From Sphingopyxis sp. (lineage in GTDB: Bacteria > Pseudomonadota > Alphaproteobacteria > Sphingomonadales > Sphingomonadaceae), in assembly GCA_016463225.1 (NCBI GenBank), contig JAEMRT010000004.1, positions 62,001-126,000 of the forward strand: a DNA stretch of 64,000 nt. The letters run 5' to 3'. The position numbers and the translations under genes were made by a program. Under the pieces are notes generated by a model. That model did no database searches. It was given only the letters and a program-made list of their open reading frames with translations, and was not told the origin of the DNA. Below, one piece after another: positions 1-64,000 of this stretch. Position 1 is the first letter of the stretch. Every line of letters starts with the position of its first letter.

Positions 1-1088
1 ATCCAGTAGCCTGCCACGCCATCTTCCCGGAGCTGGTTCCATACGGCGCGTGCCAGCTGCGTTTTCCCGATCCCCGCTTCCCCGACGAACGACAAGCTGG
101 TCGTTTCCGCGGCAAAGCAGCCGATGGCCTCGGCCAGCTCGGCATCGCGGCCGAAAAGAAGCGTCGCCATCGCTTCTTTCCCGGGTCCGGTCGCGTTGTT
201 GGCTGGTTGCCTGATATCGACCGCGCCGCGGTCCAGCGCCGCACATCTTTTTGCCGCCCGGTTTATGGGTTGCCCGTGAATAACCGCAATTCCATGCAAC
301 CGACCCCTGAATATGTCTCCTTCGGCATGCGCTACGGCGCAATTCGCCCCCTGCGCATTCAACGCTTCCACAAGCAGACCGACATCGGCAAGGGCAAGGA
401 CCTGCCGCGACCGCAGCGAGAGCCGCAACATGATGCCTTTTTCATCATGGCCCAGCCTCTCCATCTGGCCGCCTATGGGGTCGCACCAATCGCTGACGGT
501 GGCCAGAAACGCGCGAAGATCATGCTCGGCAAGGCTTTGCCAATTCTCCCGGTCGCAAAGCCGTACGAACAGGCATTGCTCGGTCTGAAGCTTGCCATCG
601 CTGTCGGCGACCCAGTTTCGGAACGAGCCCTGGCCGGTAGGCCGAGGCTCGTCAGCTCGCCGCGGCGCGGCGGCCAGCGCCAGATGCAGCCGATGCATGG
701 GTTCGCCCCAAAACAGGAATGGCTGACCGGGCACAAGTCCCTGGAGGTCGGTGCGACGCAGCCTCCCGGAGGTCCAGGCGGATCGTATCGTGAGTCCCGA
801 GGCCCGGGCGTGAGCACGCTCGGCCGCCGCCAGTGCTTCGTCCACGGCGCAGGCTTCGACAGGCCCGGCAAAGAGCAGGCCGTCCCCGCTGCTCTCAAAG
901 GGCGCAAGACCGATCTGCGCAAGCTGCCCGACAACCGCTTCGCTGCCGCGCGACAAGGTTGCAGCGGCAATTTCTCCAGCCTCGCGGCCGTGGCGGAGCG
1001 CCATATCCTCGACAGCCTTGGAAAAGCCGTTGATATCGTATCCGGCAACCAGCACCTCCTCGAAGCCAGGTACGGGCGAATACGGCAT
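1..1088 (-). CDS. Nucleotide-cyclase-like domain + AAA/LuxR-type ATPase (3' part runs off the window)
   Basis: Not in the ORF track because it is open at the window edge. Reverse frame from ATG at 1088 reads MPYSPVPGFEEVLVAGYDINGFSKAVEDM...SSGDGLLFAG...KEAMATLLFGRDAELAEAIGCFAAETTSLSFVGEAGIGKTQLARAVWNQL: cyclase-like D-[IN]-GF and SGDG motifs, then Walker A GEAGIGKT. Confidence 0.8.
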   Translation of the reverse strand, partial: MPYSPVPGFEEVLVAGYDINGFSKAVEDMALRHGREAGEIAAATLSRGSEAVVGQLAQIGLAPFESSGDGLLFAGPVEACAVDEALAAAERAHARASGLTIRSAWTSGRLRRTDLQGLVPGQPFLFWGEPMHRLHLALAAAPRRADEPRPTGQGSFRNWVADSDGKLQTEQCLFVRLCDRENWQSLAEHDLRAFLATVSDWCDPIGGQMERLGHDEKGIMLRLSLRSRQVLALADVGLLVEALNAQGANCAVAHAEGDIFRGRLHGIAVIHGQPINRAAKRCAALDRGAVDIRQPANNATGPGKEAMATLLFGRDAELAEAIGCFAAETTSLSFVGEAGIGKTQLARAVWNQLREDGVAGYW

Positions 1089-1090
1089 CG

Positions 1091-3151
1091 TCAATTCCTG
1101 TCGGTCTCGCCGTAAATGGTGCGCGGATACCCGCATATGGCCCGCGCGCACATCCGGGCCGACATGATCGCGCTCTCCACGGCGCCGCAGTCGAAATTGT
1201 GTCTTGTCCAGTCGCCCGCCAGAAACAGGTTGGCAAAGCCGCTCCCGTCGGGGGCGAGACGCGCGTCGGTCGAACCAGCCGGCGACGTGACGTAGAGTTT
1301 CGCGGGATCGGAATTTATCACCGTCACGCGCTCGCGATCGGGTTCGAGCCCGTCATCGGTCCGCCGCAATCCGGGAAATATGTCGGCCAGACGCAGGTTC
1401 ATCCACTCCTCGACGAGCTGCGCCGCCCGTCCATGCTCGCTGGCCGGTTCGTCTTCGCCCGGATCCGTCTTCGCGAGCGGCACCGCGCCGCAGAAATAGG
1501 ACAGGCTCCCGGCGCGCTCACCTGCAGCGTCGGCCTGTTCCAGCGACAACAGGAAACTCATGTCGGCCCAGGTGTCGAGCGGAAGTTCGTGGGCTGTCAT
1601 CAGCCCGCGTTCCGAGAGTCCGTCGAAGTTATCGACCCGCTCCTGCCGCCAGCATTGTGCCGCGAGCGTCGGCGCGGTCCCGGCTGTCGCCAGCATCTTG
1701 TCCCATGCCTCATTTTCATCGGCGAGCGGTCGCGCGATGATACGCAGCATGCCGGGAGGGATGGCGAGAATGCAGAGATCGAAGTCTGCTCCGGCATCAA
1801 GCCTCCTGGAATGGCTGTCCGGCGGCAGTGGGCCATGGAAGGATTCAAGATCGATGCCGGCCGTGCGAAGCGCTTCGCCGTTTTCAAGCAGGTCCCATTG
1901 GGGTTCGGTCGGCCAGCAGCGCCGCTCGGGCGCCTCGGCATGCGGTCGATAGCGGACTACAGGATCATATTCGCCCTTGGACCTGGCCTGGACCTGAAAT
2001 TCGATGGACCCCACACTGCCGAAGCCATCGGGGTACAGCGCGGTTACCTTGTGAAAGAAGTGAAAGCGGACCCCGCGCCGACGCAGCACGTCGTAATAGG
2101 GAAGGACAAAGACTTCCCCCATCCCGCCGTTCATATGGTAGAAGAGGTTGCCGTGCGACGCGAAAAGCATCCGGAAATAAGCCCGTAGCGCCGTACCAGC
2201 GGCGAAATCCTTTTGCAGCGGATCGCCATCGGTGAAGGCAAAGGCATAGCTGTAGCCGGCCAGATAGTTTCCGTTGCGAAGCACCCTCTCGCTAGCGCCA
2301 TGTCGGGATAGCCACACGCGCGCGTCATATCTGTCGATCGCCTGGAACCCTGTGGCGAAGACGCGGTCCCGGACCAGCCCGCGGACAATGACCATGGCCA
2401 GCCCCGCGAGACCGATCCAGTCGGCATTTTCAACGGGCACCAACCCGTCGTCCTTCGATGCTATCCATTGCAACGCGCCGCTCGCCGCCTCGATGACGGC
2501 CGCTTCAGACGAGGCAGCGTCCTTGCCCGGCTTCCCAAGCTCGGCCGCCGCCGCCTCGGCGGTCGCCAGCGACGCCGCCAGCACGCCAAGCTCCACCGCG
2601 TCGAATTTCGCGAAAGCTCCGGAACGCGGCGATGCCTTGCCGACAAGCGCCCCGCCAAAGGGGTCGCTTCCTTCGATCATCGCCGTAAATCCCAGCCGCG
2701 CCCACGACAGAAGGCGCCGGATGATCGTCGCTGGCGTGACCTCTTCGGGATCGATGCCCGGGATCCGTTTGTCCGCAGCCATGTCGTAGCGCGTTTCGCG
2801 CATCGGGGCGCCGGGCTCGCGTTGCATGACCGAAAAGCGGCCATATGGAAAAAAGGCATCTTCGAAACGAAGCGACAAGTCGTCAGGATGCTCGTTCCAG
2901 GCCGAGTAGAGCGGGCGAAGCTGCTGGAAGCTGTTGTGGTAGAAGCCGCCAAGGATATGCAGGCCGTGCTCCTCGTTCCGAAAACGCCTGGCGGCATTGC
3001 GCCCCGAAGCGGCCTTGCCGCCGAGGCGCCACCCCATCGCATAAACGTCGATCTCGAACCGGTCTTGCCAGTCGGGAGATTCGGTAATTTCCCATATGGC
3101 GCCGAGCGCGCCCGGCCCGCTCCCCAGCACCGCAATCTTCGTGCGTTCCAT
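1091..3151 (-). CDS. NAD(P)/FAD-dependent oxidoreductase (amine oxidase / phytoene desaturase-like)
   Basis: MERTKIAVLGSGPGALGAIWEI (GxGxxG Rossmann), MGWRLGGKAASGRN, C-terminal FLAGDWT FAD motif; internal ATG at 3151 preferred over 3211. Confidence 0.85.
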   Translation of the reverse strand: MERTKIAVLGSGPGALGAIWEITESPDWQDRFEIDVYAMGWRLGGKAASGRNAARRFRNEEHGLHILGGFYHNSFQQLRPLYSAWNEHPDDLSLRFEDAFFPYGRFSVMQREPGAPMRETRYDMAADKRIPGIDPEEVTPATIIRRLLSWARLGFTAMIEGSDPFGGALVGKASPRSGAFAKFDAVELGVLAASLATAEAAAAELGKPGKDAASSEAAVIEAASGALQWIASKDDGLVPVENADWIGLAGLAMVIVRGLVRDRVFATGFQAIDRYDARVWLSRHGASERVLRNGNYLAGYSYAFAFTDGDPLQKDFAAGTALRAYFRMLFASHGNLFYHMNGGMGEVFVLPYYDVLRRRGVRFHFFHKVTALYPDGFGSVGSIEFQVQARSKGEYDPVVRYRPHAEAPERRCWPTEPQWDLLENGEALRTAGIDLESFHGPLPPDSHSRRLDAGADFDLCILAIPPGMLRIIARPLADENEAWDKMLATAGTAPTLAAQCWRQERVDNFDGLSERGLMTAHELPLDTWADMSFLLSLEQADAAGERAGSLSYFCGAVPLAKTDPGEDEPASEHGRAAQLVEEWMNLRLADIFPGLRRTDDGLEPDRERVTVINSDPAKLYVTSPAGSTDARLAPDGSGFANLFLAGDWTRHNFDCGAVESAIMSARMCARAICGYPRTIYGETDRN

Positions 3152-3253
3152 CCTCGCCCCCTGTTTCCTAGCTAATATGTTTCCGGCCCTGCAGAAAGCG
3201 CGAATAGGCACCGGGACGAGGTATCATGCGCCCGCTCCCGGCAAACGTCGCTG

Positions 3254-3910
3254 TCATGGCGCCGTCAACCGCAGCACGGCATCGGCCGCCGCGAGCATTC
3301 GGCGATCTTCCGATGCACCGATCACGATCGCGTGACGGTCGTGCGCATAGGACCGCAGCAGCGTCGCGACCCCGACCGCATCATGGTCGAGCATGCCCCT
3401 CGTCGGGTCGTCCGCCAGCACGATGAGCGGTTCGGAGCAAAGCGCCTGGACGATAACCATTCGCCGTAAGTCGACCGACCCGAACTCCGCAGGCAAGCCA
3501 TCCAGAAGATGAGCCATGCCGAGGAGGGAGGCCATCGCTTCACCTTGCCGGATCGCCTCCGGCTGTTCGCGAAGGGCTGCGACCATTTTCAGATTTTCCC
3601 GGAACGTCAGGAGCGGCACGAAGCCACTGTCGGGCCCTATCGTCGCGATGTGACGCGCGCGCCATCGTTGCGCCCCGGCGGGATCCAGCGCCGACAGTCG
3701 CTCATCGCCGAAAAATATATCGCCGCGAGCCGCGGCTACGGTGAGCGACAGGATGGAAATCAGACTGGACTTGCCGGATCCCCGCCCCCCCGAGACGACG
3801 TGAAACATCCCGGCCGTAAAGGTCGCGGTGACCGGCGAAAGAACGCACCGGATTTCCTCACCCTCGCGGACCAGCTGGCTGACCCTCTCGACCCGCAGAT
3901 GCGTCGTCAT
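3254..3910 (-). CDS. ABC-type ATPase, LolD-like but with degenerate catalytic motifs
   Basis: Walker A GGRGSGKSS and Walker B-like LIVLADDPTRGMLD; signature LSGGQ replaced by EFGSVDLRR. Confidence 0.75.
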   Translation of the reverse strand: MTTHLRVERVSQLVREGEEIRCVLSPVTATFTAGMFHVVSGGRGSGKSSLISILSLTVAAARGDIFFGDERLSALDPAGAQRWRARHIATIGPDSGFVPLLTFRENLKMVAALREQPEAIRQGEAMASLLGMAHLLDGLPAEFGSVDLRRMVIVQALCSEPLIVLADDPTRGMLDHDAVGVATLLRSYAHDRHAIVIGASEDRRMLAAADAVLRLTAP

Positions 3911-3934
3911 CCTGCGAACTCGCGCCCCTCGCCT

Positions 3935-5191
3935 TCAATTGCGACTGTTGTAGTAGGACGTGATCGCCGACGCCTTTGTGGGCGGCGTGAAAGTGATGCC
4001 GATCAGGGCTTTCGTATCGTCGTCGATACCTTTCCCGGTCACGCGGCCAAGCGTTGCGGTCGCCCAGATGCCGTTGCTGATCCGGAAATTGGCGCTCCCG
4101 AGAAACCGCCAGTAGTTCCGGTCCTCTTCGTCGGGCAAAACGGCATTCTGGCGGTTCCAGCCCGCCTGCAGGCTCCAGCGGAGTCGCTCGGTCCGCTTGG
4201 GGTCGTCGGAGGGAACCGACTCGATGCCGCCCACAAGCGAGAGCGCGTTGCGCTTGCCCTGGGGAAGGAAGGCGTCGTCGTAGATCGTCTCCCTCAGCGT
4301 ATAGCGAACATGCGCCAGTGCCCGGATATGCAGCGCGCCCAGCGGACCCTCCTCGCGGGCGGCAGAGCGTCCGAGCACGCCCGTCGCAAACGTTGCCCAC
4401 AAAATCGTGCCCGATGACTCCAGGCCCCGCAGCTTTCCGGGTTCACCCGACATCCGGACCCCGACGCCGGCGTCGAGCGAGGAGCGCGCCACCATGCGTT
4501 TGGCTTGCTGCGTCACGCATTCGGCATAGGCTTTGCCGATCTCGGTTTCTTTCGCTTTGGCGAATTCGGCATATTTGGCCTCGGCGGCCACTTGCCGGTC
4601 GCCGAGCGGGAGAGGCTCGATGGCCGCGGCGACGAAGGCCTCTGCTTCCTTGAAATGACGACCGACCGCACCTGTCACGATGCACGTGTCGAAGTCGGCA
4701 TCATAAAGCCGGTCCTGGGCGTCGAGCAGCTTGGCGCTGAGCGAGGCTACAAAGGATGACGGCTTGCCCGTGCCCTTGTCGCCTTCGCTGACGGCAAGAC
4801 CGACCTTTGTCCGCGCGGCAATCCGTCCGAGTGCGGACTGGCGACGATAGTCCCAAAGGCTGGTGGGCGCGGTCGACAACAGCCAATATGGCGAGAAGTC
4901 GATCGCGACGGCGGGCGCTGCATCGCCCGACCCTATCCCGCTGAGGACGTTGATCCCGAATTTGCGCAGCGAGTCGACGCGCGTGATCTGGTCGTTGGTC
5001 ACGCCGATCAGCGGCAGCACCGGGGAGTTCGGCGAGTCATACGAGAATTCGAAGAGCGAATCGTCGAGCGCCGCATCCTTGAGGATGGTAACAATTTGCT
5101 CGGCATCGGCGGCGGGCTGCTGCGCATTGGCCGGGGGCGCCGCGAAGACGGCGAGCGCGACCGGGACGATCGACAGTTGGCAGGAACGCAT
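3935..5191 (-). CDS. Exported hypothetical protein, possibly outer-membrane
   Basis: Signal peptide MRSCQLSIVPVALAVFAAPPANAQQ; alternating strand-like C-terminal half; start at ATG 5191. Confidence 0.65.
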   Translation of the reverse strand: MRSCQLSIVPVALAVFAAPPANAQQPAADAEQIVTILKDAALDDSLFEFSYDSPNSPVLPLIGVTNDQITRVDSLRKFGINVLSGIGSGDAAPAVAIDFSPYWLLSTAPTSLWDYRRQSALGRIAARTKVGLAVSEGDKGTGKPSSFVASLSAKLLDAQDRLYDADFDTCIVTGAVGRHFKEAEAFVAAAIEPLPLGDRQVAAEAKYAEFAKAKETEIGKAYAECVTQQAKRMVARSSLDAGVGVRMSGEPGKLRGLESSGTILWATFATGVLGRSAAREEGPLGALHIRALAHVRYTLRETIYDDAFLPQGKRNALSLVGGIESVPSDDPKRTERLRWSLQAGWNRQNAVLPDEEDRNYWRFLGSANFRISNGIWATATLGRVTGKGIDDDTKALIGITFTPPTKASAITSYYNSRN

Positions 5192-5202
5192 CGGGATTCT
5201 CC

Positions 5203-5640
5203 TCACGCGAAGGTGATGATGTCGAAGCCCATCGCCACCGATTTGCCGGTGGGAAAGGAGCGGAGCGCGGTGCAGAGCCAACCGTCGGGATCGAGCGGCA
5301 GTGACGTGCCTTCGTCGTCGCACACCGGCAATGGCGTCCCGCTGCGGACAACGCGTATGCACCAGCCCCATTTGTCGTCGGGCGCGCCGGGAGCTTTCGC
5401 GGCGCCGCACGCGAAGAGCAGCGACGGCGGATTGTTCGACGTGGGCGCGCTCCTGAGCGTGGCGACATTCGCGGCGCTGATCGCGGCGATCGCGAAGGGG
5501 CCGCCGGTAGCAAAGGGAATATCGATGTCCGGACCCGGGAGCATCAGTCGCAGCATCGGGCTCATGACGAAAGGCCGGAGCGTGCGCACCTGAAGTTCAA
5601 CCGCACCCGCACCCACTTGCCAGACCTTATAGCGCGACAT
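5203..5640 (-). CDS. Hypothetical protein, 145 aa, first gene of the cluster
   Basis: ORF co-directional with and 11 bp upstream of the next gene; no family recognised. Confidence 0.55.
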   Translation of the reverse strand: MSRYKVWQVGAGAVELQVRTLRPFVMSPMLRLMLPGPDIDIPFATGGPFAIAAISAANVATLRSAPTSNNPPSLLFACGAAKAPGAPDDKWGWCIRVVRSGTPLPVCDDEGTSLPLDPDGWLCTALRSFPTGKSVAMGFDIITFA

Positions 5641-5719
5641 GTCTCTTCCCCTCCAATGGATGCGGAGATCTCTGCATCCGGACCGGGGGCAATGTCGGTC
5701 ACGCGCCGCACAGCGATCT

Positions 5720-5735
5720 TGTGCTTTTCAGCACA
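5720..5735. promoter_or_regulatory. Putative Crp/Fnr-family operator TGTGCTTTTCAGCACA
   Basis: Perfect 5-bp inverted repeat with 6-bp spacer (geometry of TGTGA-N6-TCACA) in the divergent intergenic region 5641-5762. Confidence 0.55.
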
Positions 5736-5762
5736 TTCGCGCACTAGGGAACGGGGGATGGA

Positions 5763-6455
5763 ATGCAGCAATCCAGTGCGCGAGTGCCGATATCGGAGAC
5801 AATCGTCCCGGACGAAATACGCGACATTCTGCTGGCGCATGCGCGGCCCGTGCGGGCGCGCAAGGGACATATCCTCATCGCCGCCGGCCTCGACGCCAAA
5901 GATGTCTTCCTCGTTCTCGAGGGCCGGGTTCAGGTCACGTTGTTGTCGCCGCAAGGTCGCGAGACGATCATTCGGGAAATCGGTCCGGGCCAGATTTTCG
6001 GCGAGTTGGCGGCGATCGACGGCGAAGTGCGCTCAGCCAATGTCACCGCGGTCGAACCGAGCCACATCGCGATGCTCGCCGGCCCCACCTTTCTGGAGCT
6101 GATCGGGTCGAACGATGCCCTCGCGCGGTGGATCGCGCTGCATCTTACCACGCAGATCCGCTTTCTCACCGCTCGCATCTATGAGCTGTCGACCATGTCC
6201 GTTGGCAGCCGGCTACAATGCGAACTCATGCGCCTGTGCATCGAGCATGGGATCGAGAACGATCAGGCGATTATCGAGAATGCGCCCACGCACGCCGACC
6301 TGGCAGCGCGGATCGGAACGAACCGGGAGTCCGTCACGCGCGAACTGGGGCTGCTTGCAGAGGAAGCAATCGTCTATCAGTCGGGCCGCCGCCTGCACAT
6401 TTTGTCCGTCGGCAAATTGGGAACGCTCGTCCGGCGCCTGGCCGCTCACGGCTGA
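5763..6455 (+). CDS. Crp/Fnr family transcriptional regulator
   Basis: Cyclic-nucleotide-binding fold with FGELAAIDGEVRSANVTA phosphate-binding cassette-like motif; HTH ADLAARIGTNRESVTRELGLL. Confidence 0.9.
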   Translation: MQQSSARVPISETIVPDEIRDILLAHARPVRARKGHILIAAGLDAKDVFLVLEGRVQVTLLSPQGRETIIREIGPGQIFGELAAIDGEVRSANVTAVEPSHIAMLAGPTFLELIGSNDALARWIALHLTTQIRFLTARIYELSTMSVGSRLQCELMRLCIEHGIENDQAIIENAPTHADLAARIGTNRESVTRELGLLAEEAIVYQSGRRLHILSVGKLGTLVRRLAAHG

Positions 6456-6473
6456 CCCGCCGGCGAGGCGCGC

Positions 6474-6728
6474 GCCTGCAGTCTGACGGTGCGCGAGGAA
6501 CCCTATGCGATCGACCAGTGGCAGGCCGATGCGGAAAGCGGCCGCCTGACCGAAAGCTTTGCTTGCGGCACCGCGGCGGTGGTGACCCCGGTGGGCAAGG
6601 ACACACGCGGGCAGGACAGCTTGACCATCGGCGCCGACGGTCCGGGCCAGATCACCGCAAGGCTCAAGGACAAGCTGGTCGACATCCAGCGCGGCCACGC
6701 TGCCGATCCGCACGGCTGGGTGACGCGG
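6474..6728 (+). pseudogene. 3' fragment of a branched-chain amino acid aminotransferase (ilvE)
   Basis: In-frame SLTVREEPYAIDQWQADAESGRLTESFACGTAAVVTPVG...GPGQITARLKDKLVDIQRGHAADPHGWVTR matches the conserved BCAT C-terminus; the rest of the gene is absent and the normal stop is lost. Confidence 0.75.
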
Positions 6729-6778
6729 CCCCAAGGGCTGCGGCCGAGGCGCTATAGAGCGCCGTCGCACCGGCCCGT

Positions 6779-6852
6779 TGGGACGTCGCCAAGTGGTAAG
6801 CAGCGGCTTTTGATGCCGCCATTCGCAGGTTCGAATCCTGCCGCCCCAGCCA
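6779..6852 (+). tRNA. tRNA-Gln(TTG), degenerate / probable pseudo-tRNA
   Basis: Anticodon arm GCGGC-TTTTGAT-GCCGC, intact T-arm (CAGGTTCGAATCCTG) and encoded CCA; acceptor has an A/C mismatch (TGGGACG vs CGCCCCA) and the D-arm lacks one G. Confidence 0.7.
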
Positions 6853-6949
6853 GCCGAATCTTCGAAGATTCAGCTGAAAACCAAGGGTTGCCGGTGCGAA
6901 AGAGGCCGCCCTGTTCGCGGCGGAAAAAATCGCCTATCCCGGGATCGCA

Positions 6950-7567
6950 ATGGAACCGAAGCGCCGCGGAAAATTACGGACCAACGATCCCCAGGGAACC
7001 CGTGGGCGCATATTGGACGCCGCTGCCGGGTCGTTTCAGGCGCGCGGCTACCACGACACGTCGGTGCAGGACGTCAAGCGGCTCGCCGCGGTAACCAGTG
7101 GGGCGTTCCATCACCATTTCGATTCGAAGAAGGCGCTCGGGCTGGCTGTGGTGCGCGAACGGGTGGCCGATGCCTTGCGCGAGGCCTGGCTCGATCCGGT
7201 GCTGGCGGCGCCAACCGTTGCCGATGGCGTGTTGGCTGCCATGGGAGCCACCAGTGGAGAGCTTCGCGATCAAGGCTTCGTGCGCGGCTGCCCCGTCAAC
7301 AACCTTGCCGTCGAACTGGCTTTTTCGGATTCCGATTTCCGCGCCGCGTTGCAACTTATCTTCGCCGACTGGCAAAAGACGATCGCGGCACGGCTTGCTG
7401 CCGAACCGACCCCGGTCATTTTCGCCGGAATCGCCGCCGAAGACCTCGCAGGATTTATCGTCGCGGCCTATTCGGGCGCGATGACGATGTCGAAAGCGGA
7501 ACAGTCGCCCGACCGGCTCGACGCCACCGTCGCGATATTGATGCGGCTGTTGCGTCCAGCGCCCTGA
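6950..7567 (+). CDS. TetR family transcriptional regulator
   Basis: N-terminal HTH RILDAAAGSFQARGYHDTSVQDVKRLAAVTSGAFHHHFDSKKAL. Confidence 0.9.
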   Translation: MEPKRRGKLRTNDPQGTRGRILDAAAGSFQARGYHDTSVQDVKRLAAVTSGAFHHHFDSKKALGLAVVRERVADALREAWLDPVLAAPTVADGVLAAMGATSGELRDQGFVRGCPVNNLAVELAFSDSDFRAALQLIFADWQKTIAARLAAEPTPVIFAGIAAEDLAGFIVAAYSGAMTMSKAEQSPDRLDATVAILMRLLRPAP

Positions 7568-7589
7568 GGCCAATGCAGGAGCAGCGCAG

Positions 7590-8060
7590 TTAGGATTGGC
7601 GTGTGAACGCCATGACCCAATTGGTCTCCCAGCTCGCGCCGCCGTCAGCGGAGAAGGCTTGTTCCCATTGCGCGAAGTCGAGGGTAATCTTCGACCAGAT
7701 GAATCGGACATCGATCGGCACGCCAGCCAGTTCGTCTTGACCCAGGAAGGTGCCAACGCCGTTGTCGAACCGACCGTGTACCGGGGCCGCGAGGCCGGGA
7801 AAGCGCGGGTCGATCCACCAGATCGACCAGATGCCCGTCGCGGGATCGGTGCGCCGCACAGCCGCCGCGACATAGGCGCCGTTCGGGTCGTCGAGCCACT
7901 GATCTTCGACATTGCCAGTGCCTCCCAGCAATTCCCATGCCCGGCACGTGCCGCCAAATTCGAACCAGTCGTCGCTCCCGGCAAGCCGCTGGCGCAATTT
8001 GCGATGCGCTACGGTCCAAGTTCCGGTCTGAAATGCGAAATCGTGCAATCCCGTCGTCAT
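7590..8060 (-). CDS. DUF1579-like protein (copy 1)
   Basis: MTTGLHDFAFQTGTWTVAHRKLRQRLAGSDDWFEFGGTCRAWELLGGTGNVED; paralogous to the next gene. Confidence 0.75.
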   Translation of the reverse strand: MTTGLHDFAFQTGTWTVAHRKLRQRLAGSDDWFEFGGTCRAWELLGGTGNVEDQWLDDPNGAYVAAAVRRTDPATGIWSIWWIDPRFPGLAAPVHGRFDNGVGTFLGQDELAGVPIDVRFIWSKITLDFAQWEQAFSADGGASWETNWVMAFTRQS

Positions 8061-8602
8061 GCCTGCTCCATCCGCGTAAATTCCATGATCCAGTTGGTTT
8101 CCCAATTCGCGCCGCCGTCGGCCGAGAAGGCCTGGCTCCAGCGCGCATCTTGCGGACCCAGATCTTCATAGGTGAAGCGCACCCGGATGACGCGCCCTTC
8201 GAAGCTGTCGTCGCTGTAGAATTTCCCGACCGGTCCGTCGAAAACCCCAACGACGGGCGTATCGATCCCGGCGTAACGCCCGTCGATCCAGTATATCGAC
8301 CATATTCCTTGCGCTGCATCGAACAGCCGGAGCGATGTCGCCTGATATCGCCCGTCCGGATCGTCGAGGTCGTTGCGGTCGATGTTACCGGCGCCGGCAA
8401 GAATGGGACCGACATCAAGCGTCCCGGGAAATTCGAACCAGTCGTCGTTGCCCTGCAGGCGCTGGCGCCTTTTGCGATGCAGAACGCGCCATTGTCCGAC
8501 GAGGAAGTCGAACCCGCTCGAGAGCAATGGGGCAGGGTCGGCAGCCATCAGTTCGGCTTGCGACAGGAAGGGATCAGGTTCGGGAGCGGTCGCATCTGGC
8601 AA
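8057..8602 (-). CDS. DUF1579-like protein (copy 2)
   Basis: FDFLVGQWRVLHRKRRQRLQGNDDWFEFPGTLDVGPILAGAGNIDRNDLDDP; overlaps the downstream start by 4 bp. Confidence 0.75.
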   Translation of the reverse strand: MPDATAPEPDPFLSQAELMAADPAPLLSSGFDFLVGQWRVLHRKRRQRLQGNDDWFEFPGTLDVGPILAGAGNIDRNDLDDPDGRYQATSLRLFDAAQGIWSIYWIDGRYAGIDTPVVGVFDGPVGKFYSDDSFEGRVIRVRFTYEDLGPQDARWSQAFSADGGANWETNWIMEFTRMEQA

Positions 8603-8622
8603 ATCTTCGCTTTTCGTTGCGA

Positions 8623-9405
8623 TCAGCGCAGTGCCGACTGCGGTGTGGGGTCGAGGTGGAGGATTTGCGGCGCACGCTCCTCCGCCGCACCCAGCGCCGC
8701 CGCGATATCGCGCTGCCAGTGCTCGCTTTGTCTCGCCCGGGCCAGTTTATCGGCGAGGTCGGCGTGGCTTTCGCCGCGCACAAACCAAACGAACAGTTTT
8801 CGGTCCTCCCGAACGGGCAGCTGCGGAAAATTGTTCGGCGCGTCGACCGGCACATAAGCGCCGAGCACATTGATACCGGCGGATTCCAGGGCCGGCCTCA
8901 TTCGATCGCGAAACAGACCGACGAAACCCTCGTCCGGGCGCTTCCACAGATATTCGATGATGGCCCAGACAGCCTTTGGCGGTGTGGCGGCGCTACGTGC
9001 CGCCGGCGGTTCAAATTTCAGTCCCGGCGCCGCGGGGCGGAGCAGCAATACGTTGTCATTGTCGATCAGCATGGGGTTGGCGGCGTCGCGGTTCGCTTTC
9101 CAGACCGGCCCGAAGTAAAAGCTGTTCAGCGCGCGCTCGCGCGCCGACATGTCGGCGAAGGCGCGGATCCAAGTAAAGCGATCCCCGTCGTCGCGGTCGC
9201 GAAACTGGCCCATCAGCCGCATGCCGACGGCCTCCTGACTATCGAGAAGCTTGTCCTCGAACAGTGCCACAAACGCATCGCGCGTGCCGGGCTCCAATTT
9301 ATACTGCCGCAATTCGATGACCTGGGCATCGTCTGTTTCCGATGCGTGCGCCCCTGCGGTAGCCAGTGCTGCCACGACGGCTCCTTTGATGAGAAGTTTG
9401 AACAT
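8623..9405 (-). CDS. NIPSNAP family protein, exported
   Basis: MFKLLIKGAVVAALATAGAHA signal peptide, then VIELRQYKLEPGTRDAFVALFEDKLLDSQEAVGMRLMGQF. Confidence 0.75.
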   Translation of the reverse strand: MFKLLIKGAVVAALATAGAHASETDDAQVIELRQYKLEPGTRDAFVALFEDKLLDSQEAVGMRLMGQFRDRDDGDRFTWIRAFADMSARERALNSFYFGPVWKANRDAANPMLIDNDNVLLLRPAAPGLKFEPPAARSAATPPKAVWAIIEYLWKRPDEGFVGLFRDRMRPALESAGINVLGAYVPVDAPNNFPQLPVREDRKLFVWFVRGESHADLADKLARARQSEHWQRDIAAALGAAEERAPQILHLDPTPQSALR

Positions 9406-9464
9406 GCCCCGCTTCTGGCGTAACATTACAGACGGGTCAACCTGTTTTGCATATGCTTATGCGA

Positions 9465-9800
9465 TCGTTGGCGTGCTGGTCCGATCCCGGCGTTCTTCAA
9501 AATCGTCGCTGTGGAGCAGATAGACTTTGATGAGTCGGGTTTTCCGGCGAGGATCAGCGGCCATTTCGCCGTGAGACCGGCGTCGGTGTCGATGATGTAG
9601 CAGGCGTCATTGTCGACGAGCGGCTGTCGCGGACCCGCTGGATCTCACCCAGGCGACGCGGGCGGGCGACATGTCGCCTGCCACGTAGAAAACGCGCGGC
9701 CTGAAACCCCGGCCGTCGAACCAGCGTCCACCGGTGAATGCGGTTGTCCTGCCACCGGCTGCGACGCCGGTCCTCCGCTTCGGTGCGCGCGGGGCGTGGC
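9465..9800 (-). pseudogene. Decayed amidohydrolase remnant
   Basis: Reverse-strand pieces in different frames: TAFTGGRWFDGRGFRPRVFYVAGDMSPARVAW; NDACYIIDTDAGLTAKWPLILAGKPD; RKTRLIKVYLLHSDDFEERRDR. Confidence 0.5.
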
Positions 9801-10006
9801 GACGAATTGTCGAATTCAGACCTTCCCATGATCATTATCCCGTGGCCAAAATAGCCAATGAGGAAACGCCCCGGTCGACCGAGGGAGATGCCGGCCCGTT
9901 CGGACTTAATTCGAAAATTGCGAAAAACTGCCACTCCACAGCAGCCTGCAAGCACAATGCACAATGATGCTGGCAGATTTGTGCGCTGCAGCGTAAAGGC
10001 GCAAGC

Positions 10007-10588
10007 ATGAAGATCGCGATCATCGACACCAGCACGACGCGCGCCGCCATCATTTCGGATGGCCTGCGCGAGGCCGGGCTCGACGATCTGGTTGTGATCG
10101 ACGCGGCGGGTCCGCTGGCCGCCCAGATCGAAGCGGCTCAGCCCGAAGTCGTCCTGATCAACCTCGAAAATCCCAGCCGCGACCTGCTCGAGGATTTCTT
10201 CGCCATGTCGCGCGCGCTGGCGCGGCCGATCGCGATGTTCGTCGACCAGAGCGATGCCGAGGCGACCGGCGCCGCGATCGATGCCGGGGTGTCGGCCTAT
10301 GTCGTCGACGGGCTGTCGAAACAGCGGATCAAGCCGGTGATCGACCTCGCGATCCGCCGTTTTCAGGCCTTTTCGCGGCTGCAACGCGAGCTCGACGAGG
10401 CGAAAAATGCCCTCGTCGAGCGCGCGACGATTGATCGCGCCAAGGCCATCCTGATGAAACGGCGCGCGATCGACGAACCCGACGCCTATGCGCTGCTGCG
10501 CGGTCAGGCGATGCGCACCAACCGCCGCATTTCGGAAATAGCGGAAGCGATCGTGACCAGCGACGCACTGCTGGGAGACATGGAATGA
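10007..10588 (+). CDS. nasT: ANTAR-domain response regulator / RNA-binding antiterminator NasT
   Basis: Receiver-like N-terminus and C-terminal ANTAR domain (LVERATIDRAKAILMKRRAIDEPDAYALLRGQAMRTNRRISEIAEAIV); next to nasS and nitrate genes. Confidence 0.9.
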   Translation: MKIAIIDTSTTRAAIISDGLREAGLDDLVVIDAAGPLAAQIEAAQPEVVLINLENPSRDLLEDFFAMSRALARPIAMFVDQSDAEATGAAIDAGVSAYVVDGLSKQRIKPVIDLAIRRFQAFSRLQRELDEAKNALVERATIDRAKAILMKRRAIDEPDAYALLRGQAMRTNRRISEIAEAIVTSDALLGDME

Positions 10589-11796
10589 GCGCCGAGACGT
10601 TCCGCATCGGCTTTCTGCCGCTGGTCGATGCCGCGCTGCCGATTCTGGCGCACGAGCTGGGTTTTGCGGCGCGCGAAGGCGTGCAGATCGAGCTGGTGCG
10701 CGACATGACCTGGGCGACGGTGCGCGACCGCCTGCTCTATGGTCATACCGATGCGGCGCACATGATCGCGCCGCTGGCGATCGCCACCGCGCTGGGCCGC
10801 GATCGCCCCGCGGTGCCGATGGCGGTGCCGTTCGTGCTGGGGCTCAACGGCAATGCCGTGACCTTTTCAACCCAGCTCGCCAAGGATGTCGGGCTGGGCG
10901 AAACGCTGGGCGATCCCGCAACAATTGGCGCGGCGCTGCAGCGCGTGGCGGCGGCGCGTAAAATTGCCGGCAAGCCGCTGCGCTTCGGCGTCGTGCATCG
11001 CTACTCCAGCCATAATTATATGCTGCGATACTGGCTCGCGGGGGTGGGCATCCGCCCCGATATCCATATCGACATCGTCGTCACCAGCCCGCCCTTTGCC
11101 GCCGACGCGCTGGCCGCCGGCGAGGTCGACGGCATCTGCGTCGGCGAACCGTGGAACTCGATCGCCGTCGAGCGCGGCGTCGGCCATATCGCGCTCGCCA
11201 CCGCGCAGATCTGGCGCCGCGGCGTCGAAAAAGTGCTCGCGCTGCGCGAAGCCGTCGTCGACGACCGCCGCGACGCGGTCGAGGCGCTGCTGCGCGCGCT
11301 CCACGCCGCCGCCGCCCATTTCGTCGAGCCCGGCACCGCCGAGGACAGCGCCGCCATTTTGGCGCGCCCCGAATATCTGGATGCCTCGCGCGATGCGGTG
11401 CTGCGCGCGATCACCGATCGCATCCGGCTGACCCCCGGCGGCGAACCGATCCATTTTCCCGATTTCATGTTCCAACACCGCGAAGCCGCCAACTTCCCCT
11501 GGCGAAGTCAGGCCGCCTGGCTCTATTCGCAGATGCTGCGCTGGGACGCGGCAACCTATGCCGCTGCCGACGCCGCAACCGCGACCGCGGTGTTCCGCCC
11601 CGACATCTATCGCGCCGCGCTCGCCGGGTCGGGGGCGCCGCTGCCGGGGGCGAGTTCGAAGCTGGAGGGCGGCATCGATACCCCGCTCGGCGCCGGGTCG
11701 GTGCAGGGGCGCCTGCTGCTCGGCAGCGACCGGTTTTTCGACGGTCGCGCCTTCGATCCCGACGATATTCAAGGCTATCTTGCCGATCTTCCCTAG
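10585..11796 (+). CDS. nasS: NrtA/CmpA-type nitrate-binding protein, NasS-like sensor
   Basis: FRIGFLPLVDAALPILAHELGFAAREGVQIELVRDMTWATVRDRLLYG; no obvious signal peptide; overlaps nasT stop. Confidence 0.85.
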   Translation: MSAETFRIGFLPLVDAALPILAHELGFAAREGVQIELVRDMTWATVRDRLLYGHTDAAHMIAPLAIATALGRDRPAVPMAVPFVLGLNGNAVTFSTQLAKDVGLGETLGDPATIGAALQRVAAARKIAGKPLRFGVVHRYSSHNYMLRYWLAGVGIRPDIHIDIVVTSPPFAADALAAGEVDGICVGEPWNSIAVERGVGHIALATAQIWRRGVEKVLALREAVVDDRRDAVEALLRALHAAAAHFVEPGTAEDSAAILARPEYLDASRDAVLRAITDRIRLTPGGEPIHFPDFMFQHREAANFPWRSQAAWLYSQMLRWDAATYAAADAATATAVFRPDIYRAALAGSGAPLPGASSKLEGGIDTPLGAGSVQGRLLLGSDRFFDGRAFDPDDIQGYLADLP

Positions 11797-11866
11797 TTTT
11801 TATTTTATGCTGCACCTGCGAAATAACCGCTTGCGGTCGGGCCGCGAATCAGGCAGCTTAAAGGCA

Positions 11867-11921
11867 CTCGGCAAGGCTGCCGGGGCAGGATAAAGCGGCT
11901 ACGGCTCCAACGACGGGGCCG
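11867..11921 (+). promoter_or_regulatory. Dual-hexaloop ANTAR-type RNA element in narK leader
   Basis: P1 CTCGGC-AAGGCT-GCCGGG (11867-11884) and P2 CGGCTCC-AACGAC-GGGGCCG (11902-11921); both 6-nt loops have A1 and G4. Confidence 0.7.
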
Positions 11922-11993
11922 GTCCGCGCGGCAGGCGGGAAGCCTTTTCCCGTAATCCAACAGGCAATGAAGCCGTCAGGATGCGCCCGCGTG

Positions 11994-12016
11994 GCCGCCG
12001 TCCTGGCGGCTTTTTT
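11994..12016 (+). terminator. Intrinsic terminator / attenuator upstream of narK
   Basis: GCCGCC-GTCCT-GGCGGC followed by TTTTTT, about 28 nt before the ATG at 12045. Confidence 0.8.
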
Positions 12017-12044
12017 ATTGCCCGTCACACGAAGGGGACGGACG

Positions 12045-13280
12045 ATGACGACGGCACATGCGGGGGCGGCCACAGCGCCCAAATCGAATTTCTGGTCCAG
12101 CGGGCACTGGCCGACGCTGGTCGCGGCGTTTCTGTACTTCGACCTCGCCTTCATGGTGTGGGTCATTCTCGGGCCCCTTGCTCCCGCGATTTCGGCCGAT
12201 CTCGGCCTCAGCCCGGCGCAGAAGGGGCTGATGGTCGCGGTGCCGACGCTCGCCGGGGCGCTGCTGCGCGTCGTCAACGGCCTGCTTGTCGATCGCATCG
12301 GTCCCAAGCGCGCCGGGGCGATCAGCCAGGTGGTCGTGATCGCCGGGCTGTTCCTCGCGTGGTTGATGGGCGTGACCAGCTTCACCGGTACGCTCGCGCT
12401 CGGCGTGGTGCTCGGCTTTGCCGGGGCCAGCTTTGCGATCGCGCTGCCGCTCGCCAGCCGCTGGTACCCGCCCGAGCATCAGGGCAAGGCGATGGGTCTC
12501 GCCGGGATGGGCAATTCGGGCACCGTGCTCGCAGCCCTGTTCGCCCCCGGCCTTGCGGTGATGTTCGGGTGGAACGCGGTGCTCGGCCTCGCCTGTATCC
12601 CGCTCACCATCGTCTTCTTTATCTATCTGGTCATGGCGAAGGACGCGCCGAACGCGCCCGCGCCCAAGAAGCTCGCGCATTATTTCGAGCCGCTCAAGAC
12701 CGCCGACGCCTGGTGGCTGATGGCCTTTTACTCGGTGACCTTCGGCGGCTTCGTCGGACTGGCCGCTTCGCTACCGATCTATTTCACCGACCAGTTCCAC
12801 CTGACCCCGGTGATGGCGGGCTATTGCACCGCGGCCTGCGTCTTCGCTGGGTCGCTGGTGCGGCCGATGGGGGGCGCGCTCGCCGACCGGATCGGCGGGG
12901 TCAAGGCACTGATGATGGTCTTCGTCGTCGCCGCGCTGGCGCTCGCCGGGGTGCCGCAGGCGGACACCCTGCCCGCCGCGCTCGGGCTGTTCGTGATCGC
13001 GATGCTCGCGCTCGGTACCGGCAATGGCGCGGTGTTCCAGCTCGTGCCGCAGCGCTTTTCGGCCGAGATCGGCGTGATGACCGGGCTGGTCGGCATGGCG
13101 GGCGGCATCGGCGGCTTCTACCTTGCTTCGTCGCTCGGCTTTGCCAAGCAGTGGAGCGGCAGCTTTGCGCCGGGCTTTTACATCTTCGCGGGACTTGCCG
13201 TCGTCGCCCTGATCGGCCTGCTGTTCGTGAAAAGCCAGTGGCGCAGGGCCTGGGGCGCCGCCGAAGGCGTGCGGATCTAG
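12045..13280 (+). CDS. NarK/NasA-type MFS nitrate/nitrite transporter
   Basis: 12-TM-like hydrophobic pattern, nitrate-porter motifs (GLAGMGNSGTV, GNGAVFQLVPQRF); start at MTTAHAG. Confidence 0.9.
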   Translation: MTTAHAGAATAPKSNFWSSGHWPTLVAAFLYFDLAFMVWVILGPLAPAISADLGLSPAQKGLMVAVPTLAGALLRVVNGLLVDRIGPKRAGAISQVVVIAGLFLAWLMGVTSFTGTLALGVVLGFAGASFAIALPLASRWYPPEHQGKAMGLAGMGNSGTVLAALFAPGLAVMFGWNAVLGLACIPLTIVFFIYLVMAKDAPNAPAPKKLAHYFEPLKTADAWWLMAFYSVTFGGFVGLAASLPIYFTDQFHLTPVMAGYCTAACVFAGSLVRPMGGALADRIGGVKALMMVFVVAALALAGVPQADTLPAALGLFVIAMLALGTGNGAVFQLVPQRFSAEIGVMTGLVGMAGGIGGFYLASSLGFAKQWSGSFAPGFYIFAGLAVVALIGLLFVKSQWRRAWGAAEGVRI

Positions 13281-13282
13281 CC

Positions 13283-14485
13283 ATGGCCCGCACTCTCATT
13301 CTCTTGCTGGCGCTCGCGCCGGCCGGGGCGGCGCATGCCCAAAGCGTCCAGCTCAAGCCGCTCGGCGAAGCCCGCCTCCGCTATGAAACGGTCGATCAGG
13401 ACGGTCTGGCCGCCAACGCCGAAGCCCTGACCCTGCGCCTGCGCGCCGGGGTCGAGGCCAGGGCGGGGCGCTGGTCGGCGCTGGTCGAGGGGCAAGGCAA
13501 TCTGGCGATTGTTGACGATTATTTCGACGGCCTCCACGGTGCCACAACCCGGCCGATCGTCGCCGATCCCGGAAACATCGCCCTCACCCGCGCCCAGCTG
13601 CGCTACGCCTCGCCCGCCTTCGCGGTGACCGCGGGGCGGCAGCGAATCGGTTTCGACGACGAGCGTTTCGTCGGCAGCGTCGGGTTCCGCCAGAACGGCC
13701 AGAGCTATGACGCGGTGCGCGCCGAGGTGACGCCGGTGAAGGGGGTGAAGGCTGACCTTGCCTATGCGTGGAGCGTGCGGACGATCTGGGGCATCGACGG
13801 CGCGGGGGCGCGGCAACAGGCGGTGTCGGGCGACAATGTCTTCGCCAATGTCGGCGCCCAGACCCCTGTCGGCAAGCTCAGCGGCTTTGCCTATCTCGTC
13901 GATCAGGACGAAACGGCGATGCAGGGTTTCCGCATGTCGAGCCAAAGCTATGGCGTTCGCTTGGACGGATCGAAGCCGCTCGGCAAGGCGAAGATCGCGT
14001 ACCAGCTGAGCTATGCCCGCCAGTCCGACTGGCACCGCAACCCCAACGACTACAGCGTCGACTATTATCTGGCCGACTTCGCGGTCGATCTTGGTGGCCC
14101 CCGGGTCGGCGCCGGGTACGAGATACTCGGCGCCGACAACGGGATATCGCTCACCAGCTTCCAGACCCCGCTCGCGACGGGGTTCAAATTCCAGGGGTGG
14201 GCCGACAAATTTCTGGTCACCCCGCCCGATGGGGTGCGCGACCTCTATGCGAGCGCGGGGTGGAGCTGGAAAGCGATCGGTCCACTGAAAGCCGTCACCG
14301 TGCAGGCGGCCTATCACGATTATCGCAGCGACCGCGCGAGCCGTTCCTATGGCGACGAGATCGACCTGCTGGCGAGTGCGAAGCTTGGCAAGATCACAGG
14401 CTCGGTGCGCTACGCCCACTACAGCGCCGACAGCTTCGCCACCGACACCGACAAATTTTGGCTGCAACTGGACTGGACGCTGTGA
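13283..14485 (+). CDS. Alginate-export-like outer membrane porin
   Basis: MARTLILLLALAPAGAAHAQ signal peptide, KPLGEARLRYETVDQDGL N-terminus, VTAGRQRIGFDDERFVGSVGFRQNGQSYDAVRAE, terminal beta-strand WLQLDWTL. Confidence 0.75.
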   Translation: MARTLILLLALAPAGAAHAQSVQLKPLGEARLRYETVDQDGLAANAEALTLRLRAGVEARAGRWSALVEGQGNLAIVDDYFDGLHGATTRPIVADPGNIALTRAQLRYASPAFAVTAGRQRIGFDDERFVGSVGFRQNGQSYDAVRAEVTPVKGVKADLAYAWSVRTIWGIDGAGARQQAVSGDNVFANVGAQTPVGKLSGFAYLVDQDETAMQGFRMSSQSYGVRLDGSKPLGKAKIAYQLSYARQSDWHRNPNDYSVDYYLADFAVDLGGPRVGAGYEILGADNGISLTSFQTPLATGFKFQGWADKFLVTPPDGVRDLYASAGWSWKAIGPLKAVTVQAAYHDYRSDRASRSYGDEIDLLASAKLGKITGSVRYAHYSADSFATDTDKFWLQLDWTL

Positions 14486-16962
14486 TGGAACACCGCCCCC
14501 TCAAACCCGAGACCGACACGCGCGAACATCTGGTCGTGATCGGCAACGGCATGGCCGGGTGCCGCGCGGTCGAGGAACTGCTGGCGCGCGACGCCGACCG
14601 GTATCGCGTGACGATTTTTGGCGCTGAACCGCGGGTCAATTACAACCGCATCATGCTCTCGCCGGTCCTCGCGGGTGAAAAAAGCTTCGACGACATCGTG
14701 ATCAACGATGCCGACTGGTATGCGACGAACGGCATCGCGCTGGTCGCGGGCGATCCGGTCGCCGCGATCGACCGGGCGGCAAAAACGGTGACGACGCGCA
14801 GCGGCACCACCGAAAGCTATGACCGGCTGTTGATCGCGACGGGCTCCGATCCCTTCATCATCCCGGTGCCGGGCAACGACCTGCCCGGCGTGATCGCCTT
14901 TCGCGACATGGACGATGTCGACACGATGCTCGCGGCGGCCGATGCCGGCGGCGATGCGGTGGTGATCGGCGGCGGCCTGCTCGGGCTCGAGGCCGCACAT
15001 GGGCTGAGCCTGCGCGGCATGAAGGTCACCGTCATCCACCTGATGCCGACATTGATGGAGCGCCAGCTCGACGAAGCGGCGGGCTGGTTGCTCAAAAACG
15101 CACTCGAAGCACGCGGCCAGACGATCCTGACCGGCGCCGACACCGCTGAGATCGTCGGCGACGGCAAGGTCGAAGGGGTGAAGCTGAAAGACGGAACGCT
15201 CATCCCCGCCAGCCTCGTCGTGATGGCGGTCGGCATCCGCCCGTCGGTTGCCCTCGCCCGCGATGCCGGCCTCGCGGTCGGGCGCGGAATCCAGGTCGAC
15301 GATCATATGGTGACAAGCGACCCGCATGTGCTCGCGGTCGGCGAATGCGTCGAGCATGACGGGCAGGTTTATGGCCTCGTCGCGCCTTTGTGGGATATGT
15401 GCCGCAGCCTTGCCGACGGGCTCGTTGAAAAACCGACGGGCTATCGCGGCTCGGTGACCTCAACCAAGCTCAAGGTGTCGGGGATCGACGTGTTTTCGGC
15501 GGGCGATTTTTCGGGCGGCGACGGGTGCGAGGACATTGTGCTGCGCGACGCCAGCCGCGGCATCTACAAGCGCGTGATCGTCAAGGACGACCGCATCGTC
15601 GGCGCGGTGCTCTATGGCGATACCGCCGACGGCAGCTGGTATTTCGATCTTCTCAAGAAGCAGGAAGACGTCTCCGACCTTCGCGACCTGTTGATCTTCG
15701 GCCAGGCCTTCGCCGCGGGAGGGGGCGCCGCGGACCCTAAGGCGGCCGTTGCAGCGCTCTCGGACGATGCCGAGATTTGCGGCTGCAACGGCGTCACCAA
15801 GGGCCAGGTCGTGTCGTGCATCGCGAAAGGCGCGCGCAGCCTCGACGCGGTGCGCGGCACCTGCAAGGCGTCGGCGAGCTGCGGCAGCTGCACCGGGCTG
15901 GTCGAAACCCTGCTCGCGCTAACGCTTGGCGACGAGGTGCAGGCGGGTCCGAAGACGATGTGCAAATGCACCAGCTTCGGCCACGACGACGTCCGCCGCG
16001 AAATTGTCGCGCAAAGCATGCGCTCGATCCCCGAGGCGATGCAGAAGCTGCACTGGACGACCCCCGACGGCTGCCCGTCGTGCCGTCCGGCGCTCAACTA
16101 TTACCTGCTCTGCGCGCTCCCCGGCGACTATGTCGACGACCAGCAGAGCCGCTTCGTCAACGAGCGGCTGCACGCCAATATCCAGAAAGATGGCACCTAT
16201 TCGGTCGTCCCGCGCATGTGGGGCGGGCTGACTAACCCGACCGAGCTGCGCGCGATCGCCGATGTCGTCGAGAAATATAATGCGCCGATGGTCAAGGTGA
16301 CCGGCGGCCAGCGGCTCGACATCTTCGGGATCAAGAAAGAGGATCTGCCCGCGGTATGGGCCGACCTCAACGCCGCCGGGATGGTGTCGGGGCATGCCTA
16401 TGGCAAGGCGCTGCGCACCGTGAAAACCTGCGTCGGGTCCGAATGGTGCCGCTTCGGCACGCAGGATTCGACCGGACTGGGGGTCAAGATCGAGCGGATG
16501 AGCTGGGGCAGCTGGATGCCGCACAAGTTCAAGATCGCCGTGTCGGGCTGTCCCCGCAACTGCGCCGAGGCGACGATCAAGGATTTCGGCATCGTCTGCG
16601 TCGACAGCGGTTACGAGCTGCACGTCGGCGGCAATGGCGGGATTCACGTGCGCGTCACCGACCTGCTCTGCAAGGTCGCGACCGAGCAGGAGGCGATGGA
16701 TTATTGCGCTGCCTTCATCCAGCTCTACCGCGAGGAAGCGCGCTATCTCGAGCGCACCGCACCGTGGATAGAGCGTGTCGGCGTCGAGCAGATCAAGGCG
16801 CGAATCGTCGACGACGCAGCGGGCCGCGAGGCGCTGCGCGCGCGTTTCCTCTACGCGCAAAGCTTTTCGCAGGACGACCCCTGGGCGCAGCGCGCCGAGG
16901 GCGCCGAGGCCGAACATCATGCGCCGATGGCGCGCTTCACCCCGCAGAAGGAACCGGCATGA
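14485..16962 (+). CDS. nirB: Assimilatory nitrite reductase large subunit
   Basis: VVIGNGMAGCRAVEELL FAD domain, BFD-type CGCNGVTKGQV, siroheme/4Fe-4S TCVGSEWCRFGTQDS...SGCPRNCAEATIKDFGIV. Confidence 0.95.
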   Translation: MEHRPLKPETDTREHLVVIGNGMAGCRAVEELLARDADRYRVTIFGAEPRVNYNRIMLSPVLAGEKSFDDIVINDADWYATNGIALVAGDPVAAIDRAAKTVTTRSGTTESYDRLLIATGSDPFIIPVPGNDLPGVIAFRDMDDVDTMLAAADAGGDAVVIGGGLLGLEAAHGLSLRGMKVTVIHLMPTLMERQLDEAAGWLLKNALEARGQTILTGADTAEIVGDGKVEGVKLKDGTLIPASLVVMAVGIRPSVALARDAGLAVGRGIQVDDHMVTSDPHVLAVGECVEHDGQVYGLVAPLWDMCRSLADGLVEKPTGYRGSVTSTKLKVSGIDVFSAGDFSGGDGCEDIVLRDASRGIYKRVIVKDDRIVGAVLYGDTADGSWYFDLLKKQEDVSDLRDLLIFGQAFAAGGGAADPKAAVAALSDDAEICGCNGVTKGQVVSCIAKGARSLDAVRGTCKASASCGSCTGLVETLLALTLGDEVQAGPKTMCKCTSFGHDDVRREIVAQSMRSIPEAMQKLHWTTPDGCPSCRPALNYYLLCALPGDYVDDQQSRFVNERLHANIQKDGTYSVVPRMWGGLTNPTELRAIADVVEKYNAPMVKVTGGQRLDIFGIKKEDLPAVWADLNAAGMVSGHAYGKALRTVKTCVGSEWCRFGTQDSTGLGVKIERMSWGSWMPHKFKIAVSGCPRNCAEATIKDFGIVCVDSGYELHVGGNGGIHVRVTDLLCKVATEQEAMDYCAAFIQLYREEARYLERTAPWIERVGVEQIKARIVDDAAGREALRARFLYAQSFSQDDPWAQRAEGAEAEHHAPMARFTPQKEPA

Positions 16963-17297
16963 CCGCAGAGTGGCTCGACATCGGCTGGGTGAACGAGATC
17001 CCTGTTCGCGGCAGCCGCACCGTGCAGGTCGACGGCGGCGACGACATTGCGGTGTTTCGCACCGCCGAGGGCAAGGTCTTCGCCCTCCTCGACCGCTGCC
17101 CGCACAAACATGGGCGCCTCAGTCAGGGCATCGTTCACGGCGGCGCGGTCGCCTGTCCGCTGCACAACTGGCAGATTTCGCTGTCGACCGGCGAAGCGCT
17201 CGGCGACGACAAGGGCTGCACCCCGACGGTGCCGGTCAAGATCGACGGCGGCCGCGTCCTGATCTGCCGCGCGAGCACGTTGAAGGCGGCCGCCTGA
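16959..17297 (+). CDS. nirD: Nitrite reductase small subunit
   Basis: Rieske CPHKHGRLSQGIVHGGAVACPLHNWQISLSTGEA; 4-bp overlap with nirB. Confidence 0.93.
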   Translation: MTAEWLDIGWVNEIPVRGSRTVQVDGGDDIAVFRTAEGKVFALLDRCPHKHGRLSQGIVHGGAVACPLHNWQISLSTGEALGDDKGCTPTVPVKIDGGRVLICRASTLKAAA

Positions 17298-19894
17298 TGG
17301 TCGAAGCGGTCCGCACCACCTGCGCCTATTGCGGCGTCGGCTGCGGGATCCGCGCGACGGTGACCGGCGAGCGCACGGTCGAGATCGCCGGCGACCCTGA
17401 TCACCCGGCCAACCGCGGCAAACTCTGCTCCAAAGGCACGCATCTGGGCGAGACCGTCGGCCTCGAAGGCCGCTTGCTCCACCCCATGATCGGCAACAAG
17501 CGCGCGAGCTGGGACAAGGCGCTCGACCTCGTTGCGAAGCGGTTCAAGGAGACGATCGCGCGGCACGGCCCGAACAGCGTCGCCTTCTATGTCTCTGGCC
17601 AGCTGCTGACCGAGGATTATTATGTCGCCAACAAGCTGATGAAGGGCTTCATCGGTACCGCGAACATCGACACCAATTCCAGGCTTTGCATGGCGAGCGC
17701 AGTCGCGGCGCATATGCGCGCGTTCGGCGAGGACATCGTGCCGGCGACCTATGACGATCTCGATGCGGCCGACCTGATCGTTCTTGTCGGGTCGAACACC
17801 GCCTGGTGCCACCCGATCGTCTATCAGCGCATCCGCGCCCGCTGCGACGCGGGGGCCAAGCTTGTCGTCATCGATCCGCGGCGGACCGAAACCGCCGAAG
17901 AGGCCGACCTGCACCTCGCGATCCGCCCCGGCAGCGACGTCGCGCTGATGAACGGGCTGCTGCAGCATTGCCGCGAAGCCGGCATCGTCGACGAGGCGTA
18001 TCTCGCTGCGCACGTCGTGGTGCCGGACGATTTCTGGGACGAGCTTGGAGGGGGGAACGACCTGTGGTCGGTGGCGCGGACGTGCGACGTCAACGCTGCC
18101 GACCTCAGGCGTTTCTTTGACCTGTTCGCCGCCCATCCGCGCACCGTCACGATGTTCAGCCAGGGGATCAACCAGGCGACCGCCGGGACCGACCAGGTCA
18201 ACGCGATTCTGAACCTTCACCTCGCCACGGCACGCATCGGCAAGCCCGGCGCGGCGCCCTTTTCGATCACCGGCCAGCCCAACGCGATGGGCGGGCGCGA
18301 GGTCGGCGGGCTGGCAACCACACTCGCCGCGCATATGGATTTTGCCCCCGAAAACCGCGCGCGCGTCCAGCGTTTCTGGGCCGCGCCGACCATCGCCGAA
18401 AAGCCGGGGCTGAAGGCGGTCGATCTGTTCCGCAGCATCGGCGAGGGCCGCATCAAGGCCTTGTGGGTGATGGCGACCAACCCCGCGGTGTCGATGCCCG
18501 ACGCCAACCGGGTGCGTGCGGCGCTGGCCGACTGTCCGTTCGTCGTCGTCAGCGACGTGATCGAAAAGACCGACACCGGCGCCTTTGCCCATGTCCGCCT
18601 GCCCGCGGCGGCATGGGGCGAAAAGGACGGCACGGTCACCAACAGCGACCGGATGGTCAGCCGCCAGCGCGCTTTGTTCCCGCTGCCCGGCGAAGCGATG
18701 CCCGACTGGTGGATCGTCAAGGAAGTCGCGCGGCGGATGGGGTGGAAAAACGCCTTCGCCTATGACCGCCCCGCCGACATCTGGCGCGAGCATTGCCGCC
18801 TGTCGACCTATGACAATGACGGCGCGCGGCTGTTCGCGCTGCCCGGCGCGGCGCAGGGCGGCAACGCTGCCTATGACGATATGGCGCCGTTCCGCTGGGG
18901 CGGCGCTCACCCCTTTGCCGACGGCCGCTTTTCGACCGAAGACGGCCGCGCGCGGCTGATCCCGGTCGTCCAGAAAGACCTGCCCGAACCGCTCGCCAAA
19001 TGGCCGCTGACGCTCAACACCGGACGCTACCGCGACCAGTGGCATAGTATGACGCGCACCGGCCTCGCCCCCAGGCTGGCACGCCACCGCGAGGAGCCGC
19101 TGGTCGAGGTGCATCCCGACGATGGCGCACAGCTTGGCCTCAGCGACGGCGGCCTCGCGCGTGTCGACACACCGCAGGGCGACAGCATCTTCCGCGTCGC
19201 GTTCCAAGCAGGGCAGCGGCGCGGCGAAGCGTTCGTGCCGATCCACTGGACCGACCGCACGAGCAGCGGCGGGCGCACCGGACTCCTCTCGCGCCCGCTC
19301 GTCGATCCGCTATCGGGCCAGCCGGGGTTCAAACGCACCCCGGCGGCGATTGCGCCGGTCGCGGCGAAGTGGCGCGGCTTCCTGCTGCTCGCCCGCGACA
19401 CCGCCGACCGCCCCGCCTGCCTGTGGGCGACACGGATCGCGGTGCCATCGGGCGCGCTGTGGGAACTTGCCGGCAACAGCGATCTGCGCGCCATCGAGGC
19501 GCTGCTGCCCAGGGGCGAGCGCATCGAGGCCCAAGACGCGGCGCGTGGCACCCGCCGGGTCGCGGTGGTTGCGGACGGCCGCCTCGCCGCCGCATTGTTC
19601 GTCACCGAAAGCGGCGAACTGCCGCCGCGCGACTGGCTGATCGCGCAGCTTTCCGCCGCGCAGATCGCGCCGACCCTGCTCGCGGGCCGTGCACCGGGGG
19701 TGCAAGCCGACCGCGGACCCGTCATCTGCGTCTGTTTCGATATCGGACTCAAGACGATCGCCGCCGCGATCCGCGACCAAAGGCTGGCCGATGTCGCCGC
19801 GATCGGCGCCGCGATCGGCGCGGGCACCAATTGCGGGTCGTGCCGCCCCGCGCTCGCCAGACTCATTGCCGAGGAGAAGATCGATGCCGCCTGA
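17297..19894 (+). CDS. nasA: Assimilatory nitrate reductase, molybdopterin catalytic subunit
   Basis: CAYCGVGCGI...GKLCSKGTHLGETVG, MPT oxidoreductase domains, C-terminal BFD-type CVCFDIGL...TNCGSCRPAL. Confidence 0.95.
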   Translation: MVEAVRTTCAYCGVGCGIRATVTGERTVEIAGDPDHPANRGKLCSKGTHLGETVGLEGRLLHPMIGNKRASWDKALDLVAKRFKETIARHGPNSVAFYVSGQLLTEDYYVANKLMKGFIGTANIDTNSRLCMASAVAAHMRAFGEDIVPATYDDLDAADLIVLVGSNTAWCHPIVYQRIRARCDAGAKLVVIDPRRTETAEEADLHLAIRPGSDVALMNGLLQHCREAGIVDEAYLAAHVVVPDDFWDELGGGNDLWSVARTCDVNAADLRRFFDLFAAHPRTVTMFSQGINQATAGTDQVNAILNLHLATARIGKPGAAPFSITGQPNAMGGREVGGLATTLAAHMDFAPENRARVQRFWAAPTIAEKPGLKAVDLFRSIGEGRIKALWVMATNPAVSMPDANRVRAALADCPFVVVSDVIEKTDTGAFAHVRLPAAAWGEKDGTVTNSDRMVSRQRALFPLPGEAMPDWWIVKEVARRMGWKNAFAYDRPADIWREHCRLSTYDNDGARLFALPGAAQGGNAAYDDMAPFRWGGAHPFADGRFSTEDGRARLIPVVQKDLPEPLAKWPLTLNTGRYRDQWHSMTRTGLAPRLARHREEPLVEVHPDDGAQLGLSDGGLARVDTPQGDSIFRVAFQAGQRRGEAFVPIHWTDRTSSGGRTGLLSRPLVDPLSGQPGFKRTPAAIAPVAAKWRGFLLLARDTADRPACLWATRIAVPSGALWELAGNSDLRAIEALLPRGERIEAQDAARGTRRVAVVADGRLAAALFVTESGELPPRDWLIAQLSAAQIAPTLLAGRAPGVQADRGPVICVCFDIGLKTIAAAIRDQRLADVAAIGAAIGAGTNCGSCRPALARLIAEEKIDAA

Positions 19895-20684
19895 TGATTT
19901 CCCGCCCGGTACAGTCTGGCTCGTGGGTGCCGGTCCCGGCGACCCCGATCTGCTGACACGCAAGGCGATCCGGCTCATCGAGCGCGCCGGCATCGTCTTC
20001 CATGACGCCCTCGTCGGGCCGGGCGTTCTGGATCTCATCCCGGTGGGCACCGAACGCGTCGGCGTCGGCAAACGCTCGGGGCGCCATTCGAAGGATCAGG
20101 GAACGATCGACGCGCTGCTGGTCGCGGCGGCGGCGGCGGGCCAACGCGTCGTGCGCCTCAAGGGCGGCGATCCGTCGCTGTTCAGCCGCTCAGCCGAAGA
20201 AATCGCGGCACTTCGCGCGGCGGGGCATCCGGTCCATATCTGCCCAGGTATCACCGCCGCCAGCGCTGCGGCCGCATCGGCGGGCATTTCGCTGTCGCTG
20301 CGCGGCGTCGCGCGCGACGTTCGCTTCGTGACCGCGCACAGCCGCCGCGGCGCCGCGCTCGATGTCGACTGGAACTCGCTCGCACAGTGCGGATCGACGC
20401 TTGCCTTCTACATGGGGCGCGACGCCGCTCCCGACATCGCGCGGGGTCTCATCGGCGCGGGTATGCCCGCCGACATGCCGGTGATGATCGCGTGCAACGT
20501 CAGCCGCCCCGACGAACAGCGGCTCACGACGCGCCTCGACCTGCTCGGTCTTGCGACAAAGGCGCTGGCGAGCGAGGCGGCGACACTCATCCTGGTCGGC
20601 GCTGCGGTCAGTCCCGGCATGCGGCCAAGGGATGGTACGATAGCGGCCGGGGTGTCTGGCGAGATGAGCAACGAGGCATCCTGA
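19884..20684 (+). CDS. cobA: Uroporphyrinogen-III C-methyltransferase
   Basis: VWLVGAGPGDPDLLTRKAIRLIERAGIVFHDALV; VVRLKGGDPSLFSRSAEEI. Confidence 0.93.
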   Translation: MPPDDFPPGTVWLVGAGPGDPDLLTRKAIRLIERAGIVFHDALVGPGVLDLIPVGTERVGVGKRSGRHSKDQGTIDALLVAAAAAGQRVVRLKGGDPSLFSRSAEEIAALRAAGHPVHICPGITAASAAAASAGISLSLRGVARDVRFVTAHSRRGAALDVDWNSLAQCGSTLAFYMGRDAAPDIARGLIGAGMPADMPVMIACNVSRPDEQRLTTRLDLLGLATKALASEAATLILVGAAVSPGMRPRDGTIAAGVSGEMSNEAS

Positions 20685-21120
20685 GCCTCCCGATCTTCGA
20701 ATTCCCTGTTTTGATTGAAAGCTGCAGCCACAACAGTGCCACACGCGTTGCTGCCGCCTCGAGCTCACATTCGCCAACGACGGGTTTCAGGCAACCGTTT
20801 CCCGGCTATCTACAACCAGGTTGAGGCGCAAAGCTGCCGTGCCCGAACATTAGCAATTCCGGGCAATCCGCGAGCATGTTTGGCAACAGTCGGCGCGTTT
20901 GAAGGCATTTCCAACGAAGGCAGGGGCCGGTCTTCGAAGACCTTAAGAATGCTTCTAAAGCATTGAAATCATGGACAAGCGCTTCCTTCGATTCGGGCCG
21001 CGGCGCGTCCATTTCAGCGCGTAACAGCATTGCTTCACGAACGAGGTGCTTACGTGGCAAAATACTCGCTCCCGAACCCACGTCCGGAATCCAGCCAAGA
21101 AACTGAAATATAAGAAGAAA

Positions 21121-21197
<77 letters not shown>

Positions 21198-21300
21198 CAA
21201 TAGAGCGCGGCCTCTAGCAAGAGCATGGCCTGGCAGCAATGGCCTATCGACCGCAGCGCGCCGATGTGCGAAGCGGCGCCATGGGCTTGGGGAACGCCGC

Positions 21301-22365
21301 GTGAACGCATCATCCGAACGAAGCTGGCCGATGGCCGCCGACCTGTATGGCGAGATGCAGCTCGAGGCGCATCCGCCGGCGACGCGGCGCTGGCGCGACT
21401 ATCTGCCCGGAGTGCTCGTCACCGCGATCGCGGCGCTCGCCGCCGCCTGGCTCGCCGACCATTATGCGGCGCCGCTGGTGCTGATGGGGCTGCTCATAGG
21501 GCTGGCGATGAGTTTCCTGTCGCAGGACGAGCGCACCCACGCCGGGCTCGACCTGATGTCGCAGACCGCGCTGCGGATCGGGATCGTACTCGTCGGCGCG
21601 CGGATCACCGCCGAACAGCTCGTCGAACTCGGGCCGCTGCCCTTCGCGCTGCTCGTGCTGATCATGCTCGCGGTCATCGTCGTCACCGTCGCCAGCGCGC
21701 GGCTGTTCGCGCAGGACCGCCACGCCGCGCTGCTCGCCGGCGGCGCGACCGCGATTTGCGGCGCGTCGGCGGCGCTCGCGCTCTATTCGCTGATCGGTGA
21801 CAAGCGCGTCGATCAGGCGCGCTTCACGCTGACTCTGGTCGGCATCACCGTGGCCAGCGCGTTCGCGATGACGCTTTATCCGGTGCTCGCTGCCGAGCTG
21901 GCGCTGACCGACGCGCAGGCGGGGTTCCTGATCGGCGCGTCGATCCATGACGTCGCGCAGGCAATCGGCGGCGGTTTTTCCTTCTCGCCGCAAGCGGGCG
22001 AGGTCGCGACGATCGTCAAGCTGACCCGCGTCGCCCTGCTCGCGCCGATGCTGATGCTCGTTGCGCTGTGGCTGGGACGCCGCGGCGAAAGCGATGGCGC
22101 GCGCAAGATCCCGCTCCGCCTGCCCTGGTTCATTATCGGCTTTCTCGGCATCGCAGCGCTCAATTCGCTCGTGGCAATCCCTAGACCCATTCAGGACGGC
22201 GCGGCGACCGGCGCCCAAGCATTGCTCCTGCTCGCGATCGTCGCGACCGCAATGAAAGCGCGCCTGCATCTGCTGCTCGATCAGGGGTGGCGCAGCTTCG
22301 CGCCGATCATCATCGCGACACTGACCAGCTTTCTGCTCTCGCTGGCCGCGGCGCTGAGCCTGTGA
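21301..22365 (+). CDS. YeiH/UPF0324 family putative sulfate exporter
   Basis: Multi-TM, GGATAICGASAALAL and GASIHDVAQAIGGGFSFS motifs. Confidence 0.88.
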   Translation: MNASSERSWPMAADLYGEMQLEAHPPATRRWRDYLPGVLVTAIAALAAAWLADHYAAPLVLMGLLIGLAMSFLSQDERTHAGLDLMSQTALRIGIVLVGARITAEQLVELGPLPFALLVLIMLAVIVVTVASARLFAQDRHAALLAGGATAICGASAALALYSLIGDKRVDQARFTLTLVGITVASAFAMTLYPVLAAELALTDAQAGFLIGASIHDVAQAIGGGFSFSPQAGEVATIVKLTRVALLAPMLMLVALWLGRRGESDGARKIPLRLPWFIIGFLGIAALNSLVAIPRPIQDGAATGAQALLLLAIVATAMKARLHLLLDQGWRSFAPIIIATLTSFLLSLAAALSL

Positions 22366-22397
22366 CGCCGCGGCGTCACCACATCGGTTTGTAAACT

Positions 22398-23147
22398 TTA
22401 GCTTTTCGGCAACGCCCAGCTGACCGTCAGCTGCGTCGCGCGGCGCGGGATGTCGAGCTTGGCCTCGCTGAAATTGACCTTTTCATTGGGCGGCAGCATC
22501 CGCACCGGCGGCTTGATCGTCCAGCTGTAGACGATCGTCCCCTGCGCATCGCGCAGTTCGGCGAGGATCGGCGGCACCCGCTGTTCGCGGTCGGTCGGGT
22601 TGATGATCACCCCCGATGCGGCGAAATAGATCGTCCCGTCGGCGAGTTCGCGATGATCCTGATTGGGCGGCAATTCGATCACCAGATCGGGTTCGGCGAC
22701 CATGCCGGGCAGGCCCAAACCCTGCGCCCAGCTCGGCAGGCCGAAATAATAGAGCCCGACGGTCGCGGCGACCATCAGCGCGGCGGCGCTCGCGGCGATC
22801 AGCGTCCAGCGCTTCGCCGGATTGCGGCGTGGGCGGCGGAACGGCAGCGGCGCTTCGTCGGGGACTGCGGGTGACGGTCGCGGCGCCGGATCGGCGGCAA
22901 AGGCTTCGGGCGGCGGCGGTGCGGGTCGGGCAACCGGCGCGGGGCTGTCGGTATAGGATGGCGCAGGTTCGGGCGTGGGCGCAGCGACCGGCACGACAAC
23001 AGCTGCAGCCACCGCCGCGTCCATCTTCGCGGGCTCCTGAAACCAGCTGTGGCGGCAGCTCGCGCAGCGCACGGTGCGCCCCGTCGGTCCGATCGCCGTA
23101 TCGGGTACGACATAACGTGTGTGGCAGGACGGGCAGGCGAGGATCAT
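22398..23147 (-). CDS. Zinc-ribbon (MJ0042-type) membrane protein
   Basis: N-terminal [35 protein letters not shown], Pro-rich linker, one TM, C-terminal domain. Confidence 0.8.
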
Positions 23148-23317
23148 GGTCCCCCTCTAAACACGCTGATTCGCAGCGTTGCAAGCGCCGCGTCGCCGCG
23201 ACCCGCCCACTCCCCGCTTTACCTGACCGGACAGCCGTGTAACAGGCGGAGCATGAGCGCCGCCGCGCCCCTGTTTCATGCCCCACCACCAGCGCAAAAC
23301 CTTGCGTGCGTGACGCC

Positions 23318-24049
23318 ATGACGGACACACCAACCCCGCGCTCCGGCGGCGCGATGGTCGAATTCGACGGCGTCGGCCTGCGCTATGGCCCGGATGCCGA
23401 GGTTCTGTGCGACATCAGCTTCAACCTGCAACCCGGCAGCTTCTATTTCCTCACCGGCCCGTCGGGCGCGGGCAAGACGTCGCTGCTCAAGATGCTCTAT
23501 CTGGCGCAGCGACCGAGCCGCGGCATCGTTCGCCTGTTCGGCGAGGATCTGGTCAATATGCCGCGCCAGCGGCTGCCCGGCTTTCGCCGCCGCATTGGCG
23601 TCGTGTTTCAGGACTTCCGCCTGATCCCGCACCTGTCGGCGCGCGACAATATCGCGCTGCCGCTGCGCATCGCGGGGGTCAGCGAAGAGGATCTGTCGGG
23701 GCCGGTCGGCGAAATGCTGAGCTGGATCGGGCTCGGTGATCGCGCCGACGCGCGCCCTGCGACATTGTCAGGCGGCGAGCAACAGCGCGTCGCGATCGCG
23801 CGCGCGGTGATCGCGCGCCCGCAACTGCTCGTCGCCGACGAGCCGACAGGCAACGTCGATCCCGAAATGGCGATGCGGCTGCTGGGATTGTTCGAGGCGC
23901 TCAACCGCCTTGGTACCACCGTCGTCGTCGCGACCCACGACGTCCACCTGATCAGCCGGATCGAAAATGCCCAGATGATGCGGCTGGAAAAGGGACGGCT
24001 CGCCGACCCCACCGGTGCGCTGCGCTATCCCCCGGCAAACAGGGCATGA
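23318..24049 (+). CDS. ftsE: Cell division ATP-binding protein FtsE
   Basis: GPSGAGKTSLLKMLY, LSGGEQQRVAIARAV, LVADEPTGNVD; followed by FtsX. Confidence 0.92.
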   Translation: MTDTPTPRSGGAMVEFDGVGLRYGPDAEVLCDISFNLQPGSFYFLTGPSGAGKTSLLKMLYLAQRPSRGIVRLFGEDLVNMPRQRLPGFRRRIGVVFQDFRLIPHLSARDNIALPLRIAGVSEEDLSGPVGEMLSWIGLGDRADARPATLSGGEQQRVAIARAVIARPQLLVADEPTGNVDPEMAMRLLGLFEALNRLGTTVVVATHDVHLISRIENAQMMRLEKGRLADPTGALRYPPANRA

Positions 24050-24059
24050 CGGGGCGCCC

Positions 24060-24965
24060 ATGATCATCCCGCGCGTCCCCGTCCAGCACCGCCGCCTGCT
24101 ACCCGACCGCCGCCTGTCGGGTCCGACGCCATGGGTCATTGCGATATTGATGATGCTGACCCTGCTCGCCGCCGCTGCCGGAGTCGGGCTGGCGCGCTCG
24201 GCCAATGCGATCGGCAGTGCGATCTCGGGGCGCGTGACGGTGCAGATCGTCACCGCGAACCCGGTGACGCGCGCCGAGCAGGCCGCGGCGCTGCGCCGCG
24301 CCGCGGCCGCACAGCCTTTTGTCCTGTCGGCGCGCGCGGTCGGCCGCGAGGAGCTGCGGGCGACGCTTGGCCAGTGGTTCGGCAGCGCCGACGGCGACGA
24401 TCCGGTGTTGAACTCGCTTCCCCTCCCCGCTCTCGTCGATATCGATTTTGTCGGCGAAAACCGCAGTGGCCATATGCAGCAGCTGCGCGCACTGGTCGCT
24501 GCCGAAGCACCTGGCGCGCGTATCATCCCGCACGCCGAATGGCTGGGGCCGGTCGCGCGGCTGATCGGCTCGCTCGCATGGATCGCCGGCGGGCTCGTGG
24601 TGCTGATGACGCTCGCCAGCGCCGCGGTGGTGATCATGACCGCACGTGCCGCGCTCGGCACCCATTTTGCGACGATCGAGATGCTCCATTTGATCGGCGC
24701 GACCGACCGCCAGATTACCCGGCTGTTCCAGCGCCGCATCGCGATCGACACCGCCTACGGCATTGCGCTCGGCAGCGTCGTCGCAGCCGCGATCCTGCTG
24801 CTGATCGGCTGGCAATGGGCGGGGATCACCTCGGGACTCGCCGCGACCGCCTCGCTCGGGCCGACCGGCTGGGCGCTCTTGCTGGCGCTGCCGCTATTGG
24901 CTATCGCGCTCGCAGCCCTGACGGCGCGCCAGACGTTGCTCGCCGCGCTCAAGAAGATTCTATGA
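24060..24965 (+). CDS. ftsX: Cell division protein FtsX
   Basis: Multi-TM permease, TARAALGTHFATIEMLHLIGATDRQITRLFQRR. Confidence 0.88.
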   Translation: MIIPRVPVQHRRLLPDRRLSGPTPWVIAILMMLTLLAAAAGVGLARSANAIGSAISGRVTVQIVTANPVTRAEQAAALRRAAAAQPFVLSARAVGREELRATLGQWFGSADGDDPVLNSLPLPALVDIDFVGENRSGHMQQLRALVAAEAPGARIIPHAEWLGPVARLIGSLAWIAGGLVVLMTLASAAVVIMTARAALGTHFATIEMLHLIGATDRQITRLFQRRIAIDTAYGIALGSVVAAAILLLIGWQWAGITSGLAATASLGPTGWALLLALPLLAIALAALTARQTLLAALKKIL

Positions 24966-25492
24966 TCAAGCGTTTGGTTTCCCTTTTCTTCCTGGCCTGG
25001 GTGCTCGGCTTTGCGTGGTTTGCGCTGCTGCCGCCATTGCCCGCGGCGGCGCAAAAAACCGACGCGATCGTTGTGCTCACCGGCGGACCGGGGCGGATCA
25101 ACCGCGCGCTCGAACGGCTCGAGGCGGGCGATGCCAAGCGGCTGCTGATCAGCGGCGTCGCGCGCGAGGTGAAACCGCGCGAGCTCGCCGCCGAATATAA
25201 GCGCCCGCTGCGCCTGTTCGACTGCTGCATCGCGCTGGGGTTCGAGGCCGAAGATACGCGCTCGAACGCGACCGAGGTCGCGACCTGGGTTGCGCGGCGC
25301 AACTACAAGAGCATCCGGCTGATCACCACCGACTGGCACATGCGCCGCGCCGAATATGAAATCGGCCGCGCGGTCGGCGACACGGTGACGATCCTGCCCG
25401 ATGCGGTACGCAGCGAGCCCAATTTCGCGACCCTGTTTCGCGAATATCACAAATATCTGGCCGGGCTGGCCGGCGGGCTGCTGGGCCTGTAA
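24962..25492 (+). CDS. YdcF/SanA-like (DUF218) protein
   Basis: TDAIVVLTGGPGRINRALERLEAGDAKRLLISG ... SNATEVATW. Confidence 0.85.
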   Translation: MIKRLVSLFFLAWVLGFAWFALLPPLPAAAQKTDAIVVLTGGPGRINRALERLEAGDAKRLLISGVAREVKPRELAAEYKRPLRLFDCCIALGFEAEDTRSNATEVATWVARRNYKSIRLITTDWHMRRAEYEIGRAVGDTVTILPDAVRSEPNFATLFREYHKYLAGLAGGLLGL

Positions 25493-25503
25493 GCGCAACG
25501 CCA

Positions 25504-26235
25504 ATGCGCTACATCATCGCCCTGCTCCGTTCGATCCTGTTCTGGATCGCCTTTTTCGTGATGAGCGCCATCTCGTCGATCGGCGGGGTGATCGCGCTGC
25601 CGATCTCACACCGCGGCACGATTTTTTTCGTTCGCATCTGGGCGCAGGCGCACCGGCTGTTCTGTCGTTTCCTGCTCGGGCAGACAATCGTCGTCGAGGG
25701 CGCGATGCCCGACATCCCGGTGCTCTATGTCTTCAAGCATGAATCGGCGTTCGAGACGGTCGAGCAACCGGGGCTGTTCAAACATCCTGCGGTGTTCGCG
25801 AAGGAAGAGCTGTTTTCGATTCCCGTCTGGGGGCAGGCGGCGCGTTTCTATGGCCTGATCCCGGTCGACCGCGACGGTGGCGGCAAGGCGATGCGCGCGA
25901 TGCTGAACGCCGCGAAGACGGCGCTCGCCGCAGGCCGTCCGTTGGTGCTGTTTGCCGAAGGGACGCGGGTGCCGCACGGCGAAGCTCCGCCGCTGCGCCC
26001 TGGCTTTGCCGGCATGTACCGGCTTCTCGGGGTCGATGTTATCCCGGTGGCGGTGAACAGCGGCCTCGCCTTTCCACCGCGCCGCTGGGTCAAATGGCCC
26101 GGTACGATAACCTACAAGATCGGCGAGACGATTCCCGCAGGGCTGCCGCGCGAAGAGGCCGAGGAACGGGTACGGGTGGCGATCAATGCGCTGAACCCGC
26201 CTGAGGCGTTGCTGAAATTCAACACTGCCCCCTAA
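25504..26235 (+). CDS. plsC: 1-acyl-sn-glycerol-3-phosphate acyltransferase
   Basis: KHESAFET acyltransferase-like motif, FAEGTRVPHGEAPPLRPG, VIPVAVNSGL. Confidence 0.88.
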   Translation: MRYIIALLRSILFWIAFFVMSAISSIGGVIALPISHRGTIFFVRIWAQAHRLFCRFLLGQTIVVEGAMPDIPVLYVFKHESAFETVEQPGLFKHPAVFAKEELFSIPVWGQAARFYGLIPVDRDGGGKAMRAMLNAAKTALAAGRPLVLFAEGTRVPHGEAPPLRPGFAGMYRLLGVDVIPVAVNSGLAFPPRRWVKWPGTITYKIGETIPAGLPREEAEERVRVAINALNPPEALLKFNTAP

Positions 26236-26239
26236 ATCC

Positions 26240-26316
26240 CGTTCGTGTCGAGCGAAGTCGAGACACGCGATGGCTCGGGCTGTGCAAGCGTATCTCGACT
26301 TCGCTCGATACGAACG
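26240..26316. repeat. REP-like inverted repeat (28-nt arms)
   Basis: CGTTCGTGTCGAGCGAAGTCGAGACACG (26240-26267) vs CGTATCTCGACTTCGCTCGATACGAACG (26289-26316), 26/28 complementary, in a convergent gap. Confidence 0.85.
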
Positions 26317-26336
26317 GACTCTGGGTCCGTGGCCGC

Positions 26337-27245
26337 CTAATGCTTCCGCCCGAAATCGGGCGCCGCATCATCCTGCCCCTCGGCAATGATCGACCGGCGG
26401 ATCGCGCGGGTCCGGGTGAACCAGTCCTCCAGCTTGTCGGCATCGCCGCGGCGGATTGCCTGCTGCAGCACCGTCAGATCCTCGTTGAACCGCTGCAAGG
26501 TCGCGAGCACCGCATCCTTGTTGGCCAGAAACACGTCGCGCCACATCACCGGGTCACTCGCCGCGATGCGGGTGAAATCGCGAAAACCACCCGCCGAATA
26601 TTTGATCACCTCACTCTCGGTGACCTCCTCCAGCTCGCTCGCCGTGCCGACGATCGTATAGGCGATCAGATGCGGCAAATGACTGGTCACCGCGAGCACC
26701 ATGTCGTGATGCGCGGCGTCCATGACGTCGACCTTGGCGCCGAGCGCTTCCCAGAATGTCGTGAGTGCCGCAACCGCATCGTCCGGCGCCGTAGCGTCGG
26801 GGGTGATGATGCACCAGCGCCCGTCGAACAGGCTAGCAAAGCCGGCTTCAGGTCCGCTGTTCTCGGTCCCCGCGACCGGATGCGCGGGGATGACGATATG
26901 ACCGGGCAACACGTGTCCCAGCGCTTCGGCAACGCTCGCCTTCGACGATCCGACGTCGGAAATGATCGTGTCCTGGCCCAGACCCGGCGCCATCGCTGAC
27001 GCTGCGGCGGCCATGCCGCCAACCGGCACTGCCAATATCACCAGATCGGCATCGGCGACTGCGCCTGCGGCATCATCGATCACCGCGTCGCAGAGGCCCA
27101 GCGTGCGCGCGATATCGCGCACGTCGCTGTTGGCGTCATGGCCGGTGACCACCACATCGGGCAGCCGTTCTTTCACCGCGCGCGCGATCGACGATCCGAT
27201 CAGGCCAAGCCCGATGATCGCCAGCCGTTCGACGCGTCGCGACAT
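26337..27245 (-). CDS. tyrA: Prephenate/arogenate dehydrogenase family protein
   Basis: MSRRVERLAIIGLGLIGSSIARAV; VIPAHPVAGTENSGPEAGFASLFDGRW. Confidence 0.9.
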   Translation of the reverse strand: MSRRVERLAIIGLGLIGSSIARAVKERLPDVVVTGHDANSDVRDIARTLGLCDAVIDDAAGAVADADLVILAVPVGGMAAAASAMAPGLGQDTIISDVGSSKASVAEALGHVLPGHIVIPAHPVAGTENSGPEAGFASLFDGRWCIITPDATAPDDAVAALTTFWEALGAKVDVMDAAHHDMVLAVTSHLPHLIAYTIVGTASELEEVTESEVIKYSAGGFRDFTRIAASDPVMWRDVFLANKDAVLATLQRFNEDLTVLQQAIRRGDADKLEDWFTRTRAIRRSIIAEGQDDAAPDFGRKH

Positions 27246-27247
27246 AA

Positions 27248-28363
27248 TCAGCCGTTCAGCGCCGCGCGGATCGCCGCTGCCAGCCCGCGCGTCTCGTCCT
27301 CGGTGCCAATCGTCATCCGCAGCGCGCCCGGCAATCCCTGCCCCGGCAGCCAACGAACGATATAACCCGCCTCCATCAGCCGCCCATATACCGTCTCGGC
27401 GCTCACATCGCCCTCGAACAGGACGAGCAGGAAATTGCACGCCGACGGCACGACGCGCAGCCCATGATTGCCCAGGCTCTCGATTTCCTGCGCCAGCCAG
27501 GCGCGCCATTTGGTGTTATGATCGCGGCTGGCTGTGACGAACGCCTCATCACCGATCGCCGCGATCGCCGCTGCCTGCCCCGCGCGCGTAACGTTGAACG
27601 GCAAGCGGATACGGTGGAGCGCCGAAATCACCTCGGCGCAGGCATAGCCCCAGCCGATCCGTTCAGCGGCAAGCCCGTGGATCTTGGAAAAAGTGCGGGT
27701 GATAAAGACATTCGGCTGCGTCTTCGCCAGCTCGAGCCCGCCATCATCCTCGGCGTCGGTCAGATATTCCGAATAGGCCTGATCGATGACGAACAGCACG
27801 TCCTTGGGCAGCCCCGCATAGAGACGCGCAACCTCGTCCTTAGACGCCAGCGTCCCGGTGGGGTTGTTCGGATTGGCGAGATAGACGACGCGCGTCTTGT
27901 CGGTCACCGCGGCGAGCAGCGCATCGACGTCGGTGGCATAGTCCTTGTCGTCGGCCTCGATCGGAACCGCGCCGACACGCCGTGCCGCGATCTCGTAAAC
28001 CGCAAAGCCATAGCGCACGTAGAGAATCTCGTCGCCAGCCCCGGCATAGACGCCAGCCGCCAGATGCAGCAGCTCGTCCGACCCGTTGCCGCAGATGATC
28101 CGCGCCGGATCGAGCCCGAATTTCGCCGCGATCGTTTCACGCAGCGCCACCGACCCCGGATCGGGATAGCGCGACAGGGCATCGGCTTCGGTCAGCGCCG
28201 CGGCAAACGCCGCACGCGCCTTCTCGCCAGTCCCGAGCGGATTTTCATTCGCGCTGAGTTTGATCAGCGGGCGGCCGTCGGCGCCCGCTGATTTGCCGGG
28301 CACATAGGGAGCGATGCCGCTGATCCACGGCTTCGGGCTGAGCGTTTGCGTCGTGTCGGTCAT
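27248..28363 (-). CDS. hisC: Histidinol-phosphate aminotransferase
   Basis: [60 protein letters not shown]. Confidence 0.92.
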
Positions 28364-28441
28364 GCCGCGCCGTTTAACGCGTCGGCCGCCCGAGTCCAGC
28401 ACGTTGACAGGCTTCGCGCGCCCGCTTAGCCCCGCCGCATC

Positions 28442-29560
28442 ATGGCAACCCGCTTGCAACCCGTCCAGCACAACCAGATCGAACTGGACCGGCCGCTTGC
28501 GCTCGACAGTGGCGCGGCACTCGCGCGGCCGACGATCGCGTTCGAGGCCTATGGTCCGCTCAATGCAGCGCGCAGCAATGTCATCCTTATCTGTCACGCG
28601 CTGACGATGGATCAATATGTCGCCTCGACCCATCCGGTAACCGGCAAGCCGGGCTGGTGGAGCAAGGTCGTGCGGCCCGGCGGCGTGATCGACACCGATC
28701 GCTATCATGTCATCTGCGCCAATGTGATCGGCAGCTGCCTCGGGTCGAGCGGACCCGCGAGCATCGATCCTGCGACCGGCAAGCCCTATGCCATGTCTTT
28801 CCCGGTGGTGACGATCGGCGACATGGTGCGCGCGCAGGCCATGCTGCTCGACCAGCTGGGTATCGAACGACTGCATGCCGTCATCGGTGGATCGATGGGC
28901 GGGATGCAGGCGCTCGCCTGGGCTGCCCATTATCCGGGCCGCGTCGAACGCGCGCTCATCATCGCCTCGGCCGCCCGCCATTCGGCGCAGAATATTGCGT
29001 TCCACGAGGTCGGGCGACAGGCGATCATGGCCGACCCCGACTGGCAGGGCGGCGACTATTATGCCAGCGGGCGGCTGCCGGTGAAGGGGCTCTCGGTCGC
29101 CCGCATGGCGGCGCACATCACCTATTTGTCCGAAGCCGGGCTGACCGAGAAGTTCGGTCGCCAGCTTCAGGACCGCGAGGTCAAGACTTTTGGCTTCGAC
29201 GCCGATTTCCAGATCGAATCCTATCTGCGCCATCAGGGGATCAGTTTCGTCGACCGCTTCGACGCCAATTCCTATCTCTACATCACGCGTGCAATGGACT
29301 ATTTCGATCTTGCCGATCCGCACGGCGGCCGGCTCGCCGATGCGTTCCGCCACTCGCCGGTGCGCTTCGGTCTGGTCAGCTTCGATTCGGACTGGCTCTA
29401 TCCGACCACCGAATCGCGGCGCATCGTTCAGGCGCTGCACGGCGCTGGCGCGCAGGCGAGTTTCGTCGAACTGTCGAGCCCGTTCGGCCACGACGCGTTC
29501 CTGCTCGATTCGCCCGAGATGTGGCGCCTGATGGCGGGCTTTATCGAGGCCGGATTATGA
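28442..29560 (+). CDS. metX: Homoserine O-acetyltransferase
   Basis: [38 protein letters not shown]; adjacent metW. Confidence 0.93.
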
Positions 29561-30153
29561 GCGCGCCGACCCTTCGTCCCGACCTCGCCCTGATTGCGGC
29601 GCAGGTTCCCACCGGCGCGCGCGTCCTTGACGTTGGCTGCGGCGACGGCACGCTGATGGCGGCGCTGCGCGACACCAAGGCAACGGATGTTCGCGGACTG
29701 GAGATCGACCCCGCCAATGTCTCGGCCGCGATGGAGCTGGGCCTCGCGGTGGTTCAGGGCGACGCCGACCGCGACCTCGCCGATTATCCCGACGACAGTT
29801 TCGACATCGCCATATTATCGCAGACATTGCAAACCTCGCACCGGCCCGACCGCATCATCGACCAACTGCTGCGCATCGCGCCGCGCGCCTTCGTCAGCTT
29901 TCCCAATTTCGCGCACTGGCGCGTCCGGCTTGACCTGCTCTGGGGCGGACGGATGCCGGTGACGCGCCTGCTGCCCGTTGCGTGGTACGAAACCCCCAAC
30001 ATCCACCATGTCACGGTCAGCGATTTTCGCGACCTGCTGCGCGCCAAGGGGATCGGGGTCGAGGCCGCCTGGTATCTGTCGGGCGACAAGCCGACGAGCG
30101 ACGCCGCGGCGACCTGGCGCGCGGAGCACGCGATTTTCTTGATTTCGCGATAG
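29557..30153 (+). CDS. metW: Methionine biosynthesis protein MetW
   Basis: [29 protein letters not shown] overlap with metX. Confidence 0.93.
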
Positions 30154-30156
30154 TCC

Positions 30157-30231
30157 GTCGCCCGCGCGAAAGCGGGGGCCGCTGACGAAGTTTCGCCGCT
30201 CCGATAACGGCCCCGTCTTCGCGGGGGCGAC
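30157..30231. repeat. Imperfect inverted repeat between metW and tetR
   Basis: GTCGCCCGCGCGAAAGCGGGGGCCG vs CGGCCCCGTCTTCGCGGGGGCGAC, each arm itself palindromic. Confidence 0.7.
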
Positions 30232-30234
30232 CGG

Positions 30235-30870
30235 TCAATCGCGCTTCACCAACCCGTTCGCGACAAAATCATTCGCGATCCGCGCAATCTCCGCAATATC
30301 GGCGTCCTCGTCCCACAGGCCGTAGCGCATGCCGAGGAAGACGTTCATGCCGCCGATCGCCCAGGCGTGAATCTCGCCGACGTCGGCGCGAATCTCGCCG
30401 CGTGCCGCGCCCGCCTCCAGCCGCTGGCGCACGCGCGCCACCGTCGTTTCATAGTGGCGGCGATAGCTCGCATAATCGACGAACTCGGCCTCATCGATGA
30501 TCCGGTAGATTTCCTTATGCTCGCGCACAAAACCGAGGAAAGATTCAAGCCCGATGCGCTCGGCGCTGATTTCGTCGGGCGCAGCCTGGACCAGTGGAGT
30601 GACATGGTCGCGCAATTGCTCGCTCATGTAGCGGACGAGCGCCTGGAATATCTCATCCTTCGAATCGAAATAGGTGTAGAAACTCCCGAGCGCGGTCCCC
30701 GCGCGACGGGTAATGCCGCTGATCGACGCTTCGTGAAAGCCGCGCTCGCCAAACTCCACAGCCGCCGCGTCGAGCAGCTTGCGCAGCGTGCGGCGCCCGC
30801 GTTCGGTGCGCGGTGTCTTGTCGCGCACTTCGCCCGCGGCGACCTGTGCTCCGTCTTGCGCCTGATCCAT
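30235..30870 (-). CDS. TetR family transcriptional regulator
   Basis: TLRKLLDAAAVEFGERGFHEASISGITRRAGTALGSFYTYFDSKDEI. Confidence 0.92.
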   Translation of the reverse strand: MDQAQDGAQVAAGEVRDKTPRTERGRRTLRKLLDAAAVEFGERGFHEASISGITRRAGTALGSFYTYFDSKDEIFQALVRYMSEQLRDHVTPLVQAAPDEISAERIGLESFLGFVREHKEIYRIIDEAEFVDYASYRRHYETTVARVRQRLEAGAARGEIRADVGEIHAWAIGGMNVFLGMRYGLWDEDADIAEIARIANDFVANGLVKRD

Positions 30871-30959
30871 GACCGTCTTCCGTCTCCCCTCGGCGCGCCT
30901 TCCGCTTCATCGTGGCTTTTTCGCACCACTGGCAAGCAAAAAGCGTCCAAGTCATATTC

Positions 30960-30975
30960 CAAGTTGAAACTTGGT
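30960..30975. promoter_or_regulatory. Putative TetR operator CCAAGTTGAAACTTGG
   Basis: Perfect inverted repeat (7-bp arms, 2-bp spacer) between the divergent tetR and TonB-receptor genes. Confidence 0.65.
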
Positions 30976-31075
30976 TCATGTTTCATTATTGGGTGCGTCG
31001 CGGCTTGGCAAGCACCGAGCCCAAGAAAAACGAAAAGGGCGGCAAGCGGCCGCTCCTTACATGGGAGAGTCCTAC

Positions 31076-33424
31076 ATGCGTCCTTTCGCTCGTCCGCTGC
31101 GCCGCGCCGTCCTTGCCTCGAGCGCGCTGTCCATGCTCGCCTTTGCCCCCGCCGTCTTTGCGCAGGAAGAGGGCGCCAGCGCTGATTCGGGCGATGACGA
31201 AATCATCGTCACCGCGCGCCGCCGCGACGAACGCCTGATCGACGTCCCCGTTGCGATTACCGCTTACTCGGGCGAAGCGCTCGCCAAAGCGGGCGCGATC
31301 GACATCACCGACATCGGCCAGACGACCCCCAACACCACGCTCGAAGTGTCGCGCGGCACCAACTCGACGCTCAGCGCCTTCATCCGCGGCGTCGGCCAGC
31401 AGGATCCGGTGTCGGGTTTCGAACAGGGGGTCGGCCTCTATCTCGACGACGTCTATCTCAATCGCCCGCAGGCCGCGGTGCTCGACATCTATGACGTCGA
31501 ACGCATCGAAATCCTCCGCGGGCCGCAGGGCACGCTCTACGGCCGCAACACTATCGGCGGCGCGGTCAAATATGTGACCAAGCAGCTGCCCGAGGAATTC
31601 TCGCTCAAGATCAAGGGTACGCTCGGCACCTATGATCAGGCCGATCTGGTCGTCACCGCGAGCGCGCCGATCGGCGACATCGTCCGCGTCGGCGGTTCGA
31701 TCGCGCGGCTGTCGCGCGGCGGCTTCGGCGACAACCTCACCACCGGGCTGGAAAATTACAACAAGGACGCCTGGGCCGGCCGCGGTACCGTCGAACTCGG
31801 CGGCTATGGCGAGCCGGTGCTGATCCGCATTTCGGGCGACTATACCAAGGACAAGAGCGCACCGCGCGGCGGCCACCGCCTGATCCCGTCGCTGCGCACC
31901 AACGCGCCGGTCCTCGACAATGTCTTCGACAGCCGCGGCGGCCTCGTCGATCCGAAGCAGGAAATCGAATCCTACGGTCTGGCGATGAATGTTACCGCCG
32001 AACTGACCGACACGCTGACGCTCCGCTCGATCAGCGCTTGGCGCAAGGACACCTCGGCGACCCCAATCGATTTCGACGCGCTGCCTGCGGTCGATGTCGA
32101 CGTCCCCGGCTTCTACTTCAACGAACAGATCAGCCAGGAATTCCAGCTGCTCTATGAAGGCGACCGCCTGAAAGGTCTGCTCGGCTTCTATTATCTCGAC
32201 GCGACCGCCGACACCCTGTTCGACGTCCGCATCTTCAACACCCTCGCCGGGCTGACCGCCTTCACCGAAGCTGATGTCGACACCACGACCTTTGCGGTGT
32301 TCGGCGACGCAACCTTCGATTTCACCGAGCAATTGAGCCTGTCGGTCGGCGGCCGCTACACCTGGGACAAGCGCGAAGCGTCGATCCTGCGCCAGAATTA
32401 TCTCGGCGGCGGTTCGCCGGTGTTCGGCGGCGCGGGGGTCGCATTCGGCGCCCCGGGAACCGATTTCGACGGCAAGCGCAGCTTCAACAAATTCACCCCG
32501 CGCGCCTCGCTGTCGTTCAAGCCGACCCCCGACCACACGCTCTACGCCAGTTATTCGCAGGGCTTCAAAGGCGGCGGCTTCGATCCGCGCGGCGTCGGCG
32601 TCAACGCCCCCGACACCGACGGCAACGGCACACGCAGCGATGCCGAAATCGCCGCCTTCCTCAGCTTCCGTCCCGAACAGGTCGAGAGCTATGAAGTCGG
32701 CTACAAGGGCAGCCTGATGGACGGCGCGGTCAATGTCGCGATCGCCGGCTTCTATGCCGATTACACCGACGTCCAGATCCCGGGTTCGGTCGCCTGTACC
32801 GTCAGCGGCCTGCCCAGCTTCTGCGGCGTCGTGTCGAACGCCGGCAAGGCGACCTTCAAGGGCGTCGAATTCGAAGGCCGCTTCCGGCTGGGCGAGGATC
32901 TGGTGGCGGCGGGCGACCGGCTGACGCTGTCGACCGCGCTCGGTTACATCGACGCGGACTATAAGGAATATGTCTCGAACATCGGCGGTCGTCCGACCGA
33001 CGTGTCCGACTTCCGCGAAGTCCAGAACACCCCCAAATGGACCGCCAGCGGCACCCTCGCCTACGCCACCCCGATCGGCGACGGTGATTTGAGCGTCGGC
33101 ACGACCCTGTCGTATCGCAGCAAGACCCATCAGTTCGAAATCCCGAACCCCTATATCGACCAGAAAGGGTTCGCGATGCTCGACGCCAGCATCGTTTACA
33201 CCGCGCCCGACGATCGCTGGAGCATCGGGCTGTTCGGCAAGAACCTGACCGACAAGGAATATAAGACCTCGGGCTATACCTTCATCAACGTCAACCCGAC
33301 CACCGGCGTGCCGGTGATCGGGGCGAACGGCCTGCCGACCTCCGCGCTCGGCACCGAAGGCACGCTGACCGCCTTCTACGGCAACCCGCGCCAGGTTTTC
33401 GTCACCGGCACGGTGAAGTTCTGA
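31076..33424 (+). CDS. TonB-dependent outer membrane receptor
   Basis: Signal peptide, DEIIVTARRRDERLIDVPVAITAYSGE plug, EILRGPQGTLYGRNTIGGAVKYVTK, C-terminal VFVTGTVKF. Confidence 0.95.
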   Translation: MRPFARPLRRAVLASSALSMLAFAPAVFAQEEGASADSGDDEIIVTARRRDERLIDVPVAITAYSGEALAKAGAIDITDIGQTTPNTTLEVSRGTNSTLSAFIRGVGQQDPVSGFEQGVGLYLDDVYLNRPQAAVLDIYDVERIEILRGPQGTLYGRNTIGGAVKYVTKQLPEEFSLKIKGTLGTYDQADLVVTASAPIGDIVRVGGSIARLSRGGFGDNLTTGLENYNKDAWAGRGTVELGGYGEPVLIRISGDYTKDKSAPRGGHRLIPSLRTNAPVLDNVFDSRGGLVDPKQEIESYGLAMNVTAELTDTLTLRSISAWRKDTSATPIDFDALPAVDVDVPGFYFNEQISQEFQLLYEGDRLKGLLGFYYLDATADTLFDVRIFNTLAGLTAFTEADVDTTTFAVFGDATFDFTEQLSLSVGGRYTWDKREASILRQNYLGGGSPVFGGAGVAFGAPGTDFDGKRSFNKFTPRASLSFKPTPDHTLYASYSQGFKGGGFDPRGVGVNAPDTDGNGTRSDAEIAAFLSFRPEQVESYEVGYKGSLMDGAVNVAIAGFYADYTDVQIPGSVACTVSGLPSFCGVVSNAGKATFKGVEFEGRFRLGEDLVAAGDRLTLSTALGYIDADYKEYVSNIGGRPTDVSDFREVQNTPKWTASGTLAYATPIGDGDLSVGTTLSYRSKTHQFEIPNPYIDQKGFAMLDASIVYTAPDDRWSIGLFGKNLTDKEYKTSGYTFINVNPTTGVPVIGANGLPTSALGTEGTLTAFYGNPRQVFVTGTVKF

Positions 33425-33453
33425 GCTACTGAATATCTGAACAAGGGGGGAGA

Positions 33454-33481
33454 GGGGCGTCGGCAACGGCGCCCCTTTTTT
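33454..33481 (+). terminator. Intrinsic terminator after TonB receptor
   Basis: GGGGCGTCG-GCAA-CGGCGCCCC then TTTTTT. Confidence 0.85.
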
Positions 33482-34615
33482 CTAGCCCGCGAGCGGCGGC
33501 GCCCCGCCAGCAGCGACCATCCGCTCGCCATCGATGACGATCGGACTCGCCAGCCCATCGACCGCGGCGCCCTCGGGCCGGAACCGCATCCCGCGCGCCG
33601 CAACCTGCGGGTCGGCAAACACCCCTGCAATATCGTTGATCGGCCCCGCGGGGACACCCTCCGCCTCAAGCGCCAGCGCCAGCGGCTGCGCGTCCCAACC
33701 CGCGATCCTTGCCGCGAGCAGCGGGATCAGCGCCGCCCGATTGGCCAACCGCACCGCGTTGGTGGCAAAACGCGCGTCATCGGCCCAGCCGGGCTCGCCC
33801 AGGATCATACATAATTTACGAAACTGACCGTCGTTGCCAACCGCGATTACCAACTGGCCGTCGGCGGTCGCGAACGCCTGATAGGGGACGACATTGGCGT
33901 GGCCATTGCCCATCCGGCGCGGCGATAGGCCGCTCGCGAGGTAATTGGCCGCCTGATTGGCGAGCACCCCGACCTGACAATCGAGCAGCGCCATGTCGAT
34001 ATGCGCGCCCAAACCCATGGCGTCACGGCGCCGCAACGCCGAAAGAATGGCGACGGTCGAATACATGCCGGTAAAGATGTCGGCATAGGCAATCCCTGCC
34101 TTTTGCGGCGCCCCGTCGGGCTCACCGGTCAGCGACATCGCGCCGCCCATCGCCTGGATGATGAAATCATAGCCCGCGCGGTGGGCATAGGGGCCGGTCT
34201 GCCCGAAGCCGGTGATCGAACAGACGATCAGCTGCGGAAAATCGGCGACCAGCTTTGCGGGATCGAGGCCATATTTCGCCAGTCCGCCGACCTTGTAATT
34301 TTCGATGACCACATCAGCGCCCGCAATCAGATCGCGGACCGCCGCCTGCCCCTCGACGGTGGCAATATCGATCGCTACCCCCGACTTGCCGCGGTTGGTG
34401 CTGTGATAATAGGCCGCGCCCAGATTTTCGCCGCCTTCGCCCGTCACAAACGGCGGTCCCCAGCTGCGCGTATCATCGCCAACCCCCGGCCGCTCGACCT
34501 TGACCACCTCGGCGCCCAGATCAGCGAGCAATTGCCCGCACCACGGCCCCGCGAGCACCCGCGCCAGTTCGACAACGCGGATGCCTGCGAGGGGTTTCGC
34601 CGCGCTATCCGCCAA
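33482..34615 (-). CDS. CaiB/BaiF family CoA transferase
   Basis: [49 protein letters not shown]. Confidence 0.93.
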
Positions 34616-35810
34616 AAGCGGAGATGCCGGTGATCGCGCGGCCCAGAATCAGCGCATGGACGTCGTGCGTGCCCTCATAGGTGTTCACCGTTTCGAGGTT
34701 CACCGCATGACGGATGACATGATAATCGGCCGAAATGCCGTTGCCGCCGTGCATGTCGCGCGCGACGCGGGCGATATCGAGCGCCTTGCCGCAATTGTTG
34801 CGCTTGAGCAGGCTGATTGCATCGGGGATCAGGCGCCCGTCGTCGATCAGGCGCCCGACGCGCAACGCCGCCTGCAACCCGAGCGCAATTTCGGTGAGCA
34901 TATTGGCGAGCTTCAGCTGGACGATCTGGTTCGCCGCCAGCGGCCGCCCGAACTGCTTGCGCTCGCCGGTGTAATTGCGCGCCGCCTCGTAGCAAAACTC
35001 CGCCGCGCCCATCGCACCCCAGCCGATGCCGTAGCGAGCGCGGTTGAGGCATCCGAACGGACCTTTCAGCCCCGACACATGCGGCAACAGCGCATCCTCG
35101 CCGACTTCGACCGAATCCATCACGATTTCGCCGGTGACCGATGCACGCAAGGACACCTTGCCCTCAATCTTCGGCGCCGACAGGCCTTTCATGCCCTTTT
35201 CGAGCACGAAACCGCGAATCGCCCCGTCATGCGCTTCCGACTTCGCCCACACGACGAAGACGTCGGCGATCGGCGAGTTGGTGATCCACATCTTGGCGCC
35301 CTTGAGGCGATATCCGCCCGCGATCTTTTCGGCGCGCGTCCGCATCCCGCCGGGGTCGCTGCCGGCATCGGGCTCGGTCAGCCCGAAACAGCCGACCAGT
35401 TCGCCCGAGGTCAGCCCGGGCAGGAATTTCCGCTTCTGCTCCTCGCTGCCATAGGCGTTGATCGGGTGGATCACGAGCGAGCTTTGCACCGAACAGGCCG
35501 AGCGGTAGCCCGAATCGACGCGCTCTACTTCGCGCGCGATCAGTCCGTAGCTGACATAATTCAGCCCGGCGCCGCCATATTCGGGATCAATCGTCGCGCC
35601 GAGCAGGCCGAGTGCGCCCATTTCCGACATGATCTCGCGGTCGAACCGCTCGTCGAGAAACGCCGAAGTGACGCGCGGCAACAGCGCATCGGTCGCGTAG
35701 GCGCGCGCCGTGTCGCGCACCATCCGCTCCTCTTCGCTCAGCTCGGCATCAAGCTGGAGGGGATCGAGCGGGTCGAGCGCTTCGATGCGCTGCGGGTCGG
35801 CGAGGGCCAT
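34605..35810 (-). CDS. Acyl-CoA dehydrogenase, glutaryl-CoA dehydrogenase-like
   Basis: [57 protein letters not shown]. Confidence 0.9.
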
Positions 35811-35857
35811 GAAGAAGGGCTTTCTCTCAAAGGCGAGCAGCCCTTTCGGGAGGCGCG

Positions 35858-36775
35858 CTAGGGGGTCGGTGCCGCGGTGCTGCGGGCAATCGCGGCAGCC
35901 GGGCTGTCGCGCGGCTCCAATATCGCCGCGGTCTCGATCAGGTCAAGCGCCCGCCGCGCCTCATGATAACGCCGCGCATCGATCAGCCAGTCGTTCGCGG
36001 TCGCCGCGCCGGGCATCGCCTCGACCTCGGCGATCGCAAGGTCGGCCTGGCCAGCGCCCAGATAGCGCCGCGCGCGATCCAGCCGCTCGGCCGCCCGCGG
36101 CGACTGCGTTCCCGCCGCGCGGACGACGAACAATTCGCCCAGTTCGCGGCGCAGCCCGGTCCACAGGCTGCCGCTGCCATCGCCGCCGCGGCCAACGAGC
36201 TGCGGCGCCAGCGTATCGAGTTCAGCACGCAATTGCTCGAGCGTCACCGGCTCGCGCGAGGTTTCGATGATCGTTTTCACCGCATTGGGCTGGTCGTCGC
36301 CGAAGCGCAGGCGCAGCTGGGCATCGAGATACCCGAGCGATAGCCCGCGATCGAGCGCGCGGCGCACCGCGAACGCGACCAGCAGCCCCTCGGAGCGCGA
36401 CGCATTGCCCGACGCCGATTCGGCCTGAAGCGTAATCCGCGACAGCCGTTGTTCGAGTTCGGCGACCCGCGCCGCCAGCGCGTTGGCGCCATCGACCGGC
36501 GCGACGATCAACGGCTGGCCCCCCGCGGTGCCTTTCGCAGCGGCGCCCGCGAGCAGCGCCGGGTCGGCAAGATCGCCGACCGTCTGCGTGTCGATTACCT
36601 TCGCCGCAGGTGCGGTGCCATCGCCGGTCAACCAGCGATTCGCCGCCCAGCCGCCACCAATAATGCCGATCAGCAGCAGGAGCAGGGCAGCGATGGCGAG
36701 CAGGCGAAACGATGGCCCGCTCGCCGGGACCACCCCGGCCGCAGGCGAGGGGGTGTCGATGCTGTCGATTGCCAT
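35858..36775 (-). CDS. COG4223/mitofilin-like membrane protein in hem operon
   Basis: Single TM near N-terminus and long helical domain; follows hemC-hemD. Confidence 0.6.
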
Positions 36776-36794
36776 ATGTCTCTTTCGAACGACC

Positions 36795-37484
36795 CTATTT
36801 TCCGCCCTTGTGGCACAAAGCATGCGCCAGTGCCAACATTGCCGCGTCGGTGGGCTGTGTCGCGGCGGCCCGTTCGGCCCAGCCACCGCCCGCCGCCGCC
36901 GCGACAGCAGGGCTGATCGCTACAAGCGTCAGATGCGCGCGGATCGGGCCGATGAGGTCGGAAATCCGCTGCGCCGCGCGCACCGAATGGGCCAGCAGCA
37001 CCGCCGGTGCGGATACGCGGTTCGACCAGTCGTGTGGCGGCTCAACCGCATCGACCGCATAGCAGGCCAGCGGCTCCAGCGCCGCACCGCGCGGAACGAA
37101 TTCGGACCGATCACGGCCGCAAAGCCATAATATCCGGGCAATTTTTTCCGACGTCATGACATCAAGAAGGCGTTGGACATCGGTCTCGCCGGTTCGCACA
37201 ACCGTCAGGCCGACCGCCTGCGCGGCATCGGCGGTTGTCGCGCCTACCGCATAGACCGGCAGCGCAGCGAGGCGTGCGAGCTGTGGACCGGCGAGCCGAG
37301 CCGCCTGCGCGCTGGTGAGCAGCAGCGCGTCGAAATCCTCCGGCAGCGGCGGCGTCCATGGCATCGCCTGCGCGGCAAACAGCGGCATCGCATAGGCATC
37401 GAGGCCCAGCGCGGTCGCGCGCGCCATCGTGGCACTATTGCCCGGTTCGGGGCGGGTCACGATCAGCGGCACGCCGCCACTCAT
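36795..37484 (-). CDS. hemD: Uroporphyrinogen-III synthase
   Basis: VPLIVTRPEPGNSATMARATALGLDAYAMPLFAAQAMPW; 4-bp overlap with hemC. Confidence 0.88.
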   Translation of the reverse strand: MSGGVPLIVTRPEPGNSATMARATALGLDAYAMPLFAAQAMPWTPPLPEDFDALLLTSAQAARLAGPQLARLAALPVYAVGATTADAAQAVGLTVVRTGETDVQRLLDVMTSEKIARILWLCGRDRSEFVPRGAALEPLACYAVDAVEPPHDWSNRVSAPAVLLAHSVRAAQRISDLIGPIRAHLTLVAISPAVAAAAGGGWAERAAATQPTDAAMLALAHALCHKGGK

Positions 37485-38428
37485 GCCGCGAACAACCCCC
37501 GCACCGTATCGGGGGCATCATCGAGCAACCGCCGCGCCAGCGCCGCCGCGGCATCGTCATGGTCGATGACGGCATATCCGGCGGCATGATCGGCGCCGTC
37601 GTCCGAATATATCTCGGCATCGAGCCGGAGCGTGCCATCGCCCAGCCAATGCGCGTGCGCCGCCACGGGCGAGCGGCAATCGCCGCCCAGTGCCGCCAGA
37701 AAGGCGCGCTCGGCGGCCACCGCGCGGTGCGTCGGCGCATGATCGATCGCGCGCAACAGCGCCAGCGCAGCGCCATCGGCGGCGCGGCACTCGATGCCGA
37801 TCGCGCCCTGCGAGGCCGCGGGCAACAGCACTGCCGCATCCTGCGCGGTACCGACAGCATGCATCCCCAGCCGGTCGAGCCCCGCCGCCGCCAGCAAGGT
37901 CGCATCGGCGTCGCCCGCCGCCAGCTTCGCCAGCCGCGTCGCGACATTGCCGCGCAGCAGCACCGGTTTCAGGTCGGGGCGAATCCGCCGCACCTGCGCG
38001 GCGCGGCGCGGACTGCTTGTCCCCAGCCGCGCGCCATAAGGCAGGTCGGCGATGCTGGTCACTGCAATATCGCCCCGCACCACCAGCCGGTCGCGCGGAT
38101 CGGCGCGTTCGAGCATCGCTCCAAGCGCAAAGCGCGCATCGCGCAGCGTTTCGACGTCCTTCAGCGAATGGACCGCAATGTCGATCACCCCGGCATCGAG
38201 CGCCGCATCGAGCTCGCGCGTCCACAACTCCTTACCGCCAACTTCCGCAAGCGCGCGGTCCTGAATGCGATCACCCGTCGCGGTCATCGGCACGATCTCA
38301 AGCGCCTCAGCCGCGATGCCATGGGTGGCCATCAACGCCGCCACGGTCATATGCGCTTGCGCCATCGCGAGCGGCGACGCGCGGGTGCCGATACGTAGCG
38401 GGTGTTCGATTGTTGGTAAGTCGGTCAT
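37481..38428 (-). CDS. hemC: Porphobilinogen deaminase
   Basis: LRIGTRASPLAMAQAHMTVAALM; IDIAVHSLKDVET; GTSSPRRAAQVRRIRPDL. Confidence 0.95.
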   Translation of the reverse strand: MTDLPTIEHPLRIGTRASPLAMAQAHMTVAALMATHGIAAEALEIVPMTATGDRIQDRALAEVGGKELWTRELDAALDAGVIDIAVHSLKDVETLRDARFALGAMLERADPRDRLVVRGDIAVTSIADLPYGARLGTSSPRRAAQVRRIRPDLKPVLLRGNVATRLAKLAAGDADATLLAAAGLDRLGMHAVGTAQDAAVLLPAASQGAIGIECRAADGAALALLRAIDHAPTHRAVAAERAFLAALGGDCRSPVAAHAHWLGDGTLRLDAEIYSDDGADHAAGYAVIDHDDAAAALARRLLDDAPDTVRGLFAA

Positions 38429-38490
38429 CGCGATGCTGCTAGCGCGGCTTGCCCTGTCGATAAAGGGGCGGGTAAGGGACACGCAAGATT

Positions 38491-39525
38491 ATGACTCTCA
38501 TCCTTGGCCTTGAATCGAGCTGCGACGAAACCGCGGCGGCGCTTGTTGACAGCGATCGGCACATTTTGGCGCACCGCGTCGCGGGGCAGGAGGCCGAGCA
38601 TAGCCCCTTTGGCGGCGTCGTACCCGAAATCGCCGCGCGCGCGCATGTCGACCGGCTCGCCCCGATCGTCGCCGGGGTGCTCGCCGACGCCGGCGTGTCG
38701 CTCGCCGATGTTGATGCGGTCGCCGCGACTGCGGGTCCCGGCCTGATCGGCGGGGTGATGGTGGGGCTGGTGACCGGCAAGGCGCTCGCCCATGCCGCGA
38801 ACAAGCCGCTGATCGCGGTCAATCATCTCGAGGGCCATGCGCTGTCACCGCGACTCGTCGATCCCGGCCTCACCTTTCCCTATCTGCTGCTGCTCGTCTC
38901 GGGTGGCCATTGCCAGTTGCTGCTGGTCAAGGGCGTCGGCGATTATCGCCGCCTCGCCACCACGATCGACGATGCCGCGGGCGAAGCGTTCGACAAGACC
39001 GCCAAGCTGCTCGGGCTCGGCTATCCCGGCGGCCCCGCGGTCGAGCGCATCGCGCAGGATGGCAACCCCCACGCCGTGCCGCTGCCGCGCCCGCTCGTCG
39101 GCAGCGCCGAACCGCATTTCTCCTTCGCCGGGCTCAAGAGCGCCGTCGCCCGCGCGGCTGCGAGCGGTGCGCACAGCATCCCCGACCTTGCGGCCTCTTT
39201 CCAGCAGGCGGTCGTCGACTGCCTCGTCGATCGCAGCCGCATCGCGCTCTCCGCGTGCCCCGACGCGACCGCGTTCGTCGTTGCGGGCGGGGTGGCTGCG
39301 AATGGTGCGATCCGTACTGCGCTGACCGATCTCGCCACGCGCTTCGACCGCCCCTTCGTCGCACCGCCCTTGTGGCTCTGCACCGACAATGGCGCGATGA
39401 TCGCCTGGGCCGGCGCCGAGCGTTTCGCGGCGGGGCTTTTCGACGATCTGTCGGTCGCCGCGCGTCCGCGCTGGCCGCTCGATCCCGATGCTGAAACCGT
39501 GCGCGGCGCCGGAGTTAAAGCATGA
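38491..39525 (+). CDS. tsaD: tRNA t6A synthesis protein TsaD
   Basis: [45 protein letters not shown]. Confidence 0.95.
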
Positions 39526-40529
39526 CTCGTGAAAGCATGACGTCATATCGAAACTTCGGCGTTATCGGCGGCGGCGCGTGGGGGACCGCGCTCGCGCAGC
39601 TGCTCGCCGCTGATGGCGCGCCGGTCCGCCTGTGGGCGCGCGAGGATGATGTCGTCGCCGCGATCAATGCCGATCATCGCAATCCGGTCTTTCTGCCCGG
39701 CGCGGCACTGTCGGCGTCGCTCACCGCGACCGGCGCGCTCGCCGACATGGCTGACCTCGACGCGCTGCTCGTCGTCGTGCCGGTGCCATTCCTGCGCGCC
39801 GTTCTCGCCGAGCTGCCCGCGGGCGACGCGCCGCTGATCTTTTGCAGCAAGGGGATGGAGGCGGGCAGTTTTGCTTTCCCGATCGACATGGCGCGCGAGC
39901 TCGCGCCGCAGCGGCCGCATGCCGTGCTCTCCGGCCCGACCTTCGCGCACGAGGTTGCCGCGGGCCTGCCGACCGCAATCACCCTCGCCGCTGCCGATCC
40001 CGACCTCGCCGCCGCCATCGCCGGCGCGATCGCGCGGCCGCATTTCCGCCCTTATGTGTCGACCGACGTCATCGGCGCCGAGATTGGCGGCGCGATCAAG
40101 AATATCCTCGCCATCGCCTGCGGCATCGTCGACGGCGCCGGGCTCGGCCTCAACGCCCGCGCCGCGCTGATCAGCCGCGGTTTTGCCGAAATGACGCGTT
40201 TCGGGCTGGCGCGCGGCGCACAGGCGGAGACGCTCGCGGGGCTGGCCGGGCTCGGCGATCTCGTCCTCACCTGCACCTCGGCCAATTCGCGCAATTTCGC
40301 GCTCGGCCACGGGCTGGGGCGCGGCGAAGATGCCGCGACGCTGATGGCCGACCGCCGTACCGTCGCCGAGGGTGCGTTCAGCGCCCCCGTGGTCGCCGCC
40401 GCGGCGCGCGCCGACGGCATCGACATGCCGATCTGCGACACGGTGGCACAGCTGGTGGCGGGAGAAACGCGCGTGTCCGACGCCATTCATGCCCTGCTCA
40501 GCCGCCCGCTGCGATCCGAGGGTCGGTGA
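39522..40529 (+). CDS. gpsA: Glycerol-3-phosphate dehydrogenase [NAD(P)+]
   Basis: [55 protein letters not shown]. Confidence 0.94.
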
Positions 40530-40605
40530 ACCTTAGCACAGATTTGCCTGCGCCCCCGCACCGCGCTAGACTGCGGACCGGGGATCAGCAGAAGGGGCGG
40601 CGGGC

Positions 40606-42141
40606 TTGAGCCAGACGGACAGCGCAGCCGCGCCGCCAGCATCGGGCGCCCCCTCGGGCGACGCCGACACCGCCGCGCTTGCCAAGGGCGGGCGCACCAA
40701 CTTCTTCGGCTTCATCCTGCGCCTCGTCGCGCGCCTGCCCTTCCTCTACGTCGCCGGCCGCTGGTACGGGCCCGAAGCGGTCGGGCGCTTCGCCTTTGCC
40801 GTGCTCGTCATCGAACTTGTCGCGCAGCTCGCGACGCTGGGGCTCAAGCGCGGGCTTGCCGAACAGTTGAGCGCGCCCGGCGCCGATCATCGCACCGTCG
40901 TCTGGGATGGCATGTTCGTCGCACTGCTCGCCTCGGCGGCGGGTTCGGCGCTGCTCTTTTTGCTGCCGCAACTGATGTTCCCCGCCGGCGATCTCGACTG
41001 GATCGATCGCTGGATGGCGCTGCTCGTCTTTGCCATCGCCGGCACCGACATCGCGCTTGCCGCATGCGCCTATCGCTTCGACGTTGGCGCGACGGTGCGC
41101 GCGCGCGCGGTCGTCGAACCCTGGGTGATCAGCGCCGCGGCGGCGGGCTTCTGGTTCGTATCAGTGCGCGACGGGCTGATGCTGTCCTATGCCGCCGCGA
41201 TGATCGGCGCCTTCCTGACCGCGCTGATCCCGATGCTGCGCCATTATGGCGGGCCGCGCGGCTGGCAGCCGCATCCGGCGCACCTGATCGCAGTTGCGCG
41301 GCGCAACGCCCCGCTCGCCGCCGCCGACGCAATCGAATGGGGCACGCGCCGCCTCGATCTGTTCATCCTCGGCCAGTTCACCTCGCCGACGATCTACGGC
41401 ATTTATTACATGGCGCAGCAGGTCGCATCGCTGCCGCAAAAGCTCAAGACCAGCTTCGAGCCGATCCTCGGCCCGGTCATCACCCGCAACCTGGCTGAAA
41501 ACCGGCTTGCCGCCGTGGCGGCACAAGTCAGTCAGGTCGGCTTCTGGATCATCGCCGCGCAGGCCGGGGTCGCGCTCGCGCTCGGCATCCCGGGCGAGGC
41601 GGTGATGGGCCTCGTTGGCCCCGAATTCGTCAGCGGTACCGCCGCGCTCGCCTTCCTGCTCGCCGCCGAAGTCGTCGCTGCGACCGCGGTCGTCAGCGAG
41701 GCGGCGCTGGTCTATGTCGCGCGGCACCGTAATCTTTTGATCAGCATCGCGACGCTCGCGCTGCAAGCGGTGTTCAGCGTCGCGCTGATCCTGATCGCAA
41801 AATCGATGGACATGCCGCCGATCTCTTATGCGGCGGCCGTCGCGCTCGCGCTGATGCTCGCGCTCGGCTTTGCCTCGGTGGTGAAAGCGCGGCTGCTCGC
41901 GCATGTCCTGAAGGCACCGGTCAACAGCCTGCGCTGGGCGCTCGTCTGGGCGACCGCGGGCGCCGCGATCCTCGGCTGGGGCGCGACGCAACTGCCCGAA
42001 TGGGCCGAGCTGTTGATCGGCGTGCCGGTGATCCTCGGCATCTATTCGTGGCTGATCTGGACGCGCGGTTTCGGCCCCGCCGATCGCGCACTGTTCAAGA
42101 AACATCCGGATACGGCCACCGGCGAACCGACCGCCGTCTAA
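40606..42141 (+). CDS. Lipopolysaccharide/oligosaccharide flippase-like (MOP superfamily)
   Basis: 12+ hydrophobic segments, polysaccharide-biosynthesis-protein-like; TTG start. Confidence 0.75.
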   Translation: MSQTDSAAAPPASGAPSGDADTAALAKGGRTNFFGFILRLVARLPFLYVAGRWYGPEAVGRFAFAVLVIELVAQLATLGLKRGLAEQLSAPGADHRTVVWDGMFVALLASAAGSALLFLLPQLMFPAGDLDWIDRWMALLVFAIAGTDIALAACAYRFDVGATVRARAVVEPWVISAAAAGFWFVSVRDGLMLSYAAAMIGAFLTALIPMLRHYGGPRGWQPHPAHLIAVARRNAPLAAADAIEWGTRRLDLFILGQFTSPTIYGIYYMAQQVASLPQKLKTSFEPILGPVITRNLAENRLAAVAAQVSQVGFWIIAAQAGVALALGIPGEAVMGLVGPEFVSGTAALAFLLAAEVVAATAVVSEAALVYVARHRNLLISIATLALQAVFSVALILIAKSMDMPPISYAAAVALALMLALGFASVVKARLLAHVLKAPVNSLRWALVWATAGAAILGWGATQLPEWAELLIGVPVILGIYSWLIWTRGFGPADRALFKKHPDTATGEPTAV

Positions 42142-42154
42142 AGTCCGGCGTAGC

Positions 42155-42412
42155 TTATTTCACCGCGTCCTGCGCGGCATCACCAACATTCTGTGCCGCA
42201 TCGCCGACCTTTTGCGCCGCTTCGGTGATCGCCCCGGTCTCGGCGCTGTCGTTGGCGAGGAACTGGAACGCAAAAAAGCCAGCAGCCGCCAGCACGACCA
42301 GCAGGATCAGGCCCATGCCCAACCCGCCGCCGCGCCGCGGTTCGCGGTCGATGATCGTCGTGGTGTGCGTCGTCCCGTCGGGCGCGCGCGTCTCGTGTAT
42401 CTCGTCGGCCAT
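42155..42412 (-). CDS. Small single-TM protein with amphipathic heptad tail
   Basis: GMGLILLVVLAAAGFFAFQFLA TM; tail EAAQKVGDAAQNVGDAAQDAVK. Confidence 0.65.
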   Translation of the reverse strand: MADEIHETRAPDGTTHTTTIIDREPRRGGGLGMGLILLVVLAAAGFFAFQFLANDSAETGAITEAAQKVGDAAQNVGDAAQDAVK

Positions 42413-42469
42413 ATCATCCTCCTGTGCCATTCATCTGGCGCATAGGACGCGTTGGGTGGCCGAAAGTTC

Positions 42470-43468
42470 CTAGCCCAGCCGTTCGGCAACCCTGGCGCGC
42501 AGGTCGGTCTGGGCGCGCGGGCCAACCTGCGCGATGATTTCGCGCGCGCACACCGCGCCCATCGTCAGGCAGTCAGCGATCGGGCGGCCTTCGGCCAGAC
42601 CCGACAGGAAGCCGGCGGCGAACAGGTCACCCGCGCCGGTCGTATCGACGACATCGTCGATCGGCTCGGCCGCAACCTCGGTGCGTTCGCCGCCCGTGAC
42701 CGCAACCGCGCCTTTTTCACCGCGCGTCGCGACGAGCAACGGCACATCGGCCGCGACGCGCGCCAGCGCGGTTTCGAAATCATCCACCTCTGCCAGCACG
42801 AGCAGCTCGGCTTCATTGGCGAACAGGATGTCGATCTCGCGCGCCGCGGTCATCCGGCGGAAATCCTCGCCATGCCCCGCGACGACGAAGGTGTCCGACA
42901 AGGTGAAGGCGACGCGGCGCCCGGCCGCCTTGGCCAGCCCGATAGCTTCGGCCATCGCCGCGCGCGAAGCGTCGGCGTTCCATAAATAGCCTTCGAGATA
43001 GAGGATGTCGGCGTCGGCGATCAGCGCGGCGTCGAGCGATTCGCGGCCCAGATTCTGCGAGGCGCCCAGGAAGGTGTTCATCGTCCGCTGGCCGTCGGGA
43101 GTCACGAGGATCAGGCAGCGCGCGGTCGGCGCGCCACCGGACTGGGCCGGCGTGTCGAACGCGACCCCCAGCGCGGTGAGGTCATGGGTAAACACATGAC
43201 CCAGCTGATCGTCGGCGACCTGACCGATAAAGCCGCAGCGGCGCCCGAGCGCCGCCATCCCGGCCAGCGTGTTCGCCGCGCTGCCGCCTGACATTTCGAT
43301 CGCCGGTCCCATCGCCGCATAGAGCCGTTCGGCCTCGTCGGCGTCGATGAGCCGCATCGACCCCTTGACCAGATTTTCGGCCTCGATCAGCGCGTCGTCG
43401 GCGCGGGCGATGACGTCGACAATGGCATTGCCGATGGCAACAACGTCGAAACGGGCGGTGGCGGCCAT
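42470..43468 (-). CDS. Adenosine kinase-like PfkB family sugar kinase
   Basis: FDVVAIGNAIVDVIARADDALIE; GGSAANTLAGMAALGRRCGFIGQVADD; DTTGAGDLFAAGFLSGL. Confidence 0.92.
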   Translation of the reverse strand: MAATARFDVVAIGNAIVDVIARADDALIEAENLVKGSMRLIDADEAERLYAAMGPAIEMSGGSAANTLAGMAALGRRCGFIGQVADDQLGHVFTHDLTALGVAFDTPAQSGGAPTARCLILVTPDGQRTMNTFLGASQNLGRESLDAALIADADILYLEGYLWNADASRAAMAEAIGLAKAAGRRVAFTLSDTFVVAGHGEDFRRMTAAREIDILFANEAELLVLAEVDDFETALARVAADVPLLVATRGEKGAVAVTGGERTEVAAEPIDDVVDTTGAGDLFAAGFLSGLAEGRPIADCLTMGAVCAREIIAQVGPRAQTDLRARVAERLG

Positions 43469-43577
43469 AAAATATCCTGTGATGCGGGAAAAAAGCTGCC
43501 GCGCTTTAGGGATGGCAGCGGTGCAAGGCAAGCGCAACGCTTGACGCAGACGCCGCTGCCTACCATCCCCCAAAAGG

Positions 43578-44261
43578 ATGACCCGCGCCGTCCATGCCTT
43601 TCTGCTCGCGCTCCGGGATCTGCCGCACCCGCGCGTGCTGCTCATCCTGCTGCAAAGCCTCGCGCTCACCCTGCTCCTGCTGCTCGTCGCGGGCGCCGCG
43701 ATCTTCGTTGCCGCGCGCTGGGCGCTGGATCATTGGCAATGGCTGGGCGCGACCGAGCGCGACATGGCGGGGCTGCTCGTCGTCCTTGCGATCATCGCGG
43801 GCAGCTGGCTGTTGTTCCGCGCCGTTGCGATCGTCGTCGTCGGGCTGTTCGCCGATGCGATCGTCGCCGATGTCGAAGGGCGGCATTATCCTGCCGCCGC
43901 CGCCCATGCCGTCGATGTCGGCTGGCGGCAAAATATCCGCCTCGCGCTCGCGTCACTGGTCCGGCTGATCGGCGGCAATCTGCTCGCGCTGCCGATCTAT
44001 GTCCTGCTGCTCGTCACCGGCGTCGGCACCCCGATCTTTGCGCTGTTCGTCAACGCCCTGCTGCTCGGCCGCGATCTCGAAGCGATGGTACTCGCGCGCC
44101 ATCCCGACCGCCCGCGGCTCGACCGGCCGGCGCGCTGGTCGCTCGGGCTGCTGTCCGCCGCAAGCTTCGTGGTACCCGTCGCCAATCTGTTGGCGCCCAT
44201 CGTCAGCGCCGCTATGGCCGTCCACATGCTGCATTTGCGGAGCGGGGACCAGAAAAGATGA
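43578..44261 (+). CDS. EI24/CysZ-like membrane protein
   Basis: Multi-TM with EI24-type pattern (LVRLIGGNLLALPIYVLLLVTGVGTPIFALFVNALLLGRD). Confidence 0.75.
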   Translation: MTRAVHAFLLALRDLPHPRVLLILLQSLALTLLLLLVAGAAIFVAARWALDHWQWLGATERDMAGLLVVLAIIAGSWLLFRAVAIVVVGLFADAIVADVEGRHYPAAAAHAVDVGWRQNIRLALASLVRLIGGNLLALPIYVLLLVTGVGTPIFALFVNALLLGRDLEAMVLARHPDRPRLDRPARWSLGLLSAASFVVPVANLLAPIVSAAMAVHMLHLRSGDQKR

Positions 44262-44638
44262 TCGAAAACAGCCGCTTGGCTACCATCGCCAGCCTTGCCC
44301 TGCTGCTCGGCGGGTGCGCCGGCAACGCGATTCCGCGCGCCACCCCGCCCAAGGCGCCGCCGGCGGGGGGTCCGATCACCACGCCGCGCCCGACGCAAAA
44401 CAACAGCCTGATCGGCCACTCCGCCAATTCTGCACTCAGCCTGTTCGGCAAACCGCGCCTAGATGTCGCCGAAGGCGCCGCGCGCAAATTGCAGTTCGCG
44501 GGCACCGCCTGCATCCTCGACATCTATTATTATGCACCGAAACAAGGTGCTGATCCGCTCGCCACTCACGTCGATGCACGCACCCCCGACGGCCGCGATG
44601 CCAATGTGCCGAGCTGCATCGAGGCGCTGCGCCGCTAG
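44258..44638 (+). CDS. Hypothetical lipoprotein
   Basis: Lipobox LALLLGGCAG; 4-bp overlap with upstream gene. Confidence 0.7.
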   Translation: MIENSRLATIASLALLLGGCAGNAIPRATPPKAPPAGGPITTPRPTQNNSLIGHSANSALSLFGKPRLDVAEGAARKLQFAGTACILDIYYYAPKQGADPLATHVDARTPDGRDANVPSCIEALRR

Positions 44639-44645
44639 GCTGACG

Positions 44646-45710
44646 TCACGACGCCAATTCGCGCAGCGCCCACCGCGCGGCATCCGCCACCATCGGCGTT
44701 TCATCCTCCGCCAGCCGCTCCAGCACCGGCCGAAACCCGACATCGCCGCTATTCCCCGCCGCAATCGCGGCATTGCGCACCATCCGCCCGCGCCCGATAC
44801 GCTTGATCGGCGACCCCGCGAACACCTGCCGGAACCCGGCATCGTCCAGTGCAAGCAGGTCGCCAAGCGAAGGCGCCACCAATTCGGCGCGCGGCAGGAA
44901 GGCGCGGTGCGCATGCGCGGTCTCGGCAAATTTGTTCCACGGACACACCGCCAAGCAATCGTCGCAGCCATAAACGCGGTTGCCGATCCCGCGGCGCAGG
45001 TCGATCGGGATCGGCCCGTCATGTTCGATCGTCAGGTAGGAAATGCAACGCCGCGCATCGACCTGGTACGGCGCCGGAAATGCCTGCGTCGGACAGGCAT
45101 CCTGGCACGCCGTGCAGCTGCCGCAACGGTCGCGCGCCGGCGTACTCGTTGCCAGTTCCAGCGTCGTGTAGATCGCGCCGAGGAACAGCCAGCTGCCATG
45201 GTCGCGGCTGACCAGATTGCTGTGCTTGCCCTGCCAGCCGAGCCCCGCGGCCGCCGACAGCGGTTTTTCCATCACCGGCGCGGTGTCGACGAACACCTTG
45301 ACCTCGGTGCCCGGGGCTTCGGCGACCAGCCAGCGCGCAACCGCCTTCAGCGCCCGTTTGACGACGTCATGATAGTCACCACCCTGCGCATAGACCGAGA
45401 TCCGTCCGCGATCGGGGTGATCGGCGAGCGCCAGCGGATCATGCGCCGGGGCATAGCTCATCCCCAGCGCGATCACCGATCGTACTTCGGGCCACAACCC
45501 CCGGGGCGACCCCCGCTGCGCGGCGCGGCTTTCCATCCAGATCATGTCGCCGTGGCGGCCCTCGGCGAGCCACTGGTTCAACCGTTCGGCGGTTTGCGGC
45601 GCCGCGCCCGCATCGGCGATCCCGAACGCGACAAAGCCATGCGCGTGCGCCACCGCCTCGAGGCGGTCTTCGAGGGAAGGGGTTTCGGGAGGCAAGGCTT
45701 CGGCAACCAT
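44646..45710 (-). CDS. queG: Epoxyqueuosine reductase
   Basis: CGSCTACQDACPTQAFPAPYQVDARRCISYLTIEHDGPIP; YGCDDCLAVCPWNKFA. Confidence 0.94.
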   Translation of the reverse strand: MVAEALPPETPSLEDRLEAVAHAHGFVAFGIADAGAAPQTAERLNQWLAEGRHGDMIWMESRAAQRGSPRGLWPEVRSVIALGMSYAPAHDPLALADHPDRGRISVYAQGGDYHDVVKRALKAVARWLVAEAPGTEVKVFVDTAPVMEKPLSAAAGLGWQGKHSNLVSRDHGSWLFLGAIYTTLELATSTPARDRCGSCTACQDACPTQAFPAPYQVDARRCISYLTIEHDGPIPIDLRRGIGNRVYGCDDCLAVCPWNKFAETAHAHRAFLPRAELVAPSLGDLLALDDAGFRQVFAGSPIKRIGRGRMVRNAAIAAGNSGDVGFRPVLERLAEDETPMVADAARWALRELAS

Positions 45711-45777
45711 TGCCGCTCTATACGCGAGCCGTCCGTCCGTGCCATAGCTTGCGGATGATCAGATCAGGGACCGAAGC

Positions 45778-46731
45778 TTGAACGATTTCAGCGTCGAGGC
45801 CAAAGGCCTCTCCAAATATTTCGGCGAGTTCAAGGCGGTCGACGACGTCAGCCTCGCGGTGCCGACGGGCAGCATCTATGGCGTGCTTGGCCCCAATGGC
45901 GCGGGCAAAACCACCAGCCTGCGCATGACGCTGGGCATCATCGACCCCGACGAAGGCACCAGCCGCGTCTTTGGCGAACGCCCGCAGGCGGTGCGCCACC
46001 GGATCGGCTATCTGCCCGAGGAACGCGGACTCTATCCCGGGATGAAGGCGCGCGAGGCGATCGCCTTCATGGGCGCGCTGCGCGGGCTCGACTGGAGCGA
46101 AGGCCGCCGCCGCGCCGCGACCTTCATGACCGAACTCGGTCTCGAACGCGTGATCGATGAAAAAGTCCGCAAAATGTCAAAGGGCATGGCGCAAATGATC
46201 CAGCTGATCGGATCGATCGTCCACGCCCCCGAGCTGATCGTCCTCGACGAACCTTTCTCCGGGCTCGATCCGGTCAATCAGGAGCGGCTCGAAATGCTGG
46301 TCCGCCGCGACCGCGATCGCGGCGCGACGATCCTGTTTTCGACCCATGTCATGGCGCACGCCGAGCGCCTCTGCGACCGGCTCGCGATCATTGCACGCTC
46401 GCAGCGCCGTTTCGAAGGCACGGTCGACGACGCGCGCGGGCTGCTGCCGATGCAGGTGCGCTACACCCCGCGCGCCGACGCCGACACCGCATCCATCGCG
46501 GCGCTGCTCCCGGCGGGTGCTGAACCGCGCGGTGACAGCTGGTTTTTCCCGATCGAAGATTCCGACGTCGAACCGCTGTTGTCGCGTATCACGACCAGCG
46601 GGCTTGGCGTCGCGGGGCTGTCGATCACGCGCCCCGCACTCCACGACGCGTTCGTCCATATCGTCCGTCAGGTCGATGCGGGTTTCGACGCCGATGCGGG
46701 GACCGACGCGGTCGAGGAGGCACTGGCATGA
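45778..46731 (+). CDS. ABC transporter ATP-binding protein (NatA-like)
   Basis: GPNGAGKTTSLRMTLGI; MSKGMAQMIQLIGSIVHAPELIVLDEPFSGLDPVNQ; TTG start. Confidence 0.9.
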   Translation: MNDFSVEAKGLSKYFGEFKAVDDVSLAVPTGSIYGVLGPNGAGKTTSLRMTLGIIDPDEGTSRVFGERPQAVRHRIGYLPEERGLYPGMKAREAIAFMGALRGLDWSEGRRRAATFMTELGLERVIDEKVRKMSKGMAQMIQLIGSIVHAPELIVLDEPFSGLDPVNQERLEMLVRRDRDRGATILFSTHVMAHAERLCDRLAIIARSQRRFEGTVDDARGLLPMQVRYTPRADADTASIAALLPAGAEPRGDSWFFPIEDSDVEPLLSRITTSGLGVAGLSITRPALHDAFVHIVRQVDAGFDADAGTDAVEEALA

Positions 46732-47972
46732 CCCCTTTCCTGAAGAACATGCTCGTCATTGCGCGCCGCGACTTTCTCGCGATCGTTGCGACCCCGACCT
46801 TCCTGCTGTTCCTGCTCGCACCTTTGCTCATGGTCGGCATGGGACTCGCGGGCGGCATGGGCGCATCGCAGCTCGCCGACAGCGCGCGCGGCGCCGGCCG
46901 CATCGTCGCGGTCGCCGACGCGGGTGACGTCGAAGCCCTGCGCGCCGCCGATGCACGTCTGCGCGCGAGCGTAGCGCGCAGGGTGCCGGTGCTTGAGGTC
47001 CGAATCGCCAACCCCGCCAACGCCGACCCGATCGCGATCGCGCGCGAAAAGGGCAGCGACACCTTTGCCGTGCTCAGCGGTCCGCTCGCTGCCCCCCGCA
47101 TCGTCGAGCGCGAGGCGGACAGCAACGCCGGCCACTACCTCGCGCTGCTCGCCGACGACGTCCTGCGGTCAAAAGCCGCCGGACCGCTGCCGCCAGTGGC
47201 GCCGAAATTCGAAGCCTTGTCGAGCGGCGGCACCAGCATTGCGCTCCAGCAATCTTTGGGCTTCGGCGCGGTGTTTATCATCTTCCTGCTGACCCTCCTG
47301 CTTGCGGGCCAGACGGTCAGCTCGCTCGCCGAGGAAAAGGGCAACAAGGTCATCGAGATCCTCGCCGCCGCGGTCCCGCTCGAAAGCGTCTTCCTCGGCA
47401 AGCTGCTCGGCTTTCTGGGCGTCGCGGTGCTGTTCATCGCCTTCTGGCTGGTGATGGCGCTGGTCGGCGGCCTGATCGCCGCTCTCCAGATTGATCCGGC
47501 GGCGCTGGCGTCCGCGCAAAGCGTCAGCAAGGCGACCGCGGCCCTCGCCGCGGCACCCGCGACCGGCTGGCCGTTTTTCCTCGGCATCGGCTTCGTCTAT
47601 TTCATCCTGTCCTTCCTGCTCCTCGGCGCGGTCTTCCTCGGCGTCGGCGCGCAGGCGGCGACGGTGCGCGAAATCCAGATGCTCAGCCTGCCGATCACGA
47701 TCTTCCAGGTCGGCATGTTCAGCCTGTCGACCGCCGCCGCCAGCGCCCCGGGCAGCAGCTTGTCAACGATTGCGCAAATTTTTCCCTTCTCCTCGCCGCT
47801 CGCGATGGCGGCGCGCGCAGCAACCGACGACAGCAAGGCGGTGCACCTCCTCGCGCTCGGCTGGCAGGCAATCTGGGTTGCGCTTGTCATCTTCCTGTCG
47901 GTGCGCCTCTTCCGCGCCGGGGTACTCAGCGGTGGCGGCAGCTGGAAATTCTGGCGGCGCAAGCGGGCCTAG
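46728..47972 (+). CDS. ABC-2 type permease (NatB-like)
   Basis: VIARRDFLAIVATPTFLLFLLAPL; VSSLAEEKGNKVIEILAAAVPLESVFLGKLLGFLGV. Confidence 0.88.
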   Translation: MTPFLKNMLVIARRDFLAIVATPTFLLFLLAPLLMVGMGLAGGMGASQLADSARGAGRIVAVADAGDVEALRAADARLRASVARRVPVLEVRIANPANADPIAIAREKGSDTFAVLSGPLAAPRIVEREADSNAGHYLALLADDVLRSKAAGPLPPVAPKFEALSSGGTSIALQQSLGFGAVFIIFLLTLLLAGQTVSSLAEEKGNKVIEILAAAVPLESVFLGKLLGFLGVAVLFIAFWLVMALVGGLIAALQIDPAALASAQSVSKATAALAAAPATGWPFFLGIGFVYFILSFLLLGAVFLGVGAQAATVREIQMLSLPITIFQVGMFSLSTAAASAPGSSLSTIAQIFPFSSPLAMAARAATDDSKAVHLLALGWQAIWVALVIFLSVRLFRAGVLSGGGSWKFWRRKRA

Positions 47973-48079
47973 CCGACGCGTTCTCAAGGCACTGCGCCGG
48001 CGCCTCATTGACAAAGCTGTAAATAGTGGCATTCTGCAACTGAATCGGCCGCGCGATGACGGCTGGACGGAGGATAGCC

Positions 48080-49336
48080 ATGGCCACTCAAATTCGCACC
48101 GCCCCCGAAATCGCCAACCCGCTCGACGTCAGCCGCGCCGAATTGTGGAGCGAGGACCGCTGGCAGGAACCGATGCGCCAGCTGCGCGCCGAAGCGCCGA
48201 TCTATCATTGCGAAGATTCGAAATTCGGCCCCTATTGGTCGGTGACGACCTATAAACCGATCCAGCATATCGAAGCGCTGCCCAAGATTTTCTCCTCTTC
48301 GTGGGAATATGGGGGCATCACTGTCGCCGGCGACGGGGTCGAGCATCTCAAAGAGGGCGAGATCCCGCTGCCGATGTTCATCGCGATGGACCCGCCGCAG
48401 CACACCGCGCAGCGCCGCACCGTCGCCCCCGCCTTTGGCCCGTCCGAAATCGAACGCATGCGCGCCGACACGCAGCAGCGCACCAGCGACCTGATCGATA
48501 CGTTACCGATCGGACAGCCCTTCGACTGGGTCGAAAAACTGTCGATCGAACTCACCACCGACATGCTCGCCATCCTGTTCGATTTTCCGTGGGCCGAACG
48601 TCACCGCCTGACCGGCTGGTCCGATGCGCTCGGCGACATCGAATCGTTCGACACCACCGAACAGCGCCATGCGCGCACCGCCCAAGCCTTTGAAATGGGC
48701 GCCGCGTTCAAGGAATTGTGGGACCGCAAGGCGCTCAATCCCGGCCAGCACGACCTCATCTCGATCATGCTCCAGTCCGACGCGATGAAGCATATGAGCG
48801 AGCATGAATTCATGGGCAATCTGATCCTGCTCATCGTCGGCGGCAACGATACCACCCGCAACTCGATGTCGGCCTATGCCTACGGTCTGCACTGCTTCCC
48901 CGAAGAGCGCGCGAAGCTCGAGGCGAACCACGATCCCGAACTCGCGGTCAACGCGATGCACGAGATCATCCGCTGGCAGACCCCGCTCGCGCACATGCGC
49001 CGCACCGCGATGGAAGATACCGAGCTGTTCGGCCACCAGATCAAGAAGCGCGACAAGATCGCGCTCTGGTACGCCTCGGCGAACCGCGACGAGAGTGTCT
49101 TTCCCGATGGCGACCGGATCATCGTCGACCGCGAAAATGCGCGCCGGCACCTCGCCTTCGGCTACGGCATCCACCGCTGCGTCGGTGCACGAGTCGCCGA
49201 ATTGCAGCTCACGACGCTGATCTCCGAAATGCAGAAGCGTCGTCTGCGCGTCAATGTGCTCGCTGAACCCGAGCGCGTGAACGCCAGCTTCGTCCATGGC
49301 TATCGCCATATGCAGGTCGAGCTGGAGAAATATTGA
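48080..49336 (+). CDS. Cytochrome P450, CYP153-like
   Basis: I-helix LILLIVGGNDTTRNSMS (CYP153 hallmark), MHEIIRW, heme loop HLAFGYGIHRCVGARVAELQL. Confidence 0.9.
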   Translation: MATQIRTAPEIANPLDVSRAELWSEDRWQEPMRQLRAEAPIYHCEDSKFGPYWSVTTYKPIQHIEALPKIFSSSWEYGGITVAGDGVEHLKEGEIPLPMFIAMDPPQHTAQRRTVAPAFGPSEIERMRADTQQRTSDLIDTLPIGQPFDWVEKLSIELTTDMLAILFDFPWAERHRLTGWSDALGDIESFDTTEQRHARTAQAFEMGAAFKELWDRKALNPGQHDLISIMLQSDAMKHMSEHEFMGNLILLIVGGNDTTRNSMSAYAYGLHCFPEERAKLEANHDPELAVNAMHEIIRWQTPLAHMRRTAMEDTELFGHQIKKRDKIALWYASANRDESVFPDGDRIIVDRENARRHLAFGYGIHRCVGARVAELQLTTLISEMQKRRLRVNVLAEPERVNASFVHGYRHMQVELEKY

Positions 49337-49409
49337 CGCCGACTGAAACCTGGCGCCACTAATCCACGTATATAGCGTGAAGGCCCGACCACCGGGTCAG
49401 GAGTCCGCC

Positions 49410-49895
49410 ATGATCGACCGCCGTTATCTGCTCGCTGGCCTCGCCCTTGGCGGCGGGGTGATCGCCGCCCCGATGCTGTTCGCCAAATCGGCGCGCCCGC
49501 AGGCGGCCCCCGGCTGGCGGCTCAGCGACGCCGCATGGAAAAAGCGCCTGACACCGCTGCAGTATCGCGTCCTGCGCGAAGCCGCGACCGAGCGGCCGTT
49601 CAGCCATCCACTCGACAAGGAAAAGCGCGCCGGTACCTTCGCCTGCGCGGGCTGCGCGCTGCCGCTCTATGCGAGCTCAACCAAATTCGACAGCGGTACC
49701 GGCTGGCCGAGCTTCTGGGCGCCGCTCAAGGGCGGGACCGCGACATCGACCGATTACGATCTCGGTTATGCCCGCGTCGAAGTGCATTGCAAACGTTGCG
49801 GCGGCCATCTCGGCCATGTTTTCAACGACGGGCCGAAACCCACCGGCAAACGCTATTGCATGAACGGCGCCGCGCTGGCCTTCCGTCCCGCCTGA
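49410..49895 (+). CDS. msrB: Peptide-methionine (R)-S-oxide reductase, exported
   Basis: DRRYLLAGLALGGGVIAAP Tat-like signal; two CxxC zinc pairs; GKRYCMNGAAL catalytic Cys. Confidence 0.92.
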   Translation: MIDRRYLLAGLALGGGVIAAPMLFAKSARPQAAPGWRLSDAAWKKRLTPLQYRVLREAATERPFSHPLDKEKRAGTFACAGCALPLYASSTKFDSGTGWPSFWAPLKGGTATSTDYDLGYARVEVHCKRCGGHLGHVFNDGPKPTGKRYCMNGAALAFRPA

Positions 49896-49905
49896 CGCCG
49901 CGGCG

Positions 49906-51786
49906 TCACTTTGCCGCGGACTTCACTCGCCACGCCGACAGTCCCGCGCGCGACGCAACCGGCACCGCTTCGAGCCACCCCGGCGGTTTCCCGGCGTAAA
50001 GCTGCGCCGCCAGCGCATCCGTGCGGGCGCGGCGATATTGGGCAAAATCATTGGCCGTCCGGCAAAAGACAACCAGCGTCGCGCCGTTCTTGCGAACCAG
50101 CGCCTCAGCCTTGGCGGGATCGCCCGCAAAGGCGCGGATGCTGTCCGCCATCGCATCCTTGTTGCGGTGGTGCGGCGTCGCGACCAGGCTGTGCCGGGTC
50201 CAGAAGATCACCGGCGCGCCGAGGTCGATCGGCGTCAGGATGGTCGTCACCGGCAAGCGATCGAGCGCCGCGATCGCCGCCGGGTCGAGGCAGGTCGACA
50301 GATACGGATTGGCCGCCGCAATCTTGGCCATCACCGAGTCGTCCTCGGCCTTGAGCGACGGCACCAGCGACGTGAGCACGACCAGCGCCGCGGTGCTACC
50401 GATCAGCGGCAGGGTCAGCGCCGCGGCGGCCGAACCCAATATGCGCGGGACAACCGGTGAAATCCTCCGCGCCCACGTCCAGAGGCGCAGCCCAAGCCAG
50501 GCGCAGCCGGGCAGCGCGAAAAGATGCGCGGTCGCCACGCTGCGCAGCACGAGCAGCGACAAGGTCGCCGCGCACACCAGCGCGACAATCACCGTCGCCC
50601 AATTGCGGCGATCGGCTACCTCCAGGCATCCCCGCCACGCCAGCACTGATCCGACCAGCCCGATCAGCGACGGGACGAGGACGTGGATTGCGTCCTGCGG
50701 CTTCGACGCCCAGAGCGGCTGGCCCTCGAGCACATGCCGATACCAATATTCGACCACGATCGGGTCAAGCGATGCAAAAGGCCCCTTGGCGCATGCAGGC
50801 TCGGTCCACACCAGCGCGCCCGCCGCGGCCAAACCGGCGGCGCCCAGCAGGCCAAGCCGCGCCCAGAGCGCCCGCGGATTGGCCCGCACCGCCGCAAAGG
50901 TCAGCGCCGCAGCGGCGACGAACGCCGCCATATAGGGCGCCGAGAGCGAATCGCACCAGGTTCCGACCAGCCCGACGGGGCCTCGCGTGGCGAACTGGAA
51001 CAGGATCGCGCCGCCCGCCAGCGCACCCATAAAGCCGTTCAGCCGACCGCGATCGGCGGTGCGGCCGTGCAAAGCCCAGCGCAGCGCCGTCAACCCCGCG
51101 AACAGCGCGACGATCGGCAATCCTTCGATCGAAACCGACAGCAACGCCGCCGCAAACAACCCGCCCCACAGCCCCGCGCGCCATGTCGCCGGCCGCAGCG
51201 CCTGCGCCATGATGAGCATCGCCAGCAGAATCTGCCAGCCATGATGATCGACGCGCAGCGGACGGAACTGTACGACGATGAAACCCGCCATGATCAGGAA
51301 CAGCGGCGCCACATAGGCGATCCGCCAGTCGGACAGATTGCGATAGCCCAGCGCGCAGGCAGCACACAGCGCCGCCCCCAGCATCGGCGGCCACAAGGTC
51401 ATCACGATCTGTTCGGCCATGACCTTCCCGAACAGCGGTTCAAGGGTCAGGATGCCGAGCGCCAGCGGCGCATCGACGATCCGCGACCAGTGCATCAGCA
51501 CCCCGCCGCCCGCCGGATTGACACGATATTGCTTGAGATCCCACCAGCCTTGCCCCGCGAGCAGGTCGCGCACCTGCGCCATCCGCATCGCATCGTCGGT
51601 GTCGGACAGGTCGAGCGCAACGATCGCCTGCCAGTTCACGATAATTGCGATCAGGCTCATCGCCGCCCACAGGATCAGCGCGATACGCACCGGCGTAAAC
51701 CAGGGGCCGAACGCGATCCCGTCCGAAGTCAGGCGCGACCGAGGCGACGCCGCGCCGCGCTCAACAGGCGCAGCGGCATCGATCAC
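49906..51786 (-). CDS. GT-C-like multi-TM glycosyltransferase (paralog A)
   Basis: Multi-TM; SDTDDAMRMAQVRDLLAGQGWWDLKQYRVNPAGGGVLMHWSRIVDAPLALG shared with 53839-55683; GTG start. Confidence 0.7.
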   Translation of the reverse strand: MIDAAAPVERGAASPRSRLTSDGIAFGPWFTPVRIALILWAAMSLIAIIVNWQAIVALDLSDTDDAMRMAQVRDLLAGQGWWDLKQYRVNPAGGGVLMHWSRIVDAPLALGILTLEPLFGKVMAEQIVMTLWPPMLGAALCAACALGYRNLSDWRIAYVAPLFLIMAGFIVVQFRPLRVDHHGWQILLAMLIMAQALRPATWRAGLWGGLFAAALLSVSIEGLPIVALFAGLTALRWALHGRTADRGRLNGFMGALAGGAILFQFATRGPVGLVGTWCDSLSAPYMAAFVAAAALTFAAVRANPRALWARLGLLGAAGLAAAGALVWTEPACAKGPFASLDPIVVEYWYRHVLEGQPLWASKPQDAIHVLVPSLIGLVGSVLAWRGCLEVADRRNWATVIVALVCAATLSLLVLRSVATAHLFALPGCAWLGLRLWTWARRISPVVPRILGSAAAALTLPLIGSTAALVVLTSLVPSLKAEDDSVMAKIAAANPYLSTCLDPAAIAALDRLPVTTILTPIDLGAPVIFWTRHSLVATPHHRNKDAMADSIRAFAGDPAKAEALVRKNGATLVVFCRTANDFAQYRRARTDALAAQLYAGKPPGWLEAVPVASRAGLSAWRVKSAAK

Positions 51787-52214
51787 GCCGCAGCAGCCCG
51801 GAACACGATATGGCGGCGCAGCAGATAGGTGGTCTGGAAACTGACGACGATCGCTGCCAGTTTGGCGAGGCGCGGATCGAGCCCGAGCGCGCTGCCGGTG
51901 CCGACAATTGCCGTCGTGACGGCAAGACCGACCAGCGCCGAACCGACGAACAACATCTTCTGGCGATGGCGCTCGCCGGTACCGCGCGCCGCGGCGCCGT
52001 CGGCAAAGACCAGGCGGCTCGACACCAGCCAATGGACAAGGATCCCGGCGCAATAGCCCACCGCCGACGCCGCCATCGGCGACAGCCCCGAATCGAGCAG
52101 CAGCAGGAACAGTCCGGCGTCGCTGCCGAGCGCGAGCACGCTGGCGAGCAGATAATTCAGCCAGCGGATTTCGCCGCGGCGGATCGATCCGATCAGTTTG
52201 AGCGCAGGTTGCAT
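51783..52214 (-). CDS. GtrA family protein
   Basis: Four TM segments; RWLNYLLASVLALGSDAGLFLLLLDSGLSPMAASAVGYCAGILVHWLVSSRLVF. Confidence 0.85.
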   Translation of the reverse strand: MQPALKLIGSIRRGEIRWLNYLLASVLALGSDAGLFLLLLDSGLSPMAASAVGYCAGILVHWLVSSRLVFADGAAARGTGERHRQKMLFVGSALVGLAVTTAIVGTGSALGLDPRLAKLAAIVVSFQTTYLLRRHIVFRAAAA

Positions 52215-52239
52215 GGCAGGAACACCTCCGGCCAAGGCC

Positions 52240-53775
52240 TCAGGCGGCTTTCGTCACGCGGGCGGGAACGTCGCGGACCGACGCCAGCGCCGCCTGCTCG
52301 CCCTCGGTGCCGCTCTCATGATATTCGGCGTCCTCGTTGACCCCCCAGATGTCATAGACGCGCGCGCCGGCGACGATGTTGCGCACCGTCAGCATCGCGG
52401 TCATCATCGCATGATCCTGGTTGTTATAGCGGTGCATGCCGTTGCGCCCGACCATGTGGAGCGTCGGATAGCGCGCCTCCAGCTCGGACCGCATCGTCTC
52501 GACATGCGCGGCATAATCGTCGTCATAGACCGGGTACGCCTTTTCCTGCCGCACCACAGCGCCGCCAACGACATCCCCGGGATCGCAGAGGCCAAGGATC
52601 GCCATTTCCTTCGTCGCCAGCGCAATCAGGTCGTCGTCGCTCGACGCCCACAGCCCGTCGCCCTCGAAACAGAAATATTCGAGGCCGACGCACGCGAGAT
52701 CGGGATCGGGGACCATTTCGGGCGACCAGCTGCGGAAATTCTGCACCCGGCCGACCTGCACCTTGCTGTCGTGGATATAGATCCAGTTGTCGGGGAACAG
52801 ATCCTCCGAGCGGATTTTCAGCGCGACGGTCAGAAAGTCGCGATATTTCAGCTTCGGCGCCGCATTCAGCGCACAGGCGGGCAGCGGATGGATGCGCGCC
52901 GCCAGCTCGCGCATCGGTGCCGAGCTGATCACATGCGCGGCGTCGATCACGACGTCGCCGTCCGGACCGTTCGCGGTCAGCCGCCAGCGGCCGCTTACCT
53001 GATCCTGCGTCAGCTGTTTGAAGCTGTGCGCCATCAGCACATGGTTGCCCCCCGCGATCACCTTGTCGCGCGCCGCATCCCACATCATGCCCGGGCCAAG
53101 CCGCGGATAGCGAAAGGTTTCGAGCAAGGTCTTGGTCGCCATGCCGTCATTCGGACGCTTGTTGAGGCCCAAGCTGCGCTTCAGCCCGTCGAGCACCGCG
53201 GCACCGAGCGAAAGCCCCTTGATGCGCTGCGCCGCCCAGTCGGCCGACATTTCGTCGCACGGCATACCCCACACCTTCTCGGTATAGGTTTTGAAAAAGA
53301 TCGAATAAAGCTTCTGCCCGAACTGGTTGATCGTCCAGTCCTCGAAACTGCGCACCTTTTTGTTCGGCAGCAGCTTCGCCTTGGCATAGCTTACCATACA
53401 TAAGGTCGAACGAATGACGCCAAGGTTCCACAGCGCCTCGAACGCGCGCAGCGGATAGGAATAGAATTTGCCCTCATAATAGATGCGGCTCATCCGCGGG
53501 CGCTGGATAAAATCGTCAGGCAGGATCTCGTTCCACAGGTCGACAACTTCCTGGCTTTTCGAAAAAAAGCGGTGACCGCCGATATCGAAACGAAAGCCTT
53601 CATGCTCGACCGTCCGGCTGATCCCGCCGACATAGACCGGGTCCTTTTCGATCACCGTAACCTTATAACCCTGTTGGGTCAGCTGATAGGCGGCGGTCAG
53701 CCCGGCCGGACCCGCGCCAATGATGGCGACGTCGGCGCTGGTCGGACGGTTTTTCGAAACTCGGGCGTCGGTCAC
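52240..53775 (-). CDS. NAD(P)/FAD-dependent oxidoreductase (protoporphyrinogen oxidase / UDP-galactopyranose mutase-like)
   Basis: VAIIGAGPAGLTAAYQLTQQGYKVTVIEKDPVYVGGISRTVEHEGFRFDIGGHRFFSKS. Confidence 0.85.
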   Translation of the reverse strand: MTDARVSKNRPTSADVAIIGAGPAGLTAAYQLTQQGYKVTVIEKDPVYVGGISRTVEHEGFRFDIGGHRFFSKSQEVVDLWNEILPDDFIQRPRMSRIYYEGKFYSYPLRAFEALWNLGVIRSTLCMVSYAKAKLLPNKKVRSFEDWTINQFGQKLYSIFFKTYTEKVWGMPCDEMSADWAAQRIKGLSLGAAVLDGLKRSLGLNKRPNDGMATKTLLETFRYPRLGPGMMWDAARDKVIAGGNHVLMAHSFKQLTQDQVSGRWRLTANGPDGDVVIDAAHVISSAPMRELAARIHPLPACALNAAPKLKYRDFLTVALKIRSEDLFPDNWIYIHDSKVQVGRVQNFRSWSPEMVPDPDLACVGLEYFCFEGDGLWASSDDDLIALATKEMAILGLCDPGDVVGGAVVRQEKAYPVYDDDYAAHVETMRSELEARYPTLHMVGRNGMHRYNNQDHAMMTAMLTVRNIVAGARVYDIWGVNEDAEYHESGTEGEQAALASVRDVPARVTKAA

Positions 53776-53838
53776 TGAATATTCCCCACACAGGTAATTG
53801 CCGGCGCCAGCCTTGCGGCAAATATGGCTAAAAACTGG

Positions 53839-55683
53839 TTAACGCGACTGTGAATTCTGCGTCGATGCCGCAACTTTGCCGTTTGGCTGAACGATCCGAT
53901 AAACACGGAAGGCGCCGTAGGAGAGGCCGGGTTCTGGTTGCAGCCAGTCGATCCTGCGACCCTCCAATAGATGCGCCGCCAGCCCCCGAGGGCTATCAGC
54001 TGCCAGCCTCCCGATTTCCTTTCGGCAGAATGCGAGATATCGCGCTCCATCGGCGGCAACGATCGAATGCGCCGCAGCAGGCGGAGAAAGAAATGCCGAA
54101 ATGATGCGGTCGATCGCCGCGTGGCTTCGATGGTGTCCGGTGGCTACCACGCTATGCGGTGTATCGACCAAAAGCGCTGGCCCGATATGCATGGAAGAAA
54201 AGACAAGTGCTGGTGGCTGTTCGGCAAATGCCGATGTCATCCGCGATAGGTCACAAGGATCCTGATCGTCACGGACCGACGATTGCGCTTGAGCGTGAAG
54301 TGCCGCCAACCGCATGCCTATTGCAGTATCGACTATCGGAATGGCCATCATGAACAACAGCGCACCGCCAATGCGCGCCAAAGGCTGCGATCGAGACCGG
54401 CTCCAACGCCATAGCGCGATCGCTAGGGCGGCGAAGGCGGGCACCATGAAAGCATGCGCGATCGCGGTCGTCCGGATGACGAGCATCGCCAGCACCGTGC
54501 TGAAACATATCAATATTCCCAGTCGGGCCCAGTTTTCGCCTTCCGCGCTGTTATGGGTCCGCCAACAGGTCCAGGCTGCCGCCGCCAGACCCACGATCGT
54601 GGGGGGTACATAAAGCGCGGCCATACTTGCATCCTGCCGCCAGACCGGACGACCTTCGAAGATGGGATCGTACCAGTAGGTGCGAACAAGCGGCTCCATC
54701 CCGGCGAACGGCCCATCGAGACAGGAGGGGGCGATCAGGATGAAACTGACTGCGCCCGCCGTGCCGACGACTACAATGACGCCAAGGCGACACGCCCGTG
54801 AGGCGGCCCACCGGCTTGGCCCTGCCAAAAAGGCCGTGAACAGCATCCCGCCGAGCGCCACTGGAGCAAGGTATGGCAAGGAAAAGCTGTCGCAATATAA
54901 GGTCGACACATAGGCTGGTCCTCGAAATACGAGGAGCCAAAAGGCGGGAAACGCGATCAGCCCCGCCGAGAAACCAGCCAAGCGGACCGCTTTGTCTTGG
55001 TCGCGCAGCCAGTCGAACGCGAACAAAGCCCAGAAGAAGGCTAGAATTGGCAGGCCTTCGAGCGAAATCTCGACATACGCGCTTGCCACGAGAGCGGCCA
55101 ACAGCCCGACGGAAAAATGGGCGGGCTTTATCGCCAGCCACAGCAGAATAACGGCCAGCAGCAGCTGCCAATTATGGTGGTCGATGTTCAGTGGGGCAAA
55201 AAAATGCAGAAAGCTGATCGTGGTCGCGGCGATGCCAAGTCCGACGAGTACGAGCGACTGATCGCCCAGGATTCGCAGAATCCGGGCGAACACCAGTAGC
55301 AGGGGCAATACCAATAACGGCGGATAAAGCGCCAACGTCCAGCGTTCGGCCGTTTCGGGTTCCAAAAACAAGCTCAACAGCCGGATCAAGCCGACAATCT
55401 GCGCATCAATGAAGCGCGACCAGTGCATCAGGCCGCCGCCGCCGGCCGGATTCACGCGATGCTGCACGGTATCGAACCAGCCCTGTCCCGCGGAAAGGTC
55501 GCGCACCTGCGCCAGCCGCATCGCATTGTCGGGATCCCAAAAAGTGAGGCTGGTGATCGCTTCGTGATGGATGGTAACGCTGACGGCCACGAAACCCAGC
55601 CACAGGATCACCCCCAGCCTATCGGCCCCGATGGATTCGAAAATCTCGCCCGTCTTCGCGGTCTGCGGCATTCCCCGTATCAC
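53839..55683 (-). CDS. GT-C-like multi-TM glycosyltransferase (paralog B)
   Basis: WDPDNAMRLAQVRDLSAGQGWFDTVQHRVNPAGGGGLMHWSRFIDAQIVG; multi-TM. Confidence 0.7.
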   Translation of the reverse strand: MIRGMPQTAKTGEIFESIGADRLGVILWLGFVAVSVTIHHEAITSLTFWDPDNAMRLAQVRDLSAGQGWFDTVQHRVNPAGGGGLMHWSRFIDAQIVGLIRLLSLFLEPETAERWTLALYPPLLVLPLLLVFARILRILGDQSLVLVGLGIAATTISFLHFFAPLNIDHHNWQLLLAVILLWLAIKPAHFSVGLLAALVASAYVEISLEGLPILAFFWALFAFDWLRDQDKAVRLAGFSAGLIAFPAFWLLVFRGPAYVSTLYCDSFSLPYLAPVALGGMLFTAFLAGPSRWAASRACRLGVIVVVGTAGAVSFILIAPSCLDGPFAGMEPLVRTYWYDPIFEGRPVWRQDASMAALYVPPTIVGLAAAAWTCWRTHNSAEGENWARLGILICFSTVLAMLVIRTTAIAHAFMVPAFAALAIALWRWSRSRSQPLARIGGALLFMMAIPIVDTAIGMRLAALHAQAQSSVRDDQDPCDLSRMTSAFAEQPPALVFSSMHIGPALLVDTPHSVVATGHHRSHAAIDRIISAFLSPPAAAHSIVAADGARYLAFCRKEIGRLAADSPRGLAAHLLEGRRIDWLQPEPGLSYGAFRVYRIVQPNGKVAASTQNSQSR

Positions 55684-55870
55684 CCCAATTCATCGCAGCC
55701 GTGTGGGTGCAGCCGCGCACAAGCGCCCGCCCAAGGCTGCGTTTCGCTGTGACCAATCATGGATAAGGACTGGTTAATTCGGGCCCGCGATTCTTGGCAA
55801 AGCGAGCTTTCCCGACTTGGGGCGCCGTCCATCTTGCGATAAACTTGGCCCCGCCAAGGAGGTGCGCGGC

Positions 55871-56833
55871 ATGGCGGGTGGTCTGGCAATTGTCTTGAGC
55901 GGCGGCGGCGCCAAGGGCGCCTTTCAGGTCGGCGTCGTCCACGAGCTTGTCGTCAACCGCAGCGTCCGGCTCGACATCGTCGCCGGGGTTTCGACCGGCG
56001 CGATCCAGGCGTTGGGGGTCGCGCAGGACGATGTGCCGGGGCTGCTCGACGCCTGGCTCGGTATCCGGGGCAACAGCTCGATCTACAAGCCGCGCCCGCT
56101 TGGGGTCGTCGGCGGATTGCTCGGCGAGGATGCGATCTACGACACCGCACCGCTCAAACGCCTGCTCAAGGGCTTTGCCAATGACGCGAAACTGCGCGCC
56201 AGCGGACGCAAATTGCTGCTCGGCGTCGTCAATCTCGGCACCGGCACCTATCGCAGCATCGACGAGAGCGTGCCCGGCATTCACAATTGGGTTTATGCCA
56301 GCTGCGCGATGCCCCTGTTCTTCGACCCGCTCCAGACGCGCGCCAGCGACGGGACCGAGGAACAATGGGTCGATGGCGGGGTGCGCGACGTGACCCCGCT
56401 CAGCGCGGCGCTCGACATGAACCCGCGCGGCGTGATCGCGGTGCGCGCCTCACCCGCGCCGCGGCCCGGCGCGGTGCGCACTTTTCCCAACCTGATCAAG
56501 ATCGGACTGCGCGCGGTCGATATCCTGCAATCTGAGGTGTCGGCCAACGACCTCGCGGGCGCCGCACTGATCAACGACCTGATCGCCGCGCGCGAAGCCC
56601 AGCTTCGGGCCCTCCAGAGCGAAGGCATCGGCGGCGCACAGGCCGCGCGCATCCTCCGCCCGCTCGACGTCCAGATTTCGCGCTACCGCTTCGCGCCGAT
56701 CCGCATCATCGAACCGGAGGAAGAGGTCGCCGAAACGCTTGAATTCAACCCCGCAAAAATCCGCGCCGCAATCGACGCCGGCCGCCGCGCGGTCGACCGC
56801 GAATGGGATGCGCTGGAACCGCTGCTGAGCTGA
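55871..56833 (+). CDS. Patatin-like phospholipase
   Basis: LAIVLSGGGAKGAFQVGVVHEL; GVSTG; WVDGGVRDVTPL. Confidence 0.9.
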   Translation: MAGGLAIVLSGGGAKGAFQVGVVHELVVNRSVRLDIVAGVSTGAIQALGVAQDDVPGLLDAWLGIRGNSSIYKPRPLGVVGGLLGEDAIYDTAPLKRLLKGFANDAKLRASGRKLLLGVVNLGTGTYRSIDESVPGIHNWVYASCAMPLFFDPLQTRASDGTEEQWVDGGVRDVTPLSAALDMNPRGVIAVRASPAPRPGAVRTFPNLIKIGLRAVDILQSEVSANDLAGAALINDLIAAREAQLRALQSEGIGGAQAARILRPLDVQISRYRFAPIRIIEPEEEVAETLEFNPAKIRAAIDAGRRAVDREWDALEPLLS

Positions 56834-56888
56834 GAGATGCGAACGGCTGCTTGCGACGAATAGCAGCCGTCCGAAAATATGATAAGCG

Positions 56889-57380
56889 ATGGCGATGGCA
56901 TGGAAACATATCCGGTTAGGCGTGGCACTAGGATGTGCACTTGGGCTTGCATCTTGTGAATCAAAGCCCCCCGAGATTAGGCTCGCAACGGCCGCTGGCA
57001 AGGCATGTGGGCTTCCCTCCGAGCGTGTCTGCGTATCAGCATTAAAGACGCCGGGTGATTATGTCGTAGGGCTACATGGCGATACGGAGCGCCGATTGCC
57101 GGAAGACCTCAAATGCCTAGAAGCATGGGCAAAAAAGCAAAGACTTGGCTTTCAGAATGCTTCGGTGGGGCGATGCCGGACGGCCCGAGAGGTCAATATC
57201 TCGCGCCTCGCGGAGAATACCTGCGGACTTGAACACGGAAGCGTCGTAGCCGACACGATGCAGTCTTGGATCAACGTCTATAGTGTCGACCGAAATATTT
57301 CTGACCAAAAGCTCAGTTGTTTGGCGGGATGGACGAAGGATAAAGGGCTTACTTTTGTTCGACGCCCATTTTCACACTGA
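56889..57380 (+). CDS. Hypothetical lipoprotein with internal duplication
   Basis: Lipobox-like LGLASCES; two similar Cys-containing halves; lower GC than flanks. Confidence 0.6.
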   Translation: MAMAWKHIRLGVALGCALGLASCESKPPEIRLATAAGKACGLPSERVCVSALKTPGDYVVGLHGDTERRLPEDLKCLEAWAKKQRLGFQNASVGRCRTAREVNISRLAENTCGLEHGSVVADTMQSWINVYSVDRNISDQKLSCLAGWTKDKGLTFVRRPFSH

Positions 57381-57420
57381 CTGAGAATCCGCTTTCCACC
57401 CCAAAGCAGACCATAGCCTC

Positions 57421-60186
57421 CTACAATCCCGCACCCGGTGGCCCGCGCGCGCCATTGCCCTCTCCGGTCACTGCCTCGCCCTGCACCGCCACATCGCGGT
57501 GCAACGCCTTCAGCGCCAGCGTCCCCAGCCGCACGCGGGGGGCCGCCTTGCCCGGCACCGCGCCGATCGCAAAACCGCCGTCGAGCCGCAGCGCCGCCGC
57601 CGACGCCTTGCCCAGCCGCACCGTGTAGCGCCCATAAGCAACGCTTTCGAAAAGGAAATATCCGTCGAACTCGGTCAGCGTCGTCGCCCGCACCCGCCCT
57701 TCGGCATCGACCAGCTCCAGGCCGAGTCCCTCGATCGGGTTGCCGCCGTCGCGGCGCAGCACGCCCTCGATTTCGCCCGCAGCAACCATCGGCAGCGCGA
57801 CGCGCGTCGCGACGCCGGGACGCGGCGAGACAACCACGCCGGGCAGTGCGGGTTGAACATAGGGATCTGGCAAGCTGCCGGCGTCAATGCCGATCAGCAC
57901 CGGGCGGAACGGTTCAAGACCGTCGACCGTTGCTTGCCCCTGCTGGTCGGTCGCCGCATCGATAGTGGCGTTGCCCGCGGTCAGCGGCACGCCCGCCAGC
58001 GCTGCCTCACCCGGCTGGCGAATCCCGTCGCCATTGTCATCCATCCACACATCGGCGATCACCTGACCGCGGCTCGCGAGCTTTTCGCTCGATACCCGCC
58101 AGCCGCCATTCGGCTTCGGCCCGAAGCTGAAAGCCAGCGACAGCGACGCCGCCAGCGATCCATCGCTCGCCACTTCGCCGAAGCCGCTCAGCTGCAACCG
58201 ATTGAAACGGCGTGTATATCCAGCCCCGACACGCGCGCGGTCGAGCCCGCGGTCATAGCCAAGCTCGGCGCGCCATTCAGCGTCGCCCTTCCCCGCCCAT
58301 TCGCCGATCACCGTCATGCGCGTGTCGCTGTTATCCCCCGACAGCGCAAAGCGCGCCTCACCACGCAGGCGGACGCGCCCGATCCGGGCATTGGCGAGCA
58401 GGCTGGCGGTCAGATTATCGGGCGGATCGGGGCCGATCGGGACCTTGGTCCGGCTCCAGTCGAGCTGGCCGGTAAAGGTCAGCGCGCGAAAGCTCGCCGA
58501 TGCGCGGGCGCTGGCTTCTAGGCTACTGATCCCAGAACGCCGATCGATCTGGCGGACGTCGAAATGCAGCGGCAACACAGTCCGGCCCAGCTTGACCGAC
58601 TGATCGACCGAAATCGAATAGAGGCCATTGATATTGCTGATAAAACGGTCCGACACAAAACCGTTCCAGCCGCGCATTGCATCGGCGCGGACATAGGTTT
58701 CGCCGAACGCCGCGAGCCAGCTCGCGCGCACCGCGCCACCACCGTCGTCGGCTTGCGAGGCGCCAACCTCGAGCAGGGTCGGCCCGAGCGAGCGGCGCAG
58801 TGCCACCTCGGCATAATTGCGCCGGACATCCTCGATCATCAGGCTGTGGGCATAGGCGGCAACCGAGGTGCGCGCATCAAGCCCGCGCTCGGCGCCTATC
58901 GTCCCGCGCCAGCCGCGGCGGAACGGACCGCGTCGCCGTCCGCCAAATTCGATCAGGTCGGCATTTTCCTGCGCAAACCCCGCCCAGTACCAGGTCTGCT
59001 GCGGCGGGATCGAATCCATCCCCACCTGCACCTGCCTGATTTCGCGCCTGACTTGCCCCTGCGGGCCATAAAGCACGATTTCGAAGCGGTTCGAGCCATA
59101 TTGCAGCGGCACATCGAGAAATTCGTAGCGACCATCGCCATTGGGGCTGGTGAACGCCAGCAACTGGCCATTGCGATAAAGTTCGGCGTCCCAGCCCGCC
59201 GGCAGATCGCCGCGAAACGTCGTTTTGTCAAAACTGTCAGGACGCTCGATCGGGCGATTGGTGACCACCGCCCCGCGCCCCGGTGCCGACCCGGCGACGA
59301 TGCCGGTCGACAACAGGCTGACATCGCCCGCGGCATAATGCGTTGCCTTCAACGGCCCGAGTAGCCGCCCCTCGGGATCGGTGCGATACAGCCGCATCCG
59401 CAGGCTGTCGGGCACGCCCTCGTTATCCGACGACAGCCGCGCGTCGAAACTCTGTCGCAGCACCTCGCCCGCCGCGAAAATTTCATAGCGCCCCTGAACA
59501 TAGGAACCGCCGCGCTTGTCCGACACGAACCCTGCCGACGCGACAACATCGACCGAGGGCGTCGCCCACGCCTGATACGGCCGCGACGCCTGCGGCAGGC
59601 TAGCGAGGTCGAACCGCGCCGCCGGACGGATCCCGGCCGCGCGCGCGCGCCGTTCGGCGGCGAGCTGGAACGGCAGCTTGTCCTTGGTCTCGATCCGCAG
59701 CACCGCATTCGACAGGTCGGCGACGATCGGTACCCCCAGCCACGCGTTCAAACTGTCCAGATTGACGCACCAGCCAACGGGGGTATCGCGGATCATCGTC
59801 GCCGAAAGCCGGAAGCTCTGGCTGCCCGCGCGCACCTCGCCCGCATCGCGGTCGATCGTCAGGCTGCGCCGCTCGTCGAACACCCAGCCAGTTGCGCGGC
59901 GCAACTTCTTGTCGACCCGCACGGCAAGATCGAGCGCGAGCACCATGTCGGCGAGGTCGACGCACACCCCCTGCGGCGTCTGGTAACCGCGCACCCCGTC
60001 GCCGAGCCGATATTGTCCCGAACGCAGGTCGAACAGCCAGCTGTCGTCCTCGTTCGGCGCCCAGCCATCGGTGGCCAGCGAAACCGGCGCTTTGTCAACA
60101 GCCTGAGCGCCAGCAGGGACAAGCCCCACCAGCGCCAGTCCGGCGAGGATCGCCGGTTTCCATCGGGCAAGCACCGCGCGGATCAC
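57421..60186 (-). CDS. Fimbrial usher-like outer membrane protein (non-canonical)
   Basis: 921 aa, signal peptide; DLPAGWDAELYRNGQLLAFTSPNGDGRYEFLDVPLQYGSNRFEIVLYGPQGQVRRE typical of ushers; C-terminal DVWMDDNGDGIRQPGEAALAGVPL; next to PapD-like chaperone. Confidence 0.82.
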   Translation of the reverse strand: MIRAVLARWKPAILAGLALVGLVPAGAQAVDKAPVSLATDGWAPNEDDSWLFDLRSGQYRLGDGVRGYQTPQGVCVDLADMVLALDLAVRVDKKLRRATGWVFDERRSLTIDRDAGEVRAGSQSFRLSATMIRDTPVGWCVNLDSLNAWLGVPIVADLSNAVLRIETKDKLPFQLAAERRARAAGIRPAARFDLASLPQASRPYQAWATPSVDVVASAGFVSDKRGGSYVQGRYEIFAAGEVLRQSFDARLSSDNEGVPDSLRMRLYRTDPEGRLLGPLKATHYAAGDVSLLSTGIVAGSAPGRGAVVTNRPIERPDSFDKTTFRGDLPAGWDAELYRNGQLLAFTSPNGDGRYEFLDVPLQYGSNRFEIVLYGPQGQVRREIRQVQVGMDSIPPQQTWYWAGFAQENADLIEFGGRRRGPFRRGWRGTIGAERGLDARTSVAAYAHSLMIEDVRRNYAEVALRRSLGPTLLEVGASQADDGGGAVRASWLAAFGETYVRADAMRGWNGFVSDRFISNINGLYSISVDQSVKLGRTVLPLHFDVRQIDRRSGISSLEASARASASFRALTFTGQLDWSRTKVPIGPDPPDNLTASLLANARIGRVRLRGEARFALSGDNSDTRMTVIGEWAGKGDAEWRAELGYDRGLDRARVGAGYTRRFNRLQLSGFGEVASDGSLAASLSLAFSFGPKPNGGWRVSSEKLASRGQVIADVWMDDNGDGIRQPGEAALAGVPLTAGNATIDAATDQQGQATVDGLEPFRPVLIGIDAGSLPDPYVQPALPGVVVSPRPGVATRVALPMVAAGEIEGVLRRDGGNPIEGLGLELVDAEGRVRATTLTEFDGYFLFESVAYGRYTVRLGKASAAALRLDGGFAIGAVPGKAAPRVRLGTLALKALHRDVAVQGEAVTGEGNGARGPPGAGL

Positions 60187-60217
60187 GGTCTAGCGCCTCT
60201 TGTCCGCTCCTAACCCG

Positions 60218-61048
60218 TCACTTCACCACCCGGTCTGCCTCGTCGATGGTGCCGCCGCCGATTTCACGATCCTCGGTGTAGCGGATACGCACCGGACCCT
60301 TGAGCTTTGCTGCGAGTTCGGGCGGAACGCGCAGCGAAACCTCGCGCGCGCCAACCTCGGGATAAACCGCAATGCCGCGCGCGATGAGCAAAGGCTCGCT
60401 CACCCCCGGCCGCGTCACTGCGATGTCGCCATAGACCGAACGATTGCCCGTCCGCGTCAGGCCGAAATTAAACGCCGGGCCTTCGGGGGTATCGCCCACC
60501 CATGCCTCGCCGATCACCGCCTTGGCGCCCAGATCGCCAACGCGGACAATCACCGGGATGGTGATGCCGTAGATCGGGACCAGGGCGATCGAAACCCCGC
60601 TGCTCGCGGGCTTCGTCTCGTCGGCCGACACCGCGGCGAGGGCATCGGGGACGGCGCGAAACAGCATATGGGCGCGATATTCGCCCGGCGGCGTGCCTTC
60701 GGGGATGCGGACCCCGACGCGGATCACCTGCGGCTGGTTGGGCGGCAGGGTGACGCGGCGCGGGCTGAACGCGATCATGTCGAGCGCGGTCCGCTCGGCC
60801 GGGCTGACATCGGCCTCGGCAATCTCGTCGAGGCCGCCCGCTGCGGTCATCCGCTTGATTTCAAGGCTGATGCGATAGGTCGCCGGTTCGGACCCGATAT
60901 TGTTGAGCACCACCTCGGTCCCGCGCGAACCGTCGAGCACGACGCGCGTCGGCGCCACGAGCAGGTCACCCGCCGCATGGACCGGCATCGCTGCGACGCC
61001 GGTCACAAACGCCAAAAACAGGCCGAAGCCTTTGAAAAAGTCAGGCAT
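60218..61048 (-). CDS. PapD-like periplasmic fimbrial chaperone
   Basis: Signal peptide; GDLLVAPTRVVLDGSRGTEVVLNNIGSEPATYRISLEIKRM; FSPRRVTLPPNQPQVIRVGVR. Confidence 0.88.
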   Translation of the reverse strand: MPDFFKGFGLFLAFVTGVAAMPVHAAGDLLVAPTRVVLDGSRGTEVVLNNIGSEPATYRISLEIKRMTAAGGLDEIAEADVSPAERTALDMIAFSPRRVTLPPNQPQVIRVGVRIPEGTPPGEYRAHMLFRAVPDALAAVSADETKPASSGVSIALVPIYGITIPVIVRVGDLGAKAVIGEAWVGDTPEGPAFNFGLTRTGNRSVYGDIAVTRPGVSEPLLIARGIAVYPEVGAREVSLRVPPELAAKLKGPVRIRYTEDREIGGGTIDEADRVVK

Positions 61049-61168
61049 GGATACGATCCCCACAATCGTTTGTCCGGAATGGCCCACACCATTCCGATGG
61101 TCGCATCCTGCCTGCACCCACATGGTTGATATTTTGCTAACCATACCCGTCACTTGAACGGTCGGCAC

Positions 61169-61203
61169 AAAAAAGGGTCGCCAGACCTGCGCCTGACGAC
61201 CCC
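61169..61203 (-). terminator. Intrinsic terminator between pilin and chaperone genes
   Basis: Minus-strand RNA GGGTCG...CGACCC stem followed by TTTTTTG. Confidence 0.75.
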
Positions 61204-61240
61204 TGTTGACTGGCAGGCGTAGCCCGCCAGATTCCTCGGT

Positions 61241-61750
61241 TTATTGGTAGTTGGCGGTGACGTTGAACGTGCCGCTATAGTCGCCCGATGCCTGGTTGGC
61301 ACCGACGCTCAGCGTGCCGCCGACCTGGAAGCTGCCACCGGTGGTGCCGGGGCCCGCAGTCAGCGTGACCGACGAAGCCGAATAGGTCAGCGTCGAGGTC
61401 ATCGTGCCGCCGAGCGAACCGTTGAGCGTGACGCTCGCGTCGCCGCCGACCAGCACCACAGCATTGTTCGTGCCCTGAATATCGAAATTGGCCGCCGTCG
61501 TCGTCCCCGTGCAGGTCAGACCGGCACCGCATGTCGCTGCACCGCTGGTCGAAACCGCAACGGTCGAAGCGGTGGCACCGCTGATGATCGTCGCATATTG
61601 CAGGGCGCTGGTGTTGGTCAGCGTGATCTGACGCAGGATCTTGGCCGTGGCCGTACCCGTGGCCGAAGCCGCATGCGCCGCCGGGGCGTTCAGGGCGAGG
61701 GCAGCAATCGCGGCGCCGACGATGGCGCGCTTCATTCCAAATTTGCGCAT
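61241..61750 (-). CDS. DUF4402-like pilin / major subunit
   Basis: Signal peptide ending PAAHA; ATGTATAKILRQITLTNTSALQYATIISG; C-terminal SGDYSGTFNVTANYQ. Confidence 0.82.
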   Translation of the reverse strand: MRKFGMKRAIVGAAIAALALNAPAAHAASATGTATAKILRQITLTNTSALQYATIISGATASTVAVSTSGAATCGAGLTCTGTTTAANFDIQGTNNAVVLVGGDASVTLNGSLGGTMTSTLTYSASSVTLTAGPGTTGGSFQVGGTLSVGANQASGDYSGTFNVTANYQ

Positions 61751-62095
61751 ATGTTTGGTCCCTTAATTCGAAAACTGATTGTCGAAACGCGAATGGATAT
61801 CCCACCCCATTCGCCGACCCCTCTAGCGGGCGACAGGTTCAGCCTTTGCCAGCAAGCTTGGTTAACAGCGCAGTAGGAATTGGCCCGCCCTACCCATGGT
61901 AAGCGAGATAAATCATGGCCTTAGCCTGATGACATAGGGGTCGTGGGGACCGCCCGTCCTTCTTTAACGGCCCGGACTGGCACAAATTAAGCGGGCGCCG
62001 ACGGAAAGAATCGAGCCGAACGACGAAAGCCGCTGCGGACAGATTCGGGTCGTCCAGTCGTCATCCCGGTTCAGCCCGGGGACGGGCAGGATGGG

Positions 62096-63055
62096 TCAGA
62101 TCGCCTCGCCGCTCAGCCGCTGGCAGATCATGTCGAGCTGGTCGAGCGACGCGAATTTCAGCGTCAGCGCGCCTTTGCCGCCGCCGGCATATTGAATCGC
62201 GACGCCGATGCCGAGCAGTTCGGACAAATGGCGTTCGACCGCGACGATGTCGGGATCGCGCCCGACGCCGTCCATGCTCTTGTATTCCAGCGGCGCCTTG
62301 CGTCCGCCGCCCTTGCCCTCGCGCACCAGCGCCTCGACCGCGCGCACCGACAGGCCTTCCTTGACCACCCGCCGCGCGATCGCTTCGGCATCGGCGGCGC
62401 CGATCAGCGCGCGGGCATGCCCCATCGCCAGCGATCCGTCGCCGACCAGCGCCTGCACCGGCGCCGGCAGGTCGAGCAGTCGCATCAGATTGGCGACATG
62501 GCTGCGCGATTTGCCGACCAGCTTGGCCAGCGCGTCCTGATTATGCCCGAAATCGTCGATCAGGCGGCGATAGGCGCCCGCCTCTTCGATCGCATTGAGG
62601 TCTTGCCGCTGGATATTCTCGACCAGCGCGATTTCATAGGTCGCGGCATCGTCGAGTTCGCGCACCAGCGCTGGAATCTGATGCAGTCCCGCGCGCTGCG
62701 CCGCGCGCCAGCGCCGTTCGCCCGCGACCAGCTGATACCCGTCGCCGTCAGGCGCGCGGCGGACGATGATCGGTTGCAGCAGGCCGCGCAGCCCGATCGA
62801 ATCGGCGAGTTCGGATATGGCATTGTCGTCGAAATGGCGCCGCGGCTGGCCCGGCAAGGGGCGAATCGACCCCAGCGGCACATGCTGCACCGCGTCGCCC
62901 GACACACTCGCCGCGGTCTTTGCCGCGCTTCCGGACGTCGCCAGCACCTGCGCCTCGGTGGCGACGTCGCCGAACAGCGCGTTCAACCCGCGCCCCAGCC
63001 CCGAGGGCCGCTTGCGCGTCGGCGTTGTTCCACTTTCGTCTTGTTTATCAGCCAT
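62096..63055 (-). CDS. parB: Chromosome partitioning protein ParB
   Basis: SGLGRGLNALFGDV; IRPLPGQPRRHFDDNAISELADSI; GERRWRAAQRAGL. Confidence 0.96.
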   Translation of the reverse strand: MADKQDESGTTPTRKRPSGLGRGLNALFGDVATEAQVLATSGSAAKTAASVSGDAVQHVPLGSIRPLPGQPRRHFDDNAISELADSIGLRGLLQPIIVRRAPDGDGYQLVAGERRWRAAQRAGLHQIPALVRELDDAATYEIALVENIQRQDLNAIEEAGAYRRLIDDFGHNQDALAKLVGKSRSHVANLMRLLDLPAPVQALVGDGSLAMGHARALIGAADAEAIARRVVKEGLSVRAVEALVREGKGGGRKAPLEYKSMDGVGRDPDIVAVERHLSELLGIGVAIQYAGGGKGALTLKFASLDQLDMICQRLSGEAI

Positions 63056-63838
63056 TTATGCAGCCTTGCGGATGTTGGGCAAGCGATCGATCAATTCGCG
63101 TGCCAGCGCGATATAAGCGGCCGACCCGGCGCAGCGATGATCATAGATCAGCGCTGGCAGGCCGTGGCTCGGCGCTTCGGACAGGCGGACGTTGCGCGGG
63201 ATGACGGTGTCGAACACCACCGGGCCCAGCACTTCGCGGACATCGTCCGAAACCTGATCGGTCAGCCGGTTGCGACGATCGAACATCGTCAGCGCGACTC
63301 CCAGGATCGACAATTTCTGATTGAAGCGCTCGCGCACGCGCTCGACCGTGGTGAGCAGCTGGCTCAGCCCTTCGAGCGCGAAAAACTCGCATTGCAGCGG
63401 CACGATCAGCGATTCGGCGGCGATCAACGCGTTCAGCGTCAGCATCCCCAGCGACGGCGGGCAATCGATCAGGCAAATGTCCCACTGCGCCGCTTCGTCG
63501 CCCGACAGCGCCTGCTGCATCCGGTGCAACCGGTCCTGAAACTCGATCAGCTCGATTTCGGCCCCCGACAGGTCAACCGTTGCAGGGACGATGTCGAGCC
63601 GCGGCACCGCGGTCGGGATCGCACATTCGCGCAGCGTCGCGTCGCCGCGCAGCAATTCATAACTCGAATATTCGCGCTGCGCCTGCTTGATCCCCAGCCC
63701 GGTCGACGCATTGCCCTGCGGATCGAGGTCGATGATCAGCGTCCGCCAGCCGGTCGCCGCGAGCGCGGTCGCCAGGTTGATCGCGGTCGTCGTTTTGCCA
63801 ACCCCGCCCTTCTGGTTCGCCACGCAAATGCGGATCAT
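63056..63838 (-). CDS. parA: Chromosome partitioning ATPase ParA
   Basis: IRICVANQKGGVGKTTTAINLATALAATGWRTLIIDLDPQGNASTGLG. Confidence 0.97.
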   Translation of the reverse strand: MIRICVANQKGGVGKTTTAINLATALAATGWRTLIIDLDPQGNASTGLGIKQAQREYSSYELLRGDATLRECAIPTAVPRLDIVPATVDLSGAEIELIEFQDRLHRMQQALSGDEAAQWDICLIDCPPSLGMLTLNALIAAESLIVPLQCEFFALEGLSQLLTTVERVRERFNQKLSILGVALTMFDRRNRLTDQVSDDVREVLGPVVFDTVIPRNVRLSEAPSHGLPALIYDHRCAGSAAYIALARELIDRLPNIRKAA

Positions 63839-64000
63839 GCTTTTCCTCGTTTCTCGCCCGTGACTTGCCCGGTTCCGACCAAGATCTGGCTATCGGCGTC
63901 GGTAAGGCTTTGTTCCACGTGAAACAGATTCTGCCACGCCTGCGGCAACAACGCCAGTTCCTTAACCGCGTTTCGCCCCTTTGGCAGCAACCAGCGCGTC
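63835..64000 (-). CDS. rsmG: 16S rRNA methyltransferase RsmG, C-terminal part (5' end beyond window)
   Basis: Reverse frame ...RWLLPKGRNAVKELALLPQAWQNLFHVEQSLTDADSQILVGTGQVTGEKRGKA* overlapping the parA start. Confidence 0.8.
   Translation of the reverse strand, partial: TRWLLPKGRNAVKELALLPQAWQNLFHVEQSLTDADSQILVGTGQVTGEKRGKA
63911..63926. promoter_or_regulatory. parS: parS centromere site TGTTCCACGTGAAACA
   Basis: Exact match to the chromosomal parS consensus TGTTNCACGTGAAACA, beside parAB. Confidence 0.93.

Follow-up and report, generated by a model that had tools for sequence, protein, structure and literature searches.

The proteins of this locus have counterparts in several described systems. 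Human sAC (ADCY10) has a C1-C2-STAND-TPR layout, other NTP-dependent conflict systems contain inactive cyclase domains (PMC7159879), and fatty acids of the CLA pathway in Lactobacillus plantarum are handled successively by ADC-family and FAD enzymes (PMC13365329). For the module as a whole, a literature search drawn mostly from papers open without subscription found no published description or name. Likewise, no named system was matched in the literature, in PADLOC or by TIGR03903, in agreement with an earlier note on this DNA, which had not recognised the arrangement. The locus brings together two enzymes, a large sAC-like protein and a Crp/Fnr regulator in a module that may tie a lipid reaction to gene control via cyclic AMP.

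Layout of the locus and its two core enzymes

Five minus-strand ORFs, P0001 to P0005, lie at the left end of the window (the whole stretch of DNA analysed, 64 kb), and a Crp/Fnr gene, P0007, diverges from them on the plus strand. Gene order, strands, the intergenic gaps in the window (11, 24, 102 and 2 bp) and the divergent regulator were all found as the earlier note had described them, and GC content by codon position is coding-like for all ORFs of the locus. The features are as follows, by position in the window:

1-1088, minus strand: P0001, N-terminal 362 aa (C1, C2 and start of STAND); AAA_16, E=2.8e-12; runs on to G000:C21:59705
1091-3151, minus strand: P0002, FAD/NAD(P)-binding oxidoreductase, 686 aa; Pfam families, nearest solved fold phytoene desaturase
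3254-3910, minus strand: P0003, degenerate ABC ATPase, 218 aa; motif inspection
3935-5191, minus strand: P0004, exported protein, ~418 aa; signal-peptide-like N-terminus
5203-5640, minus strand: P0005, 145 aa, assigned to no family; not conserved with the module
5720-5735, no strand assigned: candidate Crp-binding dyad TGTGCTTTTCAGCACA; exact TGTG-N8-CACA in the 122-bp divergent intergenic region
5763-6455, plus strand: P0007, Crp/Fnr regulator, 230 aa; GEL...RS cassette, RE...R recognition helix

The cluster had been expected to continue leftwards, and extension of the locus recovered both the remainder of P0001, whose gene is cut by the window and ends ~2.3 kb left of its edge (G000:C21:59705-63088, 1,127 aa), and a sixth minus-strand gene, the ADC-like P0006, 1 bp further on (G000:C21:58798-59703). 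The spacings of 2 bp between P0002 and P0001 and of 1 bp between P0001 and P0006 suggest translational coupling of the three genes. Scans of the locus for sigma-70 promoters and terminators gave signals not above chance.

P0002 exceeds the curated cut-offs of both Amino_oxidase and NAD_binding_8, and its nearest solved fold is the plant 15-cis-phytoene desaturase (5mog, E=2e-16), which fits the lipid or carotenoid-like redox chemistry suggested earlier; against the TIGR02731 equivalog it scores 32.5 bits, below the cut-off of 569. In P0006, the Schiff-base lysine K137 is invariant in 11 sequences and aligns with the ADC motif GRE-x-x-G-x-PK (3bgt, 3c8w). The protein scores 23.6 bits against Pfam ADC, for which the cut-off is 29.8, and its homologue in locus L031 lies above that value at 30.9. 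P0002 and P0006 are probably lipid-modifying enzymes, fold and neighbouring genes being what points to a lipid-like substrate.

The remaining minus-strand genes do not belong to this core. P0003 had rightly been called degenerate: it has a Walker A (GGRGSGKSS), but FGSVD stands in place of LSGGQ, Asp replaces the catalytic Glu (LADDP) and there is no H-loop His (GASED). Among the other 298 genomes of the order that were searched, none encodes a relative of P0004. The ABC ATPase and the exported protein had been counted as parts of the module, a claim that did not hold up in the loci of relatives, where neither is conserved with P0001/P0002; P0003, P0004 and P0005 were left outside the core because of this absent co-conservation.

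Conservation of the enzyme pair and its signalling partners

We surveyed 102 loci encoding a relative of P0002. An ADC-like protein or domain adjoins or is fused to the oxidoreductase in 87 of them, the fused proteins showing both domain orders, with ADC-FAD in Janthinobacterium as an example, and the FAD/ADC core spans Proteobacteria, Myxococcota, Acidobacteria, Planctomycetes, Verrucomicrobia, Chloroflexi and Bacteroidota. Within one or two genes of the pair there is typically a large protein of signalling type (cyclase, kinase, TIR or 7TMR sensor): position +1 holds a signalling gene in 33/100 cases and position +2 in 24/94, compared with roughly 0-4% for most of the distant positions. The partner is swapped between lineages. 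TIR-cyclase-STAND proteins, with visibly degenerate cyclase domains, TIR-TPR and SLATT-like proteins adjoin the same pair in sphingomonads, and other partners are ordinary 7TMR-DISM histidine kinases and GGDEF sensors. Isoprenoid genes also occur among the neighbours (polyprenyl synthase in sphingomonads, CruF-like), as does an outer-membrane transport protein gene in Azospirillum. This swapping had escaped the earlier note, as had the ADC-like partner and the second cyclase domain of P0001.

Three MAGs unrelated to one another share the P0002-P0001 gene order, L041 (Caulobacteraceae, 43% identity), L042 (Ramlibacter, 43%) and L044 (Caulobacter, 35%), the last with an upstream Crp gene 38% identical to P0007; contigs of the closest relatives stop before an ADC gene could appear. 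A Qingshengfaniella plasmid carries consecutive FAD-ADC, cyclase and Crp genes. Across the survey, Crp/Fnr genes accompany 11/31 loci with a cyclase-type partner and 0/71 other loci (p=5e-7). The association persists when loci are collapsed to lineages (8/26 vs 0/43, p=2e-4) and within Alphaproteobacteria (8/16 vs 0/11, p=0.008); 20 of the 31 cyclase-type loci are without a nearby Crp gene. The oxidoreductase-cyclase-Crp linkage is thus not due to chance. All 11 linked Crps retain the cAMP cassette, which is lost in the one unlinked Crp.

The dyad TGTGCTTTTCAGCACA is the sole exact TGTG-N8-CACA in the window and sits between the Crp gene and the operon; its half-sites, TGTGC and GCACA, are altered symmetrically relative to the E. 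coli consensus. Upstream of cyclase-type operons we counted 3 such dyads (0.15 expected), a number reached in 0/200 shuffles, and upstream of other loci 1 (0.38 expected). TGTGA-N6-TCACA sites with two mismatches showed no enrichment window-wide (8 vs 11 expected). Recurrent gene order, Crp tracking and the dyad together support a conserved cyclic-nucleotide-linked module. This part of the earlier proposal stands; a unit of all six genes is not supported.

The sAC-like protein, its regulator and possible modes of action

P0001 contains tandem class III cyclase domains (C1 at ~aa 10-140, C2 at ~aa 166-290), followed by a STAND NTPase with Walker A GEAGIGKT at aa 336 and a TPR-like C-terminal part, TPR being assigned from relatives. 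This layout is that of human sAC. The previously proposed fusion of a class III cyclase-like domain to a P-loop ATPase was borne out except for the number of cyclase domains, the two divergent domains ruling out a single canonical one. Standard libraries do not recognise the cyclase domains; Pfam gives AAA_16/STAND alone, and PF00211 misses the protein. The A2 profile matches ADCY10 across both cyclase domains (E=4e-47), a profile built from the P0001 subgroup alone has ADCY10 as its sole match (E=0.013), and hhalign against bacterial sAC-type proteins gave 97.7%. In a Foldseek search with the predicted P0001 structure, human sAC-cAMP came first (E=6.6e-12) and sAC made up most of the top 30; 6yii, a class III cyclase-like ATP-binding protein of P. 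aeruginosa, was also among the matches. The P0001 N-terminal type was found in its own genome and in none of 384 other Alphaproteobacteria genomes, so the subtype is rare.

The metal-binding residues D18 and D69 of C1 and the catalytic N276 of C2 are invariant in 8/8 aligned proteins. The catalytic Arg (sAC R416) is Lys (K280) in 4/4 P0001-type proteins, and the base-selecting positions resemble neither AC nor GC; given these two features, the site may have little or no activity, and P0001 is uncertain as a working cyclase. Two other canonical class III cyclases in the same genome could supply cAMP. P0007 matches PF00027 (E=8e-21) and HTH_Crp_2 (5e-9), retains the cAMP phosphate-binding cassette and has a Crp-like recognition helix, consistent with its earlier description as a cNMP-binding transcription factor. 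Its ligand would be cAMP and its target the dyad at 5720-5735.

We consider it about an even chance that the conserved unit P0002-P0001-P0006, with divergent P0007, is an enzyme pair coupled to cAMP-type gene control. The computed basis of this reading is gene order, co-conservation, domain architecture, catalytic-residue pattern, cAMP cassette and dyad, from which we infer substrate, cyclase activity, Crp ligand and direction of regulation. P0002 and then P0006, with its Schiff-base Lys kept, would act on the same hydrophobic substrate, probably a lipid or isoprenoid, and the STAND-TPR part of P0001 would sense substrate, product or ATP/energy state. Synthesis of a cyclic nucleotide, in all likelihood cAMP, would take place at the composite C1/C2 site. 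P0007 would bind the product, occupy the dyad and tune both its own expression and that of the operon.

The main competing explanation, to which we give a clearly lower probability, is that P0001 is a catalytically dead relative of sAC. Its C1-C2 part would then be an ATP-binding sensor of energy or assembly, STAND-TPR would control or scaffold the enzymes and P0007 would respond to cAMP from elsewhere in the cell. The change of R416 to Lys and the loss of canonical base-recognition residues across the whole P0001 subgroup favour it, as do the failure of PF00211, the two canonical cyclases that the genome encodes at other sites, the degenerate domains of the TIR-cyclase-STAND relatives, the 6yii match and the inactive domains of other NTP-dependent conflict systems (PMC7159879). 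Against it, the metal Asp pair and C2 Asn are invariant at ~30% identity, a degree of conservation not usually expected of a dead site, and Crp genes track cyclase-type partners only.

More doubtful still is the idea that the product of the FAD-ADC pair is a small signal derived from a lipid or isoprenoid, or that the pair guards the state of a lipid, and that the receptors are interchangeable, with sAC-like cyclase plus Crp, TIR-cyclase-STAND, kinase-STAND and 7TMR-DISM sensors as plug-ins. If true, this would represent a novel type of signalling module in bacteria, one that uses a hitherto unknown messenger, and a bacterial sAC would have both its input and its output specified.

A bacterial system of immunity or conflict, with STAND proteins that bear TIR, cyclase or kinase domains detecting invaders and the enzymes serving as effectors, seems improbable. 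The sphingomonad neighbours of the pair (TIR-cyclase-STAND, TIR-TPR and SLATT-like proteins), and weak matches of relatives to TIR effectors and Pycsar cyclases in PADLOC, speak for it. However, P0001, P0002, P0004, P0005 and P0006 have no PADLOC match and P0003 a weak one, the FAD/ADC pair consists of well-conserved metabolic enzymes, the partners include 7TMR-DISM histidine kinases and GGDEF sensors of ordinary type, and some neighbours are isoprenoid genes. A named anti-phage defence system was rejected, as PADLOC profiles match none of P0001, P0002 and P0006. Equally improbable is an ordinary catabolic or biosynthetic operon acting on double bonds of fatty acids or isoprenoids, in which the regulator is routine and the cyclase has no special role. 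The serial ADC-family/FAD action in the CLA pathway (PMC13365329), the Azospirillum transport protein and the sphingomonad polyprenyl synthase would suit it, but it leaves the recurrence of a very large STAND/7TMR signalling protein across phyla unexplained.

Comparison with known systems

No assigned function was found for the two-enzyme FAD/ADC core, yet its coupling to large sensory proteins recurs. One branch pairs it with a bacterial relative of human sAC, a Crp regulator and a candidate operator, so that a single locus allows tests of the input, the messenger and the output of such a bacterial protein, with a direct route to the substrate of the enzymes.

P0002 shares its fold and a GWRLGGK-type FAD motif with plant/cyanobacterial 15-cis-phytoene desaturase (PDS) and HpnE, but is ~14% identical to them, stays under the curated cut-offs and has an additional helical insert at ~aa 140-265. 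With the acetoacetate decarboxylase superfamily, including L. plantarum CLA-DC, P0006 shares the GREIYGYPK motif with its Schiff-base Lys; it differs in having Cys for the second Lys, in scoring below the Pfam cut-off and in that its relatives are often fused to the FAD enzyme. P0007 has the GEL...RS cassette and RE...R helix of cAMP-CRP, whereas its identity to E. coli CRP is ~22%, its gene is local to the cyclase and the half-site is TGTGC. The cyclase-STAND part of the TOMM kinase/cyclase fusion TIGR03903 is matched by many partners in related loci (L031, L048, L045 and L087), far below the curated cut-off of 705.75 (highest relative 262 bits); P0001 has no match and was rejected as a TOMM-cyclase. 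TOMM genes did not come to notice in passing beside these loci. By both profile and fold, its best PDB match is sAC, whose domain layout it shares, as do bacterial sAC-type STAND cyclases. P0001 keeps the C1 metal Asp pair and, of the sAC transition-state pair N412/R416, the C2 Asn (N276), with Arg replaced by Lys (K280); unlike sAC, it adjoins FAD/ADC genes and its base-recognition residues are neither AC- nor GC-like.

Gene layout at the locus and its left flank

The window spans 62001-126000 of contig C21 in a 5.6-Mb draft assembly (completeness 96%, contamination 7%); the earlier note had described five minus-strand ORFs and a divergent Crp/Fnr gene in it. Direct reading of the sequence confirmed that these are real, with gaps as claimed. 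Read past the window's left edge, the cyclase-like gene P0001 encodes 1,127 aa, and P0006, an acetoacetate decarboxylase (ADC)-like gene, lies 1 bp beyond it. With P0001 completed leftwards and P0006 added, a 2-bp gap thus couples the oxidoreductase gene P0002 to P0001, and a 1-bp gap couples P0001 to P0006; the gap between P0002 and the ABC ATPase gene is 102 bp. The flanking features are as follows.

3254..3910 (-): degenerate ABC ATPase
5763..6455 (+): divergent Crp/Fnr regulator P0007
7590-8105 and 8057-8602 (-): neighbouring, clear paralogues of ~170-180 aa, a tandem duplication immediately right of the Crp/TetR genes
L002:6754-12453 (the window's own contig, immediately left of the module, past P0006): TonB-dependent receptor gene and divergent three-gene ABC transporter

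The enzyme pair and its neighbourhoods

P0002 has the amine-oxidase/phytoene-desaturase fold; among solved structures, rice phytoene desaturase comes closest (E=2e-16), followed by the runner-up protein at 1e-11. The ADC motif GRE-x-x-G-x-PK, including its Lys, is kept in P0006 and all 11 relatives aligned. A precedent for an FAD/ADC pair is provided by CLA-HY (FAD) and CLA-DC (ADC family), which work in one fatty-acid pathway (PMC13365329).

By scanning 84,980 species genomes, together with whole-genome searches and plasmid records, we collected 102 loci around P0002 relatives, picked on P0002 alone. In these loci, whose ORFs came from a simple calling script and whose related genomes are non-independent samples, an ADC-like domain is adjacent to or fused with the FAD enzyme in 87 of 102 cases. 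In the rhodobacter FAD proteins, an iterative profile search showed a C-terminal extension to be a divergent ADC domain. Signalling proteins account for 33/100 genes at position +1, 24/94 at +2 and roughly 0-4% at most distant positions. The partners are cyclase-STAND, tandem-cyclase-STAND, kinase-STAND (with or without cyclase), TIR-cyclase-STAND and TIR-TPR proteins, and 7TMR-DISM histidine kinases or diguanylate cyclases; sphingomonad loci additionally include polyprenyl synthase and other genes. Variant neighbourhoods are given by locus below; the second cluster type looks biosynthetic.

L073, L074, L075, L081, L084, L086, L091, L094-L096, L103, L105, L106, L111, L115, L120: FAD/ADC pair adjoining a sensor of the 7TMR-DISM type, either a hybrid histidine kinase or a GGDEF protein, as seen in Janthinobacterium, Massilia, Duganella, Dyella, Azohydromonas, Catenovulum and Pseudoalteromonas
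L026, L031, L040, L077; L032-L035, L038, L039: sphingomonad FAD/ADC enzymes adjoining TIR-cyclase-STAND or TIR-TPR proteins, and SLATT-like membrane proteins
L032-L035: CruF-like carotenoid biosynthesis protein (PF04240, 1.7e-32 in L034) directly upstream of FAD-ADC fusions
L024, L025, L027-L030, L036, L037, L093, L104, L112, L113: second cluster type, with FAD enzyme, unknown 250-318-aa protein, polyprenyl diphosphate synthase and ADC-like genes, often with a saccharopine-dehydrogenase-like protein
L124 (Azospirillum argentinense plasmid p4): FAD enzyme, then a protein annotated as outer membrane transport protein and an ADC-NAD(P)-binding pair, adjoining a large AAA family ATPase

The cyclase-like region of P0001

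The STAND (AAA_16) domain is the sole domain of P0001 recognised in Pfam. The first 320 aa of P0001 can be aligned to three relatives from MAGs of Caulobacteraceae, Ramlibacter and Caulobacter, each encoded by the next gene downstream of a P0002 relative, and to four longer tandem-cyclase STAND proteins of other loci; hhalign matched the two groups at 97.7%. The top PDB match of one tandem-cyclase protein (L087) is human soluble adenylyl cyclase (sAC, ADCY10; E=7e-25). A joint profile of both groups covered both ADCY10 cyclase domains (E=4e-47), and the P0001-type profile alone gave ADCY10 as its sole, weak match (E=0.013). AlphaFold modelled the cyclase part as two domains with fair confidence (pLDDT 77, pTM 0.76); in a Foldseek search, human sAC was the top hit and made up most of the best 30. 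D18 and D69 (C1) and N276 (C2) are invariant in 8/8 aligned proteins, and Lys replaces the sAC Arg in 4/4 P0001-type proteins; we take these positions to be sAC D47, D99, N412 and R416. Together, C1 and C2 make a composite cyclase arrangement with a single site and uncertain activity.

The Crp/Fnr regulator and a candidate operator

In 11/31 loci with cyclase-type partners versus 0/71 others, a Crp/Fnr gene lies at most four genes from the FAD gene (p=5e-7). Hand-collapsed to lineages on the basis of record titles, the counts are 8/26 versus 0/43 (p=2e-4), and within Alphaproteobacteria 8/16 versus 0/11 (p=0.008). All 11 linked Crps retain the Gly-Glu...Arg-Ser cAMP cassette; the sole unlinked Crp of the set lacks Arg-Ser. 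On an annotated Qingshengfaniella plasmid, FAD-ADC, cyclase and Crp genes are consecutive.

Our best reading of the module is a local circuit: P0002 and P0006 would act on a hydrophobic substrate, the sAC-like sensor P0001 would make or bind a nucleotide, and P0007 would serve as the readout. The analysis shows the domain architecture, the gene order and its co-conservation, the residue pattern and the dyad described below, whereas we infer what the enzymes act on, the catalysis, the Crp ligand and which way regulation runs. The same genome encodes two other canonical cyclases, so the Crp ligand could originate elsewhere.

A candidate operator, TGTGCTTTTCAGCACA (5720-5735), lies inside the 122-bp divergent intergenic region. 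It is the sole exact TGTG-N8-CACA in the window (expected 0.37 per 64 kb); its chance of falling there, ~7e-4, is optimistic because the pattern was picked after the dyad had been seen. Counts at other loci are a fairer test: upstream of cyclase-type operons, 3 dyads were observed versus 0.15 expected (0/200 shuffles reach 3), and in the other loci 1 versus 0.38. Compared with the E. coli consensus, the window dyad carries a symmetric C/G change.
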